This document shows positions 1 to 64,000 of a stretch of DNA of 64,000 nucleotides, piece after piece (position 1 is the stretch's first letter; each line of letters begins with the position of its first letter). The notes beneath the pieces are model-generated. The model worked only from the letters and a program-made list of their open reading frames with translations. It did no database searches and was not told where the DNA came from. Position numbers and translations under genes: made by a program. The stretch comes from Gari tellinella (lineage: Eukaryota; Mollusca; Bivalvia; Cardiida; Psammobiidae). The DNA lies in the NCBI GenBank assembly GCA_922989275.2, contig OV277871.1, forward strand, positions 64,749,848-64,813,847, in the 5' to 3' direction.

Positions 1-81
1 CCCTCTCTATAAACTCCCTCCGAACAACACACACAATAATTGTCTCCCAATGGATGTTGTTGTAGAGAGGAAGCACAGTAT
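1..81. repeat. MITE-2 fragment (right end)
   Basis: The window opens inside a short element whose right terminus reads GTTGTAGAGAGG then AAGCACAGTA. The same stretch recurs with small changes at 9719-9800, and the terminus matches the complete element at 11400-11564. The TA-ending CACTGTA-type tip suggests a Tc1/mariner or pogo-type non-autonomous DNA transposon. That class assignment is inferred from the tip and TA only. Confidence 0.6.
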
Positions 82-2898
82 ATATTTACTATATGATATG
101 ATTATGCTTGCTATGGTGTAAAATGCATTCGATCTTATGCTATTAATTCCAAATAGTAAATTTAACCGACTTGCATCTTTGAAATGCAAATATGTTAAAT
201 GATGTGTGCTATAAACTCTGGAGAGAATCTACAACCTTATTAGGATTTTCTTACTGTATCTGTAAATACTGTTTCCATCATTATTGCTAGTGAACACGTT
301 CCTAACGCTGAGTAGCCAAGTTACTAAATATACCGTATCATCACAACAGTACTGCGAGTACTTTGGTGATTAATGTATACAAATAGCTATCGAAAAAGCA
401 ATGTCTGATATTATATTTCACTGAATGGTAAAGCATGTTAATCATTTTTGACACATCGATGTCTCAACCATAGTTGATGAAAGAAATTAAGTACACGAAA
501 CATGAGGAGCAGACATCATGTTTGGTGTAATAAGGGTTAAATGGAAAATATACAGTAAAGCTCATTTAAAACGAAATCCTAGGGACCTTGAACATTAATC
601 CGTCTTATCCAATTTTGTCTTATCCATATAGAGAAGTTTCAGTGTAAATATGTTTGCATATAGTTAAACGAGTTTGCTATATATTCTTAATAAAGATTGA
701 TTACAGCAAAAGGTAAAAAGAAGCGGAAACCGTTTAATAGATTTTTACAAAAAGTGATGAAATCAAGAGACTAGTGTTTTCACACAGCTGTAAGAATTGG
801 TTCACATGTTCAGATATTTACCCACAAAACAATATATCAAAGCAGACCAGGTGGCACTCTAATTGGTTCTAATCAGTTATCACTTCTATCACTTTGACGT
901 GTATCTAATGGCAATATTTAATGCTGTTTGAAACAGGACACACGTAATTACAGTTGTGATGATGGGGCTTACAATGTATTGGACAGGAGACTGATATAGG
1001 GTAATAGCTTAACTATGTGGTCGTCTAAAGGGTATGCTCCTGATCAGTGCCGAAATATGTAGAAAAAGAACTGGAGGTTGAATTTCACATTTCTGAGGTT
1101 AAATGAACGTATTCGTAGGCAGTGTATATTTATATTATGAAATCAAATGTATGCGATGTTAAAATACTGTTTTACACGATGAGTATGCAGGAGCAAACAC
1201 TGCTAGCTAAAGGTATGTTATCTCTTGTTCAGGCTGTCATCTCTAGATAGTACAGTAATTGCTTTGTTAAATTATATGTTGTGTTTATTTTCACCCCTGT
1301 CAATTAGCCAAACGTAGATGTAATTAAATGTCGACAGAGATGAAATATACGCACCATATGGTCAACCTTTCATTACAATATCTCTATAATGAACATTTTT
1401 GGTACCTAGATATTACTATCAGCAATACATTGAATCTTCCTCATGATGTCATATAGTGTTTTGATCAATCAAAATTAATAAATGTTATTTAAAAAAGTTA
1501 TTAAATCTTAGGGGGTACACCAACATTTGATTTTTTTAAACTGACATTCACTTAAATCAAAACTGAAATTTCTTAAAATCAGATGCTGATAAATTGAGCA
1601 GACATCACTTTATTAACTAGCAAAGCTTGGGAGGCAACACACTTAGTCATTCATTACTCAATTCAATTCATTCGCACTCAATCATTACCTCTTTACTTTC
1701 ATGAAGTTATATCCTTTAAAAATTGTCATCTGCTTTTATCTCTTAAAAATCAAATTTAGTTACAATTGACACAAGTTATATGGTAATGAGTGTCAAACAG
1801 TTTGGATGCAGACGCAGTGTTACTCGAATTCTGATCAGAACCCAGTCTATTTGAAAATCACCATTGAACTAGGTTATGTCAGTGAAAGGGTTAAGATCTT
1901 GAATGTCAAGACGTTTTAACCTTAGCTCAACTTAGTGACGCCTTTGATAGACACAATTACACATACATCTTCAGATACCTTCTGTCTGTAACAAAATTAA
2001 ACAATTATCACAAATTTTGATAACCACTACAAGAGAAATGGTTACATCTCAATTTTTTTTAAAAAGTACCTTTGAATAAAAGCATTTGGGGTATAGAAAA
2101 ACAGTGCTGACTCTGTTCAGATAACTTATAAAGCAATTTGCTCATTGTCTGCACTGTTTGTTACTAATGAGTCAAACAACAATGTTTGACCTTACCATGC
2201 TAAATTGCAGTCTGCTTCAAATATAGTCTGCCCAACAAACAAAAACAAACCAAGCAGTTTTTATGGGTTTTTTTTAAACCTAAAACAAGAAGAATATAAG
2301 AGCTAAACAGTTTGGAATCAGACCAGATACTGCTTTATACTAGGTTTGATCTGGATCCAATCTATTTGCAAAAGGCTAGTCATGTTACACCTAGGATGAA
2401 AAGGATCGCGTTACCTTTTCAGCATTATTCATTATTATTGGTACAAGTTATCTCTGATACTTGTAAATATATCAAAGTAAATTTTATACAGTCTTACTAC
2501 AGCAGACATCATCTTATCAGTCTGGTCAGTTTTAACGGGTCACAAGTTAACAACTTGCCTGTTTGAAAATAAATTACTGCCTTGTCGAGCTACCATGTCC
2601 GCTTGACTAGCCAATTAATCTAATCAGCACACGAACAGTCCCACCAGGCGGCAATATGAAAGGCACTATTATATTAAGAGTTGTATCTATTTGTAATGGT
2701 TCAGGGTAATGACAAGATTGAGTGACCACACTCCTATTGTTGAAAAATAAACTCAAACTTACCTTAATGTGGTGAATGGGTGGCTCTCTGTTTTTATCTG
2801 ATATATCTGAAACTGTCGATCGGAATGATTTCACCGCATGACAGAGATGTTAGCTTACTAGTATATACCAAAACTGAAATACACAGTTTGTTTACAGA
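82..2898. other. AT-rich region without a recognisable gene
   Basis: I find no open frame with recognisable protein features here. Three faint relics can be pointed to. Bases 541-660 contain TACAGTAAAGCTCATTTAAA followed by a duplicated 'gtcttatcca'-like phrase, as in decayed pogo/Tigger-type MITEs. Bases 1795-1860 and 2300-2370 are eroded versions of the GATC-centred palindrome found intact elsewhere in the window. The rest I cannot explain. Confidence 0.5.
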
Positions 2899-2902
2899 TT
2901 CT

Positions 2903-3064
2903 TGTGTAATGACACAGACTTTACTCAGTTTTTTGTGTTACACAAGTTTTGCTCCTTTTCTTGTGTACTTACACAACATTACCCCTTTTTCTTGTGTATT
3001 ACACAGAAATAGACCTACTTTTTGTGTATTACACAAAATAATACTTGTTTTGTGTGTAAAATGA
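2903..3064. repeat. Cluster of TGTGTA/TACACA palindromes, ~30-bp spacing
   Basis: Six short palindromic boxes of the form TTGTGTAnTTACACAA start near 2903, 2934, 2962, 2993, 3023 and 3051, giving spacings of about 28-31 bases. The spacer between boxes is T-rich and partly conserved, so this is probably a degenerate tandem repeat whose unit is itself palindromic. It lies about 1 kb upstream of the receptor exon. A regulatory role is possible but unsupported. Confidence 0.6.
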
Positions 3065-3171
3065 CTCATTACGTCACACCATTTACACAGGTTTAACCCT
3101 ATTTTCTGTGTAATTCAGTATGTCTCTGATTACGTAATCTGACGCTCAAGTGCCCTATATTCATCATATAG

Positions 3172-3479
3172 TGCATTGCGTTTGCGTCCGTTTGCGTTTA
3201 ACCCTTTACCCCATAGAAACGACTTTTAGCGCATTTAATTTATTCCTCCACGGAAGAAAATAGTTCTATTTCATACCCTCATGAACAATTACCATTACAA
3301 ATATTTTATATATCCTAGCAGATTTGAGCTGAAAGCAGGCTGAAAGTAAAGCAGCATGTGCCTTAAGGCACATTCTGCTTTACTTTCAACCTGCTTTAAG
3401 TGGTCACCTGTCTTCAAAACAAGAAACAGGCTATGAGGTAAAGGGTTAAACGGGAAAGATTAACAGATTCTCCACTGTA
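3172..3479 (+). mobile_element. MITE-1 remnant split by a piggyBac-like MITE
   Basis: The piece ending at 3201 and the piece from 3446 to 3479 join at a TTAA to give the usual MITE-1 right half: GCGTTTAAACGGG, a slightly changed GAAAGATTAAC, then CTCCACTGTA. The left part of the MITE is missing. Confidence 0.7.
3202..3445. mobile_element. piggyBac-like MITE, TTAA target duplication
   Basis: A 244-bp element starts CCCTTTACC and ends GGTAAAGGG, with TTAA on both sides (3198-3201 and 3446-3449). TTAA duplication with CCC/GGG tips is the hallmark of piggyBac transposons. Inside is a strong hairpin around CAGCATGTGCCTTAAGGCACA. There is no coding capacity, so it would depend on a transposase in trans. 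Relatives lie at 13789-14038 and in every unit of the large array. Confidence 0.8.
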
Positions 3480-3589
3480 TACGGCAAATAATAAATGCCA
3501 GTATACATTTACTTTTCTAGCATGTTTATTGTTTTGTCTGTAATCAAGGTAGAGATGACATCATTCTTTCCAAATAAACGAGTTTAGGC

Positions 3590-3849
3590 TACAGTGGAGA
3601 ATCTGTTATTCTTTCCCGTTTAAACGCAAACGTACGCAAACGTACGCAAACGCAAAGCACTAAAACGTAGAAAAGAACAACTTTTGAACAATTCTGATTA
3701 TTCATGTTTATCTTGGTGGCAAACATTTTGGAGCCTGATCAGACGCCGGGTTACCCGGCGTCTGATCTGGCTCCAAACTGTTTGTATTGGAAATAATAGT
3801 TTTAGCGTAAACGCGTTTATTGGGAAAGAATAACACATTCTCCACTGTA
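3590..3849 (-). mobile_element. MITE-1, complete copy
   Basis: This is a good type copy of the window's dominant element. TA flanks, CAGTGGAGAA tip, GTTATTCTTTCCC inner TIR, a GTTTAAACGCAAACG arm, then a ~58-bp palindrome built on GGAGCCTGATCAGACGCC, an AAACGCGTTTATTGGG arm, and the inverted tip CTCCACTGTA. Length is about 250 bp with no coding capacity. The plus orientation is defined here as the AATAAACGCGTTTACG arm first. TA duplication suggests the Tc1/mariner/pogo group. Confidence 0.85.
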
Positions 3850-4057
3850 AAACTATTACATGTTTTTCCATTGCAAACAGTTTGGAGCCAGATCAGACGC
3901 CGGGTAACCCGGTGTCTGATCAGGCTCCAAACTGTTCCCCTCACATTAAGATGAATAATCAGAATTGTCTAAATGTTGTCCTTTTCTACATTTGATTAAA
4001 ATGCGTTTGCGTTTCGTTTGCGATTAAACGGGAAAGAATAACGCCTATACCACTGTA
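3850..4057 (+). mobile_element. MITE-1, left-truncated, in the intron ahead of the receptor exon
   Basis: It lacks the left TIR and abuts the preceding copy. It keeps the palindrome (GGAGCCAGATCAGACGCC arm) and a right end with a changed tip (ACGCCTATACCACTGTA). Its last base lies about 23 bases upstream of the receptor start codon, so the branch point or polypyrimidine tract of the intron sits at the edge of transposon DNA. Confidence 0.75.
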
Positions 4058-4062
4058 TGTGC

Positions 4063-4080
4063 TTTCTTTTCTTATTTCAG
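4063..4080 (+). other. Predicted 3' splice acceptor immediately before the receptor ATG
   Basis: A pyrimidine-rich run CTTTCTTTTCTTATTTCAG ends exactly one base before ATG at 4081. This is a strong acceptor consensus and implies a 5' non-coding exon upstream. An in-frame ATG 24 bases earlier would lie within this tract and is less likely to be the start. Confidence 0.7.
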
Positions 4081-5193
4081 ATGGCGAATACTACTCATTC
4101 CGGCAACTACAGTTTGGGCTATGACCTACATGAACCTAATTCTAATATAAGCTCAGCCTTTCCAAAAGTTCGTAATGACTTCCATGACGTTGTGATTATG
4201 GCAGAAAAATGCATTTTGCCATTTATCTGTATCTTTGGATTCGTAGGTAACTCTATATCCTGTGTTTTATTTCTCAAAAAGTCTCTAAGGATCAGCTCAT
4301 GCAGTATTTTTCTCGCTGCTAGAAGTATTGTGGACAGTGGGTTTTTAACGAGTGTTTTCGTAGTGTGGGTGTCATCAACGTTCAAGCTCCAATTGAGTCA
4401 CGTGCCAAACTTGTGCAAGGTGCTTGCGTATGTGACGTATGTGTGCGCGTGTATGTCGGCATGGCTCGTTGTGTTCCTGACCATTGAAAACTATCTCCGA
4501 ATCTGCCGACCGGTACTGGTCCAGACGTTTTGTAACACCAGGCGTGCCCGAAACACAATTGTCATTTCGCTATTTCTGTGTCTGTGTTTTTACCAAGTGC
4601 CATTGTGGATATTTGACGAGTACTGCCGACCAGTTCCGAGATTTGCCGAACTAACACATGTACTTGTTTACGGGGACACCCTCATAACGCTCATCATTCC
4701 GACAATTGTCATTTTCGTATCGTTGTGTTCAATAACTACGGCCATGCTTAGATCTTTCAACTTCAGACGACGACGAAGTTCGACTTCACAGCCTACAAGC
4801 AAAAGTCTCCTGGGCAAAGTCACGCGGCTTCTATACTCCGTCACTGTCAGTTTCTTTTGTCTCAGTCTACCGTCCCATATCTTAAGAATTCGACTGTTAA
4901 TTAAGTCATTCGCAGACCAGTCGAACCAAATGACAGCCACTGACGCTGCAATACAGACGCTTGCCTTATTAATATACTACTTATCAATGTCAATTAACGT
5001 CTGCGTTTATTACGCGTTCGGCAGTTCGTTCAGGAAATCTTTTAATGACATTTGCTGTAGATGCTGCAGAACACTGCGTAGACAAACTCGACCTAGAAGT
5101 AGCACTAAAGGAAGCGAACTGTTCTCAAAGGAAACGGAAGCGTCCAGAAAAACATCGTACGTGGCCTTGTACATTATCAAAGGGAAAGGGTAA
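4081..5193 (+). CDS. Rhodopsin-class (class A) G-protein-coupled receptor, peptide-receptor-like
   Basis: The 370-residue product is a seven-transmembrane receptor of the plasma membrane. The N-terminus has three N-glycosylation sequons (N3, N9, N22). TM1 (about 43-65) has the GN pair at 56-57. C112 at the top of TM3 and C182 in loop 2 form the expected disulphide pair. The DRY position reads E136-N-Y followed by LR. TM5 spans about 196-222, a basic third loop RRRRRSS follows, and TM6 has a proline at 264. TM7 has N306-x3-Y310, a degenerate NPxxY lacking its proline. A CCRCC cluster (325-329) after helix 8 suits palmitoylation. The layout resembles lophotrochozoan neuropeptide receptors (FMRFamide-receptor-like), but I cannot name a ligand. 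The frame is open from the splice acceptor to TAA, so the coding sequence is one exon. The N137 replacement of the DRY arginine and the lost proline are unusual and may mark an atypical or orphan receptor. Confidence 0.85.
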   Translation: MANTTHSGNYSLGYDLHEPNSNISSAFPKVRNDFHDVVIMAEKCILPFICIFGFVGNSISCVLFLKKSLRISSCSIFLAARSIVDSGFLTSVFVVWVSSTFKLQLSHVPNLCKVLAYVTYVCACMSAWLVVFLTIENYLRICRPVLVQTFCNTRRARNTIVISLFLCLCFYQVPLWIFDEYCRPVPRFAELTHVLVYGDTLITLIIPTIVIFVSLCSITTAMLRSFNFRRRRSSTSQPTSKSLLGKVTRLLYSVTVSFFCLSLPSHILRIRLLIKSFADQSNQMTATDAAIQTLALLIYYLSMSINVCVYYAFGSSFRKSFNDICCRCCRTLRRQTRPRSSTKGSELFSKETEASRKTSYVALYIIKGKG

Positions 5194-5292
5194 CCATTTG
5201 TCCATATTGCAATAGTTGACTAAGTCGGCAGGGGACCAGATACAATAGTGAAGACGTTATTCTCCCAATTTTGCCTATATGGGATATGTCTG

Positions 5293-5750
5293 CTAAGTTA
5301 GCTGTTAGCTGGTTGTTGGTTATTCAGAAGTGGTTTCGGCCAGGGATAATAAATAGACTCTCTTTATTATCCCTGTTTCGGCTATATATCTTTTCGAATA
5401 CACTTCTGAATAACCAACTCACGGCTGGCCGTGAAGTCAGTATTGCAATGTATTTTCGAATACACTTCTGAATAACCAACTCACGACTGGCTGTGAATTC
5501 AAAATTGCAATGTATTTTCGAATACCCTTCTGAATAACCAACTCACGGCTGACTGTGAATTCCAGAGTGTAATGTTTTTTCCGAATAAACTTCTGAATAT
5601 CCAACTCACGGCTGGCCGTGAAGTCAATATTGCAATGTATTTCCGAATACACTTCTGAATAACCAACTCACGACTGGCTGTTTGTTCGGATGTATATGTA
5701 CGCCTGTACAGTGTATAGCATTTTCTGAATAACTAACAGCTAACTTCACA
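5293..5750. repeat. Foldback element containing ~62-bp tandem repeats
   Basis: The left edge reads AAGTTAGCTGTTAG and the right edge CTAACAGCTAACTT, forming inverted termini that extend inward through GGTTATTCAGAAG/CTTCTGAATAACC. Between about 5391 and 5720 there are five to six copies of a ~62-bp unit, each with CTTCTGAATAACCAACTCACG and a TTTTCGAATA-type start. It lies about 100 bases past the receptor stop codon, so it may fall in that gene's 3' UTR. Confidence 0.75.
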
Positions 5751-5759
5751 GACCTATAA

Positions 5760-5978
5760 ATGCGTTTTAGCCTAAAACTATTATTTCCATATCGAACAGT
5801 TTGGAGCCAGATCAGACGCCGGGTAAGCCGGCGTCTGATCAGGCTCAAAACGGTTCGCCGTCCTGGTTAAAATCAACCTTCAAAATTGTCAAAAAGTTGT
5901 AATTTTCTTCATTGTCTTGCTATACATTTGTGTTTCGTTTGCGTTTAAACGGGAAAGAATATCGTTTTCCCCACTGTA
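5760..5978 (+). mobile_element. MITE-1, left-truncated, diverged
   Basis: The left TIR is absent; it begins in the inner arm. The palindrome centre carries AAGCC in place of AACCC, and the right TIR is altered (AATATCGTTTTCCCCACTGTA). This is among the more diverged copies. Confidence 0.75.
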
Positions 5979-6049
5979 TGTAAATACATGTAGCAGACAT
6001 GTGACTCGATGATCAGGGAGGCAAATGTAAAGGTCGGCAGAATACGAGT

Positions 6050-6299
6050 TACAGTGGAGAATCTGTTATTCTTTCCCGTTTAAACGAAACGAAACGCAAA
6101 ACGCAAAACGCTAAAACGTAGAAAAGTGTAACTTTTGGACACTTCTGATAATAATTTTTATTTTGGTGGCAAACAGTTTGGAGCCTAATCAGACGCCGGG
6201 TTACCCGGCGTCTGATCTGGCTCCAAACTGTTTACAATGGAAAAAATAGTTTTAGCGTAAACGCGTTTATTGGGAAAGAATAACACATTCTCCACTGTA
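6050..6299 (-). mobile_element. MITE-1, complete copy
   Basis: Both tips are intact with TA on each side. The left arm has an AACGAAACGAAACGC variant of the usual CAAACGTACG stretch, marking a subfamily that also appears at 48068-48317. Confidence 0.85.
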
Positions 6300-6609
6300 C
6301 TTCAATGCAGACTTCATAAACCCACACCTTTACCTTTACATTTTGGGAGAATAAATATCAGTGTTAATCATTCAATGGTTCGTTATGTACAATTTGTTTT
6401 TTAACAAACACTTTATTTAGTGGTTTTGAACTAGTTTTATGAGGATGCTTACTATTTTTGTGTCGGCCTTTCGTCACTAATAATGCTAAAGCGTCTGCGC
6501 TAGATAGATTATTTTACAGTACAAGCGACCTTATTGTATATTATGTGATAGGATCTTAAACTCGTGCTTTTTTGTTATTGCTTTTTATGAAACTCGTCGA
6601 CTGAAACGA

Positions 6610-7010
6610 TACAGTGGAGAAAACGTTATTCTTTCCCAATAAACGCGTTTACGCTAAATCTATTTTTCCCATGCAAACAGTTTGGAGCATATTCAGGGGA
6701 AACCCGGTGTCTGATCAGGCTCCAAACTGTTTGCAGTCCAGGTTAAAATCAGCGTTCAGATTTGTCAAAAAAGTTGTTATTTTCTTCATTTTTTTGGGAT
6801 GCGTTTGCAAACGCAAAGCACTAAAACGTAGAAAAGAACAATTTTTGGACAATTCTGATATTTCTTGTTTATCTTGATGGCAAACAGTTTGGAGCCTGAT
6901 CAGGCGCCGGGTTACCCGGCGTCTGATCTGGCTCCAAACTGTTTGTAAACGAAAACATAGTTTTAGCGTAAACGCGTTTATCGGGAAAGAATAACACATT
7001 CTCCACTGTA
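6610..7010. mobile_element. Two fused MITE-1 copies in opposite orientation
   Basis: Bases 6610 to about 6800 are a plus-oriented copy that loses its right TIR. From about 6800 a minus-oriented copy lacking its left TIR continues to CTCCACTGTA at 7010. The join falls within shared GCGTTTGCAAACGC sequence, which suggests recombination between two neighbouring copies. The first palindrome is damaged (GCATATTCAGGGG). Confidence 0.75.
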
Positions 7011-7826
7011 TCATTGTACTCAACTCGTTTCATAAAAATAATAACAAAAACCACTCATCTTAGAAAAAGAATAACTTTTTCACCACTGTAAGAGGAGTAT
7101 ACTCAAGTTACCCTCCCCCGTCATGTCTGTACTAAACCCTACGGAGTAACATCTCATTAGAATCGTTTCTTTGGATTCTAATAAGTAGTCATACCATATG
7201 GTTTGTCGCAGATAAAAGTCAGTTTATCTGGAACCCTGGTCGTTCGTTACTACTTCTCCCGTTAAAACGAAACGAATCACAAAAGAACAATGCAACAACT
7301 TAAAATACTTTTTTGACACATTGTTTAATCCATTCGTTTCTGCTTTTTGTTTTAGACGAAAAAGTCATTTTGTTTGTAATATTTTACTAAAATTGAAGGT
7401 TATTTCAATGATAAGTTTAAGACATTAAGCATGCTTTAACACCAACATAAATAACGCTTATTGAAGCTATATATGTAAGCACAATTCATTAGTAATTGTC
7501 TTTAAAGTCTAGGTCTCACTGTACATAATTTAACGTCATGAAGCGTGTGCAGTTCACCTCTGACCTTAGCTGTTTTTTAAAGACAATCTAGACATGCGTA
7601 TTCCATAAAACTTAGGTGCCTTCTTAGGCACCGTTCTTTTCCCCTGAATAATGTCCGACTTGAAACTGTTTGCAACGGATTTCAGAGCAGGAAGAGTTTT
7701 ATTTTTGATAGTTTGTCGTTTTTGCAACGAATCGTATAAAACAGCCTTGAATAGAGGAAATGTGATTTGGAAACCAAAACCTTTAGTATATTGGTTAATT
7801 CAAAACATTAATTCCCTGCAGTATGT
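7011..7826. other. No gene recognised; MITE-1 tip fragment at 7060-7089
   Basis: A detached MITE-1 right tip (AAAAGAATAACTTTTTCACCACTGTA, quoted in two parts as AAAAGAATAAC and CACCACTGTA) is visible, and 7250-7290 has a faint inner-arm match. The remainder is AT-rich and unexplained. Confidence 0.45.
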
Positions 7827-8097
7827 TAAAGTGGAGAAAACGTTATTCTTTCCCAGTAAAAGCATTTACGCTAAAACTATTAATTCCATCGCAAACAGTT
7901 TGGAGCCAGATCAGACGCCGGGTAACCCGACGTCTGATCAGGCTCTAAATTGTTTGCCATTCTGATTAAAATGAATAGTAAGAATTATCATAAAATTGTC
8001 CTTTTATACGTTTTAGTGCTTTGTGTGTGCGTTTCGTTTGCGTTTAGTGCTTTGTCTTTGCGTTTTAACGGGAAAGAATAACGTTTTCTCCACTGTA
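7827..8097 (+). mobile_element. MITE-1, complete but with a duplicated inner arm
   Basis: The left tip has mutated to AAAGTGGAGAA. The right inner arm contains the TTTAGTGCTTTG phrase twice, making this copy about 20 bp longer than usual. Confidence 0.8.
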
Positions 8098-8234
8098 AAT
8101 CACTACGCTACACAATTTCATAACCTCTGTGGCATGATAACGCTTTTATTTGTCCACCTGAAGAAAGTAAAGCAACCTAATCGAATGTATCAGACTATGA
8201 AACAGTACGTACATGTAGTTTATACACGTGACCA

Positions 8235-8493
8235 TACAGTGGAGAAAACGTTATTCTTTCCCATGCAATCAACACGTTTACGCTCAAACTTTAATTTCCA
8301 TTGCAAACAGTTTGGAGCCAGATCAGACGCCGGGAAACCCGGTGTCTAATCAGGCTCCAAACTGTTTGCCACTAAGATTAAAAAACAATAATTAGAAATG
8401 TTAAAAAAGGTAATTTCCTACATTTTAGCGAGTTCTGTTTGCGTTTCATTTGCGTTTGAACGGGAAAGAATAACGTTTTCTCTAAGTACTGTA
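8235..8493 (+). mobile_element. MITE-1, complete copy with altered right tip
   Basis: The left end is canonical. The right end reads ACGTTTTCTCTAAGTACTGTA, so the tip has a small insertion. The palindrome arm has TGTCTAATCAGG, giving one mismatch. Confidence 0.8.
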
Positions 8494-8889
8494 TAAAACA
8501 TGCTAAACAAGAGCGTTTAATTTTGGTACATTTTAAATTAAAAGGAATACTGTAATAATAATACTGTAATATAGTAAATAACATTGAGTTGAGTTGAGTA
8601 AATACACACTCGTTTGTTGTTATTTTCTCCATTGAACAATTAATGAATATGCATGAGAAAATCAACAAAACGACTATGCGCTGTGTACTTTCAAAATGTT
8701 CAGGGGTGTCTTAAGATGCGTCTCTAACTCTATATCATTTAGAAAGTCACAATAACAAACTGAAATGATTGCTAAAATTAAGAGAAAATCATATAGTATT
8801 GACAAATCTTCCCCCCAAACAACGCGATATTATCATGACTTTAATTATTTTAATTATTATGTAACAGACAATGATACTGTAGAATAGAA
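8494..8889. other. AT-rich spacer, nothing recognised
   Basis: No protein similarity, tandem repeat or inverted repeat that I can support. Confidence 0.4.
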
Positions 8890-9385
8890 GTGTTGTTTAA
8901 AGACCGTCGCGGCAGTTTGTTCGAATTTTCAAAACATTCAGATTTTTTTGTAATTTTGCATGTTGCTACATGTAGTATACCCTGTGATGGAGAAATAAAA
9001 ATAGGAGATCCCCGAACTGGATCTTTTCTTGATAGCTTGTTTTGGGATATACAGTGGAGAATCTGTAATTCTTTCCCGTTTAAACGCAAACGTACGCAAA
9101 CGCAAAACACTAAAACGTAGAAAAGTACAACTTTTGGACAATTCTGATAATTCATGTTTATCTTGGTGGCAAACAATTTGGAGCCTGCTCAGACACCGGG
9201 TTACCCGGCGTCTGATCTGGCTCCAAACATTTTGCAATGGAAAAAATAGTTTTAGCGTAAACGCGTTTATTGGGAAAGAATAACGTTTTCTCCACTATAC
9301 CCTTTATTATCCGGAAACACGTGCTTTTGGTCATAAAATCTCAGCAAACCCCGCTTCAACTTTGTAATTTACCTAAAATGTTCAT
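8890..9385 (+). repeat. Dispersed repeat E, interrupted by a MITE-1
   Basis: Bases 8890-9049 and 9300-9385 together match, in inverse orientation, the uninterrupted sequence at about 51395-51640. Shared phrases include CATGTTGCTACATGTAGTATA and ATTATCCGGAAACACGTGCTT. The break in similarity coincides exactly with the MITE-1 at 9050-9299. Confidence 0.7.
9050..9299 (-). mobile_element. MITE-1 inserted in repeat E (empty site available)
   Basis: This copy is complete, with the right tip mutated to CTCCACTATA. Because repeat E is present without the insertion near 51480, this locus shows directly that the element inserts at TA and that the ~250-bp block is one mobile unit. Confidence 0.85.
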
Positions 9386-9436
9386 GTTTTCATTAACCCG
9401 GCGCCTGACCTGGCTCCAAACCTTTTGCCATGGATA

Positions 9437-9800
9437 TACAGTGTTCCCTCCCTACAACGGCCCTCCCAACAACGACTCCTTCCTTACAACGAAGCTTGCC
9501 ACAGTTCCCCAAACAAGACATTTATATCCAACCTTTTCATGGCTGCAATGTCATCTACTTAAATTTGTCGTCTGCTGTTTTTCTCAAATATACATGTAAG
9601 TGGACTTTTTGATAGAATTAGTATAATGACGAGTGACAAACAGCTTGAATCCAGATCAGACGCCGCGTTACGCGGCGTCTGATCTGGATTCAAGCTGTTT
9701 GCAAATGTAAACCAATTTCCCTCTCTATAACGACTCCCTTTGAACAACGCACACACTCTTTGTCTCCCATTGGATGTCGTTGTAGAGAGGGAGCGCTGTA
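9437..9800. mobile_element. MITE-2, long copy with a central perfect palindrome
   Basis: It starts TACAGTGTTCCCTCCCTACA and ends GTAGAGAGGGAGCGCTGTA, inverted tips of the same family as 11400-11564. Bases 9643-9705 form a near-perfect palindrome around CCAGATCAGACGCCGCG, a relative of the MITE-1 core. Bases 9719-9800 match the fragment at the start of the window. Confidence 0.7.
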
Positions 9801-9855
9801 ACTGTTTTCGCGTAAACGCGTTTATCGGGAAAGAATAACGTTTTCTTCACTGTAA
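9801..9855 (-). mobile_element. MITE-1 terminal fragment
   Basis: Only the AAACGCGTTTATCGGG arm and TIR ending TTCTTCACTGTA remain, directly joined to the MITE-2 end. Confidence 0.7.
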
Positions 9856-10139
9856 TTATATACTGATTTTATCTCTACAATTTAGGAACATTCCCGACTA
9901 CATTGATGAAAGTTGGCGGAAAGTGGTGACTGCCAGTTCAAACATTATCAACAATACAAAAATCTCTTAATCGTTCGTAAATATTTGGTAATGATACTAC
10001 CATGTTTAGCCTCGGGTAGTTTTCGTAATCTGTCATTAATATATTGGCGCTGTCAAGTGCAGTATTTGCAACATGTCCCTGATGTCCTAAATTCATTAAA
10101 ACATCGATAATTGAACAGTTTCCCCCAATAACGGTTTGC

Positions 10140-10283
10140 AAAGATTTGAGTAACAAACAGTTTAGAGCCTGATCAGACGGTGGGTAGTTTGGCGTCTGAT
10201 TTGGCTGCCAACTGCTTGCAATGGAAATAATAGTTTTAGCGCAAACGCGTTTGTACGGGAATAATAACGTGTTCTCCACTGTA
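10140..10283 (-). mobile_element. MITE-1 fragment, diverged
   Basis: The palindrome has lost symmetry (GACGGTGGGTAGTTTGGCGTC) and the left half is missing. The right end is CGTGTTCTCCACTGTA. Confidence 0.7.
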
Positions 10284-10459
10284 CAAAACGTTATTAGACG
10301 CGTCTAAGAGATTTGAGCAGTTGTGTATTGCAATAGACACATTAGTTTTAGCATTAAATATGTTTTACTTGGAAAAAAATAATTTGAGGAGATTTGCTTT
10401 TGTTACTTAAAATATGTGACTTCCACATGCAAGTAGGCAATGTGGAATAAAAATTATCA

Positions 10460-10708
10460 TACAGTGCAGAATCTGTTATTCTTTCCCAATAAACGCGTTT
10501 ACGTTAAAACTATTATTTGCAGTGCAACAGTTTGGAGCCAGATCAGACGCCGGATAACCCGGCGTCTGATCAGGCTCCAAACTGTTTGCCACCAAGATAA
10601 ACAAGAACTATCAGAATTGTCCAAAAGTTGTTCTTTTCTACGTTTTAGTGCTTTGCGTTTGCGTACGTTTGCGTTTAAACGGGAAAGGATAACAAATTCT
10701 CCACTGTA
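10460..10708 (+). mobile_element. MITE-1, complete copy
   Basis: The left tip is CAGTGCAGAA (one change). The palindrome has GGATAACCC at its centre. Confidence 0.85.
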
Positions 10709-10876
10709 CTCTTACCTTTTATTCATGTATTTCACTGACATATTTTTAATATTCGTTTGCGCAGTTGTCAACCCCGTCACTACCTTACCCCGAGTAGTTT
10801 TCCGAAAATGGTCTGGATCCTGCTCGAAAGCCTCATAACGCGGCGTCTATTCAGTTTTCAAACAGTTTAATATAGA

Positions 10877-13024
10877 CTGGAGGCATTTTTGGGGAAAAGT
10901 TGACAGGCCACCTTTTTATCATAATTAAAGTGTGCTGAATCCATTTAGGGTGCCTGTCACCCTCTCCGGTGCCTTGAAAGCCCAAAAATGGTAAAATCAA
11001 AATGGCCGCGATTTTATGCCGTCACAAAAATTACCGTGAACTACGTTACCGATTTAAAGTATGTGTTGTATAATAATAATTTATGCAAAATACAGCAATT
11101 ACGGTTCCCTGAAATAGGAAATTGAATTAAAAATCATGCAAAATAAGTGTTTTTTTACATGCTCCATGGTTTAAAGAATATATTTCATGGTATTTCTGAG
11201 ATATTAAAAGTATGTGTCTTTCAGTCACATTTTGATACCAGGGCTATGATCTTAACAAACCTAATAGAGGTCTACTACGTTATTCTTTACAAAACAAATC
11301 TAGTATGTGTCACCTTATGTTTTTGACAATGTATTAAACAAACTTTTTCATTAGTAATGTTTGACCATATGGCAAAACTTTACAAATTGTGAAGAATTTT
11401 ACAGTGCTCCCTCTCTACAACAACACCCATCGGGAGTCATATAGTGTGTTTGCTGTTTAGAGGGGGTATATTGAAATAAATTAATGTTGTTAATGCAACT
11501 GTGGCAAGCATTGTTTTAAAGAGGTTATAATTGTAATGAGGGTAGTTGTAGAGAGGGAACACTGTCCTTGGTGATGATTTACACTAGATATCAAAGCTTT
11601 GGGCCTAGTGGTTTTTGACACGAGGCTCTTACATGGACAAAATTAACTTACAATAACGATAGGGCAATGTTAATTTTAATCACGGAGATATGCTTTTTAA
11701 AAAGATTGATAGATGTCTTCTAGGTCGTACTATACACAAAATGTCTAAGCTCTCCGTTGTACGGTTTTTTGTTATAAACACTGAACGGATTGTGATGGCA
11801 GGGGCCAACCATCAGCCTAGGCGATGCTTTAAACAAACAAGATAAAGGTCTACTGTGTTATGCTAATATACAAGCTTGGGCTTTGTGGTTTTTGACAATA
11901 TTTCCTTTCCTATAGAGAATAAGTCTATGCAAAACTGATGACCCTGGTTCGGGGCCAATTTATTAATTTTGTAACATATTGAAATACCGTTTTTGAGTGT
12001 ATTCATTGTTACACCCCTAAAATTTAGATCCAGGTATAAACTTGATAGAGGTCTACTAGGTAATAGTAAGTATCCATCAATTTTCTAAGCTTTGGGATGT
12101 GTGTGTATGTGTGGAGATTGGGGGGGGGGGTTTACAAGAAGAGTAATTCTTGGTTTTTAGGTTTCTCTTTTTCATTACCTTGGTTGCCATGGCAACTAAT
12201 TTTTTTAAAGCACACCCCGTGAACATTATTTCAAAATTTTGCTTAAATAAATCATGAGGTTAAGGAAAGTATATATATTAGGAGTATTAGTTTTAATCCA
12301 AGACTGATTACTGTAACGAAAAACCTGATTTTTCACTTTTGTTGCCATGACAACAGAAGGTCTGCATGAAATCATTTTTCAAAGAGATTTACCCAAACCA
12401 TAGTCTTGTACAGTTGGCTCTTATCAGCCATGTGGTTGAGAGGAAAATGTATTAGGTGTATATAATCCAAGAAAGACTGCATAGAATAACGAAAATTTAG
12501 CGTTTTGGTGGCTATTTTGTGTTGTTGTTGTTTTGTTTACCAATATTTGGCCTTGAACTTCATTGGAGAGGGGGACATACAACAAACTGGATTCACATCA
12601 CTTTAATTATGGTTAAAATGTGGTAGGCCAGTTATCAATAAAGTATCTAAGCTTTGGGCCATGTGATTTATTTTACAAAACATTTTTTTTTTTAAGATTT
12701 CTCTATTTTTTACTTTGGTTGCCATGGCAACCAGAAGTCTACATGTTATCAAATTTTTGATGGAGAACCAACCCAGGAACATTCCTGTAAAGATTTGTTG
12801 TGATAAACCATATATATTAGGAGAAGCAGATGTATTAGGTATATTTGATCTCAAAAAGATTGGATATAATAGCGAAAAAATAACGTTTTAGTGGCCATTT
12901 TGTTTTTTACCATTTTTGGGCTTTCAAGGCATCGGAGATGGTGACAGGCACCCTAAATGGATTCAGCAAACTTTAATTATGATAAAAAGGTGGCCTGTCA
13001 ACTTTTCCCAAAAAATGCCTCCAG
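10877..13024. mobile_element. ~2.1-kb non-autonomous element with ~130-bp inverted termini
   Basis: The left terminus begins CTGGAGGCATTTTTGGGG and the right ends with its inverse, and similarity between the ends continues inward for about 130 bp (the CCCTAAATGG and GGTGACAGGCACC phrases are in both). The interior has no coding frame. It contains perfect RFX-type X-box palindromes GTTGCCATGGCAAC (12183-12196 and 12718-12731) and a variant at 12341-12354. Only the right ~850 bp is present in each unit of the large array. I cannot assign a transposon superfamily. Confidence 0.65.
11400..11564. mobile_element. MITE-2, complete short copy, nested in the 2.1-kb element
   Basis: The 165-bp element has 21-bp inverted tips, ACAGTGCTCCCTCTCTACAA and its inverse with one mismatch. 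It lies inside the 2.1-kb element, so it inserted later. Confidence 0.8.
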
Positions 13025-13129
13025 AAGTGTGATTTCCTCAAAATCCGGCTAGTCTATATACCTAAAATTTAGATTTAGAAAAAAGCATTCGACAATTGTT
13101 TAAAACAGATTAAGTCTTGGAAGTACATG

Positions 13130-13378
13130 TACAGGGGAGACAACGTTATTTTTTCCAAATAAATAAACGCGTTTACGCTAAGACTATAATTTCTCATGAT
13201 TGCAAACAGTTTGGAGACAGATCAGACGCCGGGTTACTCGGCGTCTGATCAGGCTCCAAACTGTTTGCCACTTAGATTAAAACCGAAACACGATAATTAG
13301 ACATTTCAAACAGTTGTAATTTTCTCAATTTTATTGCAACGCGTTTAAGCTGGAACAAATAACGTCTTCTCCACTGTA
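13130..13378 (+). mobile_element. MITE-1 variant with GGGGAG tip
   Basis: The left tip reads CAGGGGAGACAACG and the right inner arm is shortened (GCGTTTAAGCTGGAACAAAT). The same variant is in each array unit (22521-22769 in the first), so this pair is homologous by duplication. Confidence 0.8.
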
Positions 13379-13384
13379 CAAGCA

Positions 13385-13676
13385 TACAGTGGAGAATCTG
13401 TTATTCTTACGTCATTGGTGACGTCATACAGTGGAGAATCTGTTATTCTTTCCCGTTTAAACGCAAACGTACGCAAACGCAAAACACTAAAACGTAGAAA
13501 AGAATAACTTTTGGATAATTCTGATATTTCATGTTTATCTTGGTGGCAAACAGTTTGGAGCCTGATCAGACGCCGGGTTACCCGGCGTCTGATCTGGCTC
13601 CAAACTGTTTGCACTGCAAATAATAGTTTTAGCGTAAACGCGTATATTGGGAAAGAATAATAGATTATCCACTGTA
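13385..13676 (-). mobile_element. MITE-1 preceded by a partial second tip
   Basis: A complete copy runs from 13427 to 13676. Bases 13385-13426 repeat its first ~25 bases and add ACGTCATTGGTGACGTCA. The duplicated tip occurs in each array unit and, inverted, at 15240-15300. Confidence 0.8.
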
Positions 13677-13788
13677 TCTTTTGGTACCGAATAATGCCGG
13701 ATAAGGCCAGTTTTACTGTACAAATCCCCACCTTTATGAAAGCTCAATAGACCGGTTACTTAATGTTCGCAAGGCAATTATGCTTTAA

Positions 13789-14038
13789 CATTTTACTCCA
13801 TAGAAACGCCTTTTTACGAATTAAATTAATTTCTCAACTGATTAAAAGTGTTTCATTTGATACAGTAATGAATATGCAACATAAGAAACATTTCCTATAA
13901 CCTGGCCGATTGTAGCTTAAATCAGGATAAAAGAAAAGCAGAAGCTCTTTAAGGAGCATTCTGCTTTTCTTTAATCTTGCTTTAGGTGGTCGTCTGTCTT
14001 CAAAACGATGAACACGCTATGTACAATGTAGTAAAGAG
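13789..14038 (-). mobile_element. piggyBac-like MITE between TTAA sites
   Basis: TTAA lies at 13785-13788 and 14039-14042. Tips are CATTTTACTCC and GTAGTAAAGAG. An internal hairpin is built on AAAAGCAGAAGCTCTTTAAG. This copy is in inverse orientation to those in the array. The intact flank 13735-13784 is also found, inverted, after the last array unit. Confidence 0.75.
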
Positions 14039-14167
14039 TTAAAGGTAAAACACACACTCCCAGGGGAAGTTTATTCCTGCACGAATCCTGATTAGATATG
14101 CCATTTTAATTAAACTCATCAACGGATATATCTCACGTGGCAGTACAACAGCAGCAATATTTATACT

Positions 14168-14412
14168 TACAGTGGAGAAAAAACGTTATTCTTTCCCGTT
14201 TAAACGCAAACGAATCGCAAACGCATCGCAAACAAACGTAGAAAATGACGACTTGTTGACAATTCTGACTATTTCTTTTAATCTTAGTCGCAAACAGTTT
14301 GAAGCCTGATCAGACGCCGGCTTATCCGGCGTCTGATCAGGCTCCAAACTGTTTGCAATGGAAATAATATTTTTAGCGTAAACGCGTTTATTGGGAAAGA
14401 ATAACGTTTTAT
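14168..14412 (-). mobile_element. MITE-1 with CGAATCGCAAACGCATCG arm
   Basis: It matches, in inverse orientation, the first MITE of each array unit. Its right tip is cut off after AACGTTTTATT. Confidence 0.8.
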
Positions 14413-14774
14413 TTATGCTTTTCGGTGGATTACCGGAAAATAGCAGTGGATTATCACTTGGTAATCCACTGCAGTGGATTATCACCAATCGCCGTTTTCC
14501 CCCCGTAGGGCTCCCCAAAAATCGTAGTCAATCGTGTCTTATCGTTAAATTCCGGCAGTCCGATTTGTCGCGAACCACTCAACGGAAGAACACGAATCCA
14601 AACTCGGGAGCAACGACGTAATTCGGATGACGTCAAATCAATAAATAAGTGACGTCATCATACGGGAAACTGTTTCGTTAATGTGTTCGATGTAAACTTG
14701 GGGCTCAACACGGGGTAAATCATGTACTTTCGCTTTCACAATTGTCGAACAATTTCGTTTAAAAAGTGGCTTAA
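14413..14774. other. Spacer with two TGACGTCA boxes
   Basis: TGACGTCA, the CREB/ATF-type palindrome, occurs at about 14630 and 14651, and a GCAGTGGATTATCAC phrase is repeated near 14440-14486. No gene is visible. Confidence 0.4.
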
Positions 14775-14962
14775 AAGCATAAATATAGAATAATTGTATT
14801 TTTTCAGTATAAAATCGAATTTAATCCATTGAGTGAACATCAGACTGTTATATTTTCACTCGTGGCTTCGCCACTCGTGAAAATATAACGTCTGATGTTC
14901 ACTCAATGGATTAAATTTCTATCTTATTCTGAAACAAACAATTATCCTCTATTTCTTCACTG
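14775..14962. repeat. Long palindrome / foldback element
   Basis: The arms fold around GGCTTCGCC near 14868. The inner ~50 bases of each arm (GTGAACATCAGAC, TTATATTTTCACTCGTGG) pair almost perfectly, and weaker pairing continues to about 14775 and 14962. The right arm of a related copy follows the satellite at 16557. Confidence 0.8.
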
Positions 14963-15003
14963 TACGTCATTCGCTTGGTATGCTTGTACAGTAGAGAAGA
15001 CGT

Positions 15004-15253
15004 TACAGTGGAGAATCTGTTATTCTTTCCCAATAAACGCGTTTACGCTAAAACTATTATTTGCAGTGCAAACAGTTTGGAGCCAGATCAGACGCCGGGT
15101 AACCCGGCGTCTGATCAGGCTCCAAACTGTTTGCCACCAAGATAAACATGAAATATCAGAATTATCCAAAAGTTGTTATTTTCTACGTTTTAGAGTTTTG
15201 CGTTTGCGTACGTTTGCGTTTAAACGGGAAAGAATAACAGATTCTCCACTGTA
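15004..15253 (+). mobile_element. MITE-1, complete, with partial copies on both sides
   Basis: This is the inverse of the arrangement at 13385-13676, including the duplicated tip and ACGTCA spacer (15254-15296). It is part of a larger inverted duplication of that area. Confidence 0.85.
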
Positions 15254-15296
15254 TGACGTCACCAATGACGTAAGAATAACAGATTCTCCACTGTAT

Positions 15297-15441
15297 GCTT
15301 GTACAGTAGAGAAGACGTTATGTGTTCCAGCTTAAACGCATTGCAATAAAATTGAGAAAATTACAACTGTTTGAAATGTCTAATTATCGTGTTTCGGTTT
15401 TAATCTAAGTGGCAAACAGTTTGGAGCCTGATCAGACGCCG
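15297..15441 (-). mobile_element. MITE-1 variant cut by the assembly gap
   Basis: Inverse match to 13210-13378, broken off in the middle of its palindrome where the N run begins. Confidence 0.75.
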
Positions 15442-15641
15442 NNNNNNNNNNNNNNNNNNNNNNNNNNNNNNNNNNNNNNNNNNNNNNNNNNNNNNNNNNN
15501 NNNNNNNNNNNNNNNNNNNNNNNNNNNNNNNNNNNNNNNNNNNNNNNNNNNNNNNNNNNNNNNNNNNNNNNNNNNNNNNNNNNNNNNNNNNNNNNNNNNN
15601 NNNNNNNNNNNNNNNNNNNNNNNNNNNNNNNNNNNNNNNNN
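15442..15641. other. Assembly gap (200 N)
   Basis: A round-number run of N between a palindrome arm and a satellite monomer. The true length is unknown. Confidence 0.99.
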
Positions 15642-16556
15642 TTGCTTCCATAGTCGGTATGTGTGTGTATATAGACAAGACCTTTCCATGCTCAGAAAAA
15701 TTTAAACCCCTTGACCTTGACCTTGAACTTAGGGCCTGCGTTTAGGTTTCGAAATCTGCGTTTAGGTTTAAAAAAATGCCTTTAAACTTCTATGTCCCTT
15801 GAGGTATTGCTTCCATAGTTGGTATGTGTGTGTATATGGACAAGACCTTTCCATGCACAGAAAAATTTAGACTCCTGTGACCTTGACCTTGAACTTAGAG
15901 CCTGCGTTTAGGTTTCGAAATCTGCGTTTAGGTTTTGAAAAATGCCTTTAACTTCTATATCCATTAAGGTATTGCTTCCATAGTCGGTATGTGTGTGTAT
16001 ATAGACAAGACCTTTCCATGCTCACAAAAATTTAGACCCCTGTAACCTTGACCTTGAACTCAGGGCCTGCGTTTAGGTTTCGAAATCTGCGTTTAGGTTT
16101 CGAAAAAGGCCTTTAACTTCTATGTCCCTTGAGGTATTGCTTCAAAAGTTGGTATGTGTGTGTATATGGGCAAGACCTTTACATGCAAAGAAAAATTTAG
16201 ACCCGTGTGACCTTGACCTTGAACTTAGGGCCTGCGTTTAGGTTTCGAAATCTGCGTTTAGGTTTAAAAAAATGCCTTTAAACTTCTATGTCCCTTGAGG
16301 TATTGCTTCCATAGTTGGTATGTGTGTGTATATGGACAAGACCTTTCCATGCACAGCAAAATTTAGACCCATGTGACCTTGACCTTGAACTTATGGCCTG
16401 TGTTTAGGTTTCGAATCTGCGTTTAGGTTTTGAAAAATGCCTTTTGCTTCTATATCCCTTAAGGTATTGCTTCCATAGTCGGTATGTGTGTGTATGTAGA
16501 CAAGACCTTTTCATGCTCAGAAAAATTTAGACCCCTGTGGCCTTGACCTTGAACTT
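15642..16556. repeat. ~165-bp tandem satellite, about 5.5 monomers
   Basis: TTGCTTCCATAGT marks monomer starts at 15642, 15807, 15972, 16137, 16303 and 16467. Each monomer holds GACCTTGACCTTGAACTT and two copies of CTGCGTTTAGGTTT. The array is open-ended at the gap, so its true size may be larger. Monomers differ by several percent. Confidence 0.85.
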
Positions 16557-16670
16557 GGTTCCACGAGTGAAAATATAACCCTTGCTTTTCACGAGATGAA
16601 AGAAAACCCCATCCTACACTGAAACACACGATTAGTCTATTTCTTTTATGCTTTTAACAGAGAAATATTA
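16557..16670. repeat. Right arm of a foldback element
   Basis: CCACGAGTGAAAATATAAC and ATTTCTTTTATGCTTTTAA match the arms of the palindrome at 14775-14962. The satellite thus occupies the loop position of a second copy of that foldback. Confidence 0.6.
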
Positions 16671-17880
16671 ATATAAAGCCGTCGATTAATCACTTTGGCC
16701 ATGTCAAATTCCCCGTATGAAGCCTCTCAAAATCAAAGCGCTCCAGACTAAGTATCATTTTGAAGGCGTAGTAAACTGCACTTGCGGCACAAAAGTAATC
16801 GTGTATGGCATATTCAAATTAAAGGCATACTCGCCTATATTAAAAATGTTGAAAAACAAAATTCTTAAATACCTTGATTACTATATATTTTCTGATTTGC
16901 AATACATTTATAACCATAAAAATGAATTTTGAAAAGTTCTCATTGGTAAATTATGTAAAATATAGTCCTTTCCGTACAGGCACTGTTTCAAGATTTGAAA
17001 AAACTGTCCCGAGTAGCAGTTCTTGTAGAAATTATGTTTATGTTTTTATCAGCAGCACTGTAAATGCTTTAAGTAACTAAAACTTTATTTAATGCTATTG
17101 TATTCACATACACTCATATATTTACCAATTTAAGCAACTATTGGATGAATATTTCTCATTTTTAGGTCAACAGAGACCCAATTTGGCTATTGGGGGAGGT
17201 ATATTTTCTGCATAAAATCTAAGGGGGTAGGGTTAGAAATTTGACCATATTTCATGAATGAACAACGCGACACCTAGGTTTCTTTACACCATTTGATAAG
17301 AAATACTTGAACCTAGATGCCTAGAAAGTTTAAAGAATTTTCATTGGATTTTTTTTACATAATTGATGTTTTTGTAAGACATTGGCAAGAAAAAATGTCT
17401 TATTTTTCCGGTTTTCAGCATTCATTTTAGCCCAAAAGCTCATTAAAAACACAAGAAAGAGCTTTAAAAAGTTTATTTCACACTTGCTTGTGATGAGTGA
17501 ATGCTAGAAACTTAAAAAGTGTACTAGAAATATGTTTTTGTGTAGTAATATAAGTGCATTTGTCCCTTATGACGTTTTCTGCTCTGACAATGAGCAAATG
17601 CGGCAAACGTCACACTTTTCAAAGCCAGCTAGAGCTGAAAAAAGCATTGCAACCCCCAATTTTTATTTTAGCAATTTGCTCATATATACCTTAATTCAAC
17701 TTGTAGAGCTTTTCATGAGATTCTGTTGAATTTTTCAAATACGCAAGTATCCCTTTAAAAAGATGTCAAAGCAACAAAAAAATCCCGGAAAAAAAATTAT
17801 TCCTAAAAGTTATAATTCACTGTATATTATAACATTATAATCTACTGCGAAAACTCTATAATTCACTGCTTAGCATAAAA
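16671..17880. other. No gene recognised
   Basis: A 71-codon frame at 16717-16932 has two CxC-like residues but no recognisable family or codon pattern. The remainder is AT-rich and I see no repeat structure. Confidence 0.4.
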
Positions 17881-18122
17881 GAAAACGTTATTCTTTCCCA
17901 ATAAACGCGTTTACGCTAAAAATATTATTTCAATTGCAAACAGTTTGGAGCCTGATCAGACGCCGGATAAGCCGGCGTCTGATCAGGCTTCAAACTGTTT
18001 GCGACTAAGATTTAAAGAAAAAGTCAGAATTGTCAACAAGTCGTCATTTTCTCCGTTTGTTTGCGATGCGTTTGCGATTCGTTTGCGTTTAAACGGGAAA
18101 GAATAACGTTTTCTCCACTGTA
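17881..18122 (+). mobile_element. MITE-1 missing its CAGTG tip, at the array edge
   Basis: Begins GAAAACGTTATTC; the outer tip is gone here and at the same place in every unit. Right end TTTTCTCCACTGTA is intact. Confidence 0.8.
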
Positions 18123-18249
18123 AGTATAAATATTGCTGCTGTTGTACTGCCACGTGAGATATATCCGTTGATGAGTTTAATTAAAATGGCATATCTAATC
18201 AGGATTCGTGCAGGAATGAACTTCCCCTGGGAGTGTGTGTTACCTTTAA

Positions 18250-18499
18250 CTCTTTACTACATTGTACATAGCGTGTTTATCGTTTTGAAGACAGACGACC
18301 ACCTAAAGCAAGATTAAAGAAAAGCAGAATGCTCCTTAAAGAGCTTCTGCTTTTCTTTTATCCTGATTTAAGCTACAATCTGCCAGGTTATAGGAAATGT
18401 TTCTTATGTTGCATATTCATTACTGTATCAAATGAAACACTTTTAATCAGTTGAGAAATTAATTAAATTCGTAAAAAGGTGTTTCTATGGAGTTAAATG
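18250..18499 (+). mobile_element. piggyBac-like MITE in unit 1
   Basis: TTAA at 18246-18249 precedes CTCTTTACTAC. The right end GGAGTTAAATG runs directly into the next MITE-1, whereas in the partial sixth unit the same end is followed by TTAA and ordinary flank. Confidence 0.75.
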
Positions 18500-18500
18500 T

Positions 18501-18745
18501 TACAGTGGAGAATGTGTTATTCTTTCCCAATAAACGCGTTTACGCTAAAACTATTATTTGCAGTGCAAACAGTTTGGAGCCAGATCAGACGCCGGGTAAC
18601 CCGGCGTCTGATCAGGCTCCAAACTGTTTGCCACCAAAATAAACATGAAATATCAGAATTGTTCAAAAGTTGTTCTTTTCTACGTTTTAGTGCTTTGCGT
18701 TTGCGTACGTTTGCGTTTAAACGGGAAAGAATAACAGATTCTCCT
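18501..18745 (+). mobile_element. MITE-1 without right tip, unit 1
   Basis: The left tip is canonical; the right side stops at CAGATTCTCC and lacks ACTGTA. Confidence 0.8.
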
Positions 18746-19675
18746 ACCTATACGTCTGTTTGAAAAAATGGCTGTTTTCGTCTTCCAGTTATGAAACGTA
18801 TTGAATTGTTGTTCATTTCAAACCAAATTGACGTCTATGTATTTGCTTTTAGTGGTTATAAAAGTACATGGTCTCTCCGGGTTGTATTTTCTACGGAGAC
18901 TTTGTTTGATTGGTGTAAATAAATACCATATAACTCCTCTATTACGACCACTAAAAGGAAGGTCAGTGGCTTGTATGAATGACATGTTTCAGCTTAACGC
19001 AATACGAAATCAAAAGAGAAAGCTCCTAAAGGTTCCTACTTTCACCCTGCGTTAAGTAGCCAGCTGTTATGCATGACATAATTCATTGGTCGTAATATAG
19101 GGGGTTTACTGTATGTAATTGACATATGTGGTATCCGTTCTGCTTTTCTAAGGAGATAAGAGTCGGTGGCAAATATATATGACACTACACCCCTGTAAGC
19201 ACCTGCAAGTTGACCCTTAAGTTATTTTGCTGTAAAATCGTGTGCTTTGAAATTATCGTCTGTAAAATGTGTTGAATGTAGATTTATACATTTTTGAATT
19301 AAACAAATCAAAAGACGAGTATCAAGCAGCTTGGATCCAAAGAAGACGCCGAGTTACGTGACGTCTGATCTGGAACCAAACTTTTTGCAAAAACCAGCAA
19401 AGTCGCGATACAGCAGACAAAGGATTGAAATCGTCTCCACAGACATATCTAAAATTAGCAATGTATATCGCAGTTGCTTTTGCGCATTGAATACTAACGT
19501 GGCTGTATGAGAAAAATTCAAAATCTAATGTTTCCAATTGAATGCCGCTTATAATAATGGCCTGTTTAACCGTTCATCCCTAATGACACTTAATACGACA
19601 TGCACTCTGTATTTGGAGGACGGATATAATCGGCGTTATGTTTCAACGTGTTAACTCCGAATACACTAGTAATTT
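18746..19675. other. Unit spacer with a degenerate palindrome at 19321-19390
   Basis: No gene is supported. The degenerate palindrome (CAGCTTGGATCC to GGAACCAAACTTTTTGC) is a distant relative of the MITE core. The same content recurs in units 2-5. Confidence 0.5.
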
Positions 19676-21245
19676 GTATATAGTTTGGATCCTGATCAGA
19701 CTCCGCGAAGCGCGTATACCGAGTAGGACAATTGCACTCCTTATGATTACACTGTATTGAAGGACAAGCTGTTTGACGCTGTTTGCCACTTGTTTTGAAA
19801 CGGCATTGCAGACAGTTATATTGATGCAGACGACAATTTGGCAGAAAAAGGGGGGGGGGGAGTAAAAACCTCACGATAAATTTATCATGAAAGGGAGAAA
19901 TAGTGTGGAAACTGATCAGATACCGTGATTCTGAGAATAGCCCTTCCACTCTCAAAAAAGTCATAAAGTACAATTGCAAATAGTTTTGATCCAGATCAAA
20001 ACTGGCTGCAACTTGTTTTGAAATAACGTCAGATATACAGCCTTAATTCTAACTTTGAAACGACATTGTAGAAAGTAATATTGAAGCAGACGACAATTTG
20101 GCGGTAAAGGGGTTAAAAACCTCACGATAAATTTGATCATCAAAAGGAGAAATAGTGTGGATACTGCTCAGATACTGTGATTCTGAGAATAGCCCTTCCA
20201 CTCTCAAAAAAGTCATAAAGCACAATTGCAAACAGTTTTGATCCTGATCAGACGCCGCCTGACGCGGCGTTTGATCAGGATCAAAACTGGTTGCCACTTG
20301 TTTGAAATAACGTCAGATATACTGCCTTATCTCTAACTTTGAAACGACATTGTAGAAAGTAATATTGAAGCAGACGACAATTTGGCGGTAAAGGGGTTAA
20401 AAACCTCACGATAAATTTGATCATCAAAAGGAGAAATAGTGTGGATACTGCTCAGATACCGTGATTCTGAGAATAGCCCTTCCGCTCTCAAAAAAGTCAT
20501 AAAGCACAATTGCAAACAGTTTTGATCCTGATCAGACGCCGCCTGACGCGGCGTTTGATCAGGATCAAAACTGGTTGCCACTTGTTTGAAATAACGTCAG
20601 ATATACTGCATTATCTCTAACTTTGAAACGACATTGTAGAAAGTGATATTGAAGCAGACGACAATTTGGCGGTAAAGGGGTTAAAAACCTCACGATAAAT
20701 TTGATCATGAAAGATATAAATAGTGTGGGTACTGATCAGACACCGTGATGCTGAGACTAGCCCTTCCAATCTCAATAACGTCAGAAAGCGCATTTGCAAA
20801 CTGTTTTAATCCTGATCAGACGCCGCGTAACGCGGCGTTTGATCAGGATCAAAACTGTTTACCACTTGTTTTGAAATGACGTCAGTTATACTGCCTTTAT
20901 TCTAACTTTGAAGCGACATTGCATACAGAAATATTGAATCAGACGACAATTTGGCGGGGAAGGGGGTGGGGGGGGGGGTTGAAAAATCTCACGATCAATA
21001 TGATTCTGAAAGGGAGAAATAGTGTGGGTACTGATCAGACACCGTGATTCTGAGAATAGCCCTTCGACTCTCAATAACGTCATAAAACGCATTTGCAAAC
21101 AGTTGTGATCCTGATCAGACGCCGCGTAACATTGCATACAGTAATATTGAAGCAGACGACAATTTGGCGTTGAATGGATAAAAAGCCTCACGATAAATTT
21201 GATCATGAAAGGGAAAAATAGTGTGGATACTGATCAGACACCGTG
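19676..21245. repeat. Subrepeats of ~284 bp inside the unit
   Basis: Five to six degenerate copies, with exact 284-base spacing between the three most similar (starting near 20049, 20333 and 20617). Each contains a palindrome on GATCCTGATCAGACGCCG followed by a GAAGCAGACGACAATTTGGC phrase. Isolated fragments of the same family lie near 49070-49200 and 52750-52910. Confidence 0.8.
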
Positions 21246-21565
21246 ATTCTGAGAATCCGAATTGTTTGACATTAGTGTTCATCAAATAAAACCTAGCCTT
21301 TCTGTTATTGGGGTATATTGACGCTGTTTAAAAAACAGTATATACCCTGTTCAGACAGCTCCTTGGGCGGTCTAATAAGGGTCTATACTGCATTCTTGTA
21401 GGATTTCTCTGACATGAGTCTTCACTTACTCCTCCAGATTTTTTCCTTAATTCATTATCCAATGTTACTCAGCCTCCGATCTGGGTCCGATCTGTTTGTA
21501 AATACAAGTGACAACGTACCCATCAGTGATGGTTTCATGGAGCTGAGTTGTCAGCCTCCGAGTCA
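21246..21565. other. Unit spacer, nothing recognised
   Basis: A short inverted phrase GTATATTGACGC/ACAGTATATACCC lies near 21310-21345; otherwise unexplained. Confidence 0.4.
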
Positions 21566-22424
21566 TTACCTTGGTTGCCATGGCAACTAATTTTTTTAAA
21601 GCACACCCCGTGAACATTATTTCAAAATTTTGCTTAAATAAATCATGAGGTTAAGGAAAGTATATATATTAGGAGTATTAGTTTTAATCCAAGACTGATT
21701 ACTGTAACGAAAAACCTGATTTTTCACTTTTGTTGCCATGACAACAGAAGGTCTGCATGAAATCATTTTTCAAAGAGATTTACCCAAACCATAGTCTTGT
21801 ACAGTTGGCTCTTATCAGCCATGTGGTTGAGAGGAAAATGTATTAGGTGTATATAATCCAAGAAAGACTGCATAGAATAACGAAAATTTAGCGTTTTGGT
21901 GGCTATTTTGTGTTGTTGTTGTTTTGTTTACCAATACTTGGCCTTGAACTTCATTGGAGAGGGGGACATACAACAAACTGGATTCACATCACTTTAATTA
22001 TGGTTAAAATGTGGTAGGCCAGTTATCAATAAAGTATCTAAGCTTTGGGCCATGTGATTTATTTTACAAAACATTTTTTTTTTTAAGATTTCTCTATTTT
22101 TTACTTTGGTTGCCATGGCAACCAGAAATCTACATGTTATCAAATGTTTGATGGAGAACCAACCCAGGAACATTCCTGTAAAGATTTGTTGTGATAAACC
22201 ATATATATTAGGAGAAGCAGATGTATTAGGTATATTTGATCTCAAAAAGATTGGATATAATAGCGAAAAAATAACGTTTTGGTGGCCATTTTGTTTTTTA
22301 CCATTTTTGGGCTTTCAAGGCATCGGAGAGGGTGACAGGCACCCTAAATGGATTCAGCAAACTTTAATTATAATAAAAAGGTGGCCTGTCAACTTTTCCC
22401 CAAAAATGCCTCCAGAAGTGTGAT
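21566..22424 (+). mobile_element. Right part of the 2.1-kb inverted-terminal element, unit 1
   Basis: Collinear with 12172-13024, at high identity but clearly more diverged than the units are from each other. It carries X-box palindromes at 21574-21587, 21732-21745 (one change) and 22109-22122. Confidence 0.8.
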
Positions 22425-22520
22425 TTCCTCAAAATCCGGCTAGTCTATATACCTAAAATTTAGATTTAGAAAAAAGCATTCGACAATTGTTTAAAACAGA
22501 TTAAGTCTTGGAAGTACATG

Positions 22521-22769
22521 TACAGGGGAGACAACGTTATTTTTTCCAAATATATAAACGCGTTTACGCTAAGACTAAAATTTCTCATGATTGCAAACAG
22601 TTTGGAGACAGATCAGACGCCGGGTTACTCGGCGTCTGATCAGGCTCCAAACTGTTTGCCACTTAGATTAAAACCGAAACACGATAATTAGACATTTCAA
22701 ACAGTTGTAATTTTCTCAATTTTATTGCAATGCGTTTAAGCTGGAACAAATAACGTCTTCTCTACTGTA
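22521..22769 (+). mobile_element. MITE-1 GGGGAG variant, unit 1
   Basis: Equivalent of 13130-13378, with AAATATATAAACGCG in place of AAATAAATAAACGCG. Confidence 0.8.
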
Positions 22770-22775
22770 CCAGCA

Positions 22776-23067
22776 AACAGTGGAGAATCTGTTATTCTTA
22801 CGTCATTGGTGACGCCATACAGTGGAGAATCTGTTATTCTTTCCCGTTTAAACGCAAACGTACGCAAACGCAAAACACTAAAACGTAGAAAAGAATAACT
22901 TTTGGATAATTCTGATATTTCATGTTTATCTTGGTGGCAAACAGTTTGGAGCCTGATCAGACGCCGGGTTACCCGGCGTCTGATCTGGCTCCAAACTGTT
23001 TGCACTGCAAATAATAGTTTTAGCGTAAACGCGTTTATTGGGAAAGAATAACAGATTCTCCACTGTA
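22776..23067 (-). mobile_element. MITE-1 with duplicated tip, unit 1
   Basis: Equivalent of 13385-13676; the full copy starts at 22818. The intervening spacer has GACGCCAT for GACGTCAT. Confidence 0.8.
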
Positions 23068-23085
23068 CAGTGAAGAATATAAGAA

Positions 23086-23221
23086 TCCACCATGAGTGTT
23101 GATTTCTCCCCCGAGGGTCAGAAAATTCATGCAGGGACGAGGCTTGCCGAGTCCCTTCGTGAATCTTCTGACCCGAGGGGGAGAAACTTCCTATCCTACA
23201 TCAACCAAACGAATGGTGGAT
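23086..23221. repeat. Foldback element, unit 1
   Basis: Outer ends TCCACCAT/ATGGTGGA and inner arms TTTCTCCCCCGAGGGTCAG with the inverse CTGACCCGAGGGGGAGAAA enclose a ~40-base loop. Confidence 0.75.
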
Positions 23222-23469
23222 TTTTTTTCTCCCATTTAAAACGTTAAAATATGACACAAATAACGAAATAATTGCAGTTTCTCTACACTTTTTTTCCGCC
23301 AAACACGACGTTGTTTATAGTAACGTCATAAGAAATGACGTCATTTAGTTACCTGCGTCGTGCAGCGCTTGTGATAAAGCTGGGCAAACAATAAAAGACG
23401 TCACGTGGTATGGAGGATAGAGTCATTCCACATGGGGAAAATCCCTATCCCACATCGGCGAAAATGGGA

Positions 23470-26400
23470 GAAAACGTTATTCTTTCCCAATAAACGCGTT
23501 TACGCTAAAAATATTATTTCCATTGCAAACAGTTTGGAGCCTGATCAGACGCCGGATAATCCGGCGTCTGATCAGGCTTCAAACTGTTTGCGACTAAGAT
23601 TAAAAGAAATAGTCAGAATTGTCAACAAGTCGTCATTTTCTACGTTTGTTTGCGATGCGTTTGCGATTCGTTTGCGTATAAACGGGAAAGAATAACGTTT
23701 TCTCCACTGTAAGTATAAATATTGCTGCTGTTGTACTGCCACGTGAGATATATCCGTTGATGAGTTTAATTAAAATGGCATATCTAATCAGGATTCGTGC
23801 AGGAATGAACTTCCCCTGGGAGTGTGTGTTACCTTTAACTCTTTACTACATTGTACATAGCGTGTTTATCGTTTTGAAGACAGACGACCACCTAAAGCAA
23901 GATTAAAGAAAAGCAGAATGCTCCTTAAAGAGCTTCTGCTTTTCTTTTATCCTGATTTAAGCTACAATCTGCCAGGTTATAGGAAATGTTTCTTATGTTG
24001 CATATTCATTACTGTATCAAATGAAACACTTTTAATCAGTTGAGAAATTAATTAAATTCGTAAAAAGGTGTTTCTATGGAGTTAAATGTTACAGTGGAGA
24101 ATGTGTTATTCTTTCCCAATAAACGCGTTTACGCTAAAACTATTATTTGCAGTGCAAACAGTTTGGAGCCAGATCAGACGCCGGGTAACCCGGCGTCTGA
24201 TCAGGCTCCAAACTGTTTGCCACCAAAATAAACATGAAATATCAGAATTGTTCAAAAGTTGTTCTTTTCTACGTTTTAGTGCTTTGCGTTTGCGTACGTT
24301 TGCGTTTAAACGGGAAAGAATAACAGATTCTCCTACCTATACGTCTGTTTGAAAAAATGGCTGTTTTCGTCTTCCAGTTATGAAACGTATTGAATTGTTG
24401 TTCATTTCAAACCAAATTGACGTCTATGTATTTGCTTTTAGTGGTTATAAAAGTACATGGTCTCTCCGGGTTGTATTTTCTACGGAGACTTTGTTTGATT
24501 GGTGTAAATAAATACCATATAACTCCTCTATTACGACCACTAAAAGGAAGGTCAGTGGCTTGTATGAATGACATGTTTCAGCTTAACGCAATACGAAATC
24601 AAAAGAGAAAGCTCCTAAAGGTTCCTACTTTCACCCTGCGTTAAGTAGCCAGCTGTTATGCATGACATAATTCATTGGTCGTAATATAGGGGGTTTACTG
24701 TATGTAATTGACATATGTGGTATCCGTTCTGCTTTTCTAAGGAGATAAGAGTCGGTGGCAAATATATATGACACTACACCCCTGTAAGCACCTGCAAGTT
24801 GACCCTTAAGTTATTTTGCTGTAAAATCGTGTGCTTTGAAATTATCGTCTGTAAAATGTGTTGAATGTAGATTTATACATTTTTGAATTAAACAAATCAA
24901 AAGACGAGTATCAAGCAGCTTGGATCCAAAGAAGACGCCGAGTTACGTGACGTCTGATCTGGAACCAAACTTTTTGCAAAAACCAGCAAAGTCGCGATAC
25001 AGCAGACAAAGGATTGAAATCGTCTCCACAGACATATCTAAAATTAGCAATGTATATCGCAGTTGCTTTTGCGCATTGAATACTAACGTGGCTGTATGAG
25101 AAAAATTCAAAATCTAATGTTTCCAATTGAATGCCGCTTATAATAATGGCCTGTTTAACCGTTCATCCCTAATGACACTTAATACGACATGCACTCTGTA
25201 TTTGGAGGACGGATATAATCGGCGTTATGTTTCAACGTGTTAACTCCGAATACACTAGTAATTTGTATATAGTTTGGATCCTGATCAGACTCCGCGAAGC
25301 GCGTATACCGAGTAGGACAATTGCACTCCTTATGATTACACTGTATTGAAGGACAAGCTGTTTGACGCTGTTTGCCACTTGTTTTGAAACGGCATTGCAG
25401 ACAGTTATATTGATGCAGACGACAATTTGGCAGAAAAAGGGGGGGGGGGAGTAAAAACCTCACGATAAATTTATCATGAAAGGGAGAAATAGTGTGGAAA
25501 CTGATCAGATACCGTGATTCTGAGAATAGCCCTTCCACTCTCAAAAAAGTCATAAAGTACAATTGCAAATAGTTTTGATCCAGATCAAAACTGGCTGCAA
25601 CTTGTTTTGAAATAACGTCAGATATACAGCCTTAATTCTAACTTTGAAACGACATTGTAGAAAGTAATATTGAAGCAGACGACAATTTGGCGGTAAAGGG
25701 GTTAAAAACCTCACGATAAATTTGATCATCAAAAGGAGAAATAGTGTGGATACTGCTCAGATACTGTGATTCTGAGAATAGCCCTTCCACTCTCAAAAAA
25801 GTCATAAAGCACAATTGCAAACAGTTTTGATCCTGATCAGACGCCGCCTGACGCGGCGTTTGATCAGGATCAAAACTGGTTGCCACTTGTTTGAAATAAC
25901 GTCAGATATACTGCCTTATCTCTAACTTTGAAACGACATTGTAGAAAGTAATATTGAAGCAGACGACAATTTGGCGGTAAAGGGGTTAAAAACCTCACGA
26001 TAAATTTGATCATCAAAAGGAGAAATAGTGTGGATACTGCTCAGATACCGTGATTCTGAGAATAGCCCTTCCGCTCTCAAAAAAGTCATAAAGCACAATT
26101 GCAAACAGTTTTGATCCTGATCAGACGCCGCCTGACGCGGCGTTTGATCAGGATCAAAACTGGTTGCCACTTGTTTGAAATAACGTCAGATATACTGCAT
26201 TATCTCTAACTTTGAAACGACATTGTAGAAAGTGATATTGAAGCAGACGACAATTTGGCGGTAAAGGGGTTAAAAACCTCACGATAAATTTGATCATGAA
26301 AGATATAAATAGTGTGGGTACTGATCAGACACCGTGATGCTGAGACTAGCCCTTCCAATCTCAATAACGTCAGAAAGCGCATTTGCAAACTGTTTTAATC

Positions 26401-29058
26401 CTGATCAGACGCCGCGTAACGCGGCGTTTGATCAGGATCAAAACTGTTTACCACTTGTTTTGAAATGACGTCAGTTATACTGCCTTTATTCTAACTTTGA
26501 AGCGACATTGCATACAGAAATATTGAATCAGACGACAATTTGGCGGGGAAGGGGGTGGGGGGGGGGGTTGAAAAATCTCACGATCAATATGATTCTGAAA
26601 GGGAGAAATAGTGTGGGTACTGATCAGACACCGTGATTCTGAGAATAGCCCTTCGACTCTCAATAACGTCATAAAACGCATTTGCAAACAGTTGTGATCC
26701 TGATCAGACGCCGCGTAACATTGCATACAGTAATATTGAAGCAGACGACAATTTGGCGTTGAATGGATAAAAAGCCTCACGATAAATTTGATCATGAAAG
26801 GGAAAAATAGTGTGGATACTGATCAGACACCGTGATTCTGAGAATCCGAATTGTTTGACATTAGTGTTCATCAAATAAAACCTAGCCTTTCTGTTATTGG
26901 GGTATATTGACGCTGTTTAAAAAACAGTATATACCCTGTTCAGACAGCTCCTTGGGCGGTCTAATAAGGGTCTATACTGCATTCTTGTAGGATTTCTCTG
27001 ACATGAGTCTTCACTTACTCCTCCAGATTTTTTCCTTAATTCATTATCCAATGTTACTCAGCCTCCGATCTGGGTCCGATCTGTTTGTAAATACAAGTGA
27101 CAACGTACCCATCAGTGATGGTTTCATGGAGCTGAGTTGTCAGCCTCCGAGTCATTACCTTGGTTGCCATGGCAACTAATTTTTTTAAAGCACACCCCGT
27201 GAACATTATTTCAAAATTTTGCTTAAATAAATCATGAGGTTAAGGAAAGTATATATATTAGGAGTATTAGTTTTAATCCAAGACTGATTACTGTAACGAA
27301 AAACCTGATTTTTCACTTTTGTTGCCATGACAACAGAAGGTCTGCATGAAATCATTTTTCAAAGAGATTTACCCAAACCATAGTCTTGTACAGTTGGCTC
27401 TTATCAGCCATGTGGTTGAGAGGAAAATGTATTAGGTGTATATAATCCAAGAAAGACTGCATAGAATAACGAAAATTTAGCGTTTTGGTGGCTATTTTGT
27501 GTTGTTGTTGTTTTGTTTACCAATACTTGGCCTTGAACTTCATTGGAGAGGGGGACATACAACAAACTGGATTCACATCACTTTAATTATGGTTAAAATG
27601 TGGTAGGCCAGTTATCAATAAAGTATCTAAGCTTTGGGCCATGTGATTTATTTTACAAAACATTTTTTTTTTTAAGATTTCTCTATTTTTTACTTTGGTT
27701 GCCATGGCAACCAGAAATCTACATGTTATCAAATGTTTGATGGAGAACCAACCCAGGAACATTCCTGTAAAGATTTGTTGTGATAAACCATATATATTAG
27801 GAGAAGCAGATGTATTAGGTATATTTGATCTCAAAAAGATTGGATATAATAGCGAAAAAATAACGTTTTGGTGGCCATTTTGTTTTTTACCATTTTTGGG
27901 CTTTCAAGGCATCGGAGAGGGTGACAGGCACCCTAAATGGATTCAGCAAACTTTAATTATAATAAAAAGGTGGCCTGTCAACTTTTCCCCAAAAATGCCT
28001 CCAGAAGTGTGATTTCCTCAAAATCCGGCTAGTCTATATACCTAAAATTTAGATTTAGAAAAAAGCATTCGACAATTGTTTAAAACAGATTAAGTCTTGG
28101 AAGTACATGTACAGGGGAGACAACGTTATTTTTTCCAAATATATAAACGCGTTTACGCTAAGACTAAAATTTCTCATGATTGCAAACAGTTTGGAGACAG
28201 ATCAGACGCCGGGTTACTCGGCGTCTGATCAGGCTCCAAACTGTTTGCCACTTAGATTAAAACCGAAACACGATAATTAGACATTTCAAACAGTTGTAAT
28301 TTTCTCAATTTTATTGCAATGCGTTTAAGCTGGAACAAATAACGTCTTCTCTACTGTACCAGCAAACAGTGGAGAATCTGTTATTCTTACGTCATTGGTG
28401 ACGCCATACAGTGGAGAATCTGTTATTCTTTCCCGTTTAAACGCAAACGTACGCAAACGCAAAACACTAAAACGTAGAAAAGAATAACTTTTGGATAATT
28501 CTGATATTTCATGTTTATCTTGGTGGCAAACAATTTGGAGCCTGATCAGACGCCGGGTTACCCGGCGTCTGATCTGGCTCCAAACTGTTTGCACTGCAAA
28601 TAATAGTTTTAGCGTAAACGCGTTTATTGGGAAAGAATAACAGATTCTCCACTGTACAGTGAAGAATATAAGAATCCACCATGAGTGTTGATTTCTCCCC
28701 CGAGGGTCAGAAAATTCATGCAGGGACGAGGCTTGCCGAGTCCCTTCGTGAATCTTCTGACCCGAGGGGGAGAAACTTCCTATCCTACATCAACCAAACG
28801 AATGGTGGATTTTTTTTCTCCCATTTAAAACGTTAAAATATGACACAAATAACGAAATAATTGCAGTTTCTCTACACTTTTTTTCCGCCAAACACGACGT
28901 TGTTTATAGTAACGTCATAAGAAATGACGTCATTTAGTTACCTGCGTCGTGCAGCGCTTGTGATAAAGCTGGGCAAACAATAAAAGACGTCACGTGGTAT
29001 GGAGGATAGAGTCATTCCACATGGGGAAAATCCCTATCCCACATCGGCGAAAATGGGA
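23470..29058 (+). repeat. Array unit 2
   Basis: Same parts at the same offsets as unit 1. A private change near 28531 (CAATTTGG for CAGTTTGG) removes one base pair of a MITE palindrome. Confidence 0.9.
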
Positions 29059-32000
29059 GAAAACGTTATTCTTTCCCAATAAACGCGTTTACGCTAAAAA
29101 TATTATTTCCATTGCAAACAGTTTGGAGCCTGATCAGACGCCGGATAATCCGGCGTCTGATCAGGCTTCAAACTGTTTGCGACTAAGATTAAAAGAAATA
29201 GTCAGAATTGTCAACAAGTCGTCATTTTCTACGTTTGTTTGCGATGCGTTTGCGATTCGTTTGCGTATAAACGGGAAAGAATAACGTTTTCTCCACTGTA
29301 AGTATAAATATTGCTGCTGTTGTACTGCCACGTGAGATATATCCGTTGATGAGTTTAATTAAAATGGCATATCTAATCAGGATTCGTGCAGGAATGAACT
29401 TCCCCTGGGAGTGTGTGTTACCTTTAACTCTTTACTACATTGTACATAGCGTGTTTATCGTTTTGAAGACAGACGACCACCTAAAGCAAGATTAAAGAAA
29501 AGCAGAATGCTCCTTAAAGAGCTTCTGCTTTTCTTTTATCCTGATTTAAGCTACAATCTGCCAGGTTATAGGAAATGTTTCTTATGTTGCATATTCATTA
29601 CTGTATCAAATGAAACACTTTTAATCAGTTGAGAAATTAATTAAATTCGTAAAAAGGTGTTTCTATGGAGTTAAATGTTACAGTGGAGAATGTGTTATTC
29701 TTTCCCAATAAACGCGTTTACGCTAAAACTATTATTTGCAGTGCAAACAGTTTGGAGCCAGATCAGACGCCGGGTAACCCGGCGTCTGATCAGGCTCCAA
29801 ACTGTTTGCCACCAAAATAAACATGAAATATCAGAATTGTTCAAAAGTTGTTCTTTTCTACGTTTTAGTGCTTTGCGTTTGCGTACGTTTGCGTTTAAAC
29901 GGGAAAGAATAACAGATTCTCCTACCTATACGTCTGTTTGAAAAAATGGCTGTTTTCGTCTTCCAGTTATGAAACGTATTGAATTGTTGTTCATTTCAAA
30001 CCAAATTGACGTCTATGTATTTGCTTTTAGTGGTTATAAAAGTACATGGTCTCTCCGGGTTGTATTTTCTACGGAGACTTTGTTTGATTGGTGTAAATAA
30101 ATACCATATAACTCCTCTATTACGACCACTAAAAGGAAGGTCAGTGGCTTGTATGAATGACATGTTTCAGCTTAACGCAATACGAAATCAAAAGAGAAAG
30201 CTCCTAAAGGTTCCTACTTTCACCCTGCGTTAAGTAGCCAGCTGTTATGCATGACATAATTCATTGGTCGTAATATAGGGGGTTTACTGTATGTAATTGA
30301 CATATGTGGTATCCGTTCTGCTTTTCTAAGGAGATAAGAGTCGGTGGCAAATATATATGACACTACACCCCTGTAAGCACCTGCAAGTTGACCCTTAAGT
30401 TATTTTGCTGTAAAATCGTGTGCTTTGAAATTATCGTCTGTAAAATGTGTTGAATGTAGATTTATACATTTTTGAATTAAACAAATCAAAAGACGAGTAT
30501 CAAGCAGCTTGGATCCAAAGAAGACGCCGAGTTACGTGACGTCTGATCTGGAACCAAACTTTTTGCAAAAACCAGCAAAGTCGCGATACAGCAGACAAAG
30601 GATTGAAATCGTCTCCACAGACATATCTAAAATTAGCAATGTATATCGCAGTTGCTTTTGCGCATTGAATACTAACGTGGCTGTATGAGAAAAATTCAAA
30701 ATCTAATGTTTCCAATTGAATGCCGCTTATAATAATGGCCTGTTTAACCGTTCATCCCTAATGACACTTAATACGACATGCACTCTGTATTTGGAGGACG
30801 GATATAATCGGCGTTATGTTTCAACGTGTTAACTCCGAATACACTAGTAATTTGTATATAGTTTGGATCCTGATCAGACTCCGCGAAGCGCGTATACCGA
30901 GTAGGACAATTGCACTCCTTATGATTACACTGTATTGAAGGACAAGCTGTTTGACGCTGTTTGCCACTTGTTTTGAAACGGCATTGCAGACAGTTATATT
31001 GATGCAGACGACAATTTGGCAGAAAAAGGGGGGGGGGGAGTAAAAACCTCACGATAAATTTATCATGAAAGGGAGAAATAGTGTGGAAACTGATCAGATA
31101 CCGTGATTCTGAGAATAGCCCTTCCACTCTCAAAAAAGTCATAAAGTACAATTGCAAATAGTTTTGATCCAGATCAAAACTGGCTGCAACTTGTTTTGAA
31201 ATAACGTCAGATATACAGCCTTAATTCTAACTTTGAAACGACATTGTAGAAAGTAATATTGAAGCAGACGACAATTTGGCGGTAAAGGGGTTAAAAACCT
31301 CACGATAAATTTGATCATCAAAAGGAGAAATAGTGTGGATACTGCTCAGATACTGTGATTCTGAGAATAGCCCTTCCACTCTCAAAAAAGTCATAAAGCA
31401 CAATTGCAAACAGTTTTGATCCTGATCAGACGCCGCCTGACGCGGCGTTTGATCAGGATCAAAACTGGTTGCCACTTGTTTGAAATAACGTCAGATATAC
31501 TGCCTTATCTCTAACTTTGAAACGACATTGTAGAAAGTAATATTGAAGCAGACGACAATTTGGCGGTAAAGGGGTTAAAAACCTCACGATAAATTTGATC
31601 ATCAAAAGGAGAAATAGTGTGGATACTGCTCAGATACCGTGATTCTGAGAATAGCCCTTCCGCTCTCAAAAAAGTCATAAAGCACAATTGCAAACAGTTT
31701 TGATCCTGATCAGACGCCGCCTGACGCGGCGTTTGATCAGGATCAAAACTGGTTGCCACTTGTTTGAAATAACGTCAGATATACTGCATTATCTCTAACT
31801 TTGAAACGACATTGTAGAAAGTGATATTGAAGCAGACGACAATTTGGCGGTAAAGGGGTTAAAAACCTCACGATAAATTTGATCATGAAAGATATAAATA
31901 GTGTGGGTACTGATCAGACACCGTGATGCTGAGACTAGCCCTTCCAATCTCAATAACGTCAGAAAGCGCATTTGCAAACTGTTTTAATCCTGATCAGACG

Positions 32001-34647
32001 CCGCGTAACGCGGCGTTTGATCAGGATCAAAACTGTTTACCACTTGTTTTGAAATGACGTCAGTTATACTGCCTTTATTCTAACTTTGAAGCGACATTGC
32101 ATACAGAAATATTGAATCAGACGACAATTTGGCGGGGAAGGGGGTGGGGGGGGGGGTTGAAAAATCTCACGATCAATATGATTCTGAAAGGGAGAAATAG
32201 TGTGGGTACTGATCAGACACCGTGATTCTGAGAATAGCCCTTCGACTCTCAATAACGTCATAAAACGCATTTGCAAACAGTTGTGATCCTGATCAGACGC
32301 CGCGTAACATTGCATACAGTAATATTGAAGCAGACGACAATTTGGCGTTGAATGGATAAAAAGCCTCACGATAAATTTGATCATGAAAGGGAAAAATAGT
32401 GTGGATACTGATCAGACACCGTGATTCTGAGAATCCGAATTGTTTGACATTAGTGTTCATCAAATAAAACCTAGCCTTTCTGTTATTGGGGTATATTGAC
32501 GCTGTTTAAAAAACAGTATATACCCTGTTCAGACAGCTCCTTGGGCGGTCTAATAAGGGTCTATACTGCATTCTTGTAGGATTTCTCTGACATGAGTCTT
32601 CACTTACTCCTCCAGATTTTTTCCTTAATTCATTATCCAATGTTACTCAGCCTCCGATCTGGGTCCGATCTGTTTGTAAATACAAGTGACAACGTACCCA
32701 TCAGTGATGGTTTCATGGAGCTGAGTTGTCAGCCTCCGAGTCATTACCTTGGTTGCCATGGCAACTAATTTTTTTAAAGCACACCCCGTGAACATTATTT
32801 CAAAATTTTGCTTAAATAAATCATGAGGTTAAGGAAAGTATATATATTAGGAGTATTAGTTTTAATCCAAGACTGATTACTGTAACGAAAAACCTGATTT
32901 TTCACTTTTGTTGCCATGACAACAGAAGGTCTGCATGAAATCATTTTTCAAAGAGATTTACCCAAACCATAGTCTTGTACAGTTGGCTCTTATCAGCCAT
33001 GTGGTTGAGAGGAAAATGTATTAGGTGTATATAATCCAAGAAAGACTGCATAGAATAACGAAAATTTAGCGTTTTGGTGGCTATTTTGTGTTGTTGTTGT
33101 TTTGTTTACCAATACTTGGCCTTGAACTTCATTGGAGAGGGGGACATACAACAAACTGGATTCACATCACTTTAATTATGGTTAAAATGTGGTAGGCCAG
33201 TTATCAATAAAGTATCTAAGCTTTGGGCCATGTGATTTATTTTACAAAACATTTTTTTTTTTAAGATTTCTCTATTTTTTACTTTGGTTGCCATGGCAAC
33301 CAGAAATCTACATGTTATCAAATGTTTGATGGAGAACCAACCCAGGAACATTCCTGTAAAGATTTGTTGTGATAAACCATATATATTAGGAGAAGCAGAT
33401 GTATTAGGTATATTTGATCTCAAAAAGATTGGATATAATAGCGAAAAAATAACGTTTTGGTGGCCATTTTGTTTTTTACCATTTTTGGGCTTTCAAGGCA
33501 TCGGAGAGGGTGACAGGCACCCTAAATGGATTCAGCAAACTTTAATTATAATAAAAAGGTGGCCTGTCAACTTTTCCCCAAAAATGCCTCCAGAAGTGTG
33601 ATTTCCTCAAAATCCGGCTAGTCTATATACCTAAAATTTAGATTTAGAAAAAAGCATTCGACAATTGTTTAAAACAGATTAAGTCTTGGAAGTACATGTA
33701 CAGGGGAGACAACGTTATTTTTTCCAAATATATAAACGCGTTTACGCTAAGACTAAAATTTCTCATGATTGCAAACAGTTTGGAGACAGATCAGACGCCG
33801 GGTTACTCGGCGTCTGATCAGGCTCCAAACTGTTTGCCACTTAGATTAAAACCGAAACACGATAATTAGACATTTCAAACAGTTGTAATTTTCTCAATTT
33901 TATTGCAATGCGTTTAAGCTGGAACAAATAACGTCTTCTCTACTGTACCAGCAAACAGTGGAGAATCTGTTATTCTTACGTCATTGGTGACGCCATACAG
34001 TGGAGAATCTGTTATTCTTTCCCGTTTAAACGCAAACGTACGCAAACGCAAAACACTAAAACGTAGAAAAGAATAACTTTTGGATAATTCTGATATTTCA
34101 TGTTTATCTTGGTGGCAAACAGTTTGGAGCCTGATCAGACGCCGGGTTACCCGGCGTCTGATCTGGCTCCAAACTGTTTGCACTGCAAATAATAGTTTTA
34201 GCGTAAACGCGTTTATTGGGAAAGAATAACAGATTCTCCACTGTACAGTGAAGAATATAAGAATCCACCATGAGTGTTGATTTCTCCCCCGAGGGTCAGA
34301 AAATTCATGCAGGGACGAGGCTTGCCGAGTCCCTTCGTGAATCTTCTGACCCGAGGGGGAGAAACTTCCTATCCTACATCAACCAAACGAATGGTGGATT
34401 TTTTTTCTCCCATTTAAAACGTTAAAATATGACACAAATAACGAAATAATTGCAGTTTCTCTACACTTTTTTTCCGCCAAACACGACGTTGTTTATAGTA
34501 ACGTCATAAGAAATGACGTCATTTAGTTACCTGCGTCGTGCAGCGCTTGTGATAAAGCTGGGCAAACAATAAAAGACGTCACGTGGTATGGAGGATAGAG
34601 TCATTCCACATGGGGAAAATCCCTATCCCACATCGGCGAAAATGGGA
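29059..34647 (+). repeat. Array unit 3
   Basis: I noticed no change from the consensus of units 2-5 apart from what cannot be judged by eye. Confidence 0.9.
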
Positions 34648-37600
34648 GAAAACGTTATTCTTTCCCAATAAACGCGTTTACGCTAAAAATATTATTTCCA
34701 TTGCAAACAGTTTGGAGCCTGATCAGACGCCGGATAATCCGGCGTCTGATCAGGCTTCAAACTGTTTGCGACTAAGATTAAAAGAAATAGTCAGAATTGT
34801 CAACAAGTCGTCATTTTCTACGTTTGTTTGCGATGCGTTTGCGATTCGTTTGCGTATAAACGGGAAAGAATAACGTTTTCTCCACTGTAAGTATAAATAT
34901 TGCTGCTGTTGTACTGCCACGTGAGATATATCCGTTGATGAGTTTAATTAAAATGGCATATCTAATCAGGATTCGTGCAGGAATGAACTTCCCCTGGGAG
35001 TGTGTGTTACCTTTAACTCTTTACTACATTGTACATAGCGTGTTTATCGTTTTGAAGACAGGCGACCACCTAAAGCAAGATTAAAGAAAAGCAGAATGCT
35101 CCTTAAAGAGCTTCTGCTTTTCTTTTATCCTGATTTAAGCTACAATCTGCCAGGTTATAGGAAATGTTTCTTATGTTGCATATTCATTACTGTATCAAAT
35201 GAAACACTTTTAATCAGTTGAGAAATTAATTAAATTCGTAAAAAGGTGTTTCTATGGAGTTAAATGTTACAGTGGAGAATGTGTTATTCTTTCCCAATAA
35301 ACGCGTTTACGCTAAAACTATTATTTGCAGTGCAAACAGTTTGGAGCCAGATCAGACGCCGGGTAACCCGGCGTCTGATCAGGCTCCAAACTGTTTGCCA
35401 CCAAAATAAACATGAAATATCAGAATTGTTCAAAAGTTGTTCTTTTCTACGTTTTAGTGCTTTGCGTTTGCGTACGTTTGCGTTTAAACGGGAAAGAATA
35501 ACAGATTCTCCTACCTATACGTCTGTTTGAAAAAATGGCTGTTTTCGTCTTCCAGTTATGAAACGTATTGAATTGTTGTTCATTTCAAACCAAATTGACG
35601 TCTATGTATTTGCTTTTAGTGGTTATAAAAGTACATGGTCTCTCCGGGTTGTATTTTCTACGGAGACTTTGTTTGATTGGTGTAAATAAATACCATATAA
35701 CTCCTCTATTACGACCACTAAAAGGAAGGTCAGTGGCTTGTATGAATGACATGTTTCAGCTTAACGCAATACGAAATCAAAAGAGAAAGCTCCTAAAGGT
35801 TCCTACTTTCACCCTGCGTTAAGTAGCCAGCTGTTATGCATGACATAATTCATTGGTCGTAATATAGGGGGTTTACTGTATGTAATTGACATATGTGGTA
35901 TCCGTTCTGCTTTTCTAAGGAGATAAGAGTCGGTGGCAAATATATATGACACTACACCCCTGTAAGCACCTGCAAGTTGACCCTTAAGTTATTTTGCTGT
36001 AAAATCGTGTGCTTTGAAATTATCGTCTGTAAAATGTGTTGAATGTAGATTTATACATTTTTGAATTAAACAAATCAAAAGACGAGTATCAAGCAGCTTG
36101 GATCCAAAGAAGACGCCGAGTTACGTGACGTCTGATCTGGAACCAAACTTTTTGCAAAAACCAGCAAAGTCGCGATACAGCAGACAAAGGATTGAAATCG
36201 TCTCCACAGACATATCTAAAATTAGCAATGTATATCGCAGTTGCTTTTGCGCATTGAATACTAACGTGGCTGTATGAGAAAAATTCAAAATCTAATGTTT
36301 CCAATTGAATGCCGCTTATAATAATGGCCTGTTTAACCGTTCATCCCTAATGACACTTAATACGACATGCACTCTGTATTTGGAGGACGGATATAATCGG
36401 CGTTATGTTTCAACGTGTTAACTCCGAATACACTAGTAATTTGTATATAGTTTGGATCCTGATCAGACTCCGCGAAGCGCGTATACCGAGTAGGACAATT
36501 GCACTCCTTATGATTACACTGTATTGAAGGACAAGCTGTTTGACGCTGTTTGCCACTTGTTTTGAAACGGCATTGCAGACAGTTATATTGATGCAGACGA
36601 CAATTTGGCAGAAAAAGGGGGGGGGGGGAGTAAAAACCTCACGATAAATTTATCATGAAAGGGAGAAATAGTGTGGAAACTGATCAGATACCGTGATTCT
36701 GAGAATAGCCCTTCCACTCTCAAAAAAGTCATAAAGTACAATTGCAAATAGTTTTGATCCAGATCAAAACTGGCTGCAACTTGTTTTGAAATAACGTCAG
36801 ATATACAGCCTTAATTCTAACTTTGAAACGACATTGTAGAAAGTAATATTGAAGCAGACGACAATTTGGCGGTAAAGGGGTTAAAAACCTCACGATAAAT
36901 TTGATCATCAAAAGGAGAAATAGTGTGGATACTGCTCAGATACTGTGATTCTGAGAATAGCCCTTCCACTCTCAAAAAAGTCATAAAGCACAATTGCAAA
37001 CAGTTTTGATCCTGATCAGACGCCGCCTGACGCGGCGTTTGATCAGGATCAAAACTGGTTGCCACTTGTTTGAAATAACGTCAGATATACTGCCTTATCT
37101 CTAACTTTGAAACGACATTGTAGAAAGTAATATTGAAGCAGACGACAATTTGGCGGTAAAGGGGTTAAAAACCTCACGATAAATTTGATCATCAAAAGGA
37201 GAAATAGTGTGGATACTGCTCAGATACCGTGATTCTGAGAATAGCCCTTCCGCTCTCAAAAAAGTCATAAAGCACAATTGCAAACAGTTTTGATCCTGAT
37301 CAGACGCCGCCTGACGCGGCGTTTGATCAGGATCAAAACTGGTTGCCACTTGTTTGAAATAACGTCAGATATACTGCATTATCTCTAACTTTGAAACGAC
37401 ATTGTAGAAAGTGATATTGAAGCAGACGACAATTTGGCGGTAAAGGGGTTAAAAACCTCACGATAAATTTGATCATGAAAGATATAAATAGTGTGGGTAC
37501 TGATCAGACACCGTGATGCTGAGACTAGCCCTTCCAATCTCAATAACGTCAGAAAGCGCATTTGCAAACTGTTTTAATCCTGATCAGACGCCGCGTAACG

Positions 37601-40239
37601 CGGCGTTTGATCAGGATCAAAACTGTTTACCACTTGTTTTGAAATGACGTCAGTTATACTGCCTTTATTCTAACTTTGAAGCGACATTGCATACAGAAAT
37701 ATTGAATCAGACGACAATTTGGCGGGGAAGGGGGTGGGGGGGGGGGGGTTGAAAAATCTCACGATCAATATGATTCTGAAAGGGAGAAATAGTGTGGGTA
37801 CTGATCAGACACCGTGATTCTGAGAATAGCCCTTCGACTCTCAATAACGTCATAAAACGCATTTGCAAACAGTTGTGATCCTGATCAGACGCCGCGTAAC
37901 ATTGCATACAGTAATATTGAAGCAGACGACAATTTGGCGTTGAATGGATAAAAAGCCTCACGATAAATTTGATCATGAAAGGGAAAAATAGTGTGGATAC
38001 TGATCAGACACCGTGATTCTGAGAATCCGAATTGTTTGACATTAGTGTTCATCAAATAAAACCTAGCCTTTCTGTTATTGGGGTATATTGACGCTGTTTA
38101 AAAAACAGTATATACCCTGTTCAGACAGCTCCTTGGGCGGTCTAATAAGGGTCTATACTGCATTCTTGTAGGATTTCTCTGACATGAGTCTTCACTTACT
38201 CCTCCAGATTTTTTCCTTAATTCATTATCCAATGTTACTCAGCCTCCGATCTGGGTCCGATCTGTTTGTAAATACAAGTGACAACGTACCCATCAGTGAT
38301 GGTTTCATGGAGCTGAGTTGTCAGCCTCCGAGTCATTACCTTGGTTGCCATGGCAACTAATTTTTTTAAAGCACACCCCGTGAACATTATTTCAAAATTT
38401 TGCTTAAATAAATCATGAGGTTAAGGAAAGTATATATATTAGGAGTATTAGTTTTAATCCAAGACTGATTACTGTAACGAAAAACCTGATTTTTCACTTT
38501 TGTTGCCATGACAACAGAAGGTCTGCATGAAATCATTTTTCAAAGAGATTTACCCAAACCATAGTCTTGTACAGTTGGCTCTTATCAGCCATGTGGTTGA
38601 GAGGAAAATGTATTAGGTGTATATAATCCAAGAAAGACTGCATAGAATAACGAAAATTTAGCGTTTTGGTGGCTATTTTGTGTTGTTGTTGTTTTGTTTA
38701 CCAATACTTGGCCTTGAACTTCATTGGAGAGGGGGACATACAACAAACTGGATTCACATCACTTTAATTATGGTTAAAATGTGGTAGGCCAGTTATCAAT
38801 AAAGTATCTAAGCTTTGGGCCATGTGATTTATTTTACAAAACATTTTTTTTTTTAAGATTTCTCTATTTTTTACTTTGGTTGCCATGGCAACCAGAAATC
38901 TACATGTTATCAAATGTTTGATGGAGAACCAACCCAGGAACATTCCTGTAAAGATTTGTTGTGATAAACCATATATATTAGGAGAAGCAGATGTATTAGG
39001 TATATTTGATCTCAAAAAGATTGGATATAATAGCGAAAAAATAACGTTTTGGTGGCCATTTTGTTTTTTACCATTTTTGGGCTTTCAAGGCATCGGAGAG
39101 GGTGACAGGCACCCTAAATGGATTCAGCAAACTTTAATTATAATAAAAAGGTGGCCTGTCAACTTTTCCCCAAAAATGCCTCCAGAAGTGTGATTTCCTC
39201 AAAATCCGGCTAGTCTATATACCTAAAATTTAGATTTAGAAAAAAGCATTCGACAATTGTTTAAAACAGATTAAGTCTTGGAAGTACATGTACAGGGGAG
39301 ACAACGTTATTTTTTCCAAATATATAAACGCGTTTACGCTAAGACTAAAATTTCTCATGATTGCAAACAGTTTGGAGACAGATCAGACGCCGGGTTACTC
39401 GGCGTCTGATCAGGCTCCAAACTGTTTGCCACTTAGATTAAAACCGAAACACGATAATTAGACATTTCAAACAGTTGTAATTTTCTCAATTTTATTGCAA
39501 TGCGTTTAAGCTGGAACAAATAACGTCTTCTCTACTGTACCAGCAAACAGTGGAGAATCTGTTATTCTTACGTCATTGGTGACGCCATACAGTGGAGAAT
39601 CTGTTATTCTTTCCCGTTTAAACGCAAACGTACGCAAACGCAAAACACTAAAACGTAGAAAAGAATAACTTTTGGATAATTCTGATATTTCATGTTTATC
39701 TTGGTGGCAAACAGTTTGGAGCCTGATCAGACGCCGGGTTACCCGGCGTCTGATCTGGCTCCAAACTGTTTGCACTGCAAATAATAGTTTTAGCGTAAAC
39801 GCGTTTATTGGGAAAGAATAACAGATTCTCCACTGTACAGTGAAGAATATAAGAATCCACCATGAGTGTTGATTTCTCCCCCGAGGGTCAGAAAATTCAT
39901 GCAGGGACGAGGCTTGCCGAGTCCCTTCGTGAATCTTCTGACCCGAGGGGGAGAAACTTCCTATCCTACATCAACCAAACGAATGGTGGATTTTTTTTCT
40001 CCCATTTAAAACGTTAAAATATGACACAAATAACGAAATAATTGCAGTTTCTCTACACTTTTTTTCCGCCAAACACGACGTTGTTTATAGTAACGTCATA
40101 AGAAATGACGTCATTTAGTTACCTGCGTCGTGCAGCGCTTGTGATAAAGCTGGGCAAACAATAAAAGACGTCACGTGGTATGGAGGATAGAGTCATTCCA
40201 CATGGGGAAAATCCCTATCCCACATCGGCGAAAATGGGA
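34648..40239 (+). repeat. Array unit 4 (5592 bp)
   Basis: The extra bases are in the two G runs (about 36615 and 37740). It shares GACAGGCGACC near 35060 with unit 5 but not with units 1-3 or 6. Confidence 0.9.
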
Positions 40240-43200
40240 GAAAACGTTATTCTTTCCCAATAAACGCGTTTACGCTAAAAATATTATTTCCATTGCAAAC
40301 AGTTTGGAGCCTGATCAGACGCCGGATAATCCGGCGTCTGATCAGGCTTCAAACTGTTTGCGACTAAGATTAAAAGAAATAGTCAGAATTGTCAACAAGT
40401 CGTCATTTTCTACGTTTGTTTGCGATGCGTTTGCGATTCGTTTGCGTATAAACGGGAAAGAATAACGTTTTCTCCACTGTAAGTATAAATATTGCTGCTG
40501 TTGTACTGCCACGTGAGATATATCCGTTGATGAGTTTAATTAAAATGGCATATCTAATCAGGATTCGTGCAGGAATAAACTTCCCCTGGGAGTGTGTGTT
40601 ACCTTTAACTCTTTACTACATTGTACATAGCGTGTTTATCGTTTTGAAGACAGGCGACCACCTAAAGCAAGATTAAAGAAAAGCAGAATGCTCCTTAAAG
40701 AGCTTCTGCTTTTCTTTTATCCTGATTTAAGCTACAATCTGCCAGGTTATAGGAAATGTTTCTTATGTTGCATATTCATTACTGTATCAAATGAAACACT
40801 TTTAATCAGTTGAGAAATTAATTAAATTCGTAAAAAGGTGTTTCTATGGAGTTAAATGTTACAGTGGAGAATGTGTTATTCTTTCCCAATAAACGCGTTT
40901 ACGCTAAAACTATTATTTGCAGTGCAAACAGTTTGGAGCCAGATCAGACGCCGGGTAACCCGGCGTCTGATCAGGCTCCAAACTGTTTGCCACCAAAATA
41001 AACATGAAATATCAGAATTGTTCAAAAGTTGTTCTTTTCTACGTTTTAGTGCTTTGCGTTTGCGTACGTTTGCGTTTAAACGGGAAAGAATAACAGATTC
41101 TCCTACCTATACGTCTGTTTGAAAAAATGGCTGTTTTCGTCTTCCAGTTATGAAACGTATTGAATTGTTGTTCATTTCAAACCAAATTGACGTCTATGTA
41201 TTTGCTTTTAGTGGTTATAAAAGTACATGGTCTCTCCGGGTTGTATTTTCTACGGAGACTTTGTTTGATTGGTGTAAATAAATACCATATAACTCCTCTA
41301 TTACGACCACTAAAAGGAAGGTCAGTGGCTTGTATGAATGACATGTTTCAGCTTAACGCAATACGAAATCAAAAGAGAAAGCTCCTAAAGGTTCCTACTT
41401 TCACCCTGCGTTAAGTAGCCAGCTGTTATGCATGACATAATTCATTGGTCGTAATATAGGGGGTTTACTGTATGTAATTGACATATGTGGTATCCGTTCT
41501 GCTTTTCTAAGGAGATAAGAGTCGGTGGCAAATATATATGACACTACACCCCTGTAAGCACCTGCAAGTTGACCCTTAAGTTATTTTGCTGTAAAATCGT
41601 GTGCTTTGAAATTATCGTCTGTAAAATGTGTTGAATGTAGATTTATACATTTTTGAATTAAACAAATCAAAAGACGAGTATCAAGCAGCTTGGATCCAAA
41701 GAAGACGCCGAGTTACGTGACGTCTGATCTGGAACCAAACTTTTTGCAAAAACCAGCAAAGTCGCGATACAGCAGACAAAGGATTGAAATCGTCTCCACA
41801 GACATATCTAAAATTAGCAATGTATATCGCAGTTGCTTTTGCGCATTGAATACTAACGTGGCTGTATGAGAAAAATTCAAAATCTAATGTTTCCAATTGA
41901 ATGCCGCTTATAATAATGGCCTGTTTAACCGTTCATCCCTAATGACACTTAATACGACATGCACTCTGTATTTGGAGGACGGATATAATCGGCGTTATGT
42001 TTCAACGTGTTAACTCCGAATACACTAGTAATTTGTATATAGTTTGGATCCTGATCAGACTCCGCGAAGCGCGTATACCGAGTAGGACAATTGCACTCCT
42101 TATGATTACACTGTATTGAAGGACAAGCTGTTTGACGCTGTTTGCCACTTGTTTTGAAACGGCATTGCAGACAGTTATATTGATGCAGACGACAATTTGG
42201 CAGAAAAAGGGGGGGGGGGAGTAAAAACCTCACGATAAATTTATCATGAAAGGGAGAAATAGTGTGGAAACTGATCAGATACCGTGATTCTGAGAATAGC
42301 CCTTCCACTCTCAAAAAAGTCATAAAGTACAATTGCAAATAGTTTTGATCCAGATCAAAACTGGCTGCAACTTGTTTTGAAATAACGTCAGATATACAGC
42401 CTTAATTCTAACTTTGAAACGACATTGTAGAAAGTAATATTGAAGCAGACGACAATTTGGCGGTAAAGGGGTTAAAAACCTCACGATAAATTTGATCATC
42501 AAAAGGAGAAATAGTGTGGATACTGCTCAGATACTGTGATTCTGAGAATAGCCCTTCCACTCTCAAAAAAGTCATAAAGCACAATTGCAAACAGTTTTGA
42601 TCCTGATCAGACGCCGCCTGACGCGGCGTTTGATCAGGATCAAAACTGGTTGCCACTTGTTTGAAATAACGTCAGATATACTGCCTTATCTCTAACTTTG
42701 AAACGACATTGTAGAAAGTAATATTGAAGCAGACGACAATTTGGCGGTAAAGGGGTTAAAAACCTCACGATAAATTTGATCATCAAAAGGAGAAATAGTG
42801 TGGATACTGCTCAGATACCGTGATTCTGAGAATAGCCCTTCCGCTCTCAAAAAAGTCATAAAGCACAATTGCAAACAGTTTTGATCCTGATCAGACGCCG
42901 CCTGACGCGGCGTTTGATCAGGATCAAAACTGGTTGCCACTTGTTTGAAATAACGTCAGATATACTGCATTATCTCTAACTTTGAAACGACATTGTAGAA
43001 AGTGATATTGAAGCAGACGACAATTTGGCGGTAAAGGGGTTAAAAACCTCACGATAAATTTGATCATGAAAGATATAAATAGTGTGGGTACTGATCAGAC
43101 ACCGTGATGCTGAGACTAGCCCTTCCAATCTCAATAACGTCAGAAAGCGCATTTGCAAACTGTTTTAATCCTGATCAGACGCCGCGTAACGCGGCGTTTG

Positions 43201-45827
43201 ATCAGGATCAAAACTGTTTACCACTTGTTTTGAAATGACGTCAGTTATACTGCCTTTATTCTAACTTTGAAGCGACATTGCATACAGAAATATTGAATCA
43301 GACGACAATTTGGCGGGGAAGGGGGTGGGGGGGGGGTTGAAAAATCTCACGATCAATATGATTCTGAAAGGGAGAAATAGTGTGGGTACTGATCAGACAC
43401 CGTGATTCTGAGAATAGCCCTTCGACTCTCAATAACGTCATAAAACGCATTTGCAAACAGTTGTGATCCTGATCAGACGCCGCGTAACATTGCATACAGT
43501 AATATTGAAGCAGACGACAATTTGGCGTTGAATGGATAAAAAGCCTCACGATAAATTTGATCATGAAAGGGAAAAATAGTGTGGATACTGATCAGACACC
43601 GTGATTCTGAGAATCCGAATTGTTTGACATTAGTGTTCATCAAATAAAACCTAGCCTTTCTGTTATTGGGGTATATTGACGCTGTTTAAAAAACAGTATA
43701 TACCCTGTTCAGACAGCTCCTTGGGCGGTCTAATAAGGGTCTATACTGCATTCTTGTAGGATTTCTCTGACATGAGTCTTCACTTACTCCTCCAGATTTT
43801 TTCCTTAATTCATTATCCAATGTTACTCAGCCTCCGATCTGGGTCCGATCTGTTTGTAAATACAAGTGACAATGTACCCATCAGTGATGGTTTCATGGAG
43901 CTGAGTTGTCAGCCTCCGAGTCATTACCTTGGTTGCCATGGCAACTAATTTTTTTAAAGCACACCCCGTGAACATTATTTCAAAATTTTGCTTAAATAAA
44001 TCATGAGGTTAAGGAAAGTATATATATTAGGAGTATTAGTTTTAATCCAAGACTGATTACTGTAACGAAAAACCTGATTTTTCACTTTTGTTGCCATGAC
44101 AACAGAAGGTCTGCATGAAATCATTTTTCAAAGAGATTTACCCAAACCATAGTCTTGTACAGTTGGCTCTTATCAGCCATGTGGTTGAGAGGAAAATGTA
44201 TTAGGTGTATATAATCCAAGAAAGACTGCATAGAATAACGAAAATTTAGCGTTTTGGTGGCTATTTTGTGTTGTTGTTGTTTTGTTTACCAATACTTGGC
44301 CTTGAACTTCATTGGAGAGGGGGACATACAACAAACTGGATTCACATCACTTTAATTATGGTTAAAATGTGGTAGGCCAGTTATCAATAAAGTATCTAAG
44401 CTTTGGGCCATGTGATTTATTTTACAAAACATTTTTTTTTTTAAGATTTCTCTATTTTTTACTTTGGTTGCCATGGCAACCAGAAATCTACATGTTATCA
44501 AATTTTTGATGGAGAACCAACCCAGGAACATTCCTGTAAAGATTTGTTGTGATAAACCATATATATTAGGAGAAGCAGATGTATTAGGTATATTTGATCT
44601 CAAAAAGATTGGATATAATAGCGAAAAAATAACGTTTTGGTGGCCATTTTGTTTTTTACCATTTTTGGGCTTTCAAGGCATCGGAGAGGGTGACAGGCAC
44701 CCTAAATGGATTCAGCAAACTTTAATTATAATAAAAAGGTGGCCTGTCAACTTTTCCCCAAAAATGCCTCCAGAAGTGTGATTTCCTCAAAATCCGGCTA
44801 GTCTATATACCTAAAATTTAGATTTAGAAAAAAGCATTCGACAATTGTTTAAAACAGATTAAGTCTTGGAAGTACATGTACAGGGGAGACAACGTTATTT
44901 TTTCCAAATATATAAACGCGTTTACGCTAAGACTAAAATTTCTCATGATTGCAAACAGTTTGGAGACAGATCAGACGCCGGGTTACTCGGCGTCTGATCA
45001 GGCTCCAAACTGTTTGCCACTTAGATTAAAACCGAAACACGATAATTAGACATTTCAAACAGTTGTAATTTTCTCAATTTTATTGCAATGCGTTTAAGCT
45101 GGAACAAATAACGTCTTCTCTACTGTACCAGCAAACAGTGGAGAATCTGTTATTCTTACGTCATTGGTGACGCCATACAGTGGAGAATCTGTTATTCTTT
45201 CCCGTTTAAACGCAAACGTACGCAAACGCAAAACACTAAAACGTAGAAAAGAATAACTTTTGGATAATTCTGATATTTCATGTTTATCTTGGTGGCAAAC
45301 AGTTTGGAGCCTGATCAGACGCCGGGTTACCCGGCGTCTGATCTGGCTCCAAACTGTTTGCACTGCAAATAATAGTTTTAGCGTAAACGCGTTTATTGGG
45401 AAAGAATAACAGATTCTCCACTGTACAGTGAAGAATATAAGAATCCACCATGAGTGTTGATTTCTCCCCCGAGGGTCAGAAAATTCATGCAGGGACGAGG
45501 CTTGCCGAGTCCCTTCGTGAATCTTCTGACCCGAGGGGGAGAAACTTCCTATCCTACATCAACCAAACGAATGGTGGATTTTTTTTCTCCCATTTAAAAC
45601 GTTAAAATATGACACAAATAACGAAATAATTGCAGTTTCTCTACACTTTTTTTCCGCCAAACACGACGTTGTTTATAGTAACGTCATAAGAAATGACGTC
45701 ATTTAGTTACCTGCGTCGTGCAGCGCTTGTGATAAAGCTGGGCAAACAATAAAAGACGTCACGTGGTATGGAGGATAGAGTCATTCCACATGGGGAAAAT
45801 CCCTATCCCACATCGGCGAAAATGGGA
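40240..45827 (+). repeat. Array unit 5 (5588 bp)
   Basis: Private changes: GGAATAAAC near 40574, AATGTACC near 43872, and AAATTTTTGATGG near 44500. The last restores the state of the diverged copy at 12750, so this unit is either ancestral there or converted. Confidence 0.9.
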
Positions 45828-46446
45828 GAAAACGTTATTCTTTCCCAATAAACGCGTTTACGCTAAAAATATTATTTCCATTGCAAACAGTTTGGAGCCT
45901 GATCAGACGCCGGATAATCCGGCGTCTGATCAGGCTTCAAACTGTTTGCGACTAAGATTAAAAGAAATAGTCAGAATTGTCAACAAGTCGTCATTTTCTA
46001 CGTTTGTTTGCGATGCGTTTGCGATTCGTTTGCGTATAAACGGGAAAGAATAACGTTTTCTCCACTGTAAGTATAAATATTGCTGCTGTTGTACTGCCAC
46101 GTGAGATATATCCGTTGATGAGTTTAATTAAAATGGCATATCTAATCAGGATTCGTGCAGGAATGAACTTCCCCTGGGAGTGTGTGTTACCTTTAACTCT
46201 TTACTACATTGTACATAGCGTGTTTATCGTTTTGAAGACAGACGACCACCTAAAGCAAGATTAAAGAAAAGCAGAATGCTCCTTAAAGAGCTTCTGCTTT
46301 TCTTTTATCCTGATTTAAGCTACAATCTGCCAGGTTATAGGAAATGTTTCTTATGTTGCATATTCATTACTGTATCAAATGAAACACTTTTAATCAGTTG
46401 AGAAATTAATTAAATTCGTAAAAAGGCGTTTCTATGGAGTAAAATG
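45828..46446 (+). repeat. Array unit 6, partial
   Basis: Contains only the first MITE-1, the spacer and the piggyBac-like MITE (46197-46446) with intact TTAA on both sides. The following flank 46451-46558 is the inverse of 13677-13784 and is deleted from all the full units. Confidence 0.85.
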
Positions 46447-46558
46447 TTAAAGCATAATTGCCTTGCGAACATTAAGTAACCGGTCTATTGAGCTTTCATA
46501 AAGGTGGGGATTTGTACAGTAAAGCTTGCCTTATCCGGAATTATTCGGTACCAAAAGA

Positions 46559-46808
46559 TACAGTGGAGAATGTGTTATTCTTTCCCAATATACGCGTTTA
46601 CGCTAAAACTATTATTTGCAGTGCAAACAGTTTGGAGCCAGATCAGACGCCGTGTAACCCGGCGTCTGATCAGGCTCCAAACTGTTTGCCACCAAGATAA
46701 ACAAGAATTATCAGAATGGTCCATAAGTTGTTCTTTTCTACGTTTTAGTGCTTTGCGTTTGCGTACGTTTGCGTTTAAACGGGAAAGAATAACAGATTCT
46801 CCACTGTA
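46559..46808 (+). mobile_element. MITE-1, complete copy past the array
   Basis: Inverse counterpart of 13427-13676, sharing the AATATACGCG variant. One palindrome arm has GCCGTGTAACC. Confidence 0.85.
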
Positions 46809-46831
46809 ATGTCGTACATGTATAAAGCAGT

Positions 46832-47083
46832 GCACAGTGGATAAAACCTTATTCTTTTCCGTTTAAACGCACACGAAACGCAAACGCAAAACAATGAAAT
46901 ATAGAAAAGGACAACTTTTGACAAATCTGACTTTTCATTTTTATCTGAGTGACAAACATGTTGGAGCCTGATCAGACGCCGGGTTACCCGGCGTCTGATC
47001 AGGCTCCAAACTGTTTGCATTGGAAATAATAATTTAAGTGTAAATGCGTTTATTGAAAAAGAATAACGTTTTCCCCCATTGTA
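46832..47083 (-). mobile_element. MITE-1, diverged copy
   Basis: Tips are CACAGTGGATAAAACC and CCCCCATTGTA; the right arm has decayed to AAATGCGTTTATTGAAAAAG. Confidence 0.75.
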
Positions 47084-48067
47084 CCAAATGATGATGTATA
47101 AGGCAGTGTAGCGGTTAAAGCAGGTTTTAGATATATACTGTCGAACTTTGATATGTCATACTCTCTTAAGTTGAACACATCTTTATTTCAAAGTTAAAAC
47201 ATGACTTTGCCACGTTTTATTTTTGAAACACCGGTATGTCCCACTTCAACGAGCTTACAAATAGCAATTCGTTAAAAGAAATACGCATTAGAATAAATTC
47301 ACACAAATTTGAAATAGAAATTGAACGTTTTACCGGTATAGACAGAGTGAACAGAAATCGTAAGCTTTGTGACCAAAATCGTATAGAAAATGAGTATCCG
47401 AGTATCAGTTGTCATTTCTTTATAATGAATTGTCTGAAATAATATCGTTATCTAAAACATGTATATTTTCCGTTGTTGTCGCATATAGAGATCTAGCAGT
47501 GCCCAAAATAGAACTAAAATACATAATTGATCAAACCAACATACTAAATCGCACTAAATCAATGTAAAGAAAATATTCTGAATTACAAAGCCGAATTACA
47601 GATCAGTAAACTGACAAAAGAGATTTTTCTGAAAACACACACTGTAATGAAATGATTTAAGAACAATTTTTACTATCCCTCACAATCATGCAACGTATTT
47701 TGACATACAGTGAAATGCAGCATCGTCACTAAATATGATTAAACATGTCTTCCAGTTGAGATTAGCTTTTAAATGTACCATTTAAAATGTTAAAATCAAT
47801 ACTTGGGTTCCAGCACATGCTATGGGAATGTTCTACTTCAAATGTTTATAAATTAAACTAAAATTTCAGCTTGGTCAGATATAATTATCTGTTCTGTTAG
47901 AAAGTTATGTTCGACTGATATTTACCGAATTCAAACAATAAAGCATGTACATTAATATTGTAGCAGTTCTAGGTATAACAGAATAAAATAACACCTGAAA
48001 CACAGCTATAACTGCTATTTGGCTGTACAATGTGCTAACCTCAGTTACGCTGCAGTTTAAGGGAATA
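47084..48067. other. No gene recognised
   Basis: A 68-codon frame at 47236-47442 is rich in I, R and N and has no recognisable motif. The rest is AT-rich without repeats that I can support. Confidence 0.4.
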
Positions 48068-48317
48068 TACAGTGGAGAAAACGTTATTCTTTCCCAATAA
48101 ACGCGTTTACGCTAAAACCATTATTTCCATTGCAAACAGTTTGGGGCCAGATCAGACGCCGGGTAACCCGGCGTCTGATCAGGCTCCAAACTGTTTGCCA
48201 CCAAAATAAAAATGAATTATCAGAAGTGTCCAAAAGTTACACTTTTCTACGTTTTAGCGTTTTGCGTTTGAGTTTCGTTTCGTTTAAACGGGAAAGAATA
48301 ACAGATTCTCCACTGTA
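48068..48317 (+). mobile_element. MITE-1, complete copy
   Basis: Palindrome arm reads GGGGCCAGATCAG; the right arm has the TTTCGTTTCGTTTAAACG variant. Confidence 0.85.
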
Positions 48318-48557
48318 ACTAAATTTCTACTAAATATAAACGTGTGAAAATTCACAGGTGACTATTCAACACTTTAGAATTGGTAAAGTTTAGACAAGTA
48401 AGACAAAATAATTTTTTCATTAATTTTGTCAAATCAAATACAGTATGTGTCAATTTTTCTGGAATTACTTTTAAACGCTAACGAAACGCAAATACAGTGC
48501 AATAAAATGTAGAAAGGACAGCTTTTTGACAATTCTGTCAGTGCATGTTTATTTTAG

Positions 48558-48813
48558 TACAGTGGATAATCTGTTATTCTTTCCCAATAAACGCGTTTAC
48601 GCTAAAAACTATTATTTGTCACTGAGTGCAAACCGTTTGGAGCCAGATCAGACGCCGGGTAACCCGGCGTCTGATCAGGCTCCAAACTGTTTGCCACCAA
48701 AACAAACATGAAATATCAGAATTGTCCAAAAGTTGTTCTTTTCTACGTTTTAGCGATTTGCGTTTGCGTACGTTTGCGTTTAAACGGGAGAGAATAACAG
48801 ATTCTCCACTGTA
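48558..48813 (+). mobile_element. MITE-1, complete, with a trailing fragment
   Basis: Left tip CAGTGGATAATC. A further 44 bases (48814-48857) repeat the inner arm of another copy, in minus orientation. Confidence 0.85.
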
Positions 48814-48857
48814 GCAAACTGTTTGCAATAGAAATAATAGTTTTAGCGTAAACGCGG

Positions 48858-49246
48858 GGTTTGTTTGCTTTTGGTAAGGGTGGACGTGGGTGTCTCCAAT
48901 GTTTTAATATCATGTCTTATTTAAACATATTTTATTTTGATATTGTACAGAAACTGGATATGGCTACAAGTGTTCACCATTTAACTACATTCCACCATTC
49001 AAGAGATGACTTTTTGTTACAGCTTTGCAGCAGACTAATATTTTGTGGAAATTTTAACGGAATACGACTTGCCCTAAAATTGTCGTCTGCTTCAAATGCA
49101 TCGCCCGCTAAACACTCAAATTGAATAAGTGTCCCAAATAGTTTCTATTCAGACCAAAATCCGCTTTACGCCGCATCTTATATGGATCCAAACTGTTGGC
49201 GAATGTTATCTAAGTTGCTCTTAACATCATACTGGTTACATGTACA
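48858..49246. other. Spacer with a fragment of the 284-bp repeat family
   Basis: AAATTGTCGTCTGCTTC near 49078 is the inverse of the conserved phrase of the array subrepeats, and a decayed palindrome arm follows at 49150-49200. Confidence 0.5.
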
Positions 49247-49496
49247 TACAGTGGAGAATCTGTTATTCTTTCCCGTTTAAACGCAAATGTACGCAAACGC
49301 AAAACACTAAAACGTAGAAAAGAACAACTTTTGGACAATTCTGATATTTCATGTTTATCATGGTGGCAAACAGTTTGGAGCCTGATCAGACGCCGGGTTA
49401 CCCGGCGTCTGATCTGGCTCCAAACTGTTTGCACTGGAAATAATAGTTTTAGCGTAAACGCGTTTATTGGGAAAGAATAACACATTCTCCACTGTA
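49247..49496 (-). mobile_element. MITE-1, complete, tip-to-tip with the next copy
   Basis: Canonical at both ends; its right TA is shared with the following element. Confidence 0.85.
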
Positions 49497-49745
49497 CAGT
49501 GAAGAAAACGTTATCATTTTCCAATAAACACGTTTACGCTCAAACTATTATTTATATTGCAAACAATTTGGAGCCAGATCAGACGCCGGGTAACCCGGCG
49601 TCTGATCAGGTTCCAAACTGTTTGCCACTAAAACAAACATGAATGATCAGAATTTTTAAAAAGCTGTCCTTCTCTACGTTGTATTGCAATGCGTTTGCGT
49701 TTCGTTTGCGTTTTAAAGGGAAAGAATACCGTTTCCTCCACTGTA
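49495..49745 (+). mobile_element. MITE-1, complete, opposite orientation
   Basis: Tips CAGTGAAGAAAAC and GTTTCCTCCACTGTA. Sharing a TA with its neighbour suggests insertion into the TA duplication made by the first copy. Confidence 0.85.
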
Positions 49746-50340
49746 CTCATATTCTGTTTCAAATAACCAATCAAGTTCAGCATGACATTCTATAGCGCAG
49801 TCCGATGATCCAAGTAAAGACGCAGTTAATTAGATTTCCACACTTTATGTCTCGCCCAATTTGTCTGTAATCTATAAGACTATCTGTGAACCAGTTGTAG
49901 CTTTTAAAAGTTCGTAAATTGCTTCAGATATCGGCAACAATGTTGGAAAGCATAGTTGGGAAGACTTTTTTCTTGGCCAAAAAAGTGTTCGCTCTCAAAA
50001 AATGATTCCATTGTTAACGGTTTGAAACCAGATCTGACGCCGAGTAAATCTTCGTTCTTATCGATTGCGTTTGCATTTGCGTTCATTTACGTTAAATTTG
50101 GACAAACACGTCTCCAGAACTTTTGTTTCAAATTAAATGTGGCACCAACCGATGTCAGGATTTTGAAACATTATACCAAGTGTTGAACACACATTACGTT
50201 AATCGTGTAAATGTACACAGCAAACAAAACATATAAAGTTAATTATTCACGTAGAAAAGTGATGGATAAGGTACAAAAATGATAAAATGTATAAAGATGT
50301 AATTTTAACCCTTTCACTATCAAATTATTCGGGAGATTAA
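49746..50340. other. No gene; decayed MITE-1 at about 49990-50095
   Basis: GGTTTGAAACCAGATCTGACGCC and a GCGTTTGCATTTGCGTTCATTTACG-like arm (seen in pieces) show an old copy without tips. Confidence 0.45.
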
Positions 50341-50590
50341 TACAGTGGAGAATCTGTTATTCTTTCCCAATAAACGCGTTTACGCTAAAACTATTATTTG
50401 CAGTGCAAACAGTTTGGAGCCAGATCAGACGCCGGGTAACCCGGCGTCTGATCAGGCTCCAAACTGTTTGCCACCAAGATAAACATGAAATATCAGAATT
50501 GTCCAAAAGTTGTTCTTTTCTACGTTTTAGTGTTTTGCGTTTGCGTACGTATGCGTTTAAACGGGAAAGAATAACAGATTCTCCACTGTA
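50341..50590 (+). mobile_element. MITE-1, complete copy
   Basis: Close to the consensus; GCGTACGTATGCG in the right arm is its main change. Confidence 0.85.
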
Positions 50591-51394
50591 CTCCTTCATC
50601 GCTTTATTGTCGTCTGCCTCAGTATTGTTGTCTGCAAGACACGTTCCAAAGTTAGATTTAAGGTCGTATGAAGTCAAAGGGAGGCAGCTTTTGCAAATAA
50701 TTTGCATGAGTTGTCTCCCTATGTCCATTACTCCATGTTAATGTTTATATTCGTTTTGTTATTTTTTCTATCCCAATAAGCTAAATTGTGCGATCATACC
50801 CGCATTTGGCGACCACGATTAGAATAGTGATATATCGTTGACGATTGAACTGTATGACTTTAGATCCATTTAAGCATTTTAAAGTGAGTATCATATAGCA
50901 TTTGTATATAGCCATATGTAATTGGATTTATATGTGTTACTCGATAAAGGTAAAGGTAAATATATGAGTTTATAAAGTCTTCATTTACGTATATCGTATT
51001 CTGCCGACTTTTACATTTACAAAATGTACCTCCCTGATCATCGAGTCACAAGTCGGCCATTTATATACGGCGCAAGTTCTAGCCATGGCACATTGACTTC
51101 CTTCCCTCACAGGTACCCATTTCATTCACGTGGGCAGACCTTTGTACTTTTAAGAAAAACTAAGTCCGGTACTTATATTTTTTATATGTGATTTCAATGA
51201 ATAAATGCTTCAGCAATATTATTGGAAAATAGTATCAAACTCTGAATGTAAGAACAGAACAGTAAAAGAAAACCTTGGAAATAAAACCTATTTAATGTGT
51301 TCCCTTTTTTGGACGGGATGAGTAGTTTTTATGAATTTTGGTGCTACTTGCTCCTATTTTTCCATTTTATGAAAAAATATGTATAATTCAACAA
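50591..51394. other. No gene recognised
   Basis: TTGTCGTCTGCCTCAGTATTG near 50608 is another inverse trace of the 284-bp family. The rest is AT-rich and unexplained. Confidence 0.4.
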
Positions 51395-51640
51395 ATTAGG
51401 TACCGGTAAATTACAAAGCTGAAGTGGGTTATTCTGAGATTTTATTATCAAAAGCACGTGTCTCCGGATAATAAGGGGTTTACCCAAAAAAAAGCTATTA
51501 AGAAAAATTCCAGTTCGGGGACCCCCTATTTTTGTTTCATAATTTTGCATAACAGGGTATATACTACATGTAGCAACATGCAAAATTGAAAAAAAAATCA
51601 GAATGTTACGAAAGTTTGAGGAAATTGGCGTGCTGGTCTT
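51395..51640 (-). repeat. Dispersed repeat E, uninterrupted
   Basis: Inverse match to 8890-9049 joined to 9300-9385, without the MITE-1 that splits the other copy. Confidence 0.7.
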
Positions 51641-51732
51641 TAATCAATATCGATAAGAGTGTCAAACAGTTTGGGTCCTGATCGGAAGCTTTAACGCGTC
51701 ATTGAAAGTGAAAGGGTAACATGTAGTCGACT

Positions 51733-51894
51733 TTGCAAACAGTTTAGATCCTGACCAGGCTCCAAACTGTTTGCCACTCAGATTAACATGAATAGTTAGA
51801 ACTGTCTAAACGTTGTCCTTTTCTACATGTTATTAAAATGCGTTTGCGGTTCGTTTGCGTTTAAACGGGAAAGAATAACGTCTTATCCACTGTA
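51733..51894 (+). mobile_element. MITE-1, right part only
   Basis: One arm of the palindrome is lost (CTGACCAGGCTCCAAACTG); the right end is GTCTTATCCACTGTA. Confidence 0.7.
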
Positions 51895-51901
51895 CAGTTC
51901 A

Positions 51902-52149
51902 CCTGGGGGTCGTTTTATTAAACAACTTACGCAAAAATTTTGCGTAAGTCAAAATCGTTTAACTCTTATTTTTCGATCATAAATGTTTGCAAACAGCAAA
52001 TAACCAGATCAGAGAACGCGCTAAAAGCGCGTCCTCTGATCTGGCTATTTGCTGTTTGTAGCAAGTGATAATAAAAATTATAAATTAAAATTTAAAATTT
52101 TGACTTACGCAAAAATTTTGCGTAAGTAGTTTAGTAAAACGGGCCCCTG
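51902..52149. mobile_element. Foldback MITE with ~52-bp inverted termini
   Basis: The ends CTGGGGGTCGTTTTATTAAA and the inverse of AGTTTAGTAAAACGGGCCCC continue into a smaller palindrome, ACTTACGCAAAAATTTTGCG, present in both termini. The centre is a second palindrome, CAGATCAGAGAACGCGC. The CAGGGGCCC-type tip resembles hAT elements, but I could not fix an 8-bp target duplication. Confidence 0.7.
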
Positions 52150-52471
52150 TTCTTCTAGGCAATCGTTTCAGTCGCTGCAATATTGCCTTCAAGACTTTTC
52201 GAAATAACGTAAAATACCATTTGTACCCGTACGTACTTTTCAATAACGTAATCTTGTTTTCATTAATGAGATTCATTTAGTGTTGCAATACGGTAATAAT
52301 TACAGTTCATTATGGGTTTTCCACGACAATCCAGAAAATAATGTGGAACAGTGAAATAACTTCAACGAATTCTTCGGGAATGACAATAATGTTCAAACAT
52401 TGGAACGTTTCCGGACCAGAGTGGTTTAAAGATAATCCTATTGTGTAATTAACTAATATTACAGTTTAGAG
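52150..52471. other. No gene recognised
   Basis: AT-rich sequence between two mobile elements; I see nothing in it. Confidence 0.4.
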
Positions 52472-52689
52472 TACAGTGCAAAAAACGTCATTCTTTCCAA
52501 ATAAACGCATTTACGCAAAACCTATTATTCCCGTGCAAAAGTTTGGAGCCAGATCAGACGCCGGGTAACCCGGCGTCTGATCATGCTCCAAACTGGTTGC
52601 CACTCAGATTAAAATAGATAGTAAGAGTTTGTAATTTCTTACGTTTAAGTGATTTGTCTTTGCGTTTCGTTTACGTATTCTCCACTCTA
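52472..52689 (+). mobile_element. MITE-1, shortened copy
   Basis: Left tip CAGTGCAAAAAACG; the right inner arm lacks the GGGAAAG block and ends TATTCTCCACTCTA. Confidence 0.75.
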
Positions 52690-52742
52690 GCAGGGGCTGT
52701 CTATATATACATGTATCTGTTATCCTGAATAACCGTTTCACT

Positions 52743-52912
52743 AGCAACTATGCCTTTGCAAACAGTTTCGATCCTGATCAGACGCCGCGTAACACGTCAG
52801 TCATACTGCCTTAAATCGAACTTTGACATGATAGTGCAGACAGCAATATTGAATCAAATGATAATATGGCAGTGAAGGTGTAAACACCTCACGATGAATT
52901 TGGCAATGAATA
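52743..52912. repeat. Fragment of the 284-bp repeat family
   Basis: Half a palindrome (CGATCCTGATCAGACGCCG) is followed by GAATCAAATGATAATATGGC and ACCTCACGATGAATTTGGC, parallel to the array subrepeats but older. Confidence 0.65.
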
Positions 52913-53299
52913 GGTTTAGCTGTAAACCCATTTTAGAACAATCCATATGTCTTCCAATGAATAATTAGATAGAACGTTAAAAACTATTTCGGAAATGTTT
53001 GAAAATATTCAGATGTTTTCAATTATTATGTGTTGTATAATTTTTTATCACATAATTTGCGGTCTGCGAGTGACATAAAGCCATTATGTAAATATCGTAA
53101 TCCACTAGTAGAATATCTTTTTTTGGGCTCCGGCCCAACCTGTCCGTCCACAAGCGCTGCAGGAAGCGGGCCGCCAAATGACGTCATTTTCGACGTCGTT
53201 AACGTAAACAACGTAACGTTTTGGCGGAAAATCTATATAGAGAGGGTCTACAAACTACAGCTTCAATCAATTTAATAGGTGCTTAAACTTGTTATGTGA

Positions 53300-53458
53300 T
53301 AAATAGAATCTCACATTCGTGCTCATTATTTATCATTTTTAATAAACTCGTTGACTAAAATGAATATGACGCTCGCCAAGGCTCGCGTCATATTATTTTA
53401 GTCAGCTCGTTTATTAAAAATGATAAATAACGAGCACTCATACAAGATCCTCTATTTA
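53300..53458. repeat. Foldback element, ~75-bp arms
   Basis: TTATTTATCATTTTTAATAA is found in both arms, and the fold closes around GACGCTCGCCAAGGCTCGCG near 53383. The loop is only a few bases. Confidence 0.8.
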
Positions 53459-53569
53459 AACCATTTGTATGAGTTTTGTAAAAGTTTTGACTGTATTTGG
53501 TCATAAAACGCTTCTCTTCGTACACTTCTACTACACCATACGTTTTCTGTGTGTTTCGTCACATACATG

Positions 53570-53819
53570 TACAGTGGAGAATCTGTTATTCTTTCCCGTT
53601 TAAACGCAAACGTACGCCAACGCAAAGCGCTAAAACGTAGAAAAGAACAACTTTTGGTCAATTCTGATAATTCTTGTTTATCTTGGTGGTAAACAGTTTG
53701 GAGCCTGATCAGACGCCGGGTCACCCGGCGTCTGATCTGGCTCCAAACTGTTTGCACTGCAAATAATAGTTTTAGCGTAAACGCGTTTATTTGGAAAGAA
53801 TAACACATTCTCCACTGTA
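53570..53819 (-). mobile_element. MITE-1, complete copy
   Basis: Canonical tips; the palindrome has GGGTCACCC at its centre. Confidence 0.85.
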
Positions 53820-54035
53820 CCACAGTAGAGGAACCAATAAACGTGTTTGCGTTAAAACTATTATTCCCTTTGCAAACAGCTTTGAGCCAAATCAGACACC
53901 GGGTTGCCCGGCGTCTGATCAGGCTCCAAACTGTTTGCCACTCAGATTAACATATAAAGTTAGGTATTTAAAAAACAAATATCAGGGTTACGCGTTTGCG
54001 TTTCGTTTACATTTAATCGGGAAATAATAAAAGTT
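53820..54035 (+). mobile_element. MITE-1, decayed copy adjoining the last
   Basis: Left tip CACAGTAGAGGAACC has lost GTTATTCTTTCCC. The right end fades at GGGAAATAATAAAAG. Confidence 0.65.
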
Positions 54036-54172
54036 TATCTCATATTAATTCCTACCGGGAAATGATTACAACATTGATATTGACCACAATAGACAAGGCT
54101 AATTGCATTTACTACAATAGACAAGGCTTATTGGTTTACATATTACAGCGTACTTACGTCAGACCCTGTCTG

Positions 54173-54396
54173 TACAGGGACAGAAACGTTATTATTTCCC
54201 AATAAACGCGTTTACGCAAAGCCTATTATTTCCCGTGAAAACAGTTTGGGTAACTCGGCGTCTGATCAGGCTCCAAACTGGTTGCCGCTCAGATTGAAAT
54301 AGATATTTAGAGTTGTCCACAAAATGTCATTTCTTACGTTTAAGTGATTTGCGTTTGCGTTTCGTTTGCGTTAAGAATAACGTATTCTACACTGTA
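54173..54396 (+). mobile_element. MITE-1, shortened copy
   Basis: Left tip CAGGGACAGAAACG; half the palindrome is deleted; right end TATTCTACACTGTA. It shares the TTACGTTTAAGTGATTTGCG arm with 52472-52689, so the two form a subfamily. Confidence 0.7.
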
Positions 54397-54756
54397 ACTG
54401 AAAAGCTGATTTCCCACCTATTGCCACACAACAGTGAATAATACTTTTCTTTCTTTCCTAATAAAAGCGCTTACGTTAAAACTATTATTTACAATGCAAA
54501 CAGTTTTATTATTCAAATTGCATTAATTAGCCAATGGTATAGTTCCTATTATAGATTTGTCATTTTTTTTCAGCAGCAGAATGTTCCAAAGCTCATTACA
54601 CTTTTCTATTTAAATGCAAACGCAATGTACTTCGAAATGGGGGTATAGTTAAAATGACTGAAAAGTGGTATTTAAATAATAAACTTGTTGAAGTTTAACC
54701 TTTTAATAAATAGTTAGGCTGGTTGTTTACATCAAAACTAGTTTAGTTAAAAACCC
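54397..54756. other. No gene; MITE-1 left-half relic at 54424-54512
   Basis: The relic reads CAACAGTGAATAATAC and then AATAAAAGCGCTTACG; the remainder is unexplained. Confidence 0.45.
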
Positions 54757-55090
54757 ACGAAGCCTCGACTCAGCAAAGATTAAAAGCGTCAGCATGCATT
54801 TACAGACTCCAAAGGCAATTTGGGTATATTGATCCTAAAGACATTTTTAAAATATTGGATGTTATGGCAAAACCAATCTTTTTTTATGGGTCAGAAATTT
54901 GGGGATTTTAAAACATCGATAAAATAGAAAATGTGCAAAACATTTAGGCATTGATAAAAACCTACCATTTTGCATATTATGTAACACAGTAAATATACAA
55001 CTAATCGAAGATAGGTTCCATTTCTTCTTTGAGTGTAACATATATGAACACCTAAGAATATCTAAGTATTTACGAAATACCCAAATGTAG
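54757..55090 (+). pseudogene. LINE (non-LTR retrotransposon) 3' coding relic
   Basis: A frame from about 54768 translates to a stretch ending VMAKPIFFYGSEIWGF before a stop at 54908. This matches the thumb-side 'PILTYGSEVWG' segment of CR1/L2/RTE-like reverse transcriptases. After stops and at least one frame change, 54965-55087 gives PFCILCN and EDRFHFFFECNIYEHLR, the C-x2-C and H/C region that follows in the same proteins. The order is right and spacing is compressed. It is dead: several stops, no upstream RT core. Confidence 0.7.
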
Positions 55091-55400
55091 TTATAATTGT
55101 TTATTTTGTAGCATTGGCTTTATTATTGTAGTCACTCATATGTATATACAATGAATATGTATGCTATATTTTGGACCAGATGCCTACATTAACTATGTCT
55201 ATATCTATGTCTTTAGTATTGAAAACAAATGGTTTCTTAAAGCATGTTGCAAGTAAGCAGAATGCATCCTTTCCGAACTGTGCTAAAAATATCCTGTACG
55301 AAAAGGATCGAGTTTGATCAATTTTTATTTGGAGTTCTCAACCTTAACTGATAATTAAAACGAGCTTCATAGTGAGCATTTGTCTTTTGTTCCTCTTAAT
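55091..55400. other. No gene recognised
   Basis: Probably the decayed tail or flank of the LINE; I see no poly-A or repeat to confirm this. Confidence 0.35.
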
Positions 55401-55650
55401 TACAGTGGAGAATACGTTATTCTGTTCCGTTTAAACACAAACTAAATGCAAACGCAAATCACTTAAACGTAAGAAATAACAACTTGTTGACAATTCTTAC
55501 TATCTATTTTAATCAGAGTGGCAAACAGTTTGGAGCCTGATCAGACGCCGGGTTATCCGGCGTCTGATCTGGCTCCAAACTGTTTGCACTGGAGAAAATC
55601 GTTTATGCGTAAACGCGTTTATTGGGAAAGAATAACGTTTTATCCACTGT
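55401..55650 (-). mobile_element. MITE-1, complete copy, diverged
   Basis: Tips CAGTGGAGAATACG and GTTTTATCCACTGT; the right TA has become TT. Confidence 0.8.
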
Positions 55651-55792
55651 TTGTTTCTCTATAATAACTGAAAATTGGGTAAAGGGTAAAATATAGACCT
55701 ATTTAGACGCTGAAGCACTACATGTAGCTGTCTGGCTTGGCAATTTGTTTACAAATAGGATAAATGTAACATAAAACATATATATATATATT

Positions 55793-55812
55793 GTGGGAAT
55801 AACGTCTTCTCC

Positions 55813-55851
<39 letters not shown>
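55793..55851. repeat. MITE-1 tip fragment ending in a (TA)n microsatellite
   Basis: GGGAATAACGTCTTCTCCAT passes straight into about 19 TA units. The TA expansion appears to have grown from the TA next to a MITE end, and the PLE hairpin lies about 45 bases beyond it. Confidence 0.7.
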
Positions 55852-55853
<2 letters not shown>

Positions 55854-55894
55854 AATAATGTCGGCGTGATGCCGGAAACTACCGGGAAAAGCTG

Positions 55895-56267
55895 TATATA
55901 TATGAATTAAAAAAATAAATGATGTATTATAGGCTTTAAAAACACAATTTTATTTCTTCAAACAATGCGCGACGCGTTTCACTATAATTCATCAGGCGCT
56001 ATACAATTGTTTATGACGTCATGACGTTGTTGTCATGATATCGACGTCGTCACTTCCTGTTGACGTACATCTAAGATAAATAACTGTGTTTTATTAAAGG
56101 GAGATAATTATTGAGAATTAAGAATAGGTTTAAATTTAGCTATGAAATATTCTTCTTTTGCTAGCCTAGCTGAAACACTATTTGTCTTTAATTTAAAAAA
56201 GGAAACATTTCATAATTTAAGTTTTTCTTTCCGCATTTTTCTAAATGGGCGCTTAAAGGAATTTGTC
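55895..56267 (-). mobile_element. Inverted 3'-end copy of PLE-1 (left arm)
   Basis: This is the reverse complement of 56928-57301 with only a one-base length difference in an A/T run (near 56200 and 57000) apparent by eye. On the minus strand it carries the last ~50 codons of the endonuclease, TAA, the 3' UTR and the ribozyme-like motif. A head-joined inverted 3' fragment is a known insertion form of PLEs. Confidence 0.9.
55961..56010 (-). ncRNA. Hammerhead-ribozyme-like motif in the inverted arm
   Basis: Mirror copy of the motif at 57186-57235, with CTGATGA at 55995-55989 and GAAACGCGTC downstream on the minus strand. Confidence 0.5.
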
Positions 56268-57088
56268 ATCCGAAACACACAAAAACTAACATACCATATA
56301 ATTTGGCCAGAAGAATTTGCACAATAGTTTCATATGAAACAGTTAAAGATAAAAGATTACAAGAATTACACGACACTTTAAGAACAAGAGGTTATCCCAA
56401 ATCCCTTTTACAAGACAGTATTCACAAAGCAAAACAAATCACAAAGTCAGACCTTCTTAAACCAAAACCAAATAATAACACAACTACTCTTCCATACATC
56501 TCAACATTTAACCCAAACAACCAAGAACTTTTTAACAACATAAAAGCTAATTTACCAATATTACAAGCAGACCCAAACATGTCTCAAATTTTAAATAAAT
56601 GTAAACTTATCAAAAGTAAAAGACAAGCTCCAAACTTAAAAAAACTACTTACCAGAGCTAAATTTACAGAGAAACAACATGTACGTTATAAAGTAACAAA
56701 ATGCAATAAATCTAACTGTTCATTATGTCAACATATTAAAGAAAGCGAATTTTATAATTTTAAAGGAATGAAATTTTATGTAAACCAATCAATGTCATGT
56801 GATGTTCAAAACGTATTATATGTTCTTACATGCACTGGATGCGGAGAATACTATATTGGTCAAACTGGAGACAAACTGAGGTCAAGAAGAACAGTTCACT
56901 CACAACAGATAAGAGATCCTTCAACAAGACAAATTCCTTTAAGCGCCCATTTAGAAATATGCGGAAAGAAAAACTTAAATTATGAAATGTTTCCTTTTTT
57001 TAAATTAAAGACAAATAGTGTTTCAGCTAGGCTAGCAAAAGAAGAATATTTCATAGCTAAATTTAAACCTATTCTTAATTCTCAATAA
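56268..57088 (+). CDS. PLE-1: canonical Penelope-like element, 5'-truncated, C-terminal GIY-YIG endonuclease
   Basis: The frame enters from the hairpin junction with CHPKH-type residues and LARRICTIVS, the conserved linker that follows the RT in canonical PLEs, and ends at TAA (57086-57088). There is no RT core left and no real start codon. Numbering from L1 at 56303: a C134-x4-C139-x2-C142 cluster, then the endonuclease with VLY (171-173), C177-x2-C180, YIG (184-186), R195, H199 and a late E247/E248 as expected for GIY-YIG nucleases. In a full PLE this domain nicks target DNA for reverse transcription. The copy has no stop or frameshift in what remains, so it is young but incapable of autonomous movement. 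The clade (Penelope/Poseidon/Neptune) cannot be set without a tree. Confidence 0.85.
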
Positions 57089-57301
57089 TTATCTCCCTTT
57101 AATAAAACACAGTTATTTATCTTAGATGTACGTCAACAGGAAGTGACGACGTCGATATCATGACAACAACGTCATGACGTCATAAACAATTGTATAGCGC
57201 CTGATGAATTATAGTGAAACGCGTCGCGCATTGTTTGAAGAAATAAAATTGTGTTTTTAAAGCCTATAATACATCATTTATTTTTTTAATTCATATATAT
57301 A
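56928..57301 (+). mobile_element. PLE-1 3' end (right arm of the inverted repeat)
   Basis: Holds the end of the endonuclease frame and the ~210-base 3' UTR, running into a TA microsatellite. With the left arm it could form a hairpin of about 373 bp with a ~660-base loop. Confidence 0.9.
57186..57235 (+). ncRNA. Hammerhead-ribozyme-like motif of PLE-1
   Basis: CTGATGA (57201-57207), a very short stem II (ATT/AGT), then GAAACGCGTC (57216-57225), with GCGC on either side pairing as stem I and a further CAAT/ATTG. The ACGCGT at stem III is palindromic with no room for a loop, as in PLE hammerheads that are thought to act as dimers. The core bases are all present; activity is not shown. Confidence 0.6.
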
Positions 57302-57318
57302 TATATATATATATATAT
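57294..57318. repeat. (TA)n microsatellite between two PLE tails
   Basis: About 12 TA units. PLE-1 ends here on the plus strand and PLE-A ends here on the minus strand. Confidence 0.85.
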
Positions 57319-58172
57319 GGTTGAGATATAAGTTACTCTTACAGTGCTGCAATATTCTAACTATAGATATATTCCCGAGCGCTTTCGACAGTTACGTCTT
57401 CTTCAGGGGATATGCAATGAACTCGTTTTGATATTAAAACAAGTCAGACCTTTTTATAAAATGTCGTTGTACACAATGACTCTCTGTGCTGAACGCTTAA
57501 GAACAAGTTTGCTCTTTTAAAAAAATACTTTCAGGTAGTGAATGATGGATGAATGAGTTTGGTTTTACAGCACTGCGACACAATAGGTAATATAGCGCCG
57601 ATGATAAATGATGGACGATGAGATGAGACGATGACGACTTCAGGTCATCCAATACCTGAAATCATCACCATCCCACCCCATCAACCCTCATTCATGATTT
57701 CATGTCATTTAATAGCCGAAATCATCATCTATGAATCTCTGTGATTGGTGAACGCTTGAAAACAAACAAGTCCTTTAAAAAAAATTACTTTCAGGTATTG
57801 AATGATGGATGGATGAGTTCGGCTATACGGCACTGCAACACAATAGGTCATATAGCGCCGATGATAAATGAGGGATGATGAGATGAGACGACGACGACCC
57901 CAGGTCACCCAATACCCGAAATCATCACCATCCCACCCCAATATCCCTCAACCATGATTACAGGCCATTCGATAGCCGAACTCATCATCATCCCATCTGA
58001 TCAATGACTCTCTGTGATGGCTGAATGCTTTGAAACAAGTTAACTCACAGGTATCGAATGAAGTCATTATTGTTTGATGAAAGTGAATGGAGATATTGAT
58101 CTCCTTTGTGGTATGAATGATGAATGGATTATCCATTCACCTTCATCAACCAATAATAGCCAGTTGAATTAC
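57319..58172 (-). repeat. PLE-A 3' region with ~260-bp degenerate tandem repeats
   Basis: Phrases TCTCTGTG, CTTTCAGGTA, TGAATGATGGATG and ATATAGCGCCGATGATAAAT recur with starts near 57481, 57736 and 58009. Two copies are nearly full and the third is partial. No coding frame is credible. The stretch lies between the PLE-A stop codon and its tail, so it is best read as its 3' UTR. Confidence 0.65.
57372..57412 (-). ncRNA. Hammerhead-like motif of PLE-A
   Basis: On the minus strand CTGAAGA (57406-57400, fits CTGANGA), a GAC/GTC stem II with one extra A, then GAAAGCGCTC (57386-57377) whose AGCGCT is palindromic, and CCC/GGG as stem I. The stem II irregularity makes this less certain than the PLE-1 motif. 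Confidence 0.45.
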
Positions 58173-59342
58173 TTAGTCTCCTTTGTTGATACCGTAGGGC
58201 TGTAGTGTGTTCAGACGTCTTATCCAGTAAGTTTCTCGGCTCTTTCGATCTTTATCACACCAACGTTGGTCTGATTCAAGGACACAAAGTTCGATGTCAC
58301 TGAAAGAGTGTTGGTCTTTGCTGAAATGTTCTGCAACTGGAGATCTGTTGAATCTACGTAGCTTCCAATCTGATCTGTGTAGATTTATTCGCCGGCTAAT
58401 GGACATTTTTGTTTCACCCACATACTGTTTCTCACAAATGTTGCATGTCATCAAATATATGGCGTTTGAAGTCTTACAGTTTTGTTCGCCTTTGATTGAC
58501 GAAATTGCACCTGAGTTGCTTTTGAAAACAGACGTGGACTTCATAAGCTGGCATGTCTGGCATCTAGGAGTTCTACATGGACATGACAATCCTCTCTGGC
58601 TTTCTGAGGACTCTGTCTTGATTTTGGACTTGACCAGAATATCACGGAGTGATTTGGGCCTGCGGTAGGCAATGATTGGTTTTTCTGGAAATACTTTGCT
58701 GAGTCTCCTAGATGATTCGATTGTTGGCCAGTGCTTGTCGATCAGCTGGCGAATGTTGGGAAGGTCAGGGTGGTGGGTGACAACAAATGGCACTCTACTT
58801 TTCGATTTGGTTTTCTGTCTGTACTCCAGCAGATCTTGTCGTTCTTGGTTGTGAGCTTTTTTGACTGATTCTGTAACTGTACTTTTGTTGTATCCCCTAG
58901 CTGTCAAGTGTTGCACAAGCTCCTCCGCTCTGCGTTCAAAAGTTGAATCATGTGTGCATATGCGCCTGATACGAAGTGCAAGGCTATATGGAATGTTTTT
59001 GCAACAATGTTTCGGGTGACAGCTAGAGGGTAAGAGGTACTGATGCTTGTCCGTGGGTTTGGTGTACAAGTCGGTAATCAGTTTCCCATTAGTAATGCAT
59101 GAAACAGTATCTAGAAAAACGTGTTGGTCATTTGATATTTCACTTGTGAACTTTATGGTATTGTGAAACGTGTTGGCTTTTTCAAGAAATGTATGTAAGT
59201 CTTTGAGGCTATGGCACCAGTGCATGTCGATATCATCAATGAACCGGAGCCATAGATCAGGTTTTAAATCGACAGATGAAAGTAATTGTATCTCAAAGTG
59301 TCCCATGAAAATATTAGCATATGAAGGGGCCATTTTTGTGCA
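58173..59342 (-). CDS. PLE-A: canonical Penelope-like element, 3' half of RT plus GIY-YIG endonuclease
   Basis: The element's frame enters at 59342 from the pseudo-LTR of the neighbouring Naiad and ends at TAA (58175-58173). In order it has the end of RT motif B (KMAPSYANIFMGHFE), motif C FIDD, the DLYTKPTDKHQYL thumb-side stretch, CHPKH, the linker, a C-x4-C-x2-C cluster (CRTPRCQTC), then GIY-YIG: IY, C-x2-C, YVG, R, H and an ETYWIRRLN glutamate. Fingers, motif A and catalytic YxDD partner regions upstream are missing, so it is 5'-truncated. The coding remainder has no lesion. The frame stays open for a further 43 codons upstream, but these translate the CA-rich pseudo-LTR and are not part of the protein. 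Confidence 0.85.
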   Translation of the reverse strand, partial: CTKMAPSYANIFMGHFEIQLLSSVDLKPDLWLRFIDDIDMHWCHSLKDLHTFLEKANTFHNTIKFTSEISNDQHVFLDTVSCITNGKLITDLYTKPTDKHQYLLPSSCHPKHCCKNIPYSLALRIRRICTHDSTFERRAEELVQHLTARGYNKSTVTESVKKAHNQERQDLLEYRQKTKSKSRVPFVVTHHPDLPNIRQLIDKHWPTIESSRRLSKVFPEKPIIAYRRPKSLRDILVKSKIKTESSESQRGLSCPCRTPRCQTCQLMKSTSVFKSNSGAISSIKGEQNCKTSNAIYLMTCNICEKQYVGETKMSISRRINLHRSDWKLRRFNRSPVAEHFSKDQHSFSDIELCVLESDQRWCDKDRKSRETYWIRRLNTLQPYGINKGD

Positions 59343-59343
59343 C

Positions 59344-59666
59344 CAAATAAATACGAAAGAAGACTCAAGCAGGAAACGCAACACAAACAATACACCCATC
59401 TCTAAAGCAGAACACACACACAGCCATACCATAACAAACACACACACACACGCGCAATACCATTCCTTCATCTACACACTAAATAGAAAACAACACGCAA
59501 GACAAACATAAAGCTAAGTGAACATAGGAGCCCGCCTTGGTACGGTCAGTAGCAATCAATAATCAATTATAAATTAATTAACTATTAACAACCACTGGGG
59601 GTTAAACCTGGGTTTAGGGGCGCCCAACCTCACACTTATCTCCTATATTCACCTATAACGACGAAC
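59344..59666 (-). repeat. Downstream pseudo-LTR of the Naiad
   Basis: Contains CA microsatellite tracts, TTAAACCTGGGTTTAGGGGC and a shared edge GACGAAC. It differs from the other copy at only three places: CGCGC/CACGC, a five- or six-G run, and GCGCCC/GCGCGC. Confidence 0.85.
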
Positions 59667-59930
59667 AGTGTACATAAAATATAAACCCTGTTCCACAACC
59701 TTACAATCAAAAAGACCGCCAGCACAGTAAGTAAATACATGTAAAACATCTAACAAAATTCTCTGACAGGATTATTAGTAACACGGGAAAGAATTAAACA
59801 TTCAAGCCCGTGTTAAAAATAACCCACTATGGCAACGGTCAAATTGTACTCAAGCGAATAGTCTGTAGTCACGAGTAACTGTAAGACATGGGAGGGTTTA
59901 GGGTACGACAGAGAGGGAGAGAAAAACCAA

Positions 59931-59998
59931 AGCACGAAAATCCGACATAACTCTCCCGGTTAAGGACGGCTTTAGAGATACATCATCATGTAGTGCTA
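59931..59998 (-). ncRNA. Candidate type II SECIS element overlapping the stop codon
   Basis: Read on the minus strand. Helix I pairs AGCAC (59997-59993) with GTGCT (59935-59931). After an internal loop comes the quartet AUGA (59989-59986) facing GGAU (59943-59940), giving tandem G.A/A.G pairs. Helix II pairs 59984-59974 with 59944-59954, ten of eleven pairs including two G-U and one U.U mismatch. Twelve bases after the quartet come unpaired AAA (59973-59971), then a CCG/CGG mini-stem with an eight-base loop. These are all the parts of a eukaryotic SECIS at standard spacing. Such an element in the mRNA recruits SBP2 and eEFSec to read UGA as selenocysteine. It starts within the TAG stop codon, closer than usual. 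Confidence 0.8.
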
Positions 59999-62900
59999 AG
60001 CCCTGTCTGTCGTCGCACAACCAAAGAGGAAAGCATAGTTATCAATTGTAGATTGATCGATAACCAAACGTGAAGTGCGCAGCAATATAGTTGGATCATA
60101 ATCTTTTTTGAGGAAAAATCTAATACGTTTCACAAATAGGTTTTGAAAATGCATATGTCCAAGAATCTTACGAAGTCTGTAAATCACATCACCATAAAAC
60201 TCCGGATGTGAAATACCTTGCCGCAGAAAAGACTTTAAGTTACATTTATACTTGTTAATGAGAGGAAGATTTCTATAAAAGAATTTAGAAAATGTTTTAC
60301 GAAGTTCATGAAATCTGTACCCCTGTTTAAGAAGCTTTTCAGTAATAGTTTTATTACGAATGTGGAAGTCCTCAACAGATGTACAAGCCCTAGCAAAACG
60401 AATAAGTTGTGAAATATAAACCCCGTAAGATGTAGAACGGGGAACATCGCCATCTAGATGAGGATAGTTAAAAATACTAAAATCAAAATCATCTCGTTTA
60501 TCGTAAATCTTAGAAGAAACAATACCGTTATTTATTAAAAGATCCAAATCTAAAAATGGTGCCGATAAATTTGACTCGTTTGTTTTATTTAGGCGTAATT
60601 CTTTTGGGTAAATAAAAGGAAACAACGTATCAAAAAATGGATTGTCTATATTAAAAATATCATCTAGATAGCGCGATGTGTTGTTAAAGGCTTCGATCAT
60701 ATCTGCCTGTGTATCAGGTTTTAGACTTAGCATAAAGTCCCTCTCATAACAGTACAAAAATAGGTCTGCGACAAGGGGCGCACAGTTTGTACCCATAGGG
60801 ATACCAATCACTTGGCGGTATATGGTACTCCCAAAACGTACATAAATATTATCCAGAAGAAATGATAGTGTTTTACAGACATCGGTGCAAGTCCACATAG
60901 TGTAATGCTTAACCGTGTCATTTGTAAAAAATGCACGATCAGTATTACACGCCAGAAATAGTTTCCTTTCTCTGGCAAAAGTCTTTTCAATAAGTTGTAT
61001 AAGTTTATCTTTTATTAAATTATGAGGTAAGGTAGTATATAGTGTTGAAAAGTCATACGTACTAATATTGCAAGCTTGGTATTTCCTATGTTCAAGCTTC
61101 GTCAAAATTTCATTCGAGTTTTTGATAGACCAAAACAGATTAAGTCCAGAATTTTCGTAAGTCTTGTCACAATACCTTTGAACATGTTCTTTGATTTTAA
61201 TTAAAGACGATGTCAAAAGTTTGGAAAGCTTAGTAGTAGTACATGCACTTGAATTAGCAATAAAACGAGACTTATATGGTGTTTTGTGGAGTTTTGGTAT
61301 CCAGTACATAGTAGGAAGTTTATGACATGTAATGTTGACGTCAGCTTTTAATTGTTTACAAGTATCAAGATGATCAGATACTACATTATGCTCCGTTAAA
61401 TTAGTCGTTGTATAGGAATTGGTATTCACAAGTTCCTGGTTTAAAGTATCAACATAATGTAATCGTCATACAATTATCACATTATTGGATGCTTTGTCTG
61501 CAGGAACGAGTACATATTTGGAATGAAAGTCTTGTATGCCCTTCTTTAAGTGACGAATGTTAAATTTAGGTTTAGGTGGTAAAAGATGGTTATTGGATAA
61601 ATAGAACGAAATCCGGGTATCGATAATATCAAAAATTAATTCTTTCCATTTTGTAAGAGCGTCATTTTCAGCATGTTCTCTGCGGCACCAGTTGGTACTA
61701 TACTTATTCAAAGCTTCAGAAATATGATTGCGACAAGTATCGAAATCAATTAAGGCAGGTAATCTAAATTTAGGTCCCTTACTCAAAAGCGCTCTAATGC
61801 GTTTATCTTTAATGATATCGAAATTGCCAGTTATTATATGACCCACTGGAGCGTAACAGAATTTAGAAGAGGTACAGTCTCATGTATCTGGTGTGTTTTC
61901 GAGAATTTTAAGATCAGAAACAATTTTATTGTAGTTAAAAATTAACCCTCTAACAGATTTATTATACTTATAACAAATAATAGGTGGTTCAAGATTTTTT
62001 AAATAATTTGGAATAGCATTCATCACATTTTTGTTACGGAGAATACTTTGTAAATCTATGAAATCAATACCTTTATTTATAAAAGGGACCTTAATGAAAT
62101 ATCTTTTGTGATCGTTTAAAGAATCAATATGAGGTCTAAGAACATGCTGAGTATAACTTTGTATTAAACCTGCAGTACAATACAGAGGATCTGTGCGTAA
62201 AATTATTCCATCAGCCTTGTCGTCAATATCTTTTAAAGACGACAATGACAACGAAGAAAGCCGAGAAAGCATTTTATGTTTACCAGAATGTAACAGCAGA
62301 TTATGCAAGTCTGTAATAGAAATCGACTGACGTGATTTACGTTTAATATTTCCATTAATACGAATACCATGCGATCTAGATTTACGCTTTCGTGTAGAAT
62401 AAATCGAAAAAATATCAATTGAAGGTTCTTTAGAAATATTACCAGATTGGTATATATTATCATTCAAGCCTAAAGGAAAGGGTGTCTGTAAATTTTTAAT
62501 CCATTTTAATTCCGTTATAAATCTAGCCTTACATTTGAAACTATTAGTAGCATTTATATCATACATAATATGTTCAACAGGTTGAATTGAAATAAAATCT
62601 AATCCATGTCCAGATTTCCGAAAATGTTGATACAGAAAGTTCCTCAGTTTTTTGTTCCTACAAGTACGAAGATGTTCATTCAACCTAGTTTTGAGAGGAC
62701 GACCGGTTTGCCCAACATACTGGATACCACAACCTGGTGCTTTTCAAGTTAACACGTATACAATATGATTAGTTCGTCAGTTGATGTCTGAATCTATGAC
62801 AACACTAAATAATCTACCGTTTACTGTTGATTGTATAGTAGACTTGCAAGATAAATAATTGCAACACGCTCACCTCTTAGCATTGCACTTTTCAATAATA

Positions 62901-63193
62901 GGATGCACTCTACGTTTTTTGTTCAGTGGTCGTAAAAAAACAGAATTATTGCGTTGAATTGAATATTTAAGAGGTGAAAGCACGACTTTTGGACCATTAT
63001 GAAAACAATTATTAATAGAAATAGATGGAATGTGAAAAGAAGATGCCGAAAAGAGCTTAAGTGGTGTTAGCTGTACGCACGGCTTTAGTGATGCAAAATT
63101 AGTAGTATTTCTAGGGATATGAACAGAACACGCAGAGTGCATTCTAAGTGGTGTAAGGGGTATTTTTAGTCTTTTGTTTGTTTGAAGTTCCAT
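59996..63193 (-). CDS. Naiad-type PLE polyprotein: GIY-YIG endonuclease then reverse transcriptase, five UGA (Sec) codons
   Basis: One frame of 1,065 codons from ATG (63193-63191) to TAG (59998-59996); an in-frame TAG at 63244-63242 bounds the start. It has no TAA or TAG inside, only five TGAs, at residues 108, 139, 150, 438 and 576. Domains: basic N-terminus with LTPL-type repeats (1-102); C103-x4-U108-x2-C111; endonuclease with VYV (145-147), U150-x4-C155, YVG (159-161), R170, H174, H190-x5-H196 and E228; a linker; U438-D-C440, the CxC motif of permuted PLEs; a 'PADKASNN' stretch before U576; RT with fingers YWIPKLHKT and RFIANSS (629-649), motif A YDFSTLY with D714, motif B GIPMGTNCAP (797-806), motif C YLDD (842-845). 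It would nick target DNA and copy its RNA there. With UGA read as selenocysteine the copy appears intact; read as stop it would be broken five times. Confidence 0.85.
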
Positions 63194-63593
63194 GTTTAAG
63201 AGAAGTAAGTTAGCACCTGTCCCTATGTATCGACTATAACTCTACAGAAAGAAAATTCGAAATTTAATATAAAGTAATTCCAATTGGAAAAATGTGAAGA
63301 TTGAAAATGGTTAATGTAAGTAGTGAAAAAAGTAACTGGTGCGACGTTAGCAACTCATCGTCATACCTTATCTTTAATAGAAAGTAAAGAGTTAATGAAG
63401 AACCGGTACAATACCGAAGCTCATCTGACCATCGGTACATAGAGACCTACCATACGGTGCAAGAAAGAAAGCCAAAGAGACGAGTTGTACAACAAGTGCA
63501 CGCTCCTGCAGGAGGAATGATAACAATATTGATTAAATGTACGGGGCGACGTTTTACGGCCTCCACACGGCACAAGTAACACTATTGTGGCAA

Positions 63594-63917
63594 CAAATAA
63601 ATACGAAAGAAGACTCAAGCAGGAAACGCAACACAAACAATACACCCATCTCTAAAGCAGAACACACACACAGCCATACCATAACAAACACACACACACA
63701 CACGCAATACCATTCCTTCATCTACACACTAAATAGAAAACAACACGCAAGACAAACATAAAGCTAAGTGAACATAGGAGCCCGCCTTGGTACGGTCAGT
63801 AGCAATCAATAATCAATTATAAATTAATTAACTATTAACAACCACTGGGGGGTTAAACCTGGGTTTAGGGGCGCGCAACCTCACACTTATCTCCTATATT
63901 CACCTATAACGACGAAC
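63594..63917 (-). repeat. Upstream pseudo-LTR of the Naiad
   Basis: Direct repeat of 59344-59666 with one extra G. Between it and the start codon lies ~400 bases of 5' UTR without features that I recognise. Confidence 0.85.
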
Positions 63918-64000
63918 CCACGGACAAGCATCAGTACCTCTTACCCTCTAGCTGTCACCCGAAACATTGTTGCAAAAACATTCCATATAGCCTTGCACTC
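63918..64000 (+). CDS. PLE-A second copy, plus strand, cut by the window end
   Basis: From 63920 the plus strand encodes TDKHQYLLPSSCHPKHCC and on to LAL, and appears identical at the DNA level to the corresponding minus-strand stretch of PLE-A (59062-58979). It begins about 95 codons further into the protein than the left copy. The rest lies beyond the window. Confidence 0.8.

Follow-up and report, generated by a model that had tools for sequence, protein, structure and literature searches.

A Naiad-type Penelope-like element of the bivalve Gari tellinella with UGA in frame at five conserved cysteine columns and a predicted SECIS element over its stop codon

The window analyzed here is a 64,000 bp stretch of the Gari tellinella genome, whose minus strand carries a single reading frame of 1066 codons (63193-59996; Table 1). 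The interior of the frame contains five TGA codons and no TAA or TAG, and its terminal codon is a TAG (59996-59998), whereas the remaining five frames of 59996-63193 hold 50 to 135 stops each. Mechanical ORF finding returned four ORFs of at least 60 residues, all of them pieces of this one frame; the codon count bears out the sequence-only reading of the locus, made before this analysis, which described four minus-strand frames in one phase, broken by TGA alone and ended by TAG.

Table 1. Features of the element and of its flanks (positions within the window).
Feature	Position	Strand	Remarks
Naiad-type polyprotein ORF, 1065 residues + TAG	59996..63193	minus	GIY-YIG endonuclease N-terminal, UxC linker, telomerase-like reverse transcriptase
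TGA U108	62870..62872	minus	second position of C-x4-U-x2-C (C103, C111); UGA seen in only this copy
TGA U139	62777..62779	minus	Cys/Sec pair preceding GIY-YIG core
TGA U150	62744..62746	minus	11 residues past U139
TGA U438	61880..61882	minus	first position of CxC linker motif (U-x-C440)
TGA U576	61466..61468	minus	end of a strand in the model, past the RT's conserved PADKA-x-NN segment
GIY-YIG endonuclease core, Pfam PF01541	62567..62767	minus	residues 143-209
RT catalytic motif YLDD	60659..60670	minus	residues 842-845
Predicted SECIS (Rfam RF00031, SECIS_1)	59931..59997	minus	AUGA 59986-59989, AAA 59971-59973, 3' GA 59941-59942
In-frame TAA within SECIS	59972..59974	minus	its AA = first two bases of apical AAA; projected stop of 13 relatives
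Upstream copy of 333-bp direct repeat, candidate 5' pseudo-LTR	63585..63917	minus	98.5% identical to downstream copy
Downstream copy of 333-bp repeat, candidate 3' pseudo-LTR	59336..59666	minus	98.5% identical

Naiad Penelope-like elements (PLEs) have a GIY-YIG endonuclease (EN) N-terminal to the reverse transcriptase (RT) in one ORF, a CxC motif between the two, pseudo-LTR direct repeats and an insertion-in-fingers domain, and are not known to carry a hammerhead ribozyme. From its sequence the ORF is read as a Naiad-type PLE, assigned by the order EN, CxC, RT. The GIY-YIG match (24.3 bits, against a Pfam cut-off of 22.6) lies N-terminal to the RT in the same ORF. Residues 438-440 read U-D-C and column 440 was Cys in 102/104 listed relatives, so that U438 does hold the first position of the CxC motif, as had been proposed. 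No Pfam RT domain was detected in the read-through protein at E <=1, and the RT reading is based on conserved motifs, on the PF00078 domain noted for several relatives, and on structure. In a 25-row alignment Y842 and D844 were invariant and D845 nearly so; an AlphaFold2 model built from 66 aligned sequences (mean pLDDT 81.9, with residues 1-95 below 50) had telomerases as its best Foldseek matches in the PDB, where a sequence search gave no match. Both the model and the alignment place U576 at a strand end adjoining the invariant PADKA-x-NN segment. No hammerhead ribozyme was among the three Rfam matches at E <=1 in 56000-64000. The 333-bp direct repeats that flank the ORF would fit pseudo-LTRs, although they could belong to the adjoining PLE instead. 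A truncated canonical PLE follows the ORF, and an inverted 85-bp piece of it lies just upstream. This piece, on the outer margin of the upstream repeat, is a perfect inverted copy of part of the neighbouring canonical PLE (63915-63999, matching 58975-59059).

The two canonical PLE pieces of the window (58173-59339, minus strand, and 56303-57088, plus strand) carry a GIY-YIG domain with the same pattern of cysteines, but their endonuclease stands at the C-terminus of the piece and they have no UGA at the corresponding sites, unlike the ORF described here. By eye, the C-x4-U-x2-C of this ORF corresponds to C-x4-C-x2-C in both of them, and U139 and U150 to two Cys 11 residues apart ahead of Y[VI]G, just as the sequence-only reading had it.

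A search with the read-through protein found 335 relatives, 120 of which were listed and aligned with MAFFT. Among these 120, Cys occupied the U108 column in 39/41 ungapped rows, the U139 column in 44/44, the U150 column in 43/45, the U438 column in 96/104 and the U576 column in 109/120, the other rows being gapped there or not extending that far. The 23 non-Cys cells at the five columns comprised 13 W and ten G, A, N, R, M or E; these ten all sit in seven fused or poorly aligned rows, which were kept in (P0004, P0023, P0025, P0030, P0046, P0060 and P0076). Cysteine in the homologous column, a mark of selenoproteins, was found at all five UGAs; conserved cysteines had been claimed for three of them, which was right for those three but too low a count, since U576, left unplaced at the time, also falls in a conserved Cys column of the 120 aligned relatives. 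As only 14 of the 1065 columns were at least 80% Cys (with at least 20 ungapped rows), the location of the five UGAs is not attributable to chance: the probability that five random codons all fall in those 14 columns is 1.8e-10, or 1e-5 when limited to codons one substitution away from TGA, both figures being post hoc.

The ends of the relatives' proteins were examined in two further searches, one with residues 1-437 (217 found, 120 listed) and one with residues 439-575 (622 found, 120 listed), in both of which a protein was admitted if its length was 0.55 to 1.75 times that of the query, so that shorter ORFs, such as any ending at 107, would be absent. In the first search 62 of the 120 listed relatives ended exactly at 437, one residue before U438, 42 ended exactly at 575, one before U576, and 16 ended elsewhere; in the second, 94 of the 120 listed ended exactly at 575 and 26 elsewhere. 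These stops are known as protein ends and could be TAA or TAG. Other relatives have W at the sites: 31 W at columns 139, 150, 438 or 576 were distributed over 19 relatives, as opposed to none in the 361 BLAST-mapped rows at whichever of ten further conserved Cys columns they cover, although the MAFFT alignment puts a W at column 155 in P0032 and P0076 where the BLAST mapping has none. The W residues likely represent UGA codons that gene callers working with code 4 rendered as Trp, to judge from these protein sequences, but could be real TGG.

In P0177, a relative of 44% identity, the residues at 108, 139, 150, 438 and 576 are C, W, W, W and W. Of the 46 relatives crossing both 139 and 150, W stands at both columns in the five of 44-69% identity, and C at both in the 41 of <=40%. 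Column 108 was Cys in all five with W at 139 and 150, and no relative had W there. U139, U150, U438 and U576 therefore look like traits of the lineage, since relatives have W or ORF ends at those columns, whereas U108, a Cys in each of the five W-bearing relatives that extend over it, may be private to this copy. A scan of genome contigs recovered six relative loci, all distant or partial. In the four with DNA at the sites (L001-L004, about 40% identity or less) the codons there encode Cys, save for a TCA (Ser) at 108 in L003. None of the six loci gave an Rfam match, SECIS included, at E <=1, three of them being short partial matches that may miss the 3' end of the element. Scans of viral contigs (with P0001, A1, P0190 and A3) detected no relatives. 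Stops at non-Cys columns and arbitrary residues at the sites, the outcome named beforehand as contrary to the selenoprotein reading, were not seen among the relatives' proteins, a result that holds at the protein level.

A predicted SECIS element, absent from the sequence-only reading, abuts the ORF on its 3' side. The SECIS_1 match covers the whole model; in a search of 8 kb with all 4227 Rfam families it had an E-value of 0.0082. Its 30.2 bits are below the Rfam gathering score of 35, and it is the only SECIS among the 150 listed of 164 Rfam matches in the 64-kb window at E <=10. Its AUGA lies 12 bases ahead of the AAA. The stability of the hairpin is ordinary (z -1.14; 22/200 shuffles equally good). 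As in eukaryotic selenoprotein genes, a predicted SECIS is found downstream of the UGAs, at a sub-gathering score, but it does not lie wholly in the 3' UTR as is usual: its 5' basal strand starts inside the TAG stop, whose AG makes up the first two bases of the match.

Downstream of C1059 the translated frame runs ATTDRA, TAG, HYMMMYL and TAA. Among the 25 relatives reaching column 1000, 13 project to an end at column 1073 with SMM[VA][PS]T, in an ungapped projection of the protein beyond the end of the BLAST match at 1064-1065, and 11 have other ends. The projection places the Met-Met of the 13 tails, necessarily encoded by AUGAUG, on the AUGAUG of the SECIS, and their stop on its UAA. The 13 relatives form three groups, 63-86% alike between groups. 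One further relative (P0106) stops at column 1068, five columns short, and the frame described here at 1066, which would fit terminal residues that the protein can do without. The SECIS starts in the stop codon here, and the last residues of 13 relatives project over its 5' half; it is thus unlikely to be a SECIS of the ordinary kind, placed downstream in the 3' UTR. Among the 13, only three have W at a U column (P0003, P0006 and P0015, all of one group); column 576 is Cys in eight and uncovered in two, and column 438 is covered in only two, so that signs of selenocysteine (Sec) use come from one of the three groups.

Taken as a Naiad-type PLE with five UGAs at conserved Cys and a 3' SECIS, the element very probably encodes a 1065-residue multi-Sec endonuclease-RT, likely translated via the host Sec machinery. 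This interpretation is favored because all five sites are conserved Cys, because ORF ends or W occur in relatives at four of the columns, and because the SECIS abuts the ORF. The locus had been called an intact selenoprotein gene and not a pseudogene; the selenoprotein part of that claim is supported, with the qualification that U108 may be private to the copy, while intactness we only infer.

Retroelement copies often decay, and this one could be a decaying pseudogene in which the stops are chance nonsense mutations; U108 is, as far as seen, private to it, and of the 120 codons that a single substitution would turn into TGA, 14 (12%) fall in conserved Cys columns. Decay would nevertheless have had to leave the frame without a frameshift and without an interior TAA or TAG, when 317 of the 432 single-substitution steps from codon to stop give TAA or TAG, to put all five TGA on conserved Cys, and to retain a 3' SECIS. 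In relatives with as little as 44% identity, four of these positions carry a W or coincide with the end of an ORF; these shared positions contradict the pseudogene explanation, which we rejected as very unlikely.

The frame would also be open, with UGA at Cys columns, under a nuclear code in which UGA stands for Cys (as in Euplotes) or Trp, with no selenium involved. But 29 of 34 Cys positions are TGT or TGC, and the five TGA all fall among the 14 conserved ones, for which random use gives a probability of about 0.007; in addition, gene callers ended 198 listed relatives exactly at U438 or U576, the window contains an animal-like rhodopsin-type 7tm receptor ORF, and a SECIS is present. Codon use, the SECIS and the gene-caller ends together make a reassigned code extremely improbable, and it was discarded. 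Selenium-free readthrough, with near-cognate Trp or Cys inserted at the UGAs at a low level, a ladder of truncated proteins as the outcome and a hairpin that has nothing to do with it, is compatible with the sub-threshold SECIS score and the unexceptional folding; five serial readthroughs, however, would yield almost no full-length protein, the AUGA, apical AAA and GA stand at SECIS positions, and the Met-Met and the stop at UAA recur in 13 relatives of three groups. On account of the expected yield, the SECIS features and the recurrent tail, readthrough of this kind was likewise rejected, as having hardly any probability.

In the multi-Sec interpretation, the host SECIS-binding protein, Sec elongation factor and tRNA-Sec would act through the SECIS on the five UGAs, and one SECIS for five UGAs may be inefficient. 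The endonuclease would then nick the target DNA, where the telomerase-like RT would copy the element RNA. Without enough selenium, translation would halt at UGA108 and leave the N-terminal 107 residues, making mobility dependent on selenium. Selenocysteine is costly and usually kept for catalytic redox sites. In an account of PLE mobilization, reverse transcription is described as beginning at internal sites of the element RNA (PMC11167929).

Changes between Sec and Cys were counted on trees with labels (U or C) taken from protein ends and W, not from codons, and both trees carry long-branch and few-column warnings. The tree for column 438 contained 173 of 361 rows, including the window and leaving out rows with fewer than 200 residues in 187-436; 67 rows were labelled U, 100 C (167 labelled) and six were unlabelled. 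At least 22 label changes were required on it, against an average of more than 50 for shuffled labels, and the starred branches alone force 14-15. The tree for column 576, based on residues 443-573 of 251 rows (rows with fewer than 100 residues or without a label were left out; U 140, C 111), required only four changes. With four changes against at least 22, U576 looks old and stable, whereas the CxC site looks to have flipped often.

We tentatively suggest, as a possibility that we regard as rather doubtful, that in this Naiad lineage the SECIS moved into the last codons and supplies the gene's stop, the UAA in its apical AAA, so that a finishing ribosome would melt the signal by which it had read the UGAs, a selenium-gated brake, with the CxC site flipping repeatedly between Cys and Sec from copy to copy. 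The stop-overlapping SECIS and the repeated Sec/Cys switching at CxC may be new. Full-text searches found no paper on Penelope-like elements together with selenocysteine or selenoprotein, and broader ones listed none on the subject, but with most subscription journals outside its scope this carries little weight as to novelty. Multi-Sec elements of the Naiad kind are already on record: Craig et al. reportedly described Naiad PLEs in 2021, including multi-Sec ones of clams and spiders. The N-terminal GIY-YIG, the CxC linker, the telomerase-like RT and several Sec codons are reportedly common to those elements and this one; the candidate differences are the SECIS overlapping the stop, U108 in C-x4-C-x2-C and the repeated Sec/Cys switching at the CxC site.

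Human selenoprotein P is described as having 10 UGAs and two SECIS elements in its 3' UTR (PMC5133445); it resembles the reading proposed here in that several UGAs of one mRNA are read by SECIS, but it is a plasma protein and not a mobile element. A GPX4-like selenoprotein of fowlpox virus has its SECIS inside the ORF, reported to be functional in mammalian cells, and its Cys-containing canarypox relative is reported to retain a fossil SECIS (PMC6769590); there the SECIS lies within the ORF of a viral GPX4 homologue, while here it straddles the stop codon of a retrotransposon. With Sec likely at Cys sites of both the endonuclease and the RT, the element makes it possible to ask whether the activity of a mobile element tracks selenium supply, whether Sec can replace Cys at possible zinc sites, and whether a SECIS still functions when it overlaps its own gene's stop codon. 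In standard gene calling such elements come out as pieces that end at the Sec codons, as the 198 listed entries suggest.

Elsewhere in the window, the canonical PLE piece at 55895-57301, which contains the GIY-YIG ORF 56303-57088, has arms of 311 nt in inverted orientation (99% complementary; 55895-56205 and 56991-57301), the right one overlapping the end of that ORF. At 55521-55587 lies a nearly palindromic hairpin whose 31-nt arms are 97% complementary, and weak matches of a similar kind to miRNA models at many sites of the window are possibly copies of it. The region 17880-46449 holds a 5.59-kb unit repeated head to tail in about five copies of 99.8-99.9% identity, with shifted self-matches at 5589-5592 bp, and a related 1.5-kb piece of the unit is found at 12172-13676 (98.8-98.9%). 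The 7tm receptor ORF, an animal-like single-exon gene, lies at 4057-5193 (Pfam 7tm_1, E 6.4e-16). Finally, one relative of the element (P0272, 60% identity, ending one residue before U576) is filed as a protein of Ca. Thiodiazotropha endolucinida, a symbiont of lucinid clams, and it likely represents host clam DNA in a symbiont bin.
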